Of a stretch of 64,000 nucleotides of DNA, positions 1 through 64,000 are shown in pieces. The stretch is taken from positions 19,960,848 to 20,024,847 of the forward strand of contig NC_045141.1 in NCBI RefSeq assembly GCF_008831285.2, read 5' to 3'. The stretch's first letter is position 1. Each line of letters starts with the position of its first letter. The translations under genes and the position numbers were made by a program. The notes beneath the pieces are model-generated. The model saw only the letters and a list, made by a program, of their open reading frames with translations, did not search any database and was not told the DNA's origin. The stretch comes from Nymphaea colorata. Lineage: Eukaryota > Streptophyta > Magnoliopsida > Nymphaeales > Nymphaeaceae.

Positions 1-627
1 TCTAGCAATCTCCCCAATCACCATTTAAACACCCTTCTAAGAAAAGGAGGAAAACAAACAGTAACTTAATAGCCACTTTCAATTGCATAAGAGAAGTACA
101 TTTATGAATAAATTATGAATTAAGGGAGCAGCTCAATGAGACCAATAGCACATTATAAGTAAAGAAAGAAAAAATAAAAAACAAGGGAAGCCCACATCCG
201 CACCACATTGCGGTCGGAAGCTCATCTTAGAGCTTACCGAAGAGGTTAATGAACGTCAAAACAGAAAACGCCTCATAAGTTTACTGTCGAATTTATCTTT
301 CATGGGCATGTCTGTTCACGGCAGGGGCTTAACGAAACCAAACCAAAAAACATAAAGGAGCAAAATAGCATCCACAAGAACATGAATTTACTCATGGGAA
401 CTCAGATTCCGACGCCAACACGAAATATAACGTTCACCAATAATAATACCCTCTCTATAACCATGTAAACTGATCCATGCCTCCGCTTAAAGAAACAAAA
501 AAGAACAAGTAATCTCAGCTCCAGAAGCCCACAAAAATAAATAGATAGATACATAAAAACAGGAAGCCCCACATGCACAAAAACTCATTCTAGAACGTGA
601 CGAAAAGGGATTCTACAGTCTACTCAC
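1..627. other. AT-rich left edge, no gene recognised
   Basis: I see no open frame with a recognisable family here. If the minus-strand donor at 626-627 is real, this stretch would be the start of the first intron of a gene that continues beyond the left edge. Otherwise it is plain intergenic DNA. Confidence 0.3.
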
Positions 628-890
628 CGGGATATCCGTCCAATTAAGCCTCGGACAATACGAGACGCCGACCAAGGGGCGGTGCTCTTCCGGCGCCGGA
701 CAAAGGAAATACCGATTCCTTCACCAGCAAGGAAGAAAGGAGGAGTTTCCGTGGAGGAACCAAGAAAACGAATTCGAGGGAAGGGGTGAATTTTCAACCA
801 AGGAAAGAAAGAAACCAGAGGGATACAAGCAAAAGAGGGGAGACCAAATACGTGGGACGAGGAAAGGCGTACAAGAGGAGGCGATTGCAA
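628..890 (-). other. Possible first (5' UTR) exon of a gene running off the left edge
   Basis: On the minus strand this GC-richer block ends in a very good splice donor, CCCG/GTGAGTAG, with the intron starting at 627. An open frame crosses the block, but it has no recognisable domain and no obvious ATG, so a mostly untranslated leader exon is more likely than coding sequence. The DNA just upstream (about 900-1100) is pyrimidine/purine-skewed with C-runs, as plant core promoters often are. No downstream exon is visible because the window ends. This is inference from one splice signal and composition. Confidence 0.25.
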
Positions 891-899
891 TTCTTTATG

Positions 900-2314
900 T
901 TATTTCCGATATCCCGGCCTGGCGTTCACCCGTGCCACTACCTCCCCCCCCTCCTCCTCCCCGATTCACAGTGGGAGGGAGACGTGAAACAGCGGCAGGC
1001 TCTTGTTTTTTTTCACTTCGAAGAGGAAAGAACACGTATGAATACCACGAAGCGTTGGGAAAGAAAGCCTCCGGCCTCCGGGCCTCGAGTTGATGACGGT
1101 AGAATCGAAGGCTCGGAATCTCTAAATTCGGATCCATCCGAACCGACCCGGATGTCAACTGGTTTGCACTCTGGAGCTCGATTCAATTTTTCCTTTTTCG
1201 ACAAAAAACTGAAAACGAAAAACTGATAAACACCATCTATGGCTCTGATTTTACAACACTGATTTTCTATGCATTTTTAAGATATAATTATAAAATTGGA
1301 CCGTTAATAACTCAATAGTTTAGGGATTGACCTTAATATCCACCCACATTGAATTCTCATTAGCATTGAATTTTCATTAGCATTTGCTTTAGTGATAAGA
1401 GAGAGCAATAAAATATGAATGTATAACAAAATTTGATGACAAGAAGTATCTTAAATACATAAACAAACAGCAAAAACAAAAATAAAAAAACGAAATATAC
1501 AAAACAACAACACAATAAAATTGAATAAGAGGGGTGATGAAAGACTGTATAACGGAACAGCAGAGTCACCTAGCAACAAACGAAAAACGATGTTGTAGTC
1601 GAATAGCAAAATGAACATTCTTTTACACAAGGCATGCCACAGAATTCGACGATAAGAAGGTGTCCTTGAAGACCCTCTTTTTGAGTTCATCTCAAATGCG
1701 CTACCAAGAGGATATGAACCACAACTTCCAAACAAAGAAAGAAAATAGACTTGCCAACCAGAGGCCAAAAGATGCGATTTCCATAAGCATGTTATCGCTA
1801 GCTTAATCAATAATTGTAAAAAATCAGTTTAATTGACAGAGCTGCCAATTGGGTGATCAGCTGAATTAGTTAAGAAATTCACCAAAAGCATATTGCAAAA
1901 AACAAAAAATGGAAATTCTTGAAATATAAAAAACATAAAGCATATTAAAAAATAATTAAAAGAGTTTGGCATGTAGCACCCTTAAATCGGCCATGGGACC
2001 GACTCTGTTTGCCAAACAATTCGATTCAGTTCAATTTAATTAGGCCGATATCAGACAAATAAATAAGGATAGTATCGCACTTATATTTATAAATTCAGAT
2101 CATTTTATAAAATCGACTTCAGTTTGTAATTCATATGGAACCTGGATATGGTTCTTCTCGCAGTGTGTCTTATTAAACTCAGCAATGATATTTCGTCTCA
2201 TATGTTGAAAACTGATAAAATTTATTTGGATCGTCGGTATGAATGGGTACTGGTGCGTATCAGCTATTAAAAATAAGCTTGATATTTAATTATTTTTTAT
2301 CAATATTTCAATTA
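900..2314. other. Intergenic, no gene seen; contains one member of a dispersed repeat
   Basis: The open frames here are low-complexity and match nothing I know. The A-rich part at about 1398-1600 resembles about 50338-50530 and is listed separately as a dispersed repeat. Confidence 0.5.
1398..1600. repeat. Dispersed repeat, copy 1 (partner near 50.4 kb)
   Basis: The order of landmarks is shared with 50338-50530: GAGAGC..TAAAATA.GAAT, AAAATTTG.TGACAAG, a run of ACAAAAACAAAAATAAAA, ATATACAA, CAC(A)CA.T and a G-rich GGTG(G/A)... stretch. Similarity is moderate with small indels. I cannot assign a TE class; an old SINE or LTR fragment is possible. Confidence 0.45.
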
Positions 2315-2322
2315 ATTCGGTC

Positions 2323-2688
2323 TAAGGTTGGGCATCCAGCTGGTGCCTGACCTATGACGGGCCGAACCTGGGCTAGCTTTGTATCTCTCTCTTTCTCTCT
2401 TATTTTCTTGACAAGATGCCGTGGTCACGAGTGACTGTCACCAATACTTATATATTTCCTTTCTTGCTATCTTTGTAAACCCTAGGCGACTGTCAAGGGT
2501 GTCACCACCATATGCAATTTTTTTTTGGTCCGACTGTCGAACCAAACCTAAGGTGGCATAACATCCGGGCCGACTCGATTAGTTATCAGGCTGGGTCCTT
2601 GCCTGGCTGCCAGCAAGGGTTTATGCCTGACCAAGCCCCATGTTCTAAAGCCTCGAGCCAGCCCAGTCTAGCCCATTGCACCGCCCTA
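2323..2688. mobile_element. Non-autonomous hAT element, 366 bp, with 8-bp TSD
   Basis: The element is bounded by a perfect 8-bp direct repeat ATTCGGTC at 2315-2322 and 2689-2696, the target-duplication length typical of hAT. The left end reads TAAGGTTGGGCATCC; the right end on the opposite strand reads TAGGGCGGTGCAATGGGC. These are short imperfect terminal inverted repeats with the hAT-like TA(A/G)GG start. The interior is rich in GGCC/GGGC motifs and encodes no transposase. It is a different subfamily from the hAT elements at 9.2 kb and 35.8 kb. Confidence 0.75.
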
Positions 2689-2696
2689 ATTCGGTC

Positions 2697-4676
2697 TCAT
2701 GTCAACCTAATTACAAGAAAAGGAGACATATCAATAAATCCCCAATATTCACAATACTGGTCTTCCTACTTATGTCTAATCCCCAATATAAATCCATTCT
2801 GTTGACAACCCCGTTGACATTAAACAATCCAAGTTGCCATAAGAAGAAGCAAATCAATTCTAAAGACGTTATGGTTTTCTGAAACATTTATTTTCTCTTT
2901 AAATAAGGGGCGAACATGGTGATAGGGATGTGAACGAGTCGGATTTGGGCCTGAAATGACAAGAATCCTGCTTATTAATTCGCTACATGGAGGGGCATTA
3001 GAATACAGAATCCAAAAGATAAGCAAAAGTTATTTACTGGACTGGATTTGGTAAGATTTGAGGAACCCATAAGAAACAGAGGGCAAACTGGATTGTAGCT
3101 GGTGTGGGCAATTGCCCACAGAGGTTACTTTATTTACATATATTACTTTATCTAAATATATTAACTTCTTTTTTTCTTGAATACTTCTTAAAGTTCGAAA
3201 ATTAAACTTATAGTGCCCCTCAACCAAAATGTTCTACCAACTGATAAGAAATATAAATTTCTTAGTGAAACCGAGTGGTGAGATTTTATTGATCAAAGAT
3301 CTTTTGATGAGTGCGAGGATTACGACCCACTGTCCTGAAAAAGCCTAAAGGCTCTCTTTATTCCCCTGCCTCCAAGGTCTTGGGTTACATCAGGCATCAG
3401 TGGCAACAACGATCCGTTCAACTTACGTACAGTGTTCAAATACCTCTTTCAAACGTATAATCTCCTCTTCTTTCAGGAATTGATATGGGTGAACCAATAT
3501 TTTTTTCCCCCAAACCGTTGTAACAACCCAACCATGACGCCATTTCTTATTTGAAAATTAGATTCTTTTGAAAATATTGTTTTCTGTAAGACAGGGTCTT
3601 GACAAACCAGTTTTTCACCAAACCCATTTTTAACTTTTAGAGTGTCACCCAAACCCACCCTAAAAATTATACGATTGATTGGTTGAATCCAATGATCTCC
3701 TCATAAGATGTGACTTCTGTGATCTCCTCATGAGAGGGTGACTTCTGCCATGTGGCATTGCGTTATCGTAGGTGTTAATAGTATTATACCATAACAAATA
3801 ACCTGATTTTCATGAGTATCCGCAGTTAAGGACCACGATTTTAACTTTTTTTTTTTTTTACAGTGCATCTTTCATATGTCATGCGACTTTTCTTTTAGAC
3901 ACTTGGCAATATTGTGATTTATTAGATAAGCACCGTAAATCATACCCATCAAATTACTTTTGCCTTCTGATTATTTAGTGACCTGGCTAATACGATATAC
4001 TACCATAACTACCTGCTTCCTAGTTATTAATAATCCAACTAAGAGTTTGTAACCTGAACTCGATTTTTCCAATTGGCCTTATTATTTCATAAAGCAAATC
4101 CGATCTCATAGTTTGACAGTCCTATTTTTTCAACGTTAAGGGCTATTGCGCCCTAATAAACAGAGAGGTAAAAATAATTAAGCCTGTTCCCATGCAACAA
4201 TACAAGTTAGTTCAAGAGACTTGTGCTCTCCAGTCGTCACATTATCTCACTCGAGTCCAAGACCGAACAGATGCTTCAGTATGAAAAACTAACAGTTTAA
4301 GGTTTGTCAGCTAGATGGTCCAAGTTCTAAGCTATATTTGATTCCCTCATGCAAAATCAACGACCACTTTCATTACTTTCTCCTTTTCTCCAATAAAAGA
4401 CTGCGCCTCAAATGGCATATGCACAGCCTAGACTAAACCAATAAATTCTAAGGCGAATGGTTTCAAAATTGCTACTCTGATTACCTTTTTTGTCTACATA
4501 TGTGTCATGTTCCCTGGTGAGTAAGGGAGACCGGTTCAGCTTCAGATGAAGGGTGTACATTCCTGCGAGCAAAAGCTTAATGTTTGCACAATTAGAACAT
4601 ATAAACAAGCCATAATATGTAAAAAGAGCACGAGCACATCTGCTTCATACACGGGCAGCGTTTTCATCATAGTCCA
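2697..4676. other. Intergenic DNA downstream of CDT1, no gene seen
   Basis: This AT-rich stretch has only short, unrecognisable frames on both strands. The 3' UTR of CDT1 must lie in its right end, but I see no decisive polyadenylation signal. Confidence 0.5.
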
Positions 4677-7600
4677 TTAGGACCGCTGTCCGGCAGCTCC
4701 CCCAGCCATCACCAACCTAGCTCTTAAAGATTCAGGATCTGATATCTTCTTGCAGATGCTGACAATACACAACAGAGAATATATCAGGAACTGGTTGATC
4801 ATGTGAAGTAGCATCCACATAATAAAGCAACTAAAAACAGGAATATAGGATATGGTTTTTGAATAGAAAAATTATTTACCATCATTTCCGTTCACTGAGA
4901 TGGAAAAGTAAAAAAGCGAGAAATTTACAGATACACTTAGAATTTAGAAACCACATTTTTCGTATATTATACTCACAAGATGTAGTAATGATGTAAAACA
5001 AATATACAGTTGATAGCAGAAAAGTACGAAAAGCATAAAGCATCCTTTGACAAAAAGCCCCACAGATGTTCTTTTATACGTGAACCGGCAAAATCAACAC
5101 CGAATGCTTGTTTTAGAGAGAAGTCAAACGCTTATCGGAAAGTAACCGACACCCTACAGGAGCTAGAGAAACTCCTTAATCATGATCGAAGTGAAGTAAT
5201 GTACCCTACAGGAGCTAGAGAAACTCCTTAATCATGATCGAAGTGAAGTAATGTATCTACACTCAGCAAAATTTTATTTTTGCAGAATATTGATGAAATT
5301 TGATTGTATTTGAAATAAAAAAATTATACAACCGCTGGCAAAGGATTCTTACCAAAATACAAAATCACCACCTAGCTTCTTCTCAGAAATCCAATCTGGG
5401 ATCATCTCTTGCAGCAGTTTCAATTGTTCTTCAATTTCCCCTGCAACAACTTATCTGATCAATTTGGATCTAGTTCACATATGAGGCAGCTTTAGGAGAA
5501 ATTTGAGGTTAGATCATATCAAGGGTATGCATTTTATCCGTTTGCTGCAAGCCACTGCAATATCCATAGCAATCTTTCAACAATGTTCTCATGGTAGGGT
5601 CTTGAAAAAATTGCTTTTCATGAAAACCTTTTGAAAATTTCAACTACTGAAAGTATAGAAAATACTAAAAACATATGAAATAAAGCTCTCTTGTAGAAAC
5701 ACAAGAAACAATTGCAGAAGTATTTAGTATGCAAAAGAAAATAAAGATATAATAGACGACATTCAACAGAACATACAAGAGAAAAATAAAGGACCTGCAA
5801 AAATATTTTATTATTTCTCATGGTATTTGCTCGGAGTTATCAGCAAGCTAAAATGGAGCTTATGCGCTATTTTTCAGATTATCGTGGAGGTCTGTAACAA
5901 GTTTCAACTATGAAGCCAATTCTGGCTTGGAAACTCCACAGTCCGTTGGCAGAAAATAACCATAAAACAGCAGTACATCCAAGTCAACTTCCACATTCCA
6001 AAAAAAAAAAGCACAAAAATAATTCCAATGAAAATCTAATTTCATACCTCTGTCAACAATGTCAAGATCCTTTGCCATTATTTTGTATATGAGTTCCTCT
6101 TTTGTAATGACAGTGCATCTAGCAGCCTGAAATACGACGTAAATCATATCAAAGAGCTTGGGAATGCAATTGATCATCTTGTTGTGTGCCTTTGCTTCAT
6201 TTTCCACCATCTTTTTCCTTTCCTTTTCATCCAACTGTCAAAAACATACAACGGCCACCACTTTCAGAGTTAAGGAGGATCAATCAAAAGAGATGGACAT
6301 GAAATGCCAAAACATAGCCTAGAAAAATATGCAAGCCACACCGATTTTAGCAGCGTTGGAGGAAGTGTCCTGACAATCTCTTCATCTGTAGACAATCTTC
6401 CTTTTCCATTTTCTTTTTCCACTGAATTGATAGGTGAAAGGAAATTCAGAGCCTTTGGCCTAGTGACATGCCTCTGTCCTTTGGTATACAGTGTAGAACT
6501 ACTTTCTGGAGTCACCCTAGCTCTTTTAGGAGTTAATAGACTTGGTGTGCTAGACATCAATAATCTCGCTGGAGTGGAATCAGGTTCTCGAGTAGGAGTT
6601 TCAGATACTTCCAACCCTTTTCTTGAGCAATACAGATCATTCTTGATATTTTCACCTGCCTTTGAATCACCAAGAGGAGTTGAGTCAAGCTCCTTTCCAA
6701 GCATGGAAGCTTTTGTTGGCGTTGACTCTATGGATGAGGCAAACGAAGAAATTTGGCCGCTGAAAGGTTCCAAAGAATCCATTTGGACATTGCTGGGTGA
6801 GTCTTCAGTGCTGGAGGTGGCTTGGGGATTAGGTCCATCGCTAAGACTAACTTCCTGTGCTGTTGTTAGAGACAAGAGCTGGGTCTTCTTAGATTCTGAA
6901 AGAGGAGTTTTCTGGGTGAACCGCCTCTTGAACCGGCTCAAGAAACTCCCTAGAGGTGGTAGAGCTACGTTTTCAATTGCTGATCCATCAACAGGTCTTG
7001 AGGAGGAAGAATTTACTCCATGGTCAAGATTGACGTTGATCCTACATTCTGGCACGACCGCATCATGACATGCTTGTTGTAATTCTCTGAATGTCTCTGG
7101 CAAAATCTCCTCTGGAATCTCAGCATCCTGAAATGCGGTGAAAATAATTAGTTATCGGGAGTAGGAACAGTAAGAAACTAACATGATTGACAATAAATAA
7201 ACAAGATGGAAAGGCCTATAAGTGGAAAATGAGAACCTAATAGCAATATATATCTGACAAGAAACACGATTCCAACTATCAGGTAAAGAATCCACAAATT
7301 ATAAGGAGTTCAAAAGTTCTTTGCTTCTAACATAGGCAACGCAAATCCATAAATATCATCTAATGAACAAGTGAAATTTTGGTGGGCAATTCAACATCTT
7401 TTTCTGCTTATGACTGATAAATTTTCTAGAAGGCGACCAATCCGAAGAATACATATTTTCCAAAAGGTAACTTCAATGTGCAGCACAAAAAATCGTAAAT
7501 TATTGAGACAAGCTCCCCAAGTAGGATTCTACTGTTTGGGCAGCACAAACGCTAAGGTGATATGGTCAGATTTCTCATATGTTCATTAAGGTTTCCTTTT

Positions 7601-8696
7601 TGAAGCTTTTTGGAGAGACAAGAACCACAAAGAGTACAAAGAACACCTCTTGTTTCGATTCTACGAATGCCAGCACCCGAGCCCGCAGCACCTTGCTCAA
7701 AGCTAAGTACTTGTCTCCATTCAGCTTTAGTGCCTCTGGCCTCAATTGAATCAGAACCTCTGGCTTCATACAGCAGGACTTCTCATCGTGCAGAAGGGTG
7801 GTCTCAATTTCAATCGCCTCTGGCATAAAAGATTTTAACTGTGCTAGATGACGACGGGAGAAGCCCCTGAACCATTGTCAAATAAACCGCCAGTTTACAC
7901 AAAAAAAGTACTCACGGAGATCAATAAACAAACGAAGAAAGGGATCTTATTGAACTCACTTGTTCGTCAAAACCTGGACAGAGGAGCAAATATTGGCAAA
8001 AGTGGGAGCATAACCTTTCAGTCGAAGCAACCTTATTGAACTGACAAGTGATGCAAATTGATCACATAAGCTCTCGTACCTGAATGTCACAGCAAATAAA
8101 GAGCAGATTTCATACCAACAGATTAAACTATTTGACCATAAACAACTAAAAAAACCCTAAGTTCCAAATGAAAAATGGCATCATATACCAACATGAAAAG
8201 CCAAATATACCGTGTTATATGTTAAAAGATGGTAAAAAAAGGGACCTATCGAACTTCCCACGAGGAAGAAGAAGCATATTGCTTCCAAATTGGTAACTTC
8301 TCTATTACATCAGTCATAAAACATAAAAAAATCCAAAAAAAAAAAAGACAATTACCTTGGTGGGAGCTTTGCCGCCGGTTCGTTCTTTCCGACATCCTCG
8401 GAGGATCTGCACTCGGGATTGTAATCATTGTTCGTTGCGCACATTTCCGCGGGTACGGGCTTCACATTATCGACGGATCGCAAGGAGAGGTGTCTCGCTC
8501 GCTCCTCCACCGCTTTTTGTGGAGTCCGCAAGCAAGATGAACGATGGGCGGACTCCAGATCTTCGCACGAAGAGTCGGGATCTGCTTCTTGGTAGGAGAG
8601 CTTTTTCTTGGACCTGAAGAGAGGTTGAGCAGGGGAAGCGATCTCTCCCTGGGGCTTCAACAATCCTTCCGAACTCTTCTGAGAACGAAGGTCCAT
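4677..8696 (-). CDS. CDT1: DNA replication licensing factor CDT1, 7 exons, 607 aa
   Basis: CDT1 loads the MCM2-7 helicase onto ORC/CDC6-marked origins in the nucleus during G1. Exons in transcript order are 8696-8356, 8079-7960, 7866-7647, 7127-6342, 6234-6048, 5440-5353 and 4758-4677. All introns are GT-AG and the frame is kept throughout (1824 nt). Exons 2-3 encode the central winged-helix/geminin-binding-type domain (about residues 114-230; YESLCDQFASLVSSIRLL, then RRHLAQLKSFMPEAIEIE). Exons 5-7 encode the C-terminal MCM-binding winged helix (about 490-600; IPKLFDMIYVVFQ, ITKEELIYKI, ending ISDPESLRARLV). Exon 4 is a disordered Ser/Thr-Pro-rich linker with many possible CDK sites, including TPKR and TPTK. 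The ATG at 8696 opens MDLRSQKSS. I see no canonical QxxhxxFF PIP box near the N-terminus. The exon 7 boundary rests on family similarity, because reading through the exon 6 donor would give a stop at once. Confidence 0.93.
5152..5255. repeat. Perfect 52-bp tandem duplication in CDT1 intron 6
   Basis: Two identical 52-bp units lie head to tail (5152-5203, 5204-5255), each starting CCCTACAGGAGCTAGAG. They lie between exons 6 and 7 and do not touch splice sites. Complete identity suggests a recent event. Confidence 0.9.
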
Positions 8697-9149
8697 AGCG
8701 AGAGAGAGAGAGATGAGGGTTTCTGAGAAGGGAGGTCTCCAGCAGGCGTTGTGGGAGAGGGAAGCAACGTCTGGGAGGGCTTCGCTCCAAGGTTTTGGCG
8801 GGGGATTGGGGGGCCCCGGGCGTTTCCCTCCAAATGCTAAATGACAAATGTGCCCTGAGGGAAAAACGATGAACAGCCTCTTCTTCCCTTCCCAACTTAA
8901 CACGAGCTAAGGTGCTGCAATCAAGTAGTTAGACTTATTTTTTCTATGTATTTGGAATGGTTTCTATTGTTCAAGTCTATTGATTCGTCGAAAGCAATGT
9001 TGTGCCTGTTATTGGTCATTTTTTTTACTGATCTTGATGTATTGGTTGATGCTAAGCATCCCATTCTTCTTTGTGCATGTTCATCGAATCCCATAGCGGA
9101 TAAAAGGGTAAAAAACTAACATAACATTTTAATTTTGTAACCAACCGAA
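8697..9149. other. CDT1 upstream region
   Basis: This is the leader and promoter of CDT1 (minus strand), about 450 bp, bounded on the far side by the target duplication of an hAT element. The first 130 bp are GC-rich and hold the E2F-type site; the rest is AT-rich. No other gene is seen. Confidence 0.6.
8793..8802. promoter_or_regulatory. E2F-type site upstream of CDT1
   Basis: TTTTGGCGGG fits the plant E2F consensus WTTSSCSS and lies 97 bp upstream of the CDT1 ATG. CDT1 is a classic E2F/DP target at G1/S, so both position and sequence make sense. Binding is inferred. Confidence 0.6.
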
Positions 9150-9157
9150 CTCGAAGC

Positions 9158-10006
9158 TAGGGCTGGCATCGGGCCGGGCCAATGTAATTTCGGACCTCGG
9201 GCTTTCGTTAATGTACGAAGCCCAGCCCGATTGATAATGGGTCGGGCGAGCTTAGTCGGGCTTTTGGGCGGAGCATGCTTGTTTCTCACGATAGTTGCCA
9301 GCATTTCACATGGCAAAGCAAGACGTAGATGAAAGCTTCAAGGGTAGGGGGCTGCAGATGAGAACTTCAAAGGGTTTCAGTGCATGCAAGAATTTTCATG
9401 CTTGAATGAGATGGCGGAGGCAAATCCTCTTCTTTCTTCTCCTCCTTCTCGCAAGAGAAATGATCAAGTGGTTGTGGTAGACACTTCATTAGAATGCAAA
9501 ATCTGGTGATGAAATGAAAAAATGATCGACTGGTTGCGATGATAACAAGAAGCGAGGGAGAGAGTGATGAAGAGGCGGTAGCGAGGGAAAGGAGCGCGAT
9601 GGAAGAAGCCCTAATGGGCAGAAAAAAAAATCATCGAAAAAAAGTCAGACCTTCACGGCGATGGCGACAGTGATGGGTAGGACGGAAGGCTGACGGGGAG
9701 GACCGAAGGAGGCAACTGAAGGCCGACGAGGAGTAAGAGGCAGTCTCGACGACGGGAATGAAACTTTTAACAACAAAAACTGCAAAACCCTAAGTTACCT
9801 AACTTTATTTTTGTAAAAAAAAAATACAATAATAATAATGTCGAGCTTCTCGGACCGCCAATTATCACAGCAATTAGCCCGAGCACGACCCGTTATTTAC
9901 CAGGCCGGGCCAAGCCCGAAACTCAAATTTTCAAGGCTCGGGCCCGAGCCCATGGCGGGCCGGGTACCGCGTACCCGGCGGTAGCCCGGCCCGATGCCCA
10001 GGCTTA
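9158..10006. mobile_element. Non-autonomous hAT element, 849 bp, perfect 8-bp TSD
   Basis: It is flanked by CTCGAAGC at 9150-9157 and 10007-10014. The left end is TAGGGCTGGCATCGGGCC; the right end on the other strand is TAAGCCTGGGCATCGGGCC. The terminal 150-230 bp are saturated with GGGCC/CGGGC motifs and align with the ends of the hAT element at 35789-37075, including an internal TTAGGGTTTTG tract, so the two belong to one family. There is no transposase. The middle differs from the other copy and holds a short frame (9411-9509) starting MAEANPLLSSPPSRKR, which could be captured host sequence or a transposase remnant. It sits between the divergent CDT1 and receptor-kinase genes. Confidence 0.85.
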
Positions 10007-10014
10007 CTCGAAGC

Positions 10015-10391
10015 GGCCGAATTAGTAATATCTCAAAAGAAAAGGAGTATATTAAAAATGCTGAAAAATAGAAGCAGTTTTGGGGGTAGGTGCGGGAAAG
10101 GAAGGACTGCGAAACAAAATCGTTCGTCCTCGGTGCTCGCATTGACGTGTCTGAAGAAGAGAAGGCAAGTGCGGCCATAGGAGACCTCAATCAATGGAGT
10201 AAGCCGACACGGCGAGAAGGGAGGAAGTTGAGGACGAGGATGACGAAGTCAATGCACAACAAGGGCTGGGAAGAGGAAAAGAAGGGCTCCAATATCTCGA
10301 GGGGAAAGAAGACAATGTCCCAGCTCCTCTGGTTTCACCGTGAACGTTTTCTCCATCTCGCTCCTCCTCTGTTTCCTACTTGGCACTTCCA
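10015..10391 (+). other. Promoter/leader of the receptor kinase
   Basis: About 380 bp lie between the hAT target duplication and the kinase start codon. The DNA is purine-rich and holds overlapping open frames without known domains. A TATA-like GAGTATATTAAAAATG lies near 10043-10058, about 340 bp upstream of the ATG, so the leader length is uncertain. Confidence 0.4.
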
Positions 10392-12981
10392 ATGGGAAGA
10401 AGAAGCTGGCGGCTCGCGCCCGCTCTCCTCATGGCGGCGACAGCCGGGATGCTTTTTGCCGTCGTGTCGTCTCAGCAGCCGTCCGTGCTAAAAAGGGGAT
10501 CTTCTCTCTCCGTCGAGAGGTTCGCCGACGACGTTCTCATCTCGGAGGGCGGCACCTTCAAGACGGGGTTCTACCCGGTGGGCGACAACGCTTTCGCCTT
10601 CGCCGTCTGGTTCACGGAGCCGGCCAACGGGACGGTGGTGTGGATGGCGAATAGGGACCGACCGGTCAACGGCAGGGAGTCCCGGCTGGAGTTCCGGAGC
10701 GGCCAGGTCGCCCTGATCGACGCTGACGGCAGCATCGTCTGGGCCACCAACACGAGCGACGTCGATGGCGTCGTGGCTGAGCAGATGGAGATTGGGGAGG
10801 ACGGGAACCTCGTGGTGAGGGACAGGTTGGGGAAGGCGTTGTGGGAGAGCTTCGATTTCCCGACCGACACGCTTCTGGCGTTCCAGGGGATGACGAGATC
10901 CAAGAGGTTGGTGTCGAGGAGAGCGGCTGAGGACTACTCATCGGGGCCATACCAATTCTTATTCGACGACGACAACGTGCTCAGTTTTCTGTACGAAGGG
11001 TCGGACTTGTCCAGCATCTACTGGCCCAATCCCGACATGGACATCTTTGGGAACGGCAGGACCAGGCAAGTCTACACAATCTCATTTGTTCCCTTGACAT
11101 GATTAGGATCATACCGTAATAACATTTGCTTTGAAATATCTAATACGCAATTGTAGTGTTCACTGAACTAAAGTTCATTCAACATATGGCTTCTGCTTAA
11201 CTTGCACGTTTGCTTATAAGTTGATCACAATGTAATTCTCCAGTAACTTTTTTGTCATTAGGTATAACAGCACCAAATATGCCAGTTTTGATGACCTGGG
11301 TCGATTTACCTCTAGTGACAATTTGATCTTTTCTGCGTCAGACGTTGGCCTGAAAAACAAGAGAAGGTTAACTATGGACTATGATGGAGTTCTCAGGCTA
11401 TATAGTCTTAACAGTACAACAAAAAGTTGGGAGGTTACATGGTTGCCGGTGTTGGAGAGGTGCAGAGTTCATGGCCTTTGTGGGGAAAATGGGATTTGTT
11501 TTTACAACCCAGAACCTGAATGCACTTGCCCTCCTGGATTTAGTATGAAAAATAGAACCGACTGGACTCAGGGATGCCAACCAAATTCCAAGATTGTTTG
11601 CAACGATTCCCGAGTACAAATTGTTAAACTTCCTCATACTGACTTCTACGGTTATGATATGAGCACATACAAAACAGGTGTATCATTTGAAGCATGTAAA
11701 AACATTTGCACGAGTGACTGTAAGTGTCGTGGTTTTGGATATAGGTTAGATGATGGATCTGGATCTTGTTACCCAAAGAACATTCTTTTCAACGGTCAAA
11801 CTGGTCCTAACCTTCTTATTGACATTTATATCAAAGTTTCTTCAGTTGGGAACTTTAACAATTATCTGGAAGGTCAATTCCACACTGATTGTTCACTGGC
11901 AAATTTGAGCATCATTAGGGCTGGAGTTTTTTCTAGTGGCAATGTACAGGGTGACTACTTGAAACTGCCAGTTGGATTTGTCATTGCCATTGGCCTAGTT
12001 GAAATCATATGTCTGGTTTTTGGGTGGGCTTACTTACATAAAGAGTTGGGCCACATTCACAACATTGGTCAAGGTTATACGGCCTTAAGATCAGGATTTA
12101 AAAGATTCACTTACAAAGAACTGAAAAGAGCTACAAAGAACTTCAGTAGTGAAATAGGAAGAGGAGGTTCAGGGGTGGTTTATAAAGGGGTGCTGGAAGG
12201 TGAGGTTGTGGCTATCAAAAGGCTAGAGGATGTGCATCATGGAGAAGCACAATTCTGGAGTGAAGTGAGCATCATTGGAAGAATTAATCACATAAATCTA
12301 TTGAGACTGTTGGGTTTCTGCTTTGAAAAACAAAGCAAGCTTTTGGTTTATGAATTCATGGAAAATGGATCCTTAGAGAAGAACTTGTTCAACAGTTCTT
12401 CAACTCTTGCTTGGGATAACAGATTTAACATTGCTTTGGGCACAGCAAAGGGTCTCGCTTACCTGCATGAGGAGTGCTTAGAATGGGTGCTTCACTGTGA
12501 TATCAAGCCTCAAAACATACTCTTGGACAAGGATTTCACCCCAAAAGTGGCTGATTTCGGTTTGTCCAAGCTTCTAGATAGAGGTGGAACAAATGTTTCT
12601 AGCTTTTCTAGAGTGAGAGGAACGAGGGGCTACATGGCTCCCGAGTGGATATTGAATCAGCCCATCACATCGAAAGTGGATGTTTACAGCTATGGTATTT
12701 TGGTGTTGGAAATGGTAACTGGGAGAAGTTCAGTTGGATTTGAACAGGTGGATGACAACGGAGAGATTCGTTCTGCACAATTAATCCCATGGGTCAGAGA
12801 AATGGTGGGAACAAGGCAGCAGTGGATAGAAGAAATAGCTGATCCAAGTTTGTCAGGGATATATGACAAGCTGAAGATGGAAATCTTGGTTAAAGTGGCT
12901 TTGAAGTGTGTCGGTGAAGAAAGGGATGCAAGACCAACAATGAGCCAGGTTGTAGATGCTATAACGCTCGGATGCCAATAG
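10392..12981 (+). CDS. G-type lectin S-receptor-like Ser/Thr kinase (ZmPK1 type), 797 aa
   Basis: This is a plasma-membrane receptor kinase. Exons are 10392-11065 and 11262-12981; the intron is GC-AG (CCAG/GCAAGT...TTAG/G), joining NGRT-R-YNST in frame. Order: signal peptide (1-26), B-lectin domain (about 35-155), S-locus region with WESFDFPTDTLL, EGF-like CRVHGLCGENGIC, PAN domain with paired cysteines (about 337-420), one membrane helix (about 460-482), kinase (about 518-790). The kinase looks active: G-loop GRGGSGVVYKG (524), Lys544 in VAIK, HCDIKPQN (His636), DFG (Asp656), GTRGYMAPEW. HCD in place of HRD makes it a non-RD kinase, common among immune receptors. ATG 10392 is chosen because a typical hydrophobic signal sequence follows it. 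Exon 1 is GC-rich while exon 2 is AT-richer. Members act in defence or stress signalling; the ligand is unknown. Confidence 0.93.
11066..11261 (+). other. GC-AG intron of the receptor kinase
   Basis: The donor AG/GCAAGT matches the strong GC-type donor consensus and the acceptor is CATTAG/GT. Only this junction restores the family sequence across both exons. No suitably placed GT donor keeps the frame. Confidence 0.8.
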
Positions 12982-13400
12982 TGCCATGAAGAGGTTGCAA
13001 GATTTGGGAGTTACGTCCTATATATTTGATTTGGTATGAGTAAATTATTCTTATTGTGCGAAACTGGATAAGCCTATGGAAATAAAGCTGTTGTTATAGC
13101 TATGCTGTTCTATTTTGGTGTTTGACTTTTTAATTAAGTGTTTGAATTTGTTTTAATGCTTAAATTTTTTTCCTGTCGATGGCCAACTTTTAGAGGGAGT
13201 TTCTGTCTCTGTTTACATGGTTTGTGTCTCTGTTTACATGTTGTGTATACTAGTGCATGCACCATTCGGTGCCTGTGTCCACTCCAGTGTCTAGTCATTG
13301 GGACTTCTAATCTCTTTTTTTTTTTTTTTACATGAACTATAAGGAAATGGTTAAAGCATCAATTAGGCTACTGAAAAAACGATTGTCAAGCAGCTGTTAT

Positions 13401-13518
13401 CCCCCCAATGGTATTACTGTGTTCCTTTCAATTTCCTTACTTTCTTAGGATAAAGATTTCCCCCCAATGGTATTACTGTGTTCCTTTCAATTTCCTTACT
13501 TTCTTAGGATAAAGATTT
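13401..13518. repeat. Perfect 59-bp tandem duplication downstream of the kinase
   Basis: Units 13401-13459 and 13460-13518 are identical, each starting CCCCCCAATGGTATTACTG and ending GATAAAGATTT. The location is the 3' flank about 420 bp past the stop codon. Confidence 0.9.
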
Positions 13519-14854
13519 GGGCTGCAATAAGACGGATATGTGTCAATTTACTTTATAAAACATATGATATGGCAAGATAGAAAGTTGTTCCTTCTGCTCG
13601 GTTTGATTTCCCTGTTCACATTTGCATGAGAACAACATTCTGCTGCAGTTTGGGATTCAAAATAAGTGATCGAATTTTGGTACTGTATATAAGTTCATGT
13701 TTGGCAGCCCGAGCACTGCAGGTTGGTTAATAAGCTACTAAATTCAGAAGCATGGAGTACATGTTGTAAGCCTTTATGCTAATCATATCACTTTTCAAAC
13801 TTAAATATGCTTGAGTGAAATTTAATTTCGATGTAGATGTCGGCATAGTATATGTGCCTGTTATTTTTGTCGTTTCAATAAAGTTACTGTTTGGTTCTTC
13901 TTTCAGCTGTGCTAATTTTATCTTATTGTAGTAAAATTCACTCTTTATTTGTGACTAATTTAACCGGAAGACTAATTTGAAATGGTGTAGATGAGGCTGA
14001 ATTTGTCAATTACTATTAAGACGGGGACTGTGAAAAACTGTTACAGGATGTATCTCTTCATAGTTTTCTGAATATTATTTGCCAAAAAGCTGTAGCTCTC
14101 CGGAGGCATTGCTTCCATGCATATCCCACTGCACATATATCCCTGTATCTCATGGGTAACTACTCAGTAATGAGCTTTTGATTTGGTAATTCTGAATTGA
14201 GCCATTTCAGACTGCCCAGATGAATGACATAATAGTAGAGCAGTTGACTTGCCTTACCAACCAGACCTAAAAGGCATGTGAAACGGCGGCAACCATCATC
14301 TCCCTGTCGGGCAGAGCCTCCCTCTCATTATGAAACACATTATTGGCATTTGAAAAACCCTACTCATTGGGGGCATAAGACGTGTATTCGTGTCTCTTCA
14401 AAATTTCTAGATACAATTATAATACCCAACTCGTTCTTTTATAGAAATGCTCAAATCTACCCCATTAGGAACAAGTGTCGGACCGTGGGTTCAAAAGAGA
14501 GAATTACTTTAATATCAACTTCAACTGCTCTATCTTAAACAATCTCATCGAAGTTTTTTCTTTTCTCTCTTTTATTTTTCGGGGGCAGAAAGTATGTCAT
14601 AAGGGTCAAATTAGACTACTTAAAATAAATCGTCAATGTTTCTTTTGTGCGATTTGACCTCATACATATGGCCTTAATATCATTAGATGAAATGCATATC
14701 TTGGTGAGACAATTTCAAATTTAGAAGTGGTTTTTTTAACAATAAAAACATTGGGGGCTGTTATAACAACAAAGTTTGAAAGGAAAAAAATCAAATATTT
14801 TTCATTAAAATAACTTGAATTAAAGCATGAGAAATAAACTTTACTTCTATTGTT

Positions 14855-14856
<2 letters not shown>

Positions 14857-14905
<49 letters not shown>
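14857..14905. repeat. (TA)n microsatellite
   Basis: About 49 bp of uninterrupted TA dinucleotides. Similar shorter runs occur at about 16637-16658, 18455-18480, 22399-22429 and 51516-51561. Confidence 0.9.
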
Positions 14906-14908
<3 letters not shown>

Positions 14909-16483
14909 AAGCCGTTACTGATAGATCTCGTACTAAGACTAAAGACAACAAACCAGTGATAGTAAAGTTGATTATTAGAATATATTCTGACTAGACCCTC
15001 CTTTTTTCCCCTGCTTCAGGGGTCTTGAGCTGTATCTGGTGGGTAGTGGGTTGCATGCTGTCTTCCACTCGACTATATAAGAAAATGATCAAGTACTTTT
15101 CTTGAAAACAATTTAACAAAAAGCATATTTATACTAAATTAATATTCATAATAATGGTGAATGGTAGCATATTCATATTTTGTTTGAAATAACTTTTAAT
15201 TTTAAGTGGTCTGGCTTTTGTCTTCGACGTAAGTTAGTATGGGAAGGCACAGCGCCTTGTTGGAGTGGAGTTCTTGATTGGCCTCGTTTCATCAGTGAAT
15301 TCGTAAAGGTTGACATAGACTTCTCAAGAGTCCCATCAAACTAGGTCTCAACATATCTAGGTCTCAACATATCCCATGGCTCACTTGATTTGAATCAAGA
15401 TGATAAAAAATATTTTCATAAGAACCACACAATGGCCGTTGGAAACAATACGAAGGGCACAAACAGTGCATTGAAGGCACCTCCTTCATTTAATTCCAAT
15501 GGGTGTTACTCTTCTAAAACTATAGATGGTAGAAGGACAACATTTTTGATGGGTGTGCTATACCCTACCCAGGTTCCCGACGCAGCAGAGAACTTAGTGT
15601 GTGGCATGTAATGCTTGTGAATTGACTGCTGAATTGAATTGATTGGCGACCACACCTTCATTCCAATTTGCCCAATTCAAGCCAATGTTCATAACATAAG
15701 AGGGGGGTTCGATCTCTGTCGTGCAGTTTTTAACCCAATGATGAAAGGAGTTGCCTAACCTATGATGTTTATATGGTTAGCACTAGGTAAGGAGGGGACC
15801 TTACAAGCCGCCCAAACCCGGCCCACCACAGGAGCCATTGTTGACTGTACATGGCCAGTCGGCTCACTTGGACCATCGCTTACCAGTATTGGGATATATA
15901 TACCATTCCCATCAAAACAAGGGACAATTCAAAGGTCAAATATCTTCCTGTCTTAATTATTTCCCTGTGGAGTATTATACGCAGTCTTCCATGATAACAA
16001 GGGTTCAGATGTTGCAGGAACCAAAACTTCGGATTCTTAAAAAAATAAGCGTCCCAAATCTTCAACTTGATGTTTACCATTTCAACTCACGGAAGTTAAT
16101 AAGTAGCCCATGTAAAAATGTTTGGAAATGGAAAGGAGAAACTCGATAATGGCTTTCACTCGTCTAAACGCGTGTGCGCTAGCACTTGCTCAATTCCTAT
16201 GAGCTATACTTTGGGTTGAAATGCTTCTGCAGAAAGATCTTCGTTTTTGGTTGCTTGAGAAGCATATCTAGATAATGAAAAATGCCTGAATTCAATATAT
16301 CTTAGTATTTTCTGCTGTTCGAATACAGATCTCCTACTTTTCATTGACGAGACTGAGTATGCTCATTCCTGTTCCGCCGATGGGTAGCGTGCCAGAAAGT
16401 CTCGTGCGTAGTGTTTTTATAAAGAAGAAAGTGGGCATGGATGACTATACCTTCTTCCTTTAACGTGGTAGGGGCAGTACTAC

Positions 16484-18250
16484 GACTTTGATCTCGAGAT
16501 GTATCTGAGGCCGGTTAAAGAATTTGGCCGTGTCTATGTGGTGAAATTTGTATGCCCAAGGACTAGCTAGCGTAGACTAGGGGTGTATATATATAGTGAT
16601 TAGACTGATCCCAAGATGACTGAAGATTTCAGTTCCTATATATATATATATATATATTGGAAACTGCAACTCAATAAATCCAAATCTAATCAAACAATTC
16701 AAAAGTTAAAGAGTGAAGTAAAGTAGAAAAAGCAATCGAGACACACATCTAAACCCAACGCAATAGCAAAATATGGTGCAGAAATCAGTCGTGTCAATTA
16801 TGAAAAGGTAACTAGTCATTTTGAACCTAACCTATGCAATGGATTAAGATGTTTCCGTATTAATTAATATTAGCATAACAGAGGACTGCAACTAAAAGTT
16901 AAACTGACAATAAATACCAATTGAAAAAGGACAAGGACAAGACAAATATGAGATAAAAGAAAAAACGTGTTCATGGAGAGCAAGGATGAAAAAGAAGAAA
17001 AAGGAAGGGGATCATTTTTTTGGGAAGGCTCACATGCAAGAGTAGAATGAGGGTCATAATAATTTCTTTTGTTTCTTAAAACAAGATTAAACTACACTTT
17101 TTTTTTTTTACTACAAATAAGCATATTGATGCCCCTAAGTAAGTACATGGATAAACAGGCCATGGAAAATCCTTATTGTCGTCTCTCATCTATTTAGAGC
17201 CATTAATTAAGCTTAAGCGATCTTTATGCTGCAAAAGGAAGGCCACCTATTTGTGGAGAAGACACCCAAGGTATAGAAAGTAGACCTTATACTTTAGGGC
17301 TACAAAAGGGAGACCACTGATTCACAAGTTAGAGCACTATGGTAGAGGAGGCACCCCAAGGTATAAAAAGGACGTTATACTCTAGAGAATGAGAAGTTGG
17401 GTGAGGGCTTCGGCCTTTTGTTAGATAGTGAAAAACCCCGCTTATTCGAAACTAAGCTTAAGTGGTAAAGCTTAAGTAATATCTATGCTGCAAAAAAAGG
17501 GCTACCGATTCACAAGTTGGAGCACTATCGTGGAGGAGACACTCCAAGGTATAAAAAGCAGACTTTATATTTTAGAGGATGAGAGGTTGGGTGAAAGCTT
17601 CAGCCTTTTGCCAGGTAGTGGAAAACCTCGCTTATTCGGAACTAAGCTTCATCGATAAAACTAGCCTATTGATCCAAGAAGCCGCTTAGGGCTGAGATGG
17701 GTGGACTTTTCGCCACATAGGATGCCCATTGATCCCAGGACCAGAGTATTGGATAAGAGCGGAAATAAGAAACAAAGAAATAAAAATGGTGTGAAACAGA
17801 ATTGCGGCAAGAGAAATAGGAGATGCCAAATTGCCAATGTGCAATAATTGAAGCAATTAATATTATGTGGACAGTTGCATTCCAAGTGGGTGATAACTAT
17901 AATGGATTATCATATTTTAGATCTAAAAACCATGGAAATATTATCTCTTGATGCTTGTCCTTACTGCGAAGAATTAAAGAAACAACAAACCAAAGCAGCT
18001 GGATGGGTGTGACGTTTGTTAAAATAAATAGAGCCTGTTTTTTATTTTCGTCACCTATTTTCTCCACGTTTTCATATTATTCCTTTTTATAATTTTTTAC
18101 TGATTATGGCTTCACTATCTTTTATTTTATTTTTGTTTTTTTATTCTTTAATCTTTAATAGTCCTCAGGCCTTTCCTTCAAATCCAAAATAAGGCTTGTG
18201 CTTTCTCGATATGAAGCTTTTAATACCCCAACTTATACCGTATCGTGTTT
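16484..18250. repeat. Duplicated noncoding block, copy 1
   Basis: This block aligns over its length with 22297-23591. Shared landmarks in the same order are GACTTTGATCTC, GACTAGCTAGCGTAGA, a TA run, GGAAACTGCAACT, an A/G-rich tract with GAGAGCAAGGATGAAAA, ACTACAAATAAGCAT, TTTAGAGCCA, a 49-bp identical stretch (17832-17880), AAAAACCATGGAAATATTA, and GGCTTGTGCTTTCTCGATAT. It carries an extra insertion of about 450 bp (17212-17660) absent from the other copy. Short open frames in the block keep identical silent positions between copies but are not otherwise protein-like. Confidence 0.8.
17212..17660. repeat. Insertion with two tandem ~200-250 bp units in copy 1
   Basis: Unit 1 (about 17212-17466) and unit 2 (about 17467-17650) share TTTATGCTGCAAAA / TCTATGCTGCAAAA, GATTCACAAGTT(A/G)GAGCACTAT, CCAAGGTATAAAAAG, GAG..GTTGGGTGA and CGCTTATTCG(A/G)AACTAAGCTT. 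Unit 1 has an inner duplication of the CCAAGGTATA(G/A)AAA segment. The insertion interrupts copy 1 relative to copy 2. Its class is unknown. Confidence 0.65.
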
Positions 18251-20497
18251 GCTTTCTAGCGTTCACATTGGCCTCACTAGTTCTCAGGACTCTTATTAAG
18301 TTTTAACCGCACAATGCTTGGATAAATTGCTTCAAGACTGACTGCTACACATTTTGGTTTATTTACGAATCTACAAAAATAATTCCAATGAACATAATTT
18401 CATAGCGTTGATCTAAATATCATTTGAAATGAAATAAATTAAAGGGCCACAACTTATATATATATATATATATATATATACGTAATCGATTGATTAATGA
18501 TTCGTTGACTATGTTGGTAGCTTGTTAATTGATCAAATCGGAATGACCAGGAAGCAATATAGAGAGCTAAGAGTCGTACATAGGTAATTGACAGATTAAT
18601 TATTTTGATTTGTCCATTGTGTTTGACAGCTTGTTTCAATAGGGAATAACTGATAAGTTGTTTGAATTTGAACGCCTATTTGTTTGTATTGCTCAGTTCC
18701 ATGTGTTGATTGATGCCGGGAAACTTGTTCCATGAAGACAAGCGCCAAATAGAAGAACAGTAGGCAACATGGAGACGATTATTATAAAGGACAAAAAATA
18801 ATGCACCTAAGCCTGGATGGTGGAGAAAGGTTATTCTGATACCTGTAGGCTTAATGCAAGTAGGTCGGATCTGGCTTGAAGATTTTGTCGATTTTTTAGA
18901 TTACATGGAAACAAATTTTATCTGTTCCTATTGCATTTTTCTGTACCGAATCCGATCATTGAAACCCTAATGACAGCTACTACTTGTAAACTATTCCGCA
19001 GGAATCTTGCAACGTTACAGAAACTTTAGATCATTGAACGCTCGATGTTGATGATGAGGCTTCATTTTCTTAATTAAGCTGAACGTATGAGAAACTCATT
19101 ATAAGAACATTGTGTTCTTGAAACATTTATTCCTATACTACACGTTTGAAGAACATAATTTGCATGGAGTAATTTCTGCGGCAAGAACATAATGTTCTTA
19201 GATTATTGGTTCTAAAGATATATATTCTAAGAGCATAATGTTTTTCTTACCAAACGCTTTTTCGAAGACATAACTAGGACACCACTTTCTCTTGTTTAAT
19301 TGATTTTGAAGTTTTAATGAACTGCCGTTTTACTTAGATTCAGAAACCGGCTGGGTTTTGTAGATTTCAGAATTTGCAGTCGCTGTTTCAGAATTTGGGT
19401 TTCTCTGACATTCTCAAACAAACGTAACCCCGAGTTTTAAATAACTGAATAGTATAGTAAATATGTCATTGTTTCGATCACGTTCACCACAAACAACAAA
19501 AACTCCTCAATCCCCCACTTCTTCTTCTACTGTTTCAACATTCCAAGTTTTTCTCACCAAAACGAAATCACAAAACTCTTTGTATATAATCTTTTAGTGA
19601 CATTAAATTCGGTATCGTAGTCAAGTCCAACCAAGCAGTGGCGGAAATACATGGAGGCTGCCACGAAAAATTTCATTAGAAGGGTTCAAAATCATGATAT
19701 GGTTACTCAAAAAGACTTAAAGTCAGTCCTTCCCGAGACTAGTTAGCCTTTTGTGATATTTCATTTGATCATTTAGACCCTTGTTTATATTTCGGATCCC
19801 AAGATCCATTTTCCTTTTGTTGAGACGAGGTATAAGTACCTCACGTGAGATTTTATTTACTAGCTTTTGAGATTAAGAGAAAAAGAAGAAACGTGAGTTA
19901 GAGAATAGCTTGGGATTATACTATTGATTTTTCATTGTTATTCTTTAATTTTCAATCAAGATTCGTTGATTTTTCATTTGTAATTGATTACCACTGCATC
20001 AGTTTCATTTTAAAACTTTCATTTGCAATAAACAGCAGCAATTCATTCCAAACACAAGATTAGTTGTTTATGGAAAAACATGATTCAAAGTCAAGTTGCT
20101 GAAAGGAATTCGCGACAGTGAGATCTAAGCAGACTGGATACCACTTTCGATCTTTTAGAAGGCCAGAGAAAGGTACGACGCAAATGTGAAAGTAACATTG
20201 CCACTAAAGGGGCAATAACTTTTTCAAGAAAGTGGCTGGCCGTCTTTCAGAAAGCAGTTTTTCCAAAGAGCCAGGTCCACGCTATAAACGCCGAAAGTTT
20301 GATGCCTTTCCCATTCAAAGGCACGATCCTACTTTGTACTCGCAATCGTCGCCTTCAAAAATTTTGGCGCACCATTTCATTTCCCGGTTGCTCGGTATGC
20401 TCTTGGTGGGTGCAAGAAGCCCTTCCAAGAACGGTTGAAACCTTTCCTTTCTGGGGACAGTGATGTCTGAGGTTGCTTCCGTGGTGCTCTCGTCTAT

Positions 20498-20738
20498 CAT
20501 TTGTAGTTCAAAAAAGTAATACCTACAAGAATTAAACTTATGACCGGGCTATGCTACTACCATTTGTAGTTCAAAAAAGTAACGCCTACAAGAATTCAAC
20601 TTATGATCGGGCTCCTATCTATTCGCCAGCCTTATCAGCTATGCTACTATCGTTTGTAGTTCAAAAAAGTAACACCTACAAGAATTGAACTTATGACGAG
20701 GCTCCTACCTATTCGCCAGCCTCATCAGCTATGCTACG
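20498..20738. repeat. Three-copy tandem repeat with unequal units
   Basis: Copies begin at 20498, 20561 and 20651 with C(A/G)TTTGTAGTTCAAAAAAG, followed by ACCTACAAGAATT(A/C/G)AACTTATGA. Units 2 and 3 also carry CTATTCGCCAGCC(T/C)(T/C)ATCAGCTATGC, missing from unit 1, so the units are about 63, 90 and 88 bp. Confidence 0.85.
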
Positions 20739-21613
20739 GCCCTTGGGGTTCCATAACCATGCTCACTTCATCAATCATGAACTATTTATTTTTTTTATTT
20801 GTAGCTCATGTGGACTGTGCTTACATCATTGATCTTTATACTATTTACATTTTTAATTCTTTCTAACAACCTGGCTAGCTAGTGGCCTCGGGCCTGAGTT
20901 AAGAATATCTTCATGTTAATGTCGAAGGGGGCGACAACCTTTTTTATTTCCAGTTTTGGCATAAACTAGAAGGCGTGTACCTAAACCTATCCCCGCCTCT
21001 AATTAATTACATTATGCTGACGCATGGTTCGGTGGCGAAATTGTTCTTATATACGTGACGTAAAATAATCTCCCAAAGTATGTTTGATTACTTTACATTT
21101 TAGACTTGTGGTCCTATATGAAATGCATTGGCTAATGTGAAACAAAAAATATCAAATACTAAAACTTAGAGTTTTTCAAATTGATTAACAGCCAAGACCC
21201 AAATTTGAATTTTCTGCATTAGAAAAATTAACGTTTGATCTAATATCAGAGAAGGGAGGGTTTTGATCGTAGATTTGCTGTCGTTTTGACTATCAGCATT
21301 CAAATGGGGCCTCTGCTGCTGCTCTCGCGAGAGTTCGGGTCCGAGTTTCCCTTTGACTTGTTTGGAATGCAAACAGTCAATTTCATGGAAAAAGTGCTGA
21401 TTAAGGAAGCTGTCCTACTTTCATTTTTTTCTATTATAACTGAAGATGAGCTTATGAGTTGGATGATATTGATGGCAGGGATCGATCAGGGTTGAAATTC
21501 AAAGTGTGAAATGGATTTGAAAAAAGTTGAAATGGGATGGCCATAGAAATTGAAAATTGGTTTCTATGGTACAAGAGACTCCTAGTAGTGTTTGATGGTA
21601 AGAAATTCTCTTA

Positions 21614-21771
21614 GGGGCTGTTTGATGTTAAGAACATGCGAGAATTCTACGAATACCTCAAAAGTGAAGTAGATCTGTGGGCTACTTGTTCAAGTGTTCC
21701 ATCAATCTATGCAAACTTTGGGGCAGATTCGTGGACCAACTTGCGGTCTGTTCCTAATGCCAAACGACTCC
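21614..21771. mobile_element. Tourist-like (PIF/Harbinger) MITE, 158 bp
   Basis: It is flanked on both sides by TTA (21611-21613 and 21772-21774), the 3-bp target duplication of PIF/Harbinger elements. The left end GGGGCTGTTTGATGTTAAGA and the right end on the opposite strand GGAGTCGTTTGGCATTAGGA form an imperfect inverted repeat about 25 bp long. It has no coding capacity. Confidence 0.65.
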
Positions 21772-22296
21772 TTAATGATGAACAGTCTCTTATTTGAGTA
21801 CCATGAAAAGGTATTCACTAGCATGGCCTGCTTGTTTTCTAGAGAAGAGGAGGAAGCTTGACAGTGAAGGCAGTTTGATTAGCTGAACTGGATCATTTCT
21901 AGAAACTGCCACCTAATCTAGAATCATTTCTTGTTTTGTCAAATTTACAACTGGAAAAAAAATAGTCAAGACAGTAGAAGAAAAGGAAACAGATGAAACG
22001 ACTCACAGTGAAGATAAATATATGCCAAGTTTTCTTATTTTTCTGAACACGGAGGTGAACTATACCTCTGTTTACCTCTCTTTGTATGTTGCCAATCTCA
22101 TTGTGTGGAAGAACACCTAAGGAGGGACAACACTAGATCAAGAAGACCTCTGAAGAAAGAACAGTTCTAACACTTTGATAGTGGGGAGTTTAAAAATTGC
22201 ACAACCAGGGAAACAATAAGACTTTACTTGTCAAACTAAGCAAAATGATACAAGTTGATGGATGCTTTAGGTTTCAAAATGACCAATATTGATTTT

Positions 22297-22397
22297 GACT
22301 TTGATCTCCAGACGTGTCTGAGGGTTGAAAGATTGTGCACATCACATTTGCGTGCCCAATTGCTAGATAGGACTAGCTAGCGTAGAGTTAGCTCTCT

Positions 22398-22432
<35 letters not shown>

Positions 22433-23591
22433 GAAACTGCAACTGCAATTCAACGGATCCAAATCTAATCTAACAATTCAAGACCTAAAAGAGTAATGTA
22501 AAGTAGCAAAGCCATGGAGACTCCCATTTAAACCACATAATAGCAAAAGATTGTGGGCATCACAGTGCATGTTATTTAACTAAATCAGTCATGTCAAAGG
22601 TTACCAGGCATTCTGAACCTGACCTATACAAAGTATTAAGAAATTAGTGTATTAACTAATGTTAAGACAAAAACGCCATCCAACTTGACTGCAACTAAAA
22701 GTTAAACTAACAATAAATACCAATTGAAAAAGGGCAAGGAAAAGGAAAAGGCAGAGATCAGGTTAAAAGAAAAGAAGTGTTCATGGAGAGCAAGGATGAA
22801 AAGGGAAGGGAATCTTTTTTTTTTTTTTTTTTTTTTGGAAGAAGGCTCACAAACAAGAGAAGAATGAGGGTCCAAATCTTTTCTCTTGTTTCTTAAGACA
22901 AGATTAATTTTTTTTTTTTTACTACAAATAAGCATGGTTGATGCCTCTAAGTGTATGATAAGCAGGTTATGAGAAGGCTTTATAATCGCTGTCGTCCATT
23001 TAGAGCCAGCAACTAAGCTCAGGCAGCATCGGATGCCCCTTGATCCCTGGACCTCTGTATTCGATAAGCGTCGACAATAAGAAATGAAGATATAAAAATG
23101 GCGTGAAACAGAATTGCGGCAAGATTGTGAGATGCCAAACTGCCAATGTGCAATAATTGAAGCAATTAATATTATGTGGACAGTTGCATCGCAAGTGGGT
23201 TGTAACTATAATGAATGATCATGTTTTTAGATTTAAAAACCATGGAAATATTAATCTCTTGATGCTTGTGCTTACTGCGAAGGATTAACTAAACAACAAA
23301 CAAAAGCAGCTGGGTGGCAGATGCACGCATGTTGAGATCGGGTGCGTTTGCTAAAATAAATAAAGAGCGACGCCCTTGTTGTTACCCTGTGTTCTTATTT
23401 TTATCACCTAATTTTTCCACGTTTTCCTATTCTTTCTTTTTATAATTTTTAACAGGTTACGATTTCACTCGCTTTTTTGTTTTTTGTTCTTAATCTTTAA
23501 GAGTCCTCTGACCTTTCCTTCAAATCCAAAGTAAGGCTTGTGCTTTCTCGATATGAAGCTGGTAACACCCCAACTTAGACTGTATCTTGTT
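22297..23591. repeat. Duplicated noncoding block, copy 2
   Basis: This copy partners 16484-18250 and lacks the two-unit insertion, so it better represents the ancestral arrangement. The 49-bp stretch at 23141-23189 is identical to 17832-17880, although flanking sequence differs by substitutions and small indels. No gene is recognised on either strand. Confidence 0.8.
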
Positions 23592-27480
<3,889 letters not shown>

Positions 27481-27490
27481 TTTATATATG
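27481..27490 (+). promoter_or_regulatory. TATA box of the ERF gene
   Basis: TTTATATATG lies about 100 bp upstream of the proposed ERF ATG (27585), which would give a leader of about 70 nt. Confidence 0.5.
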
Positions 27491-27584
27491 ATCGGTTCAT
27501 GAGTTGGGTATTTATTTATCATCGCCCTGCTTGCTTTATCAAAACCACAAAGGCTTCCAGTCCGAGAGAGCCACTCTCTACTCC

Positions 27585-28271
27585 ATGTGTTTCATGCACA
27601 ACTCAAGCCCTTCGATGGAATCCTCCTGTGGTTCAATCACCGAGTCATACTGCTCTTGGGGGGATTCTGCGCCCAAGCAGGAAGCGCTGCCCTTCAATGA
27701 GAATGATTCAGATGAGATGATGCTGTTGGCCATGCTCGTTGAAGCCACAAGCGAAGGAATGGAGACGGAGATCCTGAGGAAGAAAGAGGAAGGCCGGGGG
27801 AATCAGACCGGTGGGGGGAGACCGGATGGACAGATGGCCAAACAGGAGAAGGGCTACCGGGGGGTCCGGAGGCGGCCGTGGGGAAAGTACGCCGCCGAGA
27901 TAAGGGACTCCACGAGGAACGGAATCCGAGTTTGGCTCGGGACTTTCGACAGCGCGGAAGCGGCCGCGCTGGCTTATGATCAAGCGGCTTTTGCGATGCG
28001 GGGGTCGTTGGCGGTGCTCAATTTTCCGGTGGAGCACGTGAGGGATTCTCTGCGCGACACCACCTACGGGAAAGACGGTTGCTCGCCGGCGATCGCGCTC
28101 AAGGAGAAGCACTCCATGAGGAAGAGAAGGAAGGGACCCAAGAAACAGGGCAGCGGTCCGGCGAACGGGCCCGGTATCAGGATTCAGAGTGCGGTGGAGT
28201 TGGAAGACTTGGGCACCGAGTACTTGGAACAGCTGCTTAGTTTTTCGTGTGCTGGTGAAGGGGGATTCTAA
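27585..28271 (+). CDS. ERF-family AP2/ERF transcription factor, single exon, 228 aa
   Basis: This is a nuclear DNA-binding regulator expected to recognise GCC-box-like elements. It has one AP2 domain (about residues 91-149) with [36 protein letters not shown] and the closing NFP. The Ala and Asp of YAAEIRD are the ERF- rather than DREB-type residues. An acidic stretch before the domain ([13 protein letters not shown]) may be an activation region. A basic [10 protein letters not shown] tract after it may be a nuclear signal. The acidic/hydrophobic tail ([16 protein letters not shown]) resembles that of ERF1/ORA59-like group IX members. ATG 27585 is the first in frame after the TATA box; 27615 (MESSCGS) is an alternative giving 218 aa. 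The gene is intronless and GC-rich. Group IX members usually act in ethylene/jasmonate defence responses; that role is inferred. Confidence 0.9.
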
Positions 28272-31200
28272 GCATATGCCTTCCTTCTTTCGTCGCTCTT
28301 GCAGAAGAGTAGATTCCACGCACCGCGACTTGTAGAATATAGGATATTCCCATGTATTCTTTTCTTTTCCTTCTATATTTCTTAATCTTGTTTGGCACAT
28401 GAAATTCATGGTCTGAAACTGTGCCACTTTCTCTTCATCCTGCTCTACAGGTTCCGTGTACATATTTTTGAGAATTTGGAAAGTAGATGATCTGCGCTAC
28501 TTGATTAATCAAGGGTTTTGACATCTCTAATAATCCTATAGCTTTTATGTTTTGTCTCACTCACCTGTTTACTTTGAAGGCATAAATATAAGCAGCAAAA
28601 GCAAGCGCATATATGTGTAAGGAGTCCACAAGTCAGGGGGCAGAACGTGTGCCTTTAGAGCAGGTTTGAATGAATGGATCGCACTGATAAATTTTACTTT
28701 GGCCTGGACTTATCTGGGCAATTGATAGATCAAGAGAGCATCTGTTGACCATTTCTTTCTTTCCCCATCTCCCCCGATATTTCTAATTTCATCTGCGAAC
28801 AAACAGAGAGACGTGCTGAAAATTGTTCACAGTTGTTCAAAATTTCTGGACTTCTCGAAGAAAGCTCCAGGTGGGGAGTCTCAGAAAGGGCGGGGTAGTT
28901 CTTCGTTACAGCGAACACCTATAGAACTTTTCACCGGCCGATGGTTCCGCCGGGTTTCCTGAAGTCTGTCAAATGTCTTAGTCCCGCTCGGCACCTGTCG
29001 CCTAATGAACGTGGAAGCACTGAGATGTGCAGGAGAGAAAGGAAATAGAATATTGCTTCCTGCCTGTGCAATCAAGTGAAGTGACGACATCGGTCCACGG
29101 TAGATAGCACAGGAGATCTGAGGGCCCCTCGCCATGAGTCAATTCCTCCTCTCTTTTCAGGCTTCGCCTTCGTCCTGTTCAAAATTTTTCACATGGCCAT
29201 CGACGAATCTGCAAGTAGAGTGTCAGTTTCACGCATTAAAGCGGTTCAACTGAGTAAAATTAGAAAAAGTTGAAGACTTCCAGCTGCTCCCGCTTCTTTT
29301 ATCATAGTTTCTAATACAGGCTCCAATTTTAATTTTACTAACTCCAGTAAATTGGGTAAGAGTTCGGTCAAGCAATGTTGTCTTCATTACTCCAGTTCTA
29401 CCTGGCCAATACTAGCACTTTCAATATTGCTGGGCTAATTTGGAGGATGGGGTCTTGTTATATTCGAAGATATTGTTGTCTCCCTGTTTTAAGGGCCATA
29501 CTATAGTTAATCAGACTAATCAAGCAGTGAAAGTCTGATTGTTGGTCAAATTCCTGTGGCTTGTAAGCGACTATCTGCAAGCGGTTATGATCTTTTATAG
29601 CATGCATAACCAATAAAAACCAGGGCAAAGAATCGTAAACAAAACAAAAGAAGGGTTGATAGATCAAAAGAACTTGACATAAGGATGAGGATGTAATCTA
29701 TCTTCGACCCTCAATATTAAACACAAGAAGGGAATTTCAAGGAAGGTAAAAGTTAGCCAGAGCAGTACTGAAACTGCTTGATTAACTGAGGCACAGTGGG
29801 GTAGACTATTACCTAGACCCCTAAAATAATAGAAACAGCTAAGAGAACAGCTAAGTTTCTGATTTACCTATTTGGTTGTCTTTGGACGGCAAGCTGTGAT
29901 TAGATGCCTTGGATCTACATGTTGCTGATGCATAATTGGGAAATAAACAAATCCCATTTGAAGGAGCGCCATGGCCCCTGCCTTAGCCCCTTGTTTTTGG
30001 ATACAAGGCAAGGTTGAGTGCCCATTCCAGCCAAGTAATTGGAAGCAGGGGCAGGGGCAGGGTAGGCCTGCATGGGCCCTTACCCCACTTCAATTTTTTT
30101 TTAAAAAAAATTTACATGCAAATTTTAAAAAGAATTCACTTGTTTTATATAAAAAGAACTTTGAAAAATGATATTTTGATCATAGTCAAAATTTAGAAAC
30201 TTTAATTTAACCTACCTTATACAAAATTAAAAACTTAATTTGAAACCCGTACTTTCATCAAACCATTTTTTGCGAATGCTGCGACCATTGAATGGTACAG
30301 ATTCGGATCGTCTAGAAGCGGACACTTGACGAATTCTCAGTCAGTGGCAGTGAAGCGACCGAACCATGTGTCAAAGATGTAAAGTTGCTGATGCAAGCTA
30401 GTGATGCATGCTAATGACCTCCGTCCTCTATGTTAAAGTAACGTCATTGATGCTACTCCATTGCGTTTGATTCGCAAGTAATAATGCAAAAATTCGAGTC
30501 ACAGATCGATTGAATCATCGAGCGTTCGTATGGCTTGATTCGCTCCTTGACAACAGCAGCTGACAACAACATCTCTGCGTCACAAAATAAGTTCTCACTG
30601 ACGCAAGTGCAAACAAGCTCAAGAGACGGTGGAAGGGATAAGAAACGGGGCCATTCCTGGAGTAGCCAGATACGCAACCGATTGCGGGCAGTTCAAATTC
30701 AAAACCTGGTCCCATAAGAGTTGGACTAAGTTACAGATATATCCAGTTGTTAGTCTAAATTCAAATGCATTGACTTAAATCTGTTGAAGAAATCCAGATT
30801 TCTTTAGCGACTGGATTTGGATGAGTTGGTATAGTTTTGTATCCAAATTTTCTGGTGAATGGGAGGTTCATAACTTACCGACTAACAAAAAAAAGCTCAA
30901 AAAGTCCTGAGCTTCATGCGGTATACCCTTCAACTTAAGTATTGCGCCTTCGATTTTGCCGTAATCCAACCAGCTGTGTTACAATCCTTGAAGAGTTTTG
31001 TAATCAAATTTGAATTTTATTGAGAAAAATTGAATTTGGGTCCAAATCAAATCTAGTTACATAGAATCCAAGTCAAATTCATTTAAAGTTGAATGCACTA
31101 AGCGAAGCTTTTCACATTCTAGTGATGGGGACTAATCGGGTTTTCTTCGGCCCATGACAGCGGCGGATTTGTCCTTCACTCTAATGCTCAGTTGCTTTCA

Positions 31201-34200
31201 ACGAAGGCCCCATTTCTACGACTCTCACCACCCAAATGATCGGGTTGCTTTGAGAAAGGAATCAAACTAATGTAAAGGGCATCAGCCATCACCATGAGCA
31301 GTCGTCATCTATTTTGTTGGATTTCTTGCCACTTTCCTATTAATGGGAAAAATTAAAAAGAAGAAGAACTTCTTATCGAGTGAAATTCATTTCATATGAG
31401 TGGCGATTGGCCACTTTACGAGGCCGTGTTAATTGAGAAGATTTCGTGGATACGAATCATAATTTTACTGCGTACAATAAATAAGAAAGTTCATTGTGAT
31501 TCACGCAAAAGTTAAAACGGTGGTGGAGGAACCTACCAGCGGCGCGGAGTTAAAAATTCTTTTTAAAGAAGAGAGACACTTGCATGTATAACAAAGTAAA
31601 TATCAAACGATCTTAATGTCAAAATGAAAAAAAATTGAAAAACTGGCACTATTAACCCCATCAAAAGAGTAGTGCTCACAAGAATCAAATAAAACCGCTC
31701 CTGCTACGTGCCTCCTGGCTCACTAACTATTTTGAAATAAGGGTATATGTTTATATATGTACGCAGAAAAGGAAAACATTTGATGAATGACACGATTGCA
31801 AATGATATAACAAAAGGGGTCAAAATTGTATTATTTCATTTAAACGTGTAACATATTTTTGGTTTCATGAAATGATGTTGAATCAATTGCCATGCAAGGA
31901 ACTTTTCATTGGTGTCAGTGCTGGCCAGCATCAGCTGATATTATAGACCTTATTGGCCGTTTACCTAAAACATGTTGGTGGTTTGCTCTAATTTTGGGTC
32001 CAATTCTTATCTTTAACTAACATAAAGATTGGAGGTGTAGAAAAAAATAAATTTATTTAGAACAAGAATGCTCCTATTTCCGATTATTTGTCTTAAGTAA
32101 AGATCTGTCCATGTGCTGTCCTACCCAATTAAAGAAAAAAAAATAAGAAAGAAAAGAAAAGAAAAGAAAAGGCGTCCTTCACTTTCTGATAAAAGGTGCG
32201 CAATGCTTTTTTGAAGCCATGCATCCATAGTGGTGTAACATGCGAGTCATTTTCATTCATTTAGGTTAGGAAATTAGTTTTATATTAGCTCGAACTAAAG
32301 GGAAACCGGTCATATGGGCCATCACTAACACGACTGGTGTGAAATGACCAGAATGCCTTTTATCTATTTGAAAGAAAACCCCCCTTACAAGAACAAAAGA
32401 TGGAAAATGAAAAAGTCAAAATGTTCAGCTAATTTAATTTTTTATTTTTTTTTATTTGGCTGAAGGCTGGGGTGGGTGGAGCTTTAAAGAAAGTACGACT
32501 ACATTTTTTAACATATCTCTACAATTTTTTTATTAGGGTCAAATTACAATTTTTTGAAAATATTAACTGTTAAACTTTTACTTTTCAAAATGCGCCGATA
32601 AAAGTCAGTGTCATAAAAAATCAGCTCGAATATGACCTTAAATTGGCCTAGTCAGATCAATTCAACGTATCAATGGCAGATTCAAGAGATTCAGATGATA
32701 GCTTCTTATTTAAAAAATAATTTTATTTATTTTTTGAAATGATATTTTAATATTTTCGGCCAGTTCGCCGTCGAATCCATTGATCCAAAGCGCTGCCAAT
32801 TGTGTCTCTCGGATTAATAAAACCAATTTAAGATTTTAAGTTAGTTTTGCAAAAATGAATATAAATTGGGACGGATCCACAAAATTTGCTTATTCACACC
32901 CTCAACGTTTTGATTATTTACGTATCGGTGGTCCTCCTTTTGGTGAAGGTCTGACCGTGGTACATACTTGAAGGGAAATGAAAGGAAAATGTGTTTAGAA
33001 AGTTATTAAAACAAGTTGGGGTCGGCTGATCTGTAGGCAACCTGCCTTTAACGAGGTAGCGGCTCAATTCTAGTTTCTCGTGCACTTGCAGACCCACAAA
33101 GAAGAGAGATGATGGCAAATCCTATCTCTGACCCTGAATCGTCTCATGACATGAACTTTAACTTCTGTCAAGATACGGCGCTTGGAAATACTATCTCTGT
33201 CCCGGTATCATGCTTATTTGACGGATCTGGACTATGCGACAGACCAATTCCTTACATAAGGATGCAACATCAATAACTAATTTAACAGGGAATTTGCAAT
33301 GCAAATAGTAAATTGCTTCCAATAGGAAAAAAAAATCATAAGGTAAAAAATCAGAAGGAAACGAGACGATGCAATCCTGAAACCACAAACTGCAATGCGG
33401 TATACCAAGTTTCTAATAAACTCCTACAACAAAGTCCCCAACAACACAAACCGGAGACAGTGAGACCCCTGGTAAGAGTAATCACAAATATTGATGCCAA
33501 ACCATGCAATTGCTTGTCAAAAGCAATCTTCATGATCCACGACTTGAAGGCAATTACATGATGTTCAGGTTTCAGCGTGGAGGCAATAATATAGTTATCG
33601 CCCGAAATCTTTGTTGGTGAAATGCAACTATATACACCACCTTTCGGAAGAATGTACTTCATGCATTAGATGAAAATCATGCATTCAAAAGATGGGCCTG
33701 CCACAATAATAAGCTTGGAAATTGGAGTAATCTTATTTGCAGTCCCATTGCAATCCTTTGTGAATATTGTATATCAGCGCTTCTAGACCTCTGCTCCCAG
33801 ATAAAATAGTCTTCGCTAATTAAATGAATTTAGATGATGCAGCCAAAACGGGGTATATTTAATGTGCAACTGCACCTTCATCAAATCTTGAACCTCATGC
33901 TTTCGGTCCCAGGAAAGGCTGCAGATAACAGAACAAAAGTTTCAAAAGAATGGAAAAGGAAGGAATTCAGATGTAAATGTGAGTTTCTGTAGGACAAAAC
34001 TACATATGCACGTTTTCTAGAGTGAAATCAGTATCGTCTACTTTCTAGCAGCACCAAATCCATTCCTACCAACCTAAGATTTTTCCAACAAGTACAAAAA
34101 AAAGGCCAAAGAGACATTAGTGCTCTCGGCAAGTTCACATAATTAAACCAATGACGCAGATATTTTGCGCAGCACTATCCAGTGAGTGTCACCTTTGCTT

Positions 34201-34549
34201 CACAGACACCACATCCGCATGTATCACACAATATGGTACGTGGTAGTAGTATTCTGGAAAAAGGATATGAACATGAAAAAAGCTAACTTGTCAGAAGAGA
34301 GAGGTTACGGTCACCATAGTGCAAGAGGATGTGTTATTGATGAAGAAAAAAAAAATGATCACGCCAGTGCAACAGAGGATGTGTCTAAACGATGTGCATG
34401 TATTGACAAATTGACACACACAAATCCTTTCATTCTCAATGCAGCTACATGAAACACAGGAAGTTCATAAGACAATGCGGAACTGAAGAATAAGCGGCAT
34501 GTGAAACCCACATGAAATGAACCATAAAGCGACATGTACACAACTATAG

Positions 34550-34585
<36 letters not shown>

Positions 34586-34698
34586 ACACACACACAAATA
34601 GAATGCATCCTAGAGAATGATTCTACTAGCCAACAAGAGATCTTCCTAGAAATTCTTGAAAAAGTCTCCTAGAATATCTTCAGTATAAGGACAAAAAA
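28272..34698. other. Long intergenic stretch, no gene seen
   Basis: About 6.4 kb without a convincing gene. Frames near 28.9 kb, 30.6 kb and 33.4 kb have no known domain. A compound (GA)n(CA)n microsatellite lies at about 34552-34596. The ERF 3' UTR must occupy the first few hundred bases. Confidence 0.5.
34552..34596. repeat. Compound (GA)n(CA)n microsatellite
   Basis: About 30 bp of GA repeats followed by about 15 bp of CA repeats, just left of the nested transposon complex. Confidence 0.9.
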
Positions 34699-35137
34699 AG
34701 GATTCAACCTCAGTCACCAGGGTGCGTTTTTTTTGCACCCGCACCAGCGTCGACGCAACGCGGGTGCGGGTGTGACCCAGATTAGCATCCGCACATGTCA
34801 AAGGTGAGTCGGGTGCGGTCTGTACGTGCACCACACTTGCGTTTGACTCACGTCAAACACGAGTTGAGTGCGGTCAAACCGCACCAGGTCCATTTTTGTC
34901 CATTTTGGGGTTTTTTTTGTTTTTATTTTTAAGAAAATTGAAAGGGCACGAGACTTCGTTCGCCCCTTGCCACTGCTCTCTCTCTCTCTCTCCACTACGA
35001 TCATCTCTTCCACTGGCAGCTTCCTCTCCATCGGGCGACCGGCGTCCACTGCTCCCACAGATTTCTACCTCCACCAATGGCATCATCTTCGTCTGGCGTC
35101 CGCTGCTCTCTCTCCGATTTAGACAAACACATACCTG

Positions 35138-35260
35138 TCTCTCCGTCTGCTGCTCTTTCTCCATCTGATCGATCGTGTCTCTCCGTCTGCTGCTCTTTCT
35201 CCATCTGATCGATCGTGTCTCTCCGTCTGCTGCTCTTTCTCCATCTTGTGATCGATCGTG
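35138..35260. repeat. 40-bp tandem repeats inside the Mutator-like element
   Basis: The unit starts TCTCTCCGTCTGCTGCTC and ends GATCGATCGTG. Two perfect copies (35138-35177, 35178-35217) are followed by a third slightly longer one (to 35260) and degraded copies up to about 35350. The minus-strand reading of the array gives a repetitive charged frame, which is not evidence of a gene. Confidence 0.85.
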
Positions 35261-36367
35261 TCTCTCCGTTTGCTGCTCTCTCTCCATCTCCGATAAACTC
35301 TCTCTCTCAGTCTTTGCAGCAGTGTGTCTCCGTTTGTTGATCGATCGTCTCTCCAATTTTTTCTTTTTATTGTTTGATTCTGATATCGAGCTCCAATTTT
35401 GATTTCTCTTTGTTATGTCTTGTCTCTCTCTGCCGCAGGCAGCATAGCTATGTATATATACTTGACTTATGTGAACATCTAGCTTCTGCTTAACCAAAGT
35501 ACTGTTGGTTAGCTCTTAAAATGTGTTAATGAAACCACCACTTGTTTTTTTCTTGCTAGAGTACTGTTCGTTATCTTCTGTTTAATTCTTTAAGCCAGAG
35601 TACTGGTTTCAGTTATGCTACATTGAGAAAAATTGTCGAGCATCCTCTCCGTTGTTTCTTATTTCTTTTGTTTTATATTGATGAAGTGAATATTTATTCC
35701 CTTATTTCTTTTTGTCATATATATTATATACATATTATTAGTATTATAAATTCATAATAATAATAATAATAATAAATACTCTCGCCGCTAAGCCTGGGCA
35801 CCGGGCCAGGCTGCCGCCTGGTACTCGGCCGACTCGGGCCCGGGCCCTGAAAATTTGATTATCGGGCTCACCTTATCGGGCCCACCTTATCGGGCCCGGC
35901 CCAATAACTAACGGGTCGGGCTCGGGCCCGCAACTGTGAACATCGGGGGCCCAAGAAGCTCGACATTTTTTAATATTTTTTTTTTCAGTGATAAACTTAT
36001 GTTAGGGTTTTGAACTTTTTTGTTGTTCTTCATTCAGGACTACTTCGTGGTGCCTCTAAACTGCGTAGCTGCAAAGGCATAGCTGAGACGCATCGAATTT
36101 CATTCCTTCTCCTCCGGACGACTGAACTCGGCCTTTCCGCTGGTGTTGTTCTGCGGCTTCTGCCCATTGCCGGATTCTTCTCCCCGTCCATCCTTCTTGT
36201 AGCCTGTTTTTTGCCCCTTCTCACCGGATTCTTCTCTCAGTCCGTCCTTCATACAGGTGCCCCACTTTTCCCTCATTTCCCCCATCTTTGCCTTTTCCCC
36301 ATTTCCCCATTGCGCCACTTTTCCCCCATTTCCCCATCCTAGTTACTTCGTAAATGAGAGATATGCC

Positions 36368-36547
36368 ATGGCTAAGAAGAGGAAATCGGACATCACAGAC
36401 TTGGACAAGCTGGACAAGACCAAGTACGCCACCTTTTGCAGTTCGGCCAACTCTCCTTCGCAGCTGTACACGCAGGCGCAGAGCCAGCAGAAGCTCATGT
36501 TTCAAGCCGGGGAGTGCTTTGGAATGGTGAAAATTGACGCTTTCTAG
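36368..36547 (+). pseudogene. Captured N-terminal fragment of a conserved plant gene inside the hAT element
   Basis: The 59-codon frame starts MAKKRKSDITDLDKLD and contains YATFCSSANSPSQLYTQ and QQKLMFQAGE. From memory this closely resembles the N-terminus of a small conserved plant protein family with a MAKKRKSDAT..LDE..R start, often auto-named holocarboxylase-synthetase-like; I could not search for it. After QAGE the similarity stops and a stop codon follows within 12 residues, as expected if only the first exon was captured. About 300 bp upstream within the element may be captured leader sequence. Expression is possible but unshown. Confidence 0.55.
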
Positions 36548-36628
36548 AGGGTTTTGATTGAGGCGATATGAGTGGCTTTTTTGTTGTCCGGTTACCTTTC
36601 TTTGTTATATTTTGTGTTTCTTTAGAGA

Positions 36629-36776
36629 AAGATGCTTGTTCAATGGCATTGAGATGTGTTTGTTTGGTGCGAGGAATGGTCTATGACCTTTAATCAAGCT
36701 GTTACATGCGTCAAAGAAAGAAGATGCTTGTTCAATGGCATTGAGATGTGTTTGTTTGGTGCGAGGAATGGTCTAT
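36629..36776. repeat. 56-bp direct repeat inside the hAT element
   Basis: AAGATGCTTGTTCAATGGCA begins two copies of about 56 bp (36629-36684 and 36721-36776), separated by 36 bp, just downstream of the captured fragment. They appear identical. Confidence 0.85.
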
Positions 36777-37156
36777 CTGGAGTGGGGTGTTAGTTCTCCC
36801 CTTTTCTTTCTCTCGTTTTATCTGCTCTCAAAATTATCACTTTAAAATGAAAGTCATGTATTTTTTGGAACTGTGAATGATTTCACACTTCTTCATTCGC
36901 TAGAAAAAAGCCCGGCTGGCTGACCCGCCAAGCCCACCCGACCCGTTAATAATCGGGCCGGGCCGGGCCTCGGGCATAAGATCAAACCCGAGGCCCGATT
37001 CAGTACAGGCCCAGCCCGGCCCGATAAACTAACCAGGCTCAAAAACGGGCCGGCCCGGCCCAATGCCCAGCCCTACTCACCGCACCTAAATTTTTTGAGA
37101 TGTGTTGCGCCGGTACCCGCACCCGCATCCCGCACTTTGGTGACATAGGATTCAAC

Positions 37157-38392
37157 TAGAACATGAATTGTAAGAAGCTTACCAACTTAGGAGAAGTGAG
37201 AACAAGATGACTAGTTAGGCACTTTACAAAGTGGGAAGGATGGAACAAATTGGAAGTGAACTAAATGAAAATGGAGAAAAAAATTAGAAGCAAAAAAGAA
37301 ATTTAATCAAAAGTGGGTTAGGAAGTAAGTGAGAAGAAACAAACAAGTAAGAAGAGTGAAAAAAGTAGGCACGCTAATTCTTTTCCAAATCGTGTGCCCT
37401 TCAAAATGGAAGTAAGCTTCACAAGGGAGGTAATTGGTTTTTTGACCAGCAACCGAAGCAAGCCATTCTTAGGAGAAAAAGCTCCTCTCCAACATAAACC
37501 TACTCACCACCCTTTAGAACCACTGCTTTTATGCTTCCAAACACCTTCCTAGAAAATTAGTTTTCCTACCTCTTACAGTAGTACTTGTAAACTAGATTAG
37601 TGAATAGACTATATAAGCAAGTAGCTGAAATGACTTAGTGAATAACTCAGTCTACTTAACCAAAAAGGAGTGACTAAAGACAAGCAAATGAATAGATTTT
37701 ATGTAACGTACCAAAGCCCCTACTTATCTTGTTAACATGACATCGTGGACAACGTATCTGCATTCTCCCCAACTTTTCACCCATATACCAACATCATCAT
37801 AGGATGCATGCCCGTTTTATAACTTCCCATAAGTTTCCCTCTGCCTTTGGTTTGAGTCATTTGATAACCAAAAGCTAGACATGTTATATCAGATTAAACC
37901 CAATAGATACACTCTGATATTGAAGTCTAAATATCCTTCAACCTGAAGGCCTTACGTTCAACCTCTAGCTGGGTGGATGGAGCCAATATGTATTCATCCT
38001 CTGTTTTTCTCATCAAACACAACCTCTCGCTGAGTAATTACCAATATTTCACTAGCTTTTTACCCATCTTTTCCACTCTTAAAACGGTAGTGCCAAAAAA
38101 ATTCAATTATGCTTAACCTTCATCTAGGTATCACGAACAAGCCATCTTAAACATAACCAAGAGGTCAAGATGAACCACCTGTTTCCAAGCAGATACACAA
38201 AGAAGAAGCGACTGAAGGAAATCATAAAATAGTATAAAGCACAGTAACTTGCCCATAGGAGATTTGAAGACACAATCGCTAAAACTAACACTACATACCA
38301 AACAAAATTCAAAAACCAAAAGAAAGTCAGAACAAACATGAATGAGATATCATTGTATGAGAACAACTATTACTCTATTAGAACATGGTCCA
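37157..38392. other. Intergenic DNA and PP1 3' flank, no gene seen
   Basis: AT-rich; the open frames near 38.2 kb have no recognisable domain. The PP1 3' UTR should lie in the right end. Confidence 0.5.
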
Positions 38393-41577
<3,185 letters not shown>

Positions 41578-44347
41578 TCCGCACGCACTGCACAACCACC
41601 CTCCTCCTCACGTCCAAACTCCAATTCCACAAGTTTCCTCCTCACGAAACGGAACCCACCAGACACACACAGAGGAAACAAAAACAATCAATTTTCTACA
41701 GATTCCACTCTTGCCCTCCTCTCCCCACTCCCCCTTCATAAAATGGCACAACCAAAAAACCTAGACATGTTGATCGCAGCAATCAACCGAGATGTGCGAT
41801 GGGGCCACTCTGTATCTCAACCGCGCCGTGCGATGAAACCTCTCTCTCCTCTCTCTGTCAACAAAAGACTGCAGGAGAAGATCGGAACGGTGAGGGTTTT
41901 ACATATCAAATGGAGGAAATAAAGAAAAGAAGAACAGATGGATGGTCCTGCCCTCTCTCTCTCTCTCTCTCTCTCTCTTAAATCCCACAAGAGCTTACGA
42001 ACGTCCATGTTGAGCCAAAATGTTTTAATTTTTTCAACCAAATATTAGCTGCTGGATATGATCCAGTTGGTTCAATATTAACTGCACCTCGCAGTGAACT
42101 TGCTCGCACAAAAATATGCTTCTAAGTTGCAAAATGTTGACACTTTCATGCATGATTATCAAGGTTCTGGAATACTATAGAATTCTGTTGTCAAAAATAT
42201 TGATCTCATTGCTGCGAATCACATGGTTGAAAGGTAGGAATAAGGAGCATTCCATACTTCGTATGCGTGCCTTTTGTGAATATGTGCATAAACGCTCGAG
42301 CCAAGTTGGACTTCTAAACTAAAATAGGCTTAAGTTTGGGCCGTCTTCGGCGATCTATTGGCACCCATTCGGATCATGACAGGATTTTGGCCCACGACTA
42401 AGGACTCCCACATAAAAGGCGGATAAGGTAGAGATATAAGTGGTTGCATGGCCCATAATATTTGGCAAGATCACAATAATTGCTTGGCATGGACCTATTA
42501 AATGGAATGGGAAACCATATAAAGGAAGCAGCTTTATAATTCGTACCACGGTCAGCAACGCGGTTGCAGATAATTCTGGGGCCTACTGATCTGGTCATTT
42601 CAACAATAAAACCCTAAGCCCATTTTCTATTCATAGCCAGTCGGCAACATTCAAAGCTTCATCTTGCCTATGTCCATAAGTGATTTAAATGGTCATATGT
42701 AGGTCAAGAACAAGTTCCTCTATTTTATCAGAACGCAGAAATCTTTCTATGGTTTCTCTCCATTTTCTTGCATAGCCTCATAAGAATTTTTACTTAAAAG
42801 GATGTAAGGTCGGTAAGACAGCTACAGTTGAATCCGTTGAAAATCAGATTCTAGTCAAACTTTTGCAGCTAGAAGAAAATAACAAATTCCCAAATCCTTA
42901 TCCCAACTCCTTGTATACCTAGAAAGTATGACATGTCAAACATATAATCTATTCACTTCTAGCACCCATTTTCTTTTTCTCTTTACAACAGTCCAGTCTT
43001 CAGATCCTCCTGTCAGGAAACTCTCATCAGTACTGTGGTGCCAGTAATAGCAGTCTATCTTATTAGGAGATTCAATTTTCCTCCTTGAAGTCAGCGTATT
43101 TTCCAGTTTTGCTTAAGTGGCATAGTAGAACTTGTTGGGTAGGCAAACACTTAGAAGGCTTATAGTGTATTTGATTTCTATGAGTGTTACTTTCCTAGAC
43201 TATAAAGAGTGAGCTCGCAACATTCAAGTTGAAGGGTATATTATACCAACTCAAGTCCCGATACAACACAGGACCCTAAAGGCAGGAAGAATCGAAGGCT
43301 TTCAGATCTTCTTCTAGCCATCAGTTGTTAACCTTTTATTCAGCCGAAGTGATAGCCCTCGCTGAACAGCTTCTAACCCAAGTTCAATTGGATTAGCATG
43401 GAGTTCTAATCCGTGCGTCCATTTCTAACATGAGGACATAGCAAAAGCAGGCACAGGTGCAAGTGTCTGACGGTAAATTTGAGTACCCATGTATGGTCAT
43501 CCACCATTGTTGTTCGACCCTATAAACTAGTAGCTAGTTCTAAGGGCTTTCTCTTAAAGTGCAAATTTTAGGATTTAAGGTAAACCTGCAAACTAGAACA
43601 GACGAATAGTATCCGACAAGTACTCAGGTGAAGCCTCCTACTCTCGATCGAGGATACTTGATGCAGTGGTAAGGAGGTCTTCTCCTCTAATCCACGATCA
43701 ACATCTAACTAATCTAAGGATAGTCGAAGGAGTAGCAAAAGAGAATGGAAAATAGAAAGATAATGCAAAAGAACCATCAAGGTTTTTCATTAACTCAAAA
43801 GCTAGTCACAAATGAGGCTCTAAACATCTTTATATAGCCACCATACAGATCCCTACGTGAGGATCGAAAAGTAATAATAAATAAAAACTTAAAATACTAG
43901 AAAGGAACTAAATAAAATAAAATAATAAATAAAACCCAAATTGAGGTCATTTGGAGCTTTGCTCTTGCATCAATACTACAAAACAAGTCATTTGGAGCTC
44001 CTACTTAAAACACTGGGTGACCTAATCTCAGGTTCTTTCTTAGAAAAACCTTGTAGGAAGAGGCAACGGGCTAGTCTTAGCTTAAAGAAAGAGCAAAAGT
44101 CAATCTCCTGTCTTCTAAATTTTTAGAGAATGGCTCTCCTTTGGGGAGGAGTGCCTCTGCTTGTTCCTCCACCCATTTATAGCCTCATCTCCAGCAAAGG
44201 ATCGATCCATCGAAAAATGGCTGTGGGTAGTTTCATATAAGCAGATTCTATGCCGATCGGGCCATATATTGAAGGTTAGCGAGTCGGATGCCGATCGTTC
44301 ATGTCCGAACCTAATCAACAGCCAAAACAAGGAGCTGAATAATCTTC
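41578..44347. other. PP1 promoter/leader, then intergenic DNA, no further gene seen
   Basis: The first few hundred bases are the PP1 upstream region and contain a (CT)n tract at about 41956-41980. From 42.0 to 44.3 kb the DNA is non-coding as far as I can tell; the A-rich part near 43.8-44.1 kb looks like old transposon sequence but has no diagnosable ends. Confidence 0.45.
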
Positions 44348-44352
44348 TATAT

Positions 44353-44848
44353 TGATAACGCACCAGCTCACTCTGGAAAATCAGGTGCGTCTCCAACGGT
44401 TCATAACTCCAAGAAATCAGGCGTGAATTATAACTGCAGGAAATCAGGTGTAACTAATATGGTAGTAAATCAAATCAGCCACGAGCATCAAGAGACTAAA
44501 ATGCATCTTGATAAGGCCCCAACAATAAAACAAAATTCCAACAATTTAAGTGCAACAAATATGGAAGCAAAGCCAATCGGACGAGCAACTAAAACGCCCA
44601 TTCACAATGATGAAAGATTTCAGGAGAATGTCAGTTTCTCCTATTCAAAACCAAAGGAGAAATTCAAGGAAACAGATTGTACATCCATGGAAACTAATTC
44701 AAATTCGAATCAGACATAGCAATGTATAAATACTATATTAAGGAAACCAAATCATCATGAAATTGATGACTGAGTCGTGGAGTAGGAATCTTTCTTTCGA
44801 ACCACGTTAATTTCTTGTGTTCATCGTCTTCATCCTTCTTCTTTGACA
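44353..44848 (+). repeat. 5' LTR of the copia element, 496 bp
   Basis: It starts TGATAACGCACCAGCTC and ends CTTCTTTGACA. It is the same length as the 3' LTR (48989-49484), with about 30 mismatches and no indels by hand count, about 94% identity. TG...CA ends are intact here. It is followed directly by the primer-binding site. Confidence 0.92.
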
Positions 44849-44861
44849 TGGTAACAGAGCC
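44849..44861 (+). other. Primer-binding site of the copia element
   Basis: TGGTAACAGAGCC starts immediately after the 5' LTR and resembles the usual plant copia TGGTATCAGAGC site complementary to the initiator Met-tRNA 3' end, with one difference. Confidence 0.8.
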
Positions 44862-44993
44862 ATAAAAGCTTCTAGGCGTGACTTTATCTGTGGCGCGTTT
44901 TGTACTGGAGACGACCTAGAAGTCGAGCTTGACGGTGTGGATTCAGGCAAGTGTCTACTATTTTTGGGCGCTAAGTATCCTTATCCTTCCACC

Positions 44994-47900
44994 ATGAATG
45001 TGACTAATTTCGTTTCAATCAAACCGTCACACAAAAATTTCTTGTTGTGGAACTTGGTCTCATAAAAAGCCAAGATCTGCTTGGGTTTATTGATGGTACG
45101 ATTCTCACACCATCTTCTACCATTGAATCTTTTGAGAATGGTGAAACTGTGAGACGACCAAACCTTGATTATTCTGCTTGGAAGAAATCAGACTGCCTTC
45201 TAAGAGGAGGGCTCACTGGGTCTCTCACAGAAGAAGTCCTTGGACTTGTCGTGGGACTTGAAACCCCTGAACAAGTATGGAAAACCTTGACAAGAGCATT
45301 CGCTCGTGAGTCAAAGGATAGAGAAATGATGCTGACAAGAAAACTACAATTCCACCGCAAACAAGGTAAACATGTGACTGAATATGTTACTGGTTTCAAG
45401 GCTATATGTGATGAACTTGCAACAATCGGGAAGCCTCTTGAGGATGACGACAAAGTCTTTTGGATGGTTAATGGTATCGGACCAGGATATGAGTCGTTAT
45501 GACTTCTATCCTCAAGCCACTGGTGCCCTCATATCTTGATGCAGTGTCACTACTTCAAGGGCATGAAACAATGGACTTGCATGTGGGAGAGGCTAGATTG
45601 AACAACCAAATGGTCTTCTTCACACAACAATCCAGCAATCAAACCAATAGAAAATGATACAACAATAGTTGATGCAATATCAATAGCAACAATAGTCGGT
45701 TCAACTCCAAGGGACATGAGTTCAATCCAGCTACTATGACTCAAAATCAGCAAGGATCGGCCAATGGAGAGACAAACAAATCCAAGGTATCATGTCAGAT
45801 TTGTGGACTAAATAATCATAATGCCTTTAAATGTTATCACAGATTTGATCATGCCTATCAACCACGTGATATGCCACGAGCATTTGTTGCTATAAAAATT
45901 GTTGATCGGACTCATCAACACTGGTTTTTTGACACCGAAGCAAGTTTCCATGTGACCAATGATCCAAATAAACTCAAAAGTTGCATTCCATATAAAAGAA
46001 CAAACAAAATCATGGTAGGAAATGGTCAATATCTTGATATTACACATATTGGAGTTGCCGATATTCATGTAGGAAATCGCACGATTCCTCTCGACAACGT
46101 TCTTGTTGTACCTAACATTAAGAAAAATCTGATTTCAGTTAGTCAACTCACTTCTACTATGCCTTATGTGTTTGAATTCTCTTTAAATTTCTTTGTTATT
46201 AATGACAATGAGACCAATGAAGTGATTGCAACAAGGTCTAGAGAAGGCGATCTGTATGCTCTCAAGCTAAAACCGAAGAATGTGTTTTTTTCAACATGGC
46301 TCCGATCAGCTCCCTTTGAAGTATGGCATGGACGTCTTGGACATCCACATCATAAAGTGTTAGATTTTATGACTGCAAGTAAGTTGAATACGATGACAGA
46401 AAATTTGCCTAAAATCTTTTGTCAGATGGGGAAGGCTTGTAGACTTCCATTTTTTCCTATTGATAATGATTGTGATTCTTTGTTTTCTAAAATACATTAT
46501 GACTTATGGGGACCAACTCCTATTGTATCTTGCCAAAATCTAAATATTATGCTTTGTTTGTGGATCAATTCTCTAAATATTCATGGATTTATCTTCTAAA
46601 ACAAAAATCTGAATTTTTTGCCAAATTTCTTGAATTTCACAAAATGATTCAAACACAATTTGATGCAAAGCTCAGAGTTTTTCAAAGTGATGAAGGGGGC
46701 GAGTTTAACAGTTTGGTTCTTACAGATTATTTAAAAGAGAATGACATCAAACATAAAAAATCTTGTCCTAAGACACCAGAGCAAAATGGTATGGTCAAAA
46801 GAAAACATAGATCGGTTACAGAATTCGGTCTCACTATGTTATTTCATAGCCATCTCCCAACTCAATATTGAGTCGATGCATTTTTCACTGCAGTTTGGCT
46901 TATCAACCGACTTCCATCACAAGTTTTACACATGCAAAGTCTGTATGAGTTGCTTTACAAGAAACGACCTGATTATTTTTGTCTTCGAGCTTTTGGATCT
47001 AGATGTTATCCTTACCTTAGCGGGTATATGAATCATAAGTTTCAGCCAAAGTCGTTACTTTGTGTGTTTATTGGACATAACAACATCATAAAGGGTATAG
47101 ATGTCTATATCCTCCCACTGGATGTGTATGTATCTTCCGTCATGTTGTGTTTGATGAAACCCATTTTTCCTACAAAAACACCATACCAACTCCTAGGCCC
47201 ATAACCTCTAATGCTGACTTTGTATCATTTTCAGATTCATCCAATGAGCTTCATCTTGAATCTCAACGTCTAGCCCAAATGCATAATACTGAATAGCCTT
47301 CTCCTTTGCCGCATATACCCATACCAACCCCTACATCACCTCTCCAACTCGAGCCACCCAGTTCACCATTAGTCCCATCGACTACCTCCTCCTCAATTCA
47401 TTCTATGACTACTCGATCCAAATCCGACATCATAAAACATAATCCTAAATATGCCTTCACCACTTCATTCATTCCACTTGAACCATCACATTACACCCTT
47501 GCCCTTAAACACCCAGGCTGGTATCAAGCTATGAAAGATGAAATGGTTGCTTTACAGGAAAATCATACTTGGGATCTCGTGCCTCATACACCAAACATGC
47601 ATGTAATCGGGAGCCATTGGGTTTTCAAAACTAAACTCAAAGGAGATGGGCAGCTTGAAAGGCTCAAAGCGCATCTCGTAGCACAAGGATATAACCAGGT
47701 TCAAGATTTGGACGTCTTGGAAACTTTCTCCCCAATGGTCAAGAATCGTTCTTAGCCTTGCCCTCACATTTAATTGTCCTGTAAAACAATTAGATGTAAA
47801 AAATGCATTTTTAAATGGGCATCTTCGTGAGCTGGTTTATATTGAGCAACCTTTTGGATTTAAAGATCCGTCCAAGCCAGATCATGTCTGTAGATTAAAT

Positions 47901-48952
47901 TGAGCATTTTATAGATTGAAACAAGCACCTCGAGCATGGTATGACAGATTTGCTCAATTTTTATTCTCTATGGACTTCATTTCCAGTGCCACTGACTCGT
48001 CTCTCTTTGTTCGTAGACAAAAAAAAAGGTCACCATTTTATTATTGTATGTTGATGATATCATTCTTACAGGAAATTCACATTCATTTATAATGTCATTC
48101 CTCGTCACCATCAAACAACAATTTGCTATGAATGATTTAGGTGATCTGAATTATTTATTGGGACTTCAAGTTGAACGGACTTCCAATGGCTTATTTATGC
48201 ATCAGTCTAAATATGTTGAAGACATTATCTCTAGAGTGCAAATGCAGCAATGTAAAATAGTGAGCACGCCTATTACTATCGGTTCCAAATCTCCTGAGGA
48301 AATTGATCCACCTTATTCCAATGCTACTGCATATCGAAGTTCTGCAGGGGCACTTCAATACTTGACCCTTACACTGCCAGATCTCTCCTATGCAGTAAAT
48401 TTTTCATGTCAATTCATGCATGCCCCAACGATGAAGAAACACATTATAAGATATGTTCGAGGCACGCCTCAATATGTTATCCAGTTCTATAAATCCCAAG
48501 ATTTGACTCTCCGAGCGTACTCTAATGCAAACTGAGCAGGCTGTCCAGATACACGCCGATCGACTTCCGGACACTGCACATTTCTTGGTCCAAATTGTAT
48601 ATCCTGGAGCTCTAAGAAACAACCGATTGTTGTCGCTCGTCCTATGAAGCTGAATACCGGGCCCTCGTCGGAGCTGCTGTTGAAATTAAATGGGTTACAT
48701 TTATTTTACAAGATCTCGTCGTTTACCTCTCCAAAGCTCCTATCCTTTTGAGTGACAACATTTCAACACTACATACCACTATCAAGCTAGTTTTCCATTC
48801 ACATATGAAACATTTGGGACTCGATTATCATTTTGTTCGTGAACAAGTCGCACTTGGAAATATGCATACTCATTTCGTCACAATTGAAGGTCAGATCTTT
48901 TTACCAAACCTTTGTCTCAGCAACACCTCACCTTTCTCATTCAGCATCTAGG
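44994..48952 (+). pseudogene. Decayed copia gag-pol region
   Basis: The gag start is at 44994 (MNVTNFVSI), with a frameshift near 45045 before the main gag frame (45047-45502). A zinc knuckle CQICGLNNHNAFKCYHR follows near 45795. The protease motif reads DTEAS where DTGAS or DSGAS is expected. The gag-pre-integrase motif (VWHGRLGHP) and integrase start are in one frame up to 46599, then the integrase core shifts to another (46506-46871) with VDQFSKYSWIYLL and FQSDEGGEF. The catalytic Glu of the usual ERK(H/N)R motif is Lys (MVKRKHR). A TGA interrupts near 46870. Reverse transcriptase is split by further stops and shifts (RT start near 47515, YVDD box at 48047), then RNase H. Several independent lesions make self-mobilisation impossible. 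Confidence 0.9.
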
Positions 48953-48988
48953 CTTACGTATGCAACCTTCCCTTCGGTTGCGGGGGGA

Positions 48989-49479
48989 TGATAACGCACC
49001 AGCTCACTCTGGAAAATCAGGTGCATCTCCAACGGTTCATAACTCCAAGAAATCAGGTGTGGATTATAACTGCAGGAAATCAGGTGTAACTAATATGGCA
49101 AGAAATCAAATCAGCCACAAGCGTCAAGTGACTAAAACGCATCTTCATAAGGCTCCAGCAATAAAACAGAATTCCAGCAAATTAAGAGCAACAAATATGT
49201 AAGCAAAGCCAATCAGACGAGCAACTAAAACGCCCCTTCACAATGATGAAAGATTTCAGGAGAATGTCAGTTTCTCCTATTCAAAACCAAAGGAGAAATT
49301 CAAGGAAACAGATTGTACATCCACGGAAACTGATTCAAATTCGAATCAGACATAGCAATGTATAAATACTGTATTAAGGAAACTAGATCATCATGAAATT
49401 GATGACTGAGTCATGGAGTAGGAATCTTTCTTCTGAACCACGTTAATTTCTTGTGTTCGTCGTCTTCATCCTTCTTCTT

Positions 49480-49484
<5 letters not shown>
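48989..49484 (+). repeat. 3' LTR of the copia element, 496 bp
   Basis: It starts TGATAACGCACCAGCTC and ends CTTTGATA where the 5' LTR has CTTTGACA, so the terminal CA has mutated or merged with the adjacent TA run. It is otherwise collinear with the 5' LTR without gaps. Confidence 0.92.

Positions 49485-49546
<62 letters not shown>
49483..49546. repeat. (TA)n microsatellite abutting the copia 3' LTR
   Basis: About 62 bp of TA repeats begin exactly where the LTR ends. The opposite flank has only TCTATAT, so the run probably expanded after, or was split asymmetrically by, the insertion. Confidence 0.85.
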
Positions 49547-49547
<1 letters not shown>

Positions 49548-51514
49548 CCTTAGTTTCTTGACAATTGCTCTTTTCTTTTTCTTTTTTATGATAAAGGGTG
49601 ATTCAGCTGCGCGAGCTCCCCACCGGATTCACCTTACAAAGATAACATTATCACGAAAGTTTAGGCAGTAAAATAGCAGCATTGGATGAAGCTCTTACAC
49701 TTGTCACTATTTTCATTCCCTTCCTACCAACTGTTCATCACCCATCACTTGCCAATCACTTAATTCGTTAATGTACTACCTGACCAATCACCAATCCCTA
49801 GGAGTGCCAAGCATGTATCTTTCACCAATGCCTTGGCCGATCTAGAAGGCAACAGGAAACGTTGATTGGCTCCTCTGTGGGCAACGCAGAGTCACATGGC
49901 CCCTAATTAATAGCTTACCGCTATCCGCTGGCCAATATAGATTTTTGCACGTTTATAGAATGCTGAACATTCAATTCATGAAGTTCTCGTTCAAAACATT
50001 GTTACAAAGGCTGCGATTTATCTATAGTAACGAAAAGTATAGCGGCTTTTATAATTTTTTTTATGAGATATTGAGCAGCTAAAGCTATCTCATGGCAATT
50101 AAACGAGTATGGAGAGAATAGATCAGAAGTGATTATACCACTATTTGGCTTCAATATTGTCAGGGTACGTAATTAAACAACATTATAGCACATCATTAAG
50201 GTTTTTGCATTTCGTATTATAATGGGATAATGAATGTCGTGACTCTTCCGTGGAGGAACGTTCGTTGGATGGCTCCTTATTTGAGCTGATTGTAGGCGGT
50301 TATATATATATATGTGTGTATGTGTGTGTGTGCAGAGAGAGTGAGAGCTGATAAAATAAGAATTCACCCCAAAATTTGGGGACAAGATGTCCCCTAAGTA
50401 TAAGAACAAACCACAAAAACAAAAATAAAAGACTAATATACAAGACAATCACACAGTGAAACAAAAATAAGAAAAGGTGGAGAGAGAGTGGATAGATAGC
50501 GCAGCATAGTGGCCCAACTGCAGAGAGAGAGAGAGAGAGAGAGAAGAAGAAGAACCTGTTCTTTCAAATCCTATATTCATCAACGTTTAGAAACTATGGA
50601 TCTGGTAGGACGGTCCCGTATCAGGATCTCACCCCGAACCTCTTGTTCGTCCTTCACCATGGCCACTTGGAGAGAAACATTTAACGACAGACATGATGTT
50701 AAACGTGCATGCCCTCATTAGCACATGACGAAATGATGTCATGACTGAATTTCTTATTGAAAATAGATATTTGAGACTTGGATATGATCGAAATAAGTAG
50801 TCTGGGACTGGTTAGGATTTCGCTATTCCAACTCTCACGCTACTCTTCGGGATTTATACATTTTAATCAAATGAGAAAATGACTGACTGATTAAGAGAGT
50901 TAGTTGCCCAAGAGCTTAATTTTGATTATAGCATATCAATCTCGAACATCTTCATGCTTCTATAATTGTCTATTTTCATTATTACTGAGCTAAGAAATTT
51001 CTCATAGAACAGTAGAATACCCGGAGTTTGAGACATATATCATTCCCTTCCACAAGCTTCTCTATCGAATGGGGCAACACAGAAAATTATCACGAATGGC
51101 TTGCTTATAATTGCTTGTGGGTTCCATGACCATGATCATGATCAGGTGGTGCTTAAGTACTATTAGAGCCTTCTAGCTCGTTAGACTCATCGACATGAAG
51201 TATAGAAGCCAAAAATGCTCAAGTTTGGCATGCCGAATGTCTTAGTTCGATATTTGAAATTGCCTGAACAAGAATCATGCCATCAAACTCTTTAAGCACA
51301 GTTCAGTTTGGATATAATATAAGAGGTTGCATATCATATGGGTATATCATCGCCATTCTGAGGATTTAACTTCATGGTAAAAATCATGTTGATAGTTCTG
51401 CATACCCAATGGCTACTAGAGTGAGAGAGTGGATTCAAATAACCTTTTCCCAATAGCGCTAATAGTACGCTTAAGTTTATGAATTGTATCTCCTCTGCAA
51501 AGGGAAAAAGATGG

Positions 51515-51566
<52 letters not shown>

Positions 51567-52273
51567 GTGGAAATGTATGGCTCCGCTTCATATATATTTA
51601 GACACTCTATACATTGAGATCAGAGTATATGATCTAATTTCAAGCGCGTACAGTTCGCTACAGTAGAATGAGGTCTCTTCTGAAATTCCATCTGTAATGT
51701 CTCATCCGCAGGGAAATTGAAAATAATATTATATTGAAGATGTGGATATATCTTACATAATTTATGTGTATATTCATATTTTGTATTACCCGCAGTTTTA
51801 ATTTGTCCATTTCTTAGGAAATTGATATCGTACATGATGAGTTGCCACTCGCTAAAAACCAAGCACTCAAAGGCGGTCTGAAGCTGTCCCCTTACACTCA
51901 TTTTTGCAGGTTTCTTTAGTCTAGAATCTTTTCAGTTGCATATTTTTTTAGTTTTGCTCTTTGAATCCTTTCCAAGTGAAAAGTTTATGAGTTTGCAAAC
52001 TAGAAATGTTTCAACCTGTAAGTCTCCAGTGTGTCTGTATGGGAGAAAGAGAGAGAGAAGGGGGTGGAGAGAGAGCGATTATAATCTGTGGATTTGAGAA
52101 GAGATGAATAAACACATGAAAAGAATCGGTCGATCTCCAAATCAAGAAATTCTTATCGTACAAATTGCATCACTTGCGACCAACAAATAGTTATTATTCA
52201 ACAAAGAAACAGCGGGAAGAGACATTGGGAGCTGACCTCGCTTCAACTCCAAATCATCTGAATATCAAGTGCG
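49547..52273. other. Intergenic DNA, no gene seen; RAV 3' flank at its right end
   Basis: It contains the second dispersed-repeat copy (about 50338-50530), a (TA)/(TG) run at about 50300-50330, a (GA)n run at about 50521-50544 and a (TA)n run at 51516-51561. Short frames are unrecognised. Confidence 0.5.
50338..50530. repeat. Dispersed repeat, copy 2 (partner near 1.4 kb)
   Basis: It is collinear with 1398-1600: GAGAGC..ATAAAATA, AAAATTTGG.GACAAG, AC(C)ACAAAAACAAAAATAAAA, ATATACAAGACAA, then a GGTGGAGAGAG stretch. Both copies are in the same orientation. Confidence 0.45.
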
Positions 52274-53248
52274 CTAATTAAGTGGGCCGGAAGAGAGATC
52301 AATCCCAAAGAGCTTCACCGACTGATCAGGCCTCGGCAGTACCAATGGATGGACCACCGGCGACGGCGGTCGCCTGGTGGCAGAGCAATGTCGGCAGCCA
52401 TCCTCCTGCTCGACCATGGCGTCGTCATCACTGTGCTTCCAGCCAATGTAGTTCAGCTGTTCAGGCCCTGCAGACCTCGAAAAGATTACTACGTCCCCAA
52501 CCTGGAGTCCCTTCTCCATGACGAAACGACGCCACCCTCTGGTCAAGACATAGCACTGGCTGCTGGCCCAATAGGAGTACTTGAACCTCCAGATCTTACC
52601 CACCTCATCCTCGAAGTTGAGCACCACGCCCTCGCCCGCGTCGATGGGGAAGAACCTCTCCGCGTGGTGCTTCGGGATCACCAGCCTGTTCAGCTTCCCT
52701 ATGTCGCTAGGGGTCAGTACCTTGTCGAAGATCTCCTTCATCACCGTGGCTCCGGCCGCCAACGACGCCCGCTTCGCCCATGCCGACGAGGCCGCCGCGC
52801 TGCCGTCCTTCCTTGCCGTCGACAGCTCATCGTGGTAGACGTTCCTCCTGAGCATGTCCACAATCTCATCCTTGGAGTGGGCTTCCAGGAAGCGGGCCTG
52901 GTGCGGGTCCTCCCAGGCCGCGCTGAAGTTGGTGATGGCTTCCCTGCCTCTGAACTTGAGCGCGGCCACGTCGTAGGCCACGGCCGCCTCCAGCTCCGTC
53001 CGGAAGGTTCCCAGCCACACCCGCAAGTGCTTCTCGTATATCTGAGCTCCCCATTTGCGGTTTCGTTGAGGTACCACTCCCTTGTATCTAGAAGATGGAA
53101 GTTTCTTGCCTCTTTCGTTATCCTCCCCGTCCCCCTCCTCCTCATCCGGCGGCGCCATAGGCAGTGCTAAAAGCGTGCCTTTCTGAGTACTGCTCTGCCA
53201 GGGGTCTTCCTCCCAACGGTGTCCCCCGCCGTCGGCATAGCTATCCAT
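52274..53248 (-). CDS. RAV-family transcription factor (AP2 + B3), single exon, 324 aa
   Basis: This is a nuclear plant-specific regulator that binds a bipartite site, with AP2 contacting CAACA and B3 contacting CACCTG in characterised members (RAV1, TEM1/2). It has an AP2 domain at about 54-109 ([31 protein letters not shown]) and a B3 domain at about 171-277 ([60 protein letters not shown]). The C-terminal KLFGIDL (312-318) resembles the R/KLFGV repression motif of repressive RAVs. An acidic [14 protein letters not shown] stretch lies before AP2. ATG 53248 is the first Met in a GC-rich open frame and gives the normal family length. The gene has no introns, as usual for RAVs. It lacks the long Ser-rich N-terminus of some members. 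Roles in flowering time or growth repression are inferred. Confidence 0.94.
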
Positions 53249-53420
53249 GCTGAAAGGAGTGGACTTACTGGAAGTGGTATGTACGTAGGTTGTGTTGTCG
53301 CCGAGCTCTTTGCATAAATGGTGGAATCATAGGTACAGGACTGAAAGATTGTAGTACATTTTTGCTTTGGTAAAAACACAAGTAAAAGTTATCAAGCTTC
53401 CAAAGTCGGTTGCCCCATCT

Positions 53421-53430
53421 CTATATATGT
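53421..53430 (-). promoter_or_regulatory. Possible TATA box of the RAV gene
   Basis: ACATATATAG on the minus strand lies about 175 bp upstream of the RAV ATG. A CT/GA tract (53463-53485) lies just further upstream. This is position-based inference. Confidence 0.4.
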
Positions 53431-53462
53431 AGTAGCTTCCTGTATTTCTCATTTTTCACGCC

Positions 53463-53485
53463 TCTCTCTCTCTCTCTCTCTCTTT
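53463..53485. repeat. (TC)n tract upstream of RAV
   Basis: About 22 bp of TC repeats in the RAV promoter region, which read as GA on the gene strand. Confidence 0.85.
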
Positions 53486-56400
53486 AGCGTTCTGTGGTGT
53501 CAACTGTATTTCGTCCACTTGCCCCTTTCTCTGCCCCACTTGTCCCTTTGGATCTGCCGTATGTTTTGTGTTTGTTATTGTAATCGAAGACTTCTTATCT
53601 CCAAATTTTAGTATTTATTCCTATTTTATCGACCCTCTCAACTTTAGAGTGTCCCTTATTACTTGTTGGCTGTGTGCATCAGATGTTCTTGAAAGTTTGT
53701 TTGTTAAAACTAATGAATGTTTTTAGCTAACGGAAAACATCCGCCAGATTCAGAGGTGAAAATGGAGAGGGTTTGCATTTTTTATTATGATTGGCATAAG
53801 AAAATAACTCACTTAATTTTGTCATTCAATTAGACCACTTCGGACAAGGATTTTGGTAAATAATTTATGAAATTTTAATGCATCCATATGTTGTTCAGAT
53901 TCAACAATAGAACAGCTATAGATAGCGTTTCTCCATGTTCCTAAGGAAGGTGCATCCCAGGAAGGGCATTACTAAATCAATGCGGGAAAATGCATCCGCC
54001 CACATCCCACCCTCGTTTCAGGGCCCCGCAAAGAATTTGCACTAAGGTTTTTACTTCTCACATTTAAATTGGCAGTTAGACTCTGTTCTTCTGGTAGCAC
54101 GTTACTGACCACCAATCTTTACATTAGCGATGCAGAATGGATTGTTGATCATATTGAGACCAAACTTTAAATGATTCACACTTTTGCAGTAAATTAAATT
54201 TGGTAGATTAACAATTAAAAAAATTCGTAGTTATTTTTTTGGGAAAGCATACCCAAAAAAAGTTGCTGGAAATAACTAATTAAAGACATTGCTATTAGTA
54301 GAGATCAGGTCACAAACAGCTTCATCTGTTTATACTTTCAAAACCTTTCATCCGAGCTGCCATCAACTAATCAGCAATCTTAGTTCTGTGACCATTTGAT
54401 TTCAATTCAAAGAACTGTCAATCAGCCTAGCATTATTGCGTCCAATCCAAATTGGTAGAGGAAGCAGGCGGTAAAAGATTCAGCAAGTTTTTCTGCCACC
54501 TTTTCAAATTGATGGTGCTGTTGGACCCACCAGCAGGTTGGCTGCCCTCACACGCTTCTACACTTTATTGTCTGGCTCAGTTCATCACTAGATACCATTC
54601 GTCCAATGTGTGTCTACAGATCTATAGAGCGAGAGAGAGAGAGGTAAGGCATGATCATAGACGGCCGACAGGTATCCATCAAGTTGTGGATTAATGTGAT
54701 TGCTCCGGCAGCTCGAGAAAAACTTTGCTCGGCTTCTTCCTATTTCCTATTTGATCTCTACTTGCAATTGAATGAAATAAAGAGAGATAGACTAATTAAG
54801 CAATTAGATTACAGAAACTTAGAATTTAATTTTTATCCATGTATATATGTCATCTATAGACAAGATTTATTGACTACTCAAAGTGCATGAGATCTATAAT
54901 GGCTGTAAAAGACCACGATTTCGTTTCTGAAGAAAAAAAAAAGACTCTGAAACGTCACCATTATGGGTCCCAACTTTTCCAGAAGATCAGATGTCACCGA
55001 AGAGACAATATCCCCAGAATATCATAAGCCTAAAAGATTATGAACCACTCCCAAAAGCTGCGATTGAGCTTGGTTGAAGTTTCCGGTCTGTTGAACATGA
55101 AAGGCACCAAACAAGTCAAGGACCAAACGAGGGCAAGTCACGTTGATGAGCAGGACAAGTCATGAATTAGAGTTTGGCCAGCGATAAGAACAGGCCAAGG
55201 TTGACCAATTGGTATCATTTAATAAACTAATATACCACATACTTTCTTTGCTCCGTTCGAAGGAAGAGAGAAGGGAACAGCCCATTCCAAAATGACTGAA
55301 TAACACCCCTTAGTCCAGCTCTAAAGGACTGTCAAGAGATTAGTGAAAGAGAGAGAAAGCAACTTGCCCAATGACCTAACGCCCACCCACAGACTGATGG
55401 CAAGCCTTCAACCTGCCCATAAATCCAAGTAACTAGAGAAAGAAAGAGAGAGGTGAAATGCCCATCAATCCAAGCAGCTAGAGAGAGAGAGAGAAAGAGG
55501 GAGTTGAAATGCAATGTAGCTAGAGAGAGAAAGACAGAGGTGAAATGCCCATCAATCCAATAGCTAGAGAGAGAAAGAGAGAGGTGAAAGGAAGGAGAAG
55601 GGAGCGCAACCACAACCTTTGTGTTTAATCCAAAGGACATCACCCTCAATCTCTCGCTTTAATACCGACCAATATGTAACACCCACGGGATCAAACTTGA
55701 GATGTGTTGTTGATTCATTTTAGGTCTAATCAGCTACGCTACAGGCCTTGACTACTTTAAGAAAGAGGGACAGAGAGAGATCAATTTCTTATCATGGTCT
55801 TTAATTAGCATATTTACAAAGCCAAACTTGCCTTTTAATATATCTTTCTAGTTGATGCTGATCCTTTGTTTTTACTCCTCCATTTTAAGCTCGGCACTGC
55901 TGGTGACTCGATCTGGGCATGTAGGTGCACCCAAATTGGGTCTCAGATCAGATGGGGTCTGAGAACTCTTATGACATATGACAACCCACTCGGAGACTGT
56001 TTCATGGATGCCTATTGTGGGAGATTCTTTGTCTTCCCATTCATACCTCTGTGCACGCAACAAAGGAGGTAGACGCATTTTCGAAACTTTTTTACGAAGT
56101 AACGGACACTTTAGACTTTGTCAGATTCCTTATTTACCTTTTCAAAAGTTTCTTTTTGTATTTCAATGAAGGCATCCTGGTCCTGCATACAAATTTTCAT
56201 GCACAAGAGTGTGCATGATTTTGCTACTGTTGGAGATCGATTTGATGGAACCTTGGAGGGGATCGGAGCCCATCGGTTTGCGGCATCGCCGTCCAACAGT
56301 TTTTCTGTGGTATAACTCAAATGATCTGCCATAGAATGGACCTGAATTAGCTATAGTGTGGTGCGCATTTGAGTGTACACGACACCTGGATACCAACCAG

Positions 56401-56930
56401 TTGAGTGGCTTAGATTGTTGGATGATCGACCTCAAAACCAACCTTGAACTTGATCAAATTAGAAATCTTACTACTTTTTGAAGTCATTCTTAAACTTTTT
56501 TTTATCTTGATACAAGATTTTCCTTGAAGAAAGAAAAAAATGTCTTGAGTTACATGTGGACAGCATTAGGGAGTTTAACTATTCAGTGCATATCTGACCG
56601 AGGGCTGTGTGTTAAGGACTGATTGCAGCGCCACATATGTGTTCTTATTCACCTACAACAAACCACACAAGTCCTTTTTTTCCTTTCTTTTTCTTGTTCG
56701 GGTCACCGCCCCTTCTTTTTGTGGCCCTTCTTTTCAAGGGGCAGTGGGAGGGGGCGGGGGTGGCTGAACATGGAACTACTTGATTCATTTGTGAACCTGC
56801 AAGCCAGAAAGCAACCGGACCACACCATTTTCACAATTAAATACAAGCTGGTGTGGTCCAATATAGCGATTGCGCCATCGAGTGGGTTGAATATTGATTC
56901 CTTCTGCCTTTTGCTTTTGTTTTTTGAAGC
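53486..56930. other. Intergenic DNA, no gene seen
   Basis: It contains the purine-rich tandem repeat at about 55420-55600. Short overlapping frames on both strands near 56.0-56.4 kb have no recognisable domain. Confidence 0.5.
55420..55600. repeat. Degenerate purine-rich tandem repeats, ~55-60 bp units
   Basis: About four units built from GAGAGAGGTGAAATGCCCAT and CAATCCAA(G/T).(A)GCTAGAGAGAGA occur in a row, interrupted by small length changes. The minus-strand frame across it is a repeat artefact (FLSLSLA..WIDGHFTS). Confidence 0.8.
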
Positions 56931-57045
56931 TATGTTACCATAGTGCAGGGTGCGGGTGTTGGTGTCATGCGAGTGCCAGAACGGCACATCCCATAAAATT
57001 TAGGTGCAGTAGTGCGGTGAGAATATTTTATTATTATTATTATTA
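56931..57045. mobile_element. Fragment of the same Mutator-like family as 34709-37146
   Basis: It starts ATGTTACCATAGTGCAGGG, matching the right terminus of the larger element read on the opposite strand (ATGTCACCAAAGTGCGGG). It continues with CACATC.CA.AAAATTTAGGTGC, GCGGTGAG (57014-57021) and a TTATTATTA tract, in the same order as the larger element but without the hAT insertion. The other terminus was not found, so it looks truncated at about 57.05-57.18 kb. Confidence 0.65.
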
Positions 57046-60000
57046 ATTTTATTATAGATAACAAAATAAACATACTATTACAATTTAGTTATTTATGTAT
57101 ATAACATACTTGAATAATTATATTATATAAAAAAATATCAAAAGAACATTTATTATATAAGTAATTTAATAATATGACATCCTAACTGAGCTCGGGTGTG
57201 AGTTGAAGCCCACCCATAGTGGGCACCGAACTTGATGGGGACTCCAAAATAAAAGAGTCCCATGATTTATTTTTGAAGTCTCTAAACTTGACTTTTAACA
57301 ACGAACAACGAGGGTGAATGACAGTAAATTTTATTCTACCTTTCCTCTTCAGTTTCAAACTTTCAAGTGACAAATGTGGTGCATGTATCCGCTGAAAATA
57401 TCTTAAATAAAAAGAGTCGTGTCTGTTGTTTGTTTGGGAACGCTTTTACTTCAAAAGCATGGCAACGGCCGGGACATGGTTGTGCTTTCCATTGTGGTTC
57501 CATTAATGGCAGATTGATGAAGGAGATAAATGAGCTGGGGCCGGTAAAGTTGAATGGTATCCGAGATAAAACTATCAAAATGAAGAAAGAAGAGCTTCAC
57601 GAGCAGCAGGAGGAGTACGTCAGAGTGGGAGATAGCGCTGCCAGGACAAGGCCCGTCTAGTGCGGTTAAAAAGAGGCGTCTGAGCAATGAGGTATCAAAT
57701 ACATGACCAGACGCAACCAATGATTCATCTTAAATGGTTGTGTGTGTGTGCTTGCCTTCAACTGGCAGCGTCATGCAGATAAGTGTGCTTTCAATTGTGT
57801 GGTGACCATCACTCTGCTAGCTGCCTGTCCACGGGCGCCGCTGAACTAGCTGCCTGCTTACGACTACCACCTCTCTCCCATAGGAGGAAAGCTTTAGGCT
57901 TTGATCTTCGTGCAGTGGCAGTTGATAATCATGCAAGCAAGTGCATCGCCACGCCGTTCATCGTTTCCTTGATGAACAACATTGGTAGATGCACAATGGC
58001 ACCGTCCCCATCATTTACTGACGTAATTAATATCTGAGACACATAGAGATATACAATTAGCTCTTTATTTTACGTGTTGGCGCCCCTCAGACCCTTCTTT
58101 TCTTTTGAAGGGTCTGCCTCAGCCAGATATTTGTGGCTCCACCACTGACCAACAGTAGCAAGTTGGATGTTTTATGTGTGTTAAGAAACTGGCAGCGCTT
58201 CAATTATCCTTAAAGAGTATATACACGTCAACATGATTCTCACTTGAACCACAAGGATGCCTTCACTAGAATTTAGTTGTTATGAATCATGCTTTAGTAT
58301 GAATAACGTTTTTCTGAAAATGTCAACCAACTTGAGCTTCTAAGATGGATCATACTTCTTGATGATATATGAGCTTTTGTTTCCTCATTTCAGAGAGCAT
58401 CAAAATGGTTGACTGCACGCAATATTATATCTAGCCATAAATTGATAATTTACAAGCAAAAAAATGCAAACAAACCTGACGAAGGAATGTGTTCCCAATC
58501 TGTCTCGGTCATAACCAGTTACTTCTGTATACAAAGGAGTAGCCCCGTTAGCCTTCATATTTAGATAACCCCCAAAAAGAAAGTCACAATCAGCTGCTTG
58601 CTCGGCTCAATAGTTTGTGCGGTAGCTAATCTCAGAACTGGTTGGCTTGGTAATTAGATGAGGTTTGCAGCAACTTAATATGCGGGTGGCGGGTTCCATC
58701 CGGTACTACGTCCTAAGCTCATGAAGACATTTATCTGATGCCCAATTCAATTCAATGACTAGATCGTCTCCCTATTTGGTCTTTCCTTCCAATGATAGTT
58801 TCTGTACACAATAGCTACTGGCCAATTGGAGTTACTGTAAATATTTGAGACCTTGCCTTTTTTAGATGAATAGGACTCGAATAAAGTTTCACCCTGTTGA
58901 ATGTACAACCAATAATGAGAGAATTTCAACTTGAAGGGGGGAAAAATAGTGCAACTCCGTGGTGAAAAGAAGATACGAAATAATGCATACGGCAGTTCTG
59001 TTCCTCTGCTTACCTTTTTCTTTTATTGTTTTTGGGTGTGTGTATGAATGGTGTGCATCCCGGCCGTTGCATCAAAGTTATCAAGAGAGAGAATATCGGC
59101 GTTTTATGTTGCGATCGACAGCAATGAGGAGGTAGAGGGGACCTGCTTGTTTTCGTCTGAAACTGCTGGGGCCTTCAAGGACGACTGAGCTGAACAATGT
59201 AGTGTCCTGAACGGGACCAACTGGAGCTCCATCCATGGAGATGCATGAACTGTGTGGCCCCAACTACTGGAGACGTTTCAGGACGTGTACAAGTCAATCT
59301 ACGTCAGGACACCTTTTGTGTTTCTTTCCTGGGCGAAAAGACCCACAATGCCACAGTACAATACTACTGCTAAGGCACAAACCACGAACATTTAATTCTT
59401 ATCAAAGCATACAGTCCTGCTGCTTCAATTAAGTACGGACCGTGGCAGCATCACCAATGCGCTAAAACCTTCAACCTGTTATTTTATATATACAGGCCTG
59501 TGCATTGTACACAGGCTTCTATGCATATCACCCAATGCAAGTGGAGTCAGTTGGGATGCCTTAAAATGTTGTGCACTAGTGCATGTAACTCGAGAAGGGT
59601 ATTGTAAAATAATATCTGCCTTGCCTCAGTTCTGGTAAGCCTGTAAAGTATGATCATGCGCCTCAAGGGCATTGGATAGCTGGTCGGAGCTTTTAGTTCA
59701 TTTTTTATAAGTACTATACCTCTCCATCTTAAGTGGTAGTGGTAAGACATTGAATATTGAAATAGATTTAGAACCCCAGAGGCAAATGAGAAGGGGGCTT
59801 TTGGGCTACTTTTCAGGTCATTGGGTTGATAATTTCTTGCTCATAAAAAATGATTATGCAGACCTCCCCTCAGCCTTCCCCTTGCTCTCAAGGTGCAAGA
59901 CTGTGTCCGTGCTTATTATAAAGCCACCGATGTAAATGTCGCCTAGTACACTAGTTTCATCCGCTTTCAACAAAGAGAATGTAACTCGCATGTTATTCAA

Positions 60001-63000
60001 ATTAGTGACCCACAACAGCCTAACCATTGTCCAGGCCATTATGCCACCCACCCTTGGGCAGATAATACCGACCTCAGTTGTGATCCATCTTCTCCATAGC
60101 AAGTGACTCTTGTAGAGGGTGAACTAAAAACGTCAGCTTTTGACAAAGACCGGCAACTGGGAAATACTTCAATGGCATGTGGTGGGACACGATAATAAAG
60201 GAAACCCAGAGAGAAAATTTAACGTGGGATAGGTTCTAGGAGAAAAGAGATCTTACTACATCCACACAGAGAAGAGAGGTTACCGATCGGATCCAAGAAG
60301 TGTAACAACTCGACCTACTCTTGGGCTTGGGCTACTCATTCGATGGATTTAAACATGTCTCCTAGTAATTTAGGCTCTAACCCCAAAAAAATAAAATCAG
60401 AACAATCATCTCATTATTGACTCCTCTTTATAAGCCCCCTCACAATCTTGAAGATGAGACTAAATTTATAGTGTGCTACAAGAAGCATGCACCAATTTAA
60501 GGGAAAAAATGAAAAAGAGTAATCTTCATGACAAGATGAGACTTCATGGAAATTTAGCTCTGTGCCGCCAGTTTTCTCATTAATTGATTTATCATCTGCA
60601 TATGGTAAGAAGATCTCTTATGCCCTACGCTTCGGACATCTTGTCATGGATAAGGAGATCTCATCCTTTTTACTGATTTCTACTTTGACATGAGAACATA
60701 CTATTTGTTTTCCTGACAGAAACATTAATATTTATTTATGCCCAAATGCTTGAGCTTTGACATCTTTCACTGTATTCTTCATCGGATCGATTCCTTTATG
60801 ACTTCGGATGAAACTGGGCATTTAACCTGGCACCCAGTTCAGCTCCTTCTTCAGTACTGTACATGATGTCTCCTTAGCATGGTTGCTTTTTCCTTATATG
60901 AGCTGGTGTTTTACCGTCATCTAAGCATCCAAGGCACTAGCCTCTACGGATCAGATGTTTGATGGGGGCAGGAAGAAAAACTTTTTTCAGGTGTATTTTT
61001 TAAAGTACAAAAGTTTACTTTCACTTTGCACCTTAATTGACAACAACAAACGTCACACAAGAAGGGTTTAAGAAACTTTCTTCTAGTTCAACAACGAAAT
61101 GAAGTCTACATGAGTTTCCCTTCTTTATTCTCTCAGCAAAATTTTAGATTAGTTCAGACGAAAAAATTAACCTCCCAACATGCATGCAGAACAACTTCTT
61201 CTTCCTTGGGCCTAGCAACTGCTCCCATGGTAGTAAAGATTGATGTCTGCAGTAAAACAAAATCCTCGTCTTGGCAATGTTTCACCAAGGAGACGTACAC
61301 AGATCAGATGAACAATCAGTGCGTTCAGTCCCTTCTGTATCTCTCAAAACAGTCAGACCATAAGACAGGAGATTGATCAGTCTATCCGGAGCCCAACCAC
61401 CCTTACAAACAAGTCACTTTTATCATCAATCAGGGCCAACCTTGTGTCTTGGTTTACTGATAGAATGAGCTAGTTTTCTTCAAAACTCCATCAATCACCT
61501 TCTTATAAGCATGCATAGTTTGAACTTATATTACAGATTAAGGCTGCGTGCTGCCTCTATATACCAAAGTACTTGTTTAACCACCAATTTGGTCTGACCT
61601 AGCTAAGACCACTGTACATTAGTTTACTGATAGAATGGGCTAGTTTTCCTTGTTTGATGATTGAATTATTAGTTCCAAAAGAAAACTATGCACCAGTCAG
61701 CTTCTAAGAGTTGGTATATATGTTCCCCAATTCGAGTTCAAGTGGGGAACTAGAGCTGTATAATTGTACTTTATATTAATGTATTAAGACTGTGGTGGTA
61801 CATTTACGATGCCAAAATATTTTTAATATGGGCACGATTCCCACATTACATCGGTGAACTGATACCCAGACAAGACTCATTTAGAAAATCGACAGATCAA
61901 TGGGGTATACTATGCTGGTGCTCCCCGCCGTAGTACTCCGGTCCTACCTTCTCACATTTATCACGATGCTAGTTAAATCAGTTTGAAGAAAATTTGATTT
62001 TGAAATCAAATCGGTCAAGCAGCCGGTATAGCGGATGTAGGTGTGAACTGGGTGTGTTTGACTACCTTGGGTCTTCGATCTAAATTAAGTGATCTAAGCT
62101 CTTAGGATTTTATATCTGATCCTTGGATCTTATGCCGTTGATTTCTAAAAATGATCATCTGAATCATATGTTTGCAAGATGCGAAGATTACACTTTAGAA
62201 TTGTAAAACTTGATCTCAAGTTAGACACCCATCATCTAGACTCAAAAATCCATGAATTTAAGACATAGATAGTGATAACGATAAACCAAATATTAATTGT
62301 TTGCTAGAACGTCCCCTTGGTAAAATTAATCAGACCCTCATCAAATCTCCTTAAATATACATATATTGAAGTAAGAAAACTCAAAACTATTTAAAACATG
62401 ATGCATGGCACTCTTGAATCTGCAGCCACTGGATTGAAACCAATTGGATTGGAATCACCCAGCTAACATTAACTTAACCATGGATCTAGAATCTTCATTA
62501 TTATATAACGAGAAAAACCAAATTATACAAGGTCCTTGGAAAATCAGAGTAAATGTTTCAATTGAAACTTCCAAAGCAAACTGTCGGTTCATGTAGTAGG
62601 TGCAGACATGGACCTAGAACCTTCCATATTGATTTTTATCAAGAACATGGAACAGTTGGGAATTCATAGCATTAATGAATGTTTGCTATTTCTAACTCCG
62701 AGCCACATTTGACCATTATGATGCCATTAGTTCAGCAAATATACACATGGTTTGAGTGTGGAGTACTATCAAACTTGACAACTACCCCGGATGCTGACAA
62801 GCATGTTTCCTTTCTGATCTCCTCATGGGTTCGGTGACCATCGAACGCTTAAGAGTGGAGAAAAATAGAGAGTGACTTTGATGATCAGAGCTGTCAAGGT
62901 CGAGAAACAGTGAGATTAGAGCTATTGCTTCGGGAAATCAGAGATCTCAAGAAAGGAAATTGATCCTCTACTAATTTTAAAACCAAGCAAAAAACTCAGC

Positions 63001-64000
63001 TTGGACCAAACTCAAAATTTACCACATTTCTCTTCATACTTCGCCATTCTGTTAGTCTTGACCTACAGTGGTTCTTTTCCCCTTCAACCTGTACTTTGGT
63101 GCAATATTCGTATTCAAGTAATATCCCAGTGCCAGTGGTAGTGATTTCTGTAAAGAGGAAATCCGGATCAACACCTATATATGCAGTAGACAACCTAAGT
63201 TGAAATGGAATGTGGATCACTTCAATATGCAAGAGCTACCCAGTGAAAATTTTATGAATATATTGGAGTTTGTGCACCCTGAATCTTGATAGTATCATAA
63301 AATGTGAATCTGCAGACCCGATCTGAGACGTCTTTAATTTTCGAAACCACAGATTTGGGCAGTTCGACTATAGCTGGATCTATCCAATCAGAGTTTTGAA
63401 GGAACAGCCAGATGTGTGGATACAAATGCTGGACGACAAAATTCATGAATTTTATGCACGTATGAGAAAGAGGGAATTGAAACAGAGAAGCTAGTTCACT
63501 GCAGCCATGATGCTTTCCTATATATAAACTGATCAATTTACCTGCTGTTAAATTCTTTTCTTATTTGATTGATAAGCTGTGATTATGCAGACTTCTGTCA
63601 AATTATGAACATGGAAACGCACTCTAGGTATTGAAGCTCTCAACCAATGTTGAAATGTCATCTCGAAGTTCGGAAAGAGTTTAGTCTGTGGTCTATTCTT
63701 CATCTCCTAATTCGATTGCCCATGGTGAGAACACTCCGAACCTGACCTGCTGGCAGCATCATGCGGCCTTCTTTCAATTGAAAATCACATTGCTCCGTTT
63801 GGCATCAGATCGTGTGTGTGTGTGTGTGCAATTGCCTACACAAGCGCGCATGTTCCTCGACCGGAACTGGTGTATGTGTATGTTTGCCACGAAATTAAGA
63901 AGTCCAGGCCAATGCAAAGGGCAAGTACTGCTAAGGAACGAGTCAAAACTAATTGAACAAGTCATGCATGCTTAGCTAGAATCAGACTCACTACTAACGA
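57046..64000. other. Long intergenic stretch to the right edge, no convincing gene
   Basis: Short frames at about 57.4-57.66 kb, 61.1-61.4 kb and 63.0-63.5 kb match no family I recognise and show no supporting splice pattern. The part at about 58080-58160 and the part at about 60180-60330 (CCCAGAGAGAAAATTTAACG) look like degraded retroelement sequence, without diagnosable ends. A (GT)n run lies at about 63811-63828. Confidence 0.45.

Follow-up and report, generated by a model that had tools for sequence, protein, structure and literature searches.

A Probable Pack-TYPE hAT Element of Nymphaea colorata Containing the First Coding Exon of a TAPR1-like Gene

Introduction

An open reading frame that begins MAKKRKSD lies at positions 36368–36547 of a 64,000-nucleotide stretch of the Nymphaea colorata genome, referred to here as the window. 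The question raised by this locus is whether the frame is a gene, or a piece of a host gene carried inside a transposon, and whether it has a function at present. Gene capture is on record for hAT elements, less often than for Mutator elements, and Mutator-type ends are accompanied by a 9-bp duplication. The genome searched was the window's own assembly (408 Mb, 783 contigs), and the match counts given below are lower bounds.

The hAT Element and Its Relatives

The frame lies inside an element with the following features; a relative of the element in the same window is listed last.

35789–37075, plus strand: non-autonomous hAT element (Pack-hAT), 1287 bp, with termini TAAGCCTGGGCA... and ...GCCCAGCCCTA
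35781–35788, unstranded: target-site duplication, left copy CTCGCCGC, 7/8 identical to the right copy
37076–37083, unstranded: target-site duplication, right copy CTCACCGC
35789–36367, plus strand: hAT 5' part, the family's non-coding leader region, with blocks that match relatives
36620–37075, plus strand: hAT 3' non-coding part, with stretches that match L029, L030, L031, and L032
36629–36776, plus strand: repeat within the hAT 3' part, with identical 56-bp copies at 36629–36684 and 36721–36776, 92 bp apart
9158–10006, minus strand: hAT relative that does not contain the captured piece, 849 bp, with GCTTCGAG on both sides (8/8)

The termini are short inverted repeats of the hAT type, and nearly the same ends are found in the window relative and in three relatives elsewhere (L006, L011, and L012). 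The target-site duplication has the 8-bp length of the hAT superfamily and is imperfect, with 7 of 8 positions alike. A preliminary description of this DNA claimed that the element ends match a relative that lacks the insert. This is confirmed by the window relative (read from 10006 to 9158 on the minus strand), which has a perfect duplication and no MAKKRKSD frame. It shares about 240 bp of the left end of the element (68%, E 9e-23) and also the right end. This relative is situated just upstream of an S-locus-type receptor kinase gene at 10344–12978, which has B_lectin, S_locus_glycop, PAN_2, and kinase matches.

Relatives of region 35789–36367 are present on contigs C1, C2, C4, C6, and C7, from which the five sequences compared here were fetched, and at a sixth place on C14. 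The matching blocks are 35789–36019, 36106–36202, 36222–36272, and 36342–36367, not every block being found in every relative. Three of the five relatives (L004, L006, and L008) follow the element to 36366/36367 and diverge where the likeness to the donor gene begins. L006 measures 1517 bp, and its duplication is perfect. The place of L004 holds a 5476-bp element (L011) with the duplication TTCCTGTG twice (8/8), and that of L005 a 5862-bp element (L012) with a 7/8 duplication. At the places of L007 and L008 (L013 and L014) no pair of ends was found, and the scan of L029–L032 found no duplication pair. The transposase frames of the relatives were scanned as separate open pieces. L011 contains PF05699 (5e-27) and PF14372 (6e-21), L012 contains the same two domains (7e-30 and 1e-18, respectively), and L031, whose likeness to L011 is 87% across 2122 nt, contains PF05699 (4e-29). 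L031 matches the 3' part of the element downstream of its transposase domain. The ends, the 8-bp duplications, and the transposase of the full-length relatives place the family in the hAT superfamily.

In the element itself, none of the five frames scanned has a Pfam match (the 59-aa frame and four more; four of the seven stop-to-stop frames, of 61–80 aa, were left out), and no transposase was found. The stretch 36273–36341 measures 69 nt in the element versus about 390–400 nt in L006 and L011, and after 36781 there are about 24 nt versus about 520 in L031. Stretches such as 36203–36221, 36273–36341, and 36782–36794 show similarity neither to the donor nor to the hAT relatives.

The hAT element is nested in an outer inverted-repeat element at about 34709–37146, with ends CTCAGTCACCAGGGTGCG and, inverted, (CT)ATGTCACCAAAGTGCG, flanked by a 10-bp direct repeat, AGGATTCAAC, of Mutator-like length. 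This reading is rivaled by the best-scoring one, 34709–37148, in which the flanking repeat is the 8-bp GATTCAAC, of hAT-like length, and the ends are alike at 14 of 20 positions. On its left side, at 35107–35289, the outer element contains a tandem repeat with a unit of ~40 bp.

The Captured Segment and Its Donor Gene

When the genome was searched with 36030–36547, matches were obtained at no fewer than nine places, namely the window, C6, C1, and six with leader-only matches inside 36106–36202. The best host match is on C6 (L009), with 93% identity over 36366–36535, and a paralogue on C1 (L010) is 76% identical over 36368–36535. Of the at least nine rows from a search with 36366–36690, four are hAT 3' sequence and two are pieces of the donor; the others are the window, its own repeat, and the paralogue on C1. 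By its similarity, the C6 locus is identified as the donor of the captured piece, which is made up as follows.

36366–36621, plus strand: captured host DNA from a TAPR1-like gene (donor L009, C6), comprising the coding part of exon 1 and some of intron 1
36368–36526, plus strand: exon 1 coding part as copied from the donor, 53 codons long and reading MAKKRKSD...QAGECFGM where the donor has QAGERHGM; 11 of 159 nt differ
36527–36621, plus strand: intron 1 of the donor as copied, from which 120 bp are deleted at an ambiguous point within 36527–36535; 36528–36621 differs at 3 of 94 sites

The likeness to the donor falls into two parts, 36366–36535 (93% of 170) and 36525–36621 (96% of 97), between which 120 bp of donor intron 1 are missing from the element. 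Over 36368–36621, 14 of 254 sites differ, a count that is the same for a deletion point after 36527 and for one after 36535. The capture starts 2 bp before the start codon, and at each junction 2 bp are common to both partners (CC at 36366–36367 and CT at 36620–36621). Because both flanks match hAT relatives and the middle matches the donor, the order along the element can be read from these similarities as hAT 5' end, then exon 1 and intron 1 of the donor, then hAT 3' end.

The proposal in the preliminary description that a host first exon was captured inside a hAT family is upheld by the donor on another contig, the transposase-bearing relatives, and the junctions from transposon to donor and back to transposon. 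A plant gene does match the frame, namely the host gene on C6 with 93% DNA identity. The element does not merely sit beside a full normal gene, the gene being on C6 and the element on C4, and the fragment comes from a host gene elsewhere. The comparison of 36030–36547 with the donor's first exon and leader holds for the exon part, which matches, and not for the leader part, which is transposon. Upstream of 36366 the donor locus matches nothing (E 1e-4), whereas hAT relatives do, so the stretch from 36030 up to the capture is not the donor's leader. No second chimeric copy appeared in the genome searches with 36030–36547 and 36366–36690, for which the matches are a lower bound; a single chimera was seen, a number that would fit an element that moved after the capture as well as one that did not.

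The donor looks like a normal multi-exon gene in gene models of donor and paralogue that were drawn by eye and by similarity. Donor exon 1 is MAKKRKSDVTGLDELDRTMYATFCSAANSLSQLYTQAQSQQKLMFQAGERHGM, followed by GTGAGA (GGAATG/GTGAGA), exon 2 is EKLYEWILKQHEEGSRVTAADVIAYLQ, between CAG and GTAC, and the last coding exon ends with SY and a stop codon. The exons of the C1 paralogue correspond to those of the donor. For PF15251 (TAPR1-like; Pfam cut-off 27), the C1 paralogue scores 28.3, above the cut-off, and the donor 22.6, below it; the captured 59-aa frame by itself gives no match. In both TAPR1/HAPSTR1-like genes (L009 and L010) conservation is much stronger in the first ~80 residues than in the remainder. 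TAPR1 is given as HAPSTR1/C16orf72 in the literature excerpted here, and HAPSTR1 is described in the excerpted text of PMC9834230 as conserved to certain plants, the descent of the plant lineage being uncertain.

The MAKKRKSD Reading Frame

The frame is present as previously described, with 59 codons at 36368–36547. Its length is uninformative, since 424 of 500 shuffled versions of the element contain an ATG-initiated frame of at least 59 aa. Codons 1–49 resemble coding sequence, with a GC3 of 0.82 and a codon log-ratio of 7.0 that was equaled in none of 5000 shuffles, the best of the five other frames scoring 2.2. On a shorter stretch, which had been ended wrongly, one reverse frame outscored the MAKKRKSD frame (7.0 versus 3.9). 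The coding origin of the frame is settled by the 93% DNA identity to the host gene over 170 bp.

It had been supposed that the frame ends abruptly after QAGE at an exon boundary. QAGE ends at 36514, and this boundary is not supported, because the likeness to the donor continues through codon 53, where the exon 1 copy ends four codons later at 36526, and then through intron 1 to 36621. The drop in likeness after QAGE consists of three substitutions in two adjacent codons (RH to CF), and the stop codon of the 59-codon frame at 36545–36547 is supplied by read-through into the intron. With splice-site scoring by base frequencies, the GT directly after QAGE scores -4.3 and the GT at 36527 scores 1.5.

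A small deletion that breaks the frame after QAGE was also considered and is ruled out, since the donor DNA shows the similarity to be in frame. In a test for a frame break that did not use the donor sequence, eight in-frame codons were nearer than chance (P 0.005), and an offset of -5 scored equally. The A-L-E codons near the supposed break, rare by chance (0.0008), favored such a break. A frameshift-aware alignment to a plant homologue was equaled or exceeded in score by 19 of 60 DNA shuffles and 20 of 60 protein shuffles.

Searches of Pfam, solved structures, viral contigs, and bacterial and archaeal genomes with the captured 59-aa frame gave nothing useful, and NCBIfam gave one weak match to a bacterial adhesin (E 0.015, 14 bits versus a cut-off of 850). 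The plant homologue used in the alignment above had no match in viral contigs or in bacterial and archaeal genomes. Its matches among solved structures were limited to a circular tendon repeat protein (E 6e-7, from weak repeats summed) and a protein with a beta-lactamase domain (E 0.94). A literature search on the family label PTHR33675 and on peptide strings found nothing relevant.

Origin of the Captured Segment

We consider it very probable that the locus is a Pack-TYPE element of the hAT superfamily in which DNA of a host TAPR1-like gene stands at the position of the transposase of full-length relatives, and that capture was followed by decay. In the mechanism that we prefer, repair synthesis would have switched template and copied donor DNA into a hAT element, and the captured copy would have decayed afterward. 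The 2-bp overlaps CC and CT at the junctions and the deletions at several points may be pointers to template switching, although overlaps of 2 bp are short enough to be due to chance.

The 56-bp repeat was also tried as a sign of template switching at capture and was dropped because its copies are too alike. If the copies had diverged as far as the captured piece, 3.6 to 8 differences between them would be expected (P 0.028 to 0.0003), and none is seen. The repeat may therefore have arisen after the capture, or it may have been homogenized.

A less likely origin, to which we give perhaps a minor share of the probability, is that two hAT copies flanked a donor stretch and were mobilized as one hybrid element. 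Such a model is described in the excerpted text of PMC8903248; PMC13317346, likewise excerpted, describes it for Pack-CACTA of Arabidopsis. In the present element, hAT 5' and 3' parts do surround the donor DNA. However, just ~376 bp of donor DNA would have been spanned, and 9.9 kb around the donor show no similarity to L011 or L012, a weak objection in that such copies could have excised.

The presence of intron sequence indicates that the copy was made from DNA or unspliced RNA and not from spliced mRNA. A processed retrocopy, with a hAT element landing around or into it, can be dismissed: the copy takes in the entire coding part of exon 1 and begins near the start codon, but it also includes 94 bp of intron 1, identical at 91 of 94 sites, no exon 2 follows exon 1, and hAT sequence adjoins both sides.

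Present State of the Element

The donor and the element differ in exon 1 by 10 nonsynonymous changes and 1 synonymous change, against 10 nonsynonymous and 20 synonymous between donor and paralogue (Fisher p 0.0014). Neutrality fits loosely, because a neutral simulation gives 3.7 expected synonymous changes and one is seen (P of ≤1 = 0.06). The comparison reveals no sign of purifying selection on the exon copy. At 11 of the 12 differing sites in 36368–36535 the paralogue sides with the donor, which indicates that the changes are mostly on the element's side. Eight of these 12 sites show C>T or G>A, four of them at CG, and over the whole captured piece the count is 9 or 10 of 14, depending on the placement of the deletion. 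The appearance is that of a silenced, decaying copy.

It is very improbable that the captured exon is functional, either as a short protein expressed from the hAT leader or as an exon trap that uses the retained GT. The ATG and the 53 exon codons are open, and a GT follows the exon copy (ATG/GTGAAA, compared with ATG/GTGAGA in the donor). Against a function stand the 10:1 ratio of nonsynonymous to synonymous changes, the prevalence of C>T and G>A differences, and a +5 base of the splice site that differs from the donor's. In addition, two ATGs, at 36354 and 36363, begin a different frame that runs over the captured start, and exon 2 onward is missing. We give similarly little credence to a transcript from the hAT leader that would yield sense RNA or small RNAs acting on the TAPR1-like donor, or would donate an exon and splice site; if such a transcript were active, the chimera would still matter to the host. 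Judged by its sequence, the element is now probably a non-functional transposon fossil, and annotators should be cautious with the 59-aa frame at 36368–36547, which is probably not a gene.

Relation to Known Systems

Pack-hAT elements, chiefly of maize, are documented in the excerpted text of Gisby and Catoni 2022 (PMC8903248). As here, non-autonomous hAT ends and an 8-bp duplication surround host gene fragments. The present case differs from those excerpted in that it belongs to another hAT family and is a single chimera, with the donor and both junctions placed. The Hatvine-6 transduplications of grapevine, as excerpted from PMC2528002, are likewise of a hAT family and have a variable interior, often with genic exon and intron sequence. 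In contrast to the element described here, in which Pfam found no transposase in the five frames, they share transposase sequence. The Pack-MULEs of rice, mentioned in excerpts of both papers, also carry gene pieces between inverted repeats, but their ends are Mutator-type, whereas the ends and the relatives found here are hAT. A literature search on the terminal sequence of the element, a weak test, found nothing relevant.

The element is an ordinary, well-resolved Pack-hAT and a further case of a known kind of gene capture. Because the donor, the paralogue, the transposase-bearing relatives, and both junctions are present in one assembly, the event can be dissected: the start 2 bp before the ATG, the run into intron 1, the internal deletions, and the changes mostly on the element's side.

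Other Repeats in the Window

A probable Copia-type LTR retrotransposon is situated at 44353–49288, where 300-nt direct repeats that are 93% identical lie 4636 bp apart with Pol_BBD and RVT_2 between them. Direct-repeat blocks at 16637–18258 and 22416–23600 occur in the same order, 5.3–5.8 kb apart and 78–92% identical, as an older duplication of a segment or an element. Two tandem duplications are perfect, one of 59 bp at 13400–13517 and one of 52 bp at 5151–5254.
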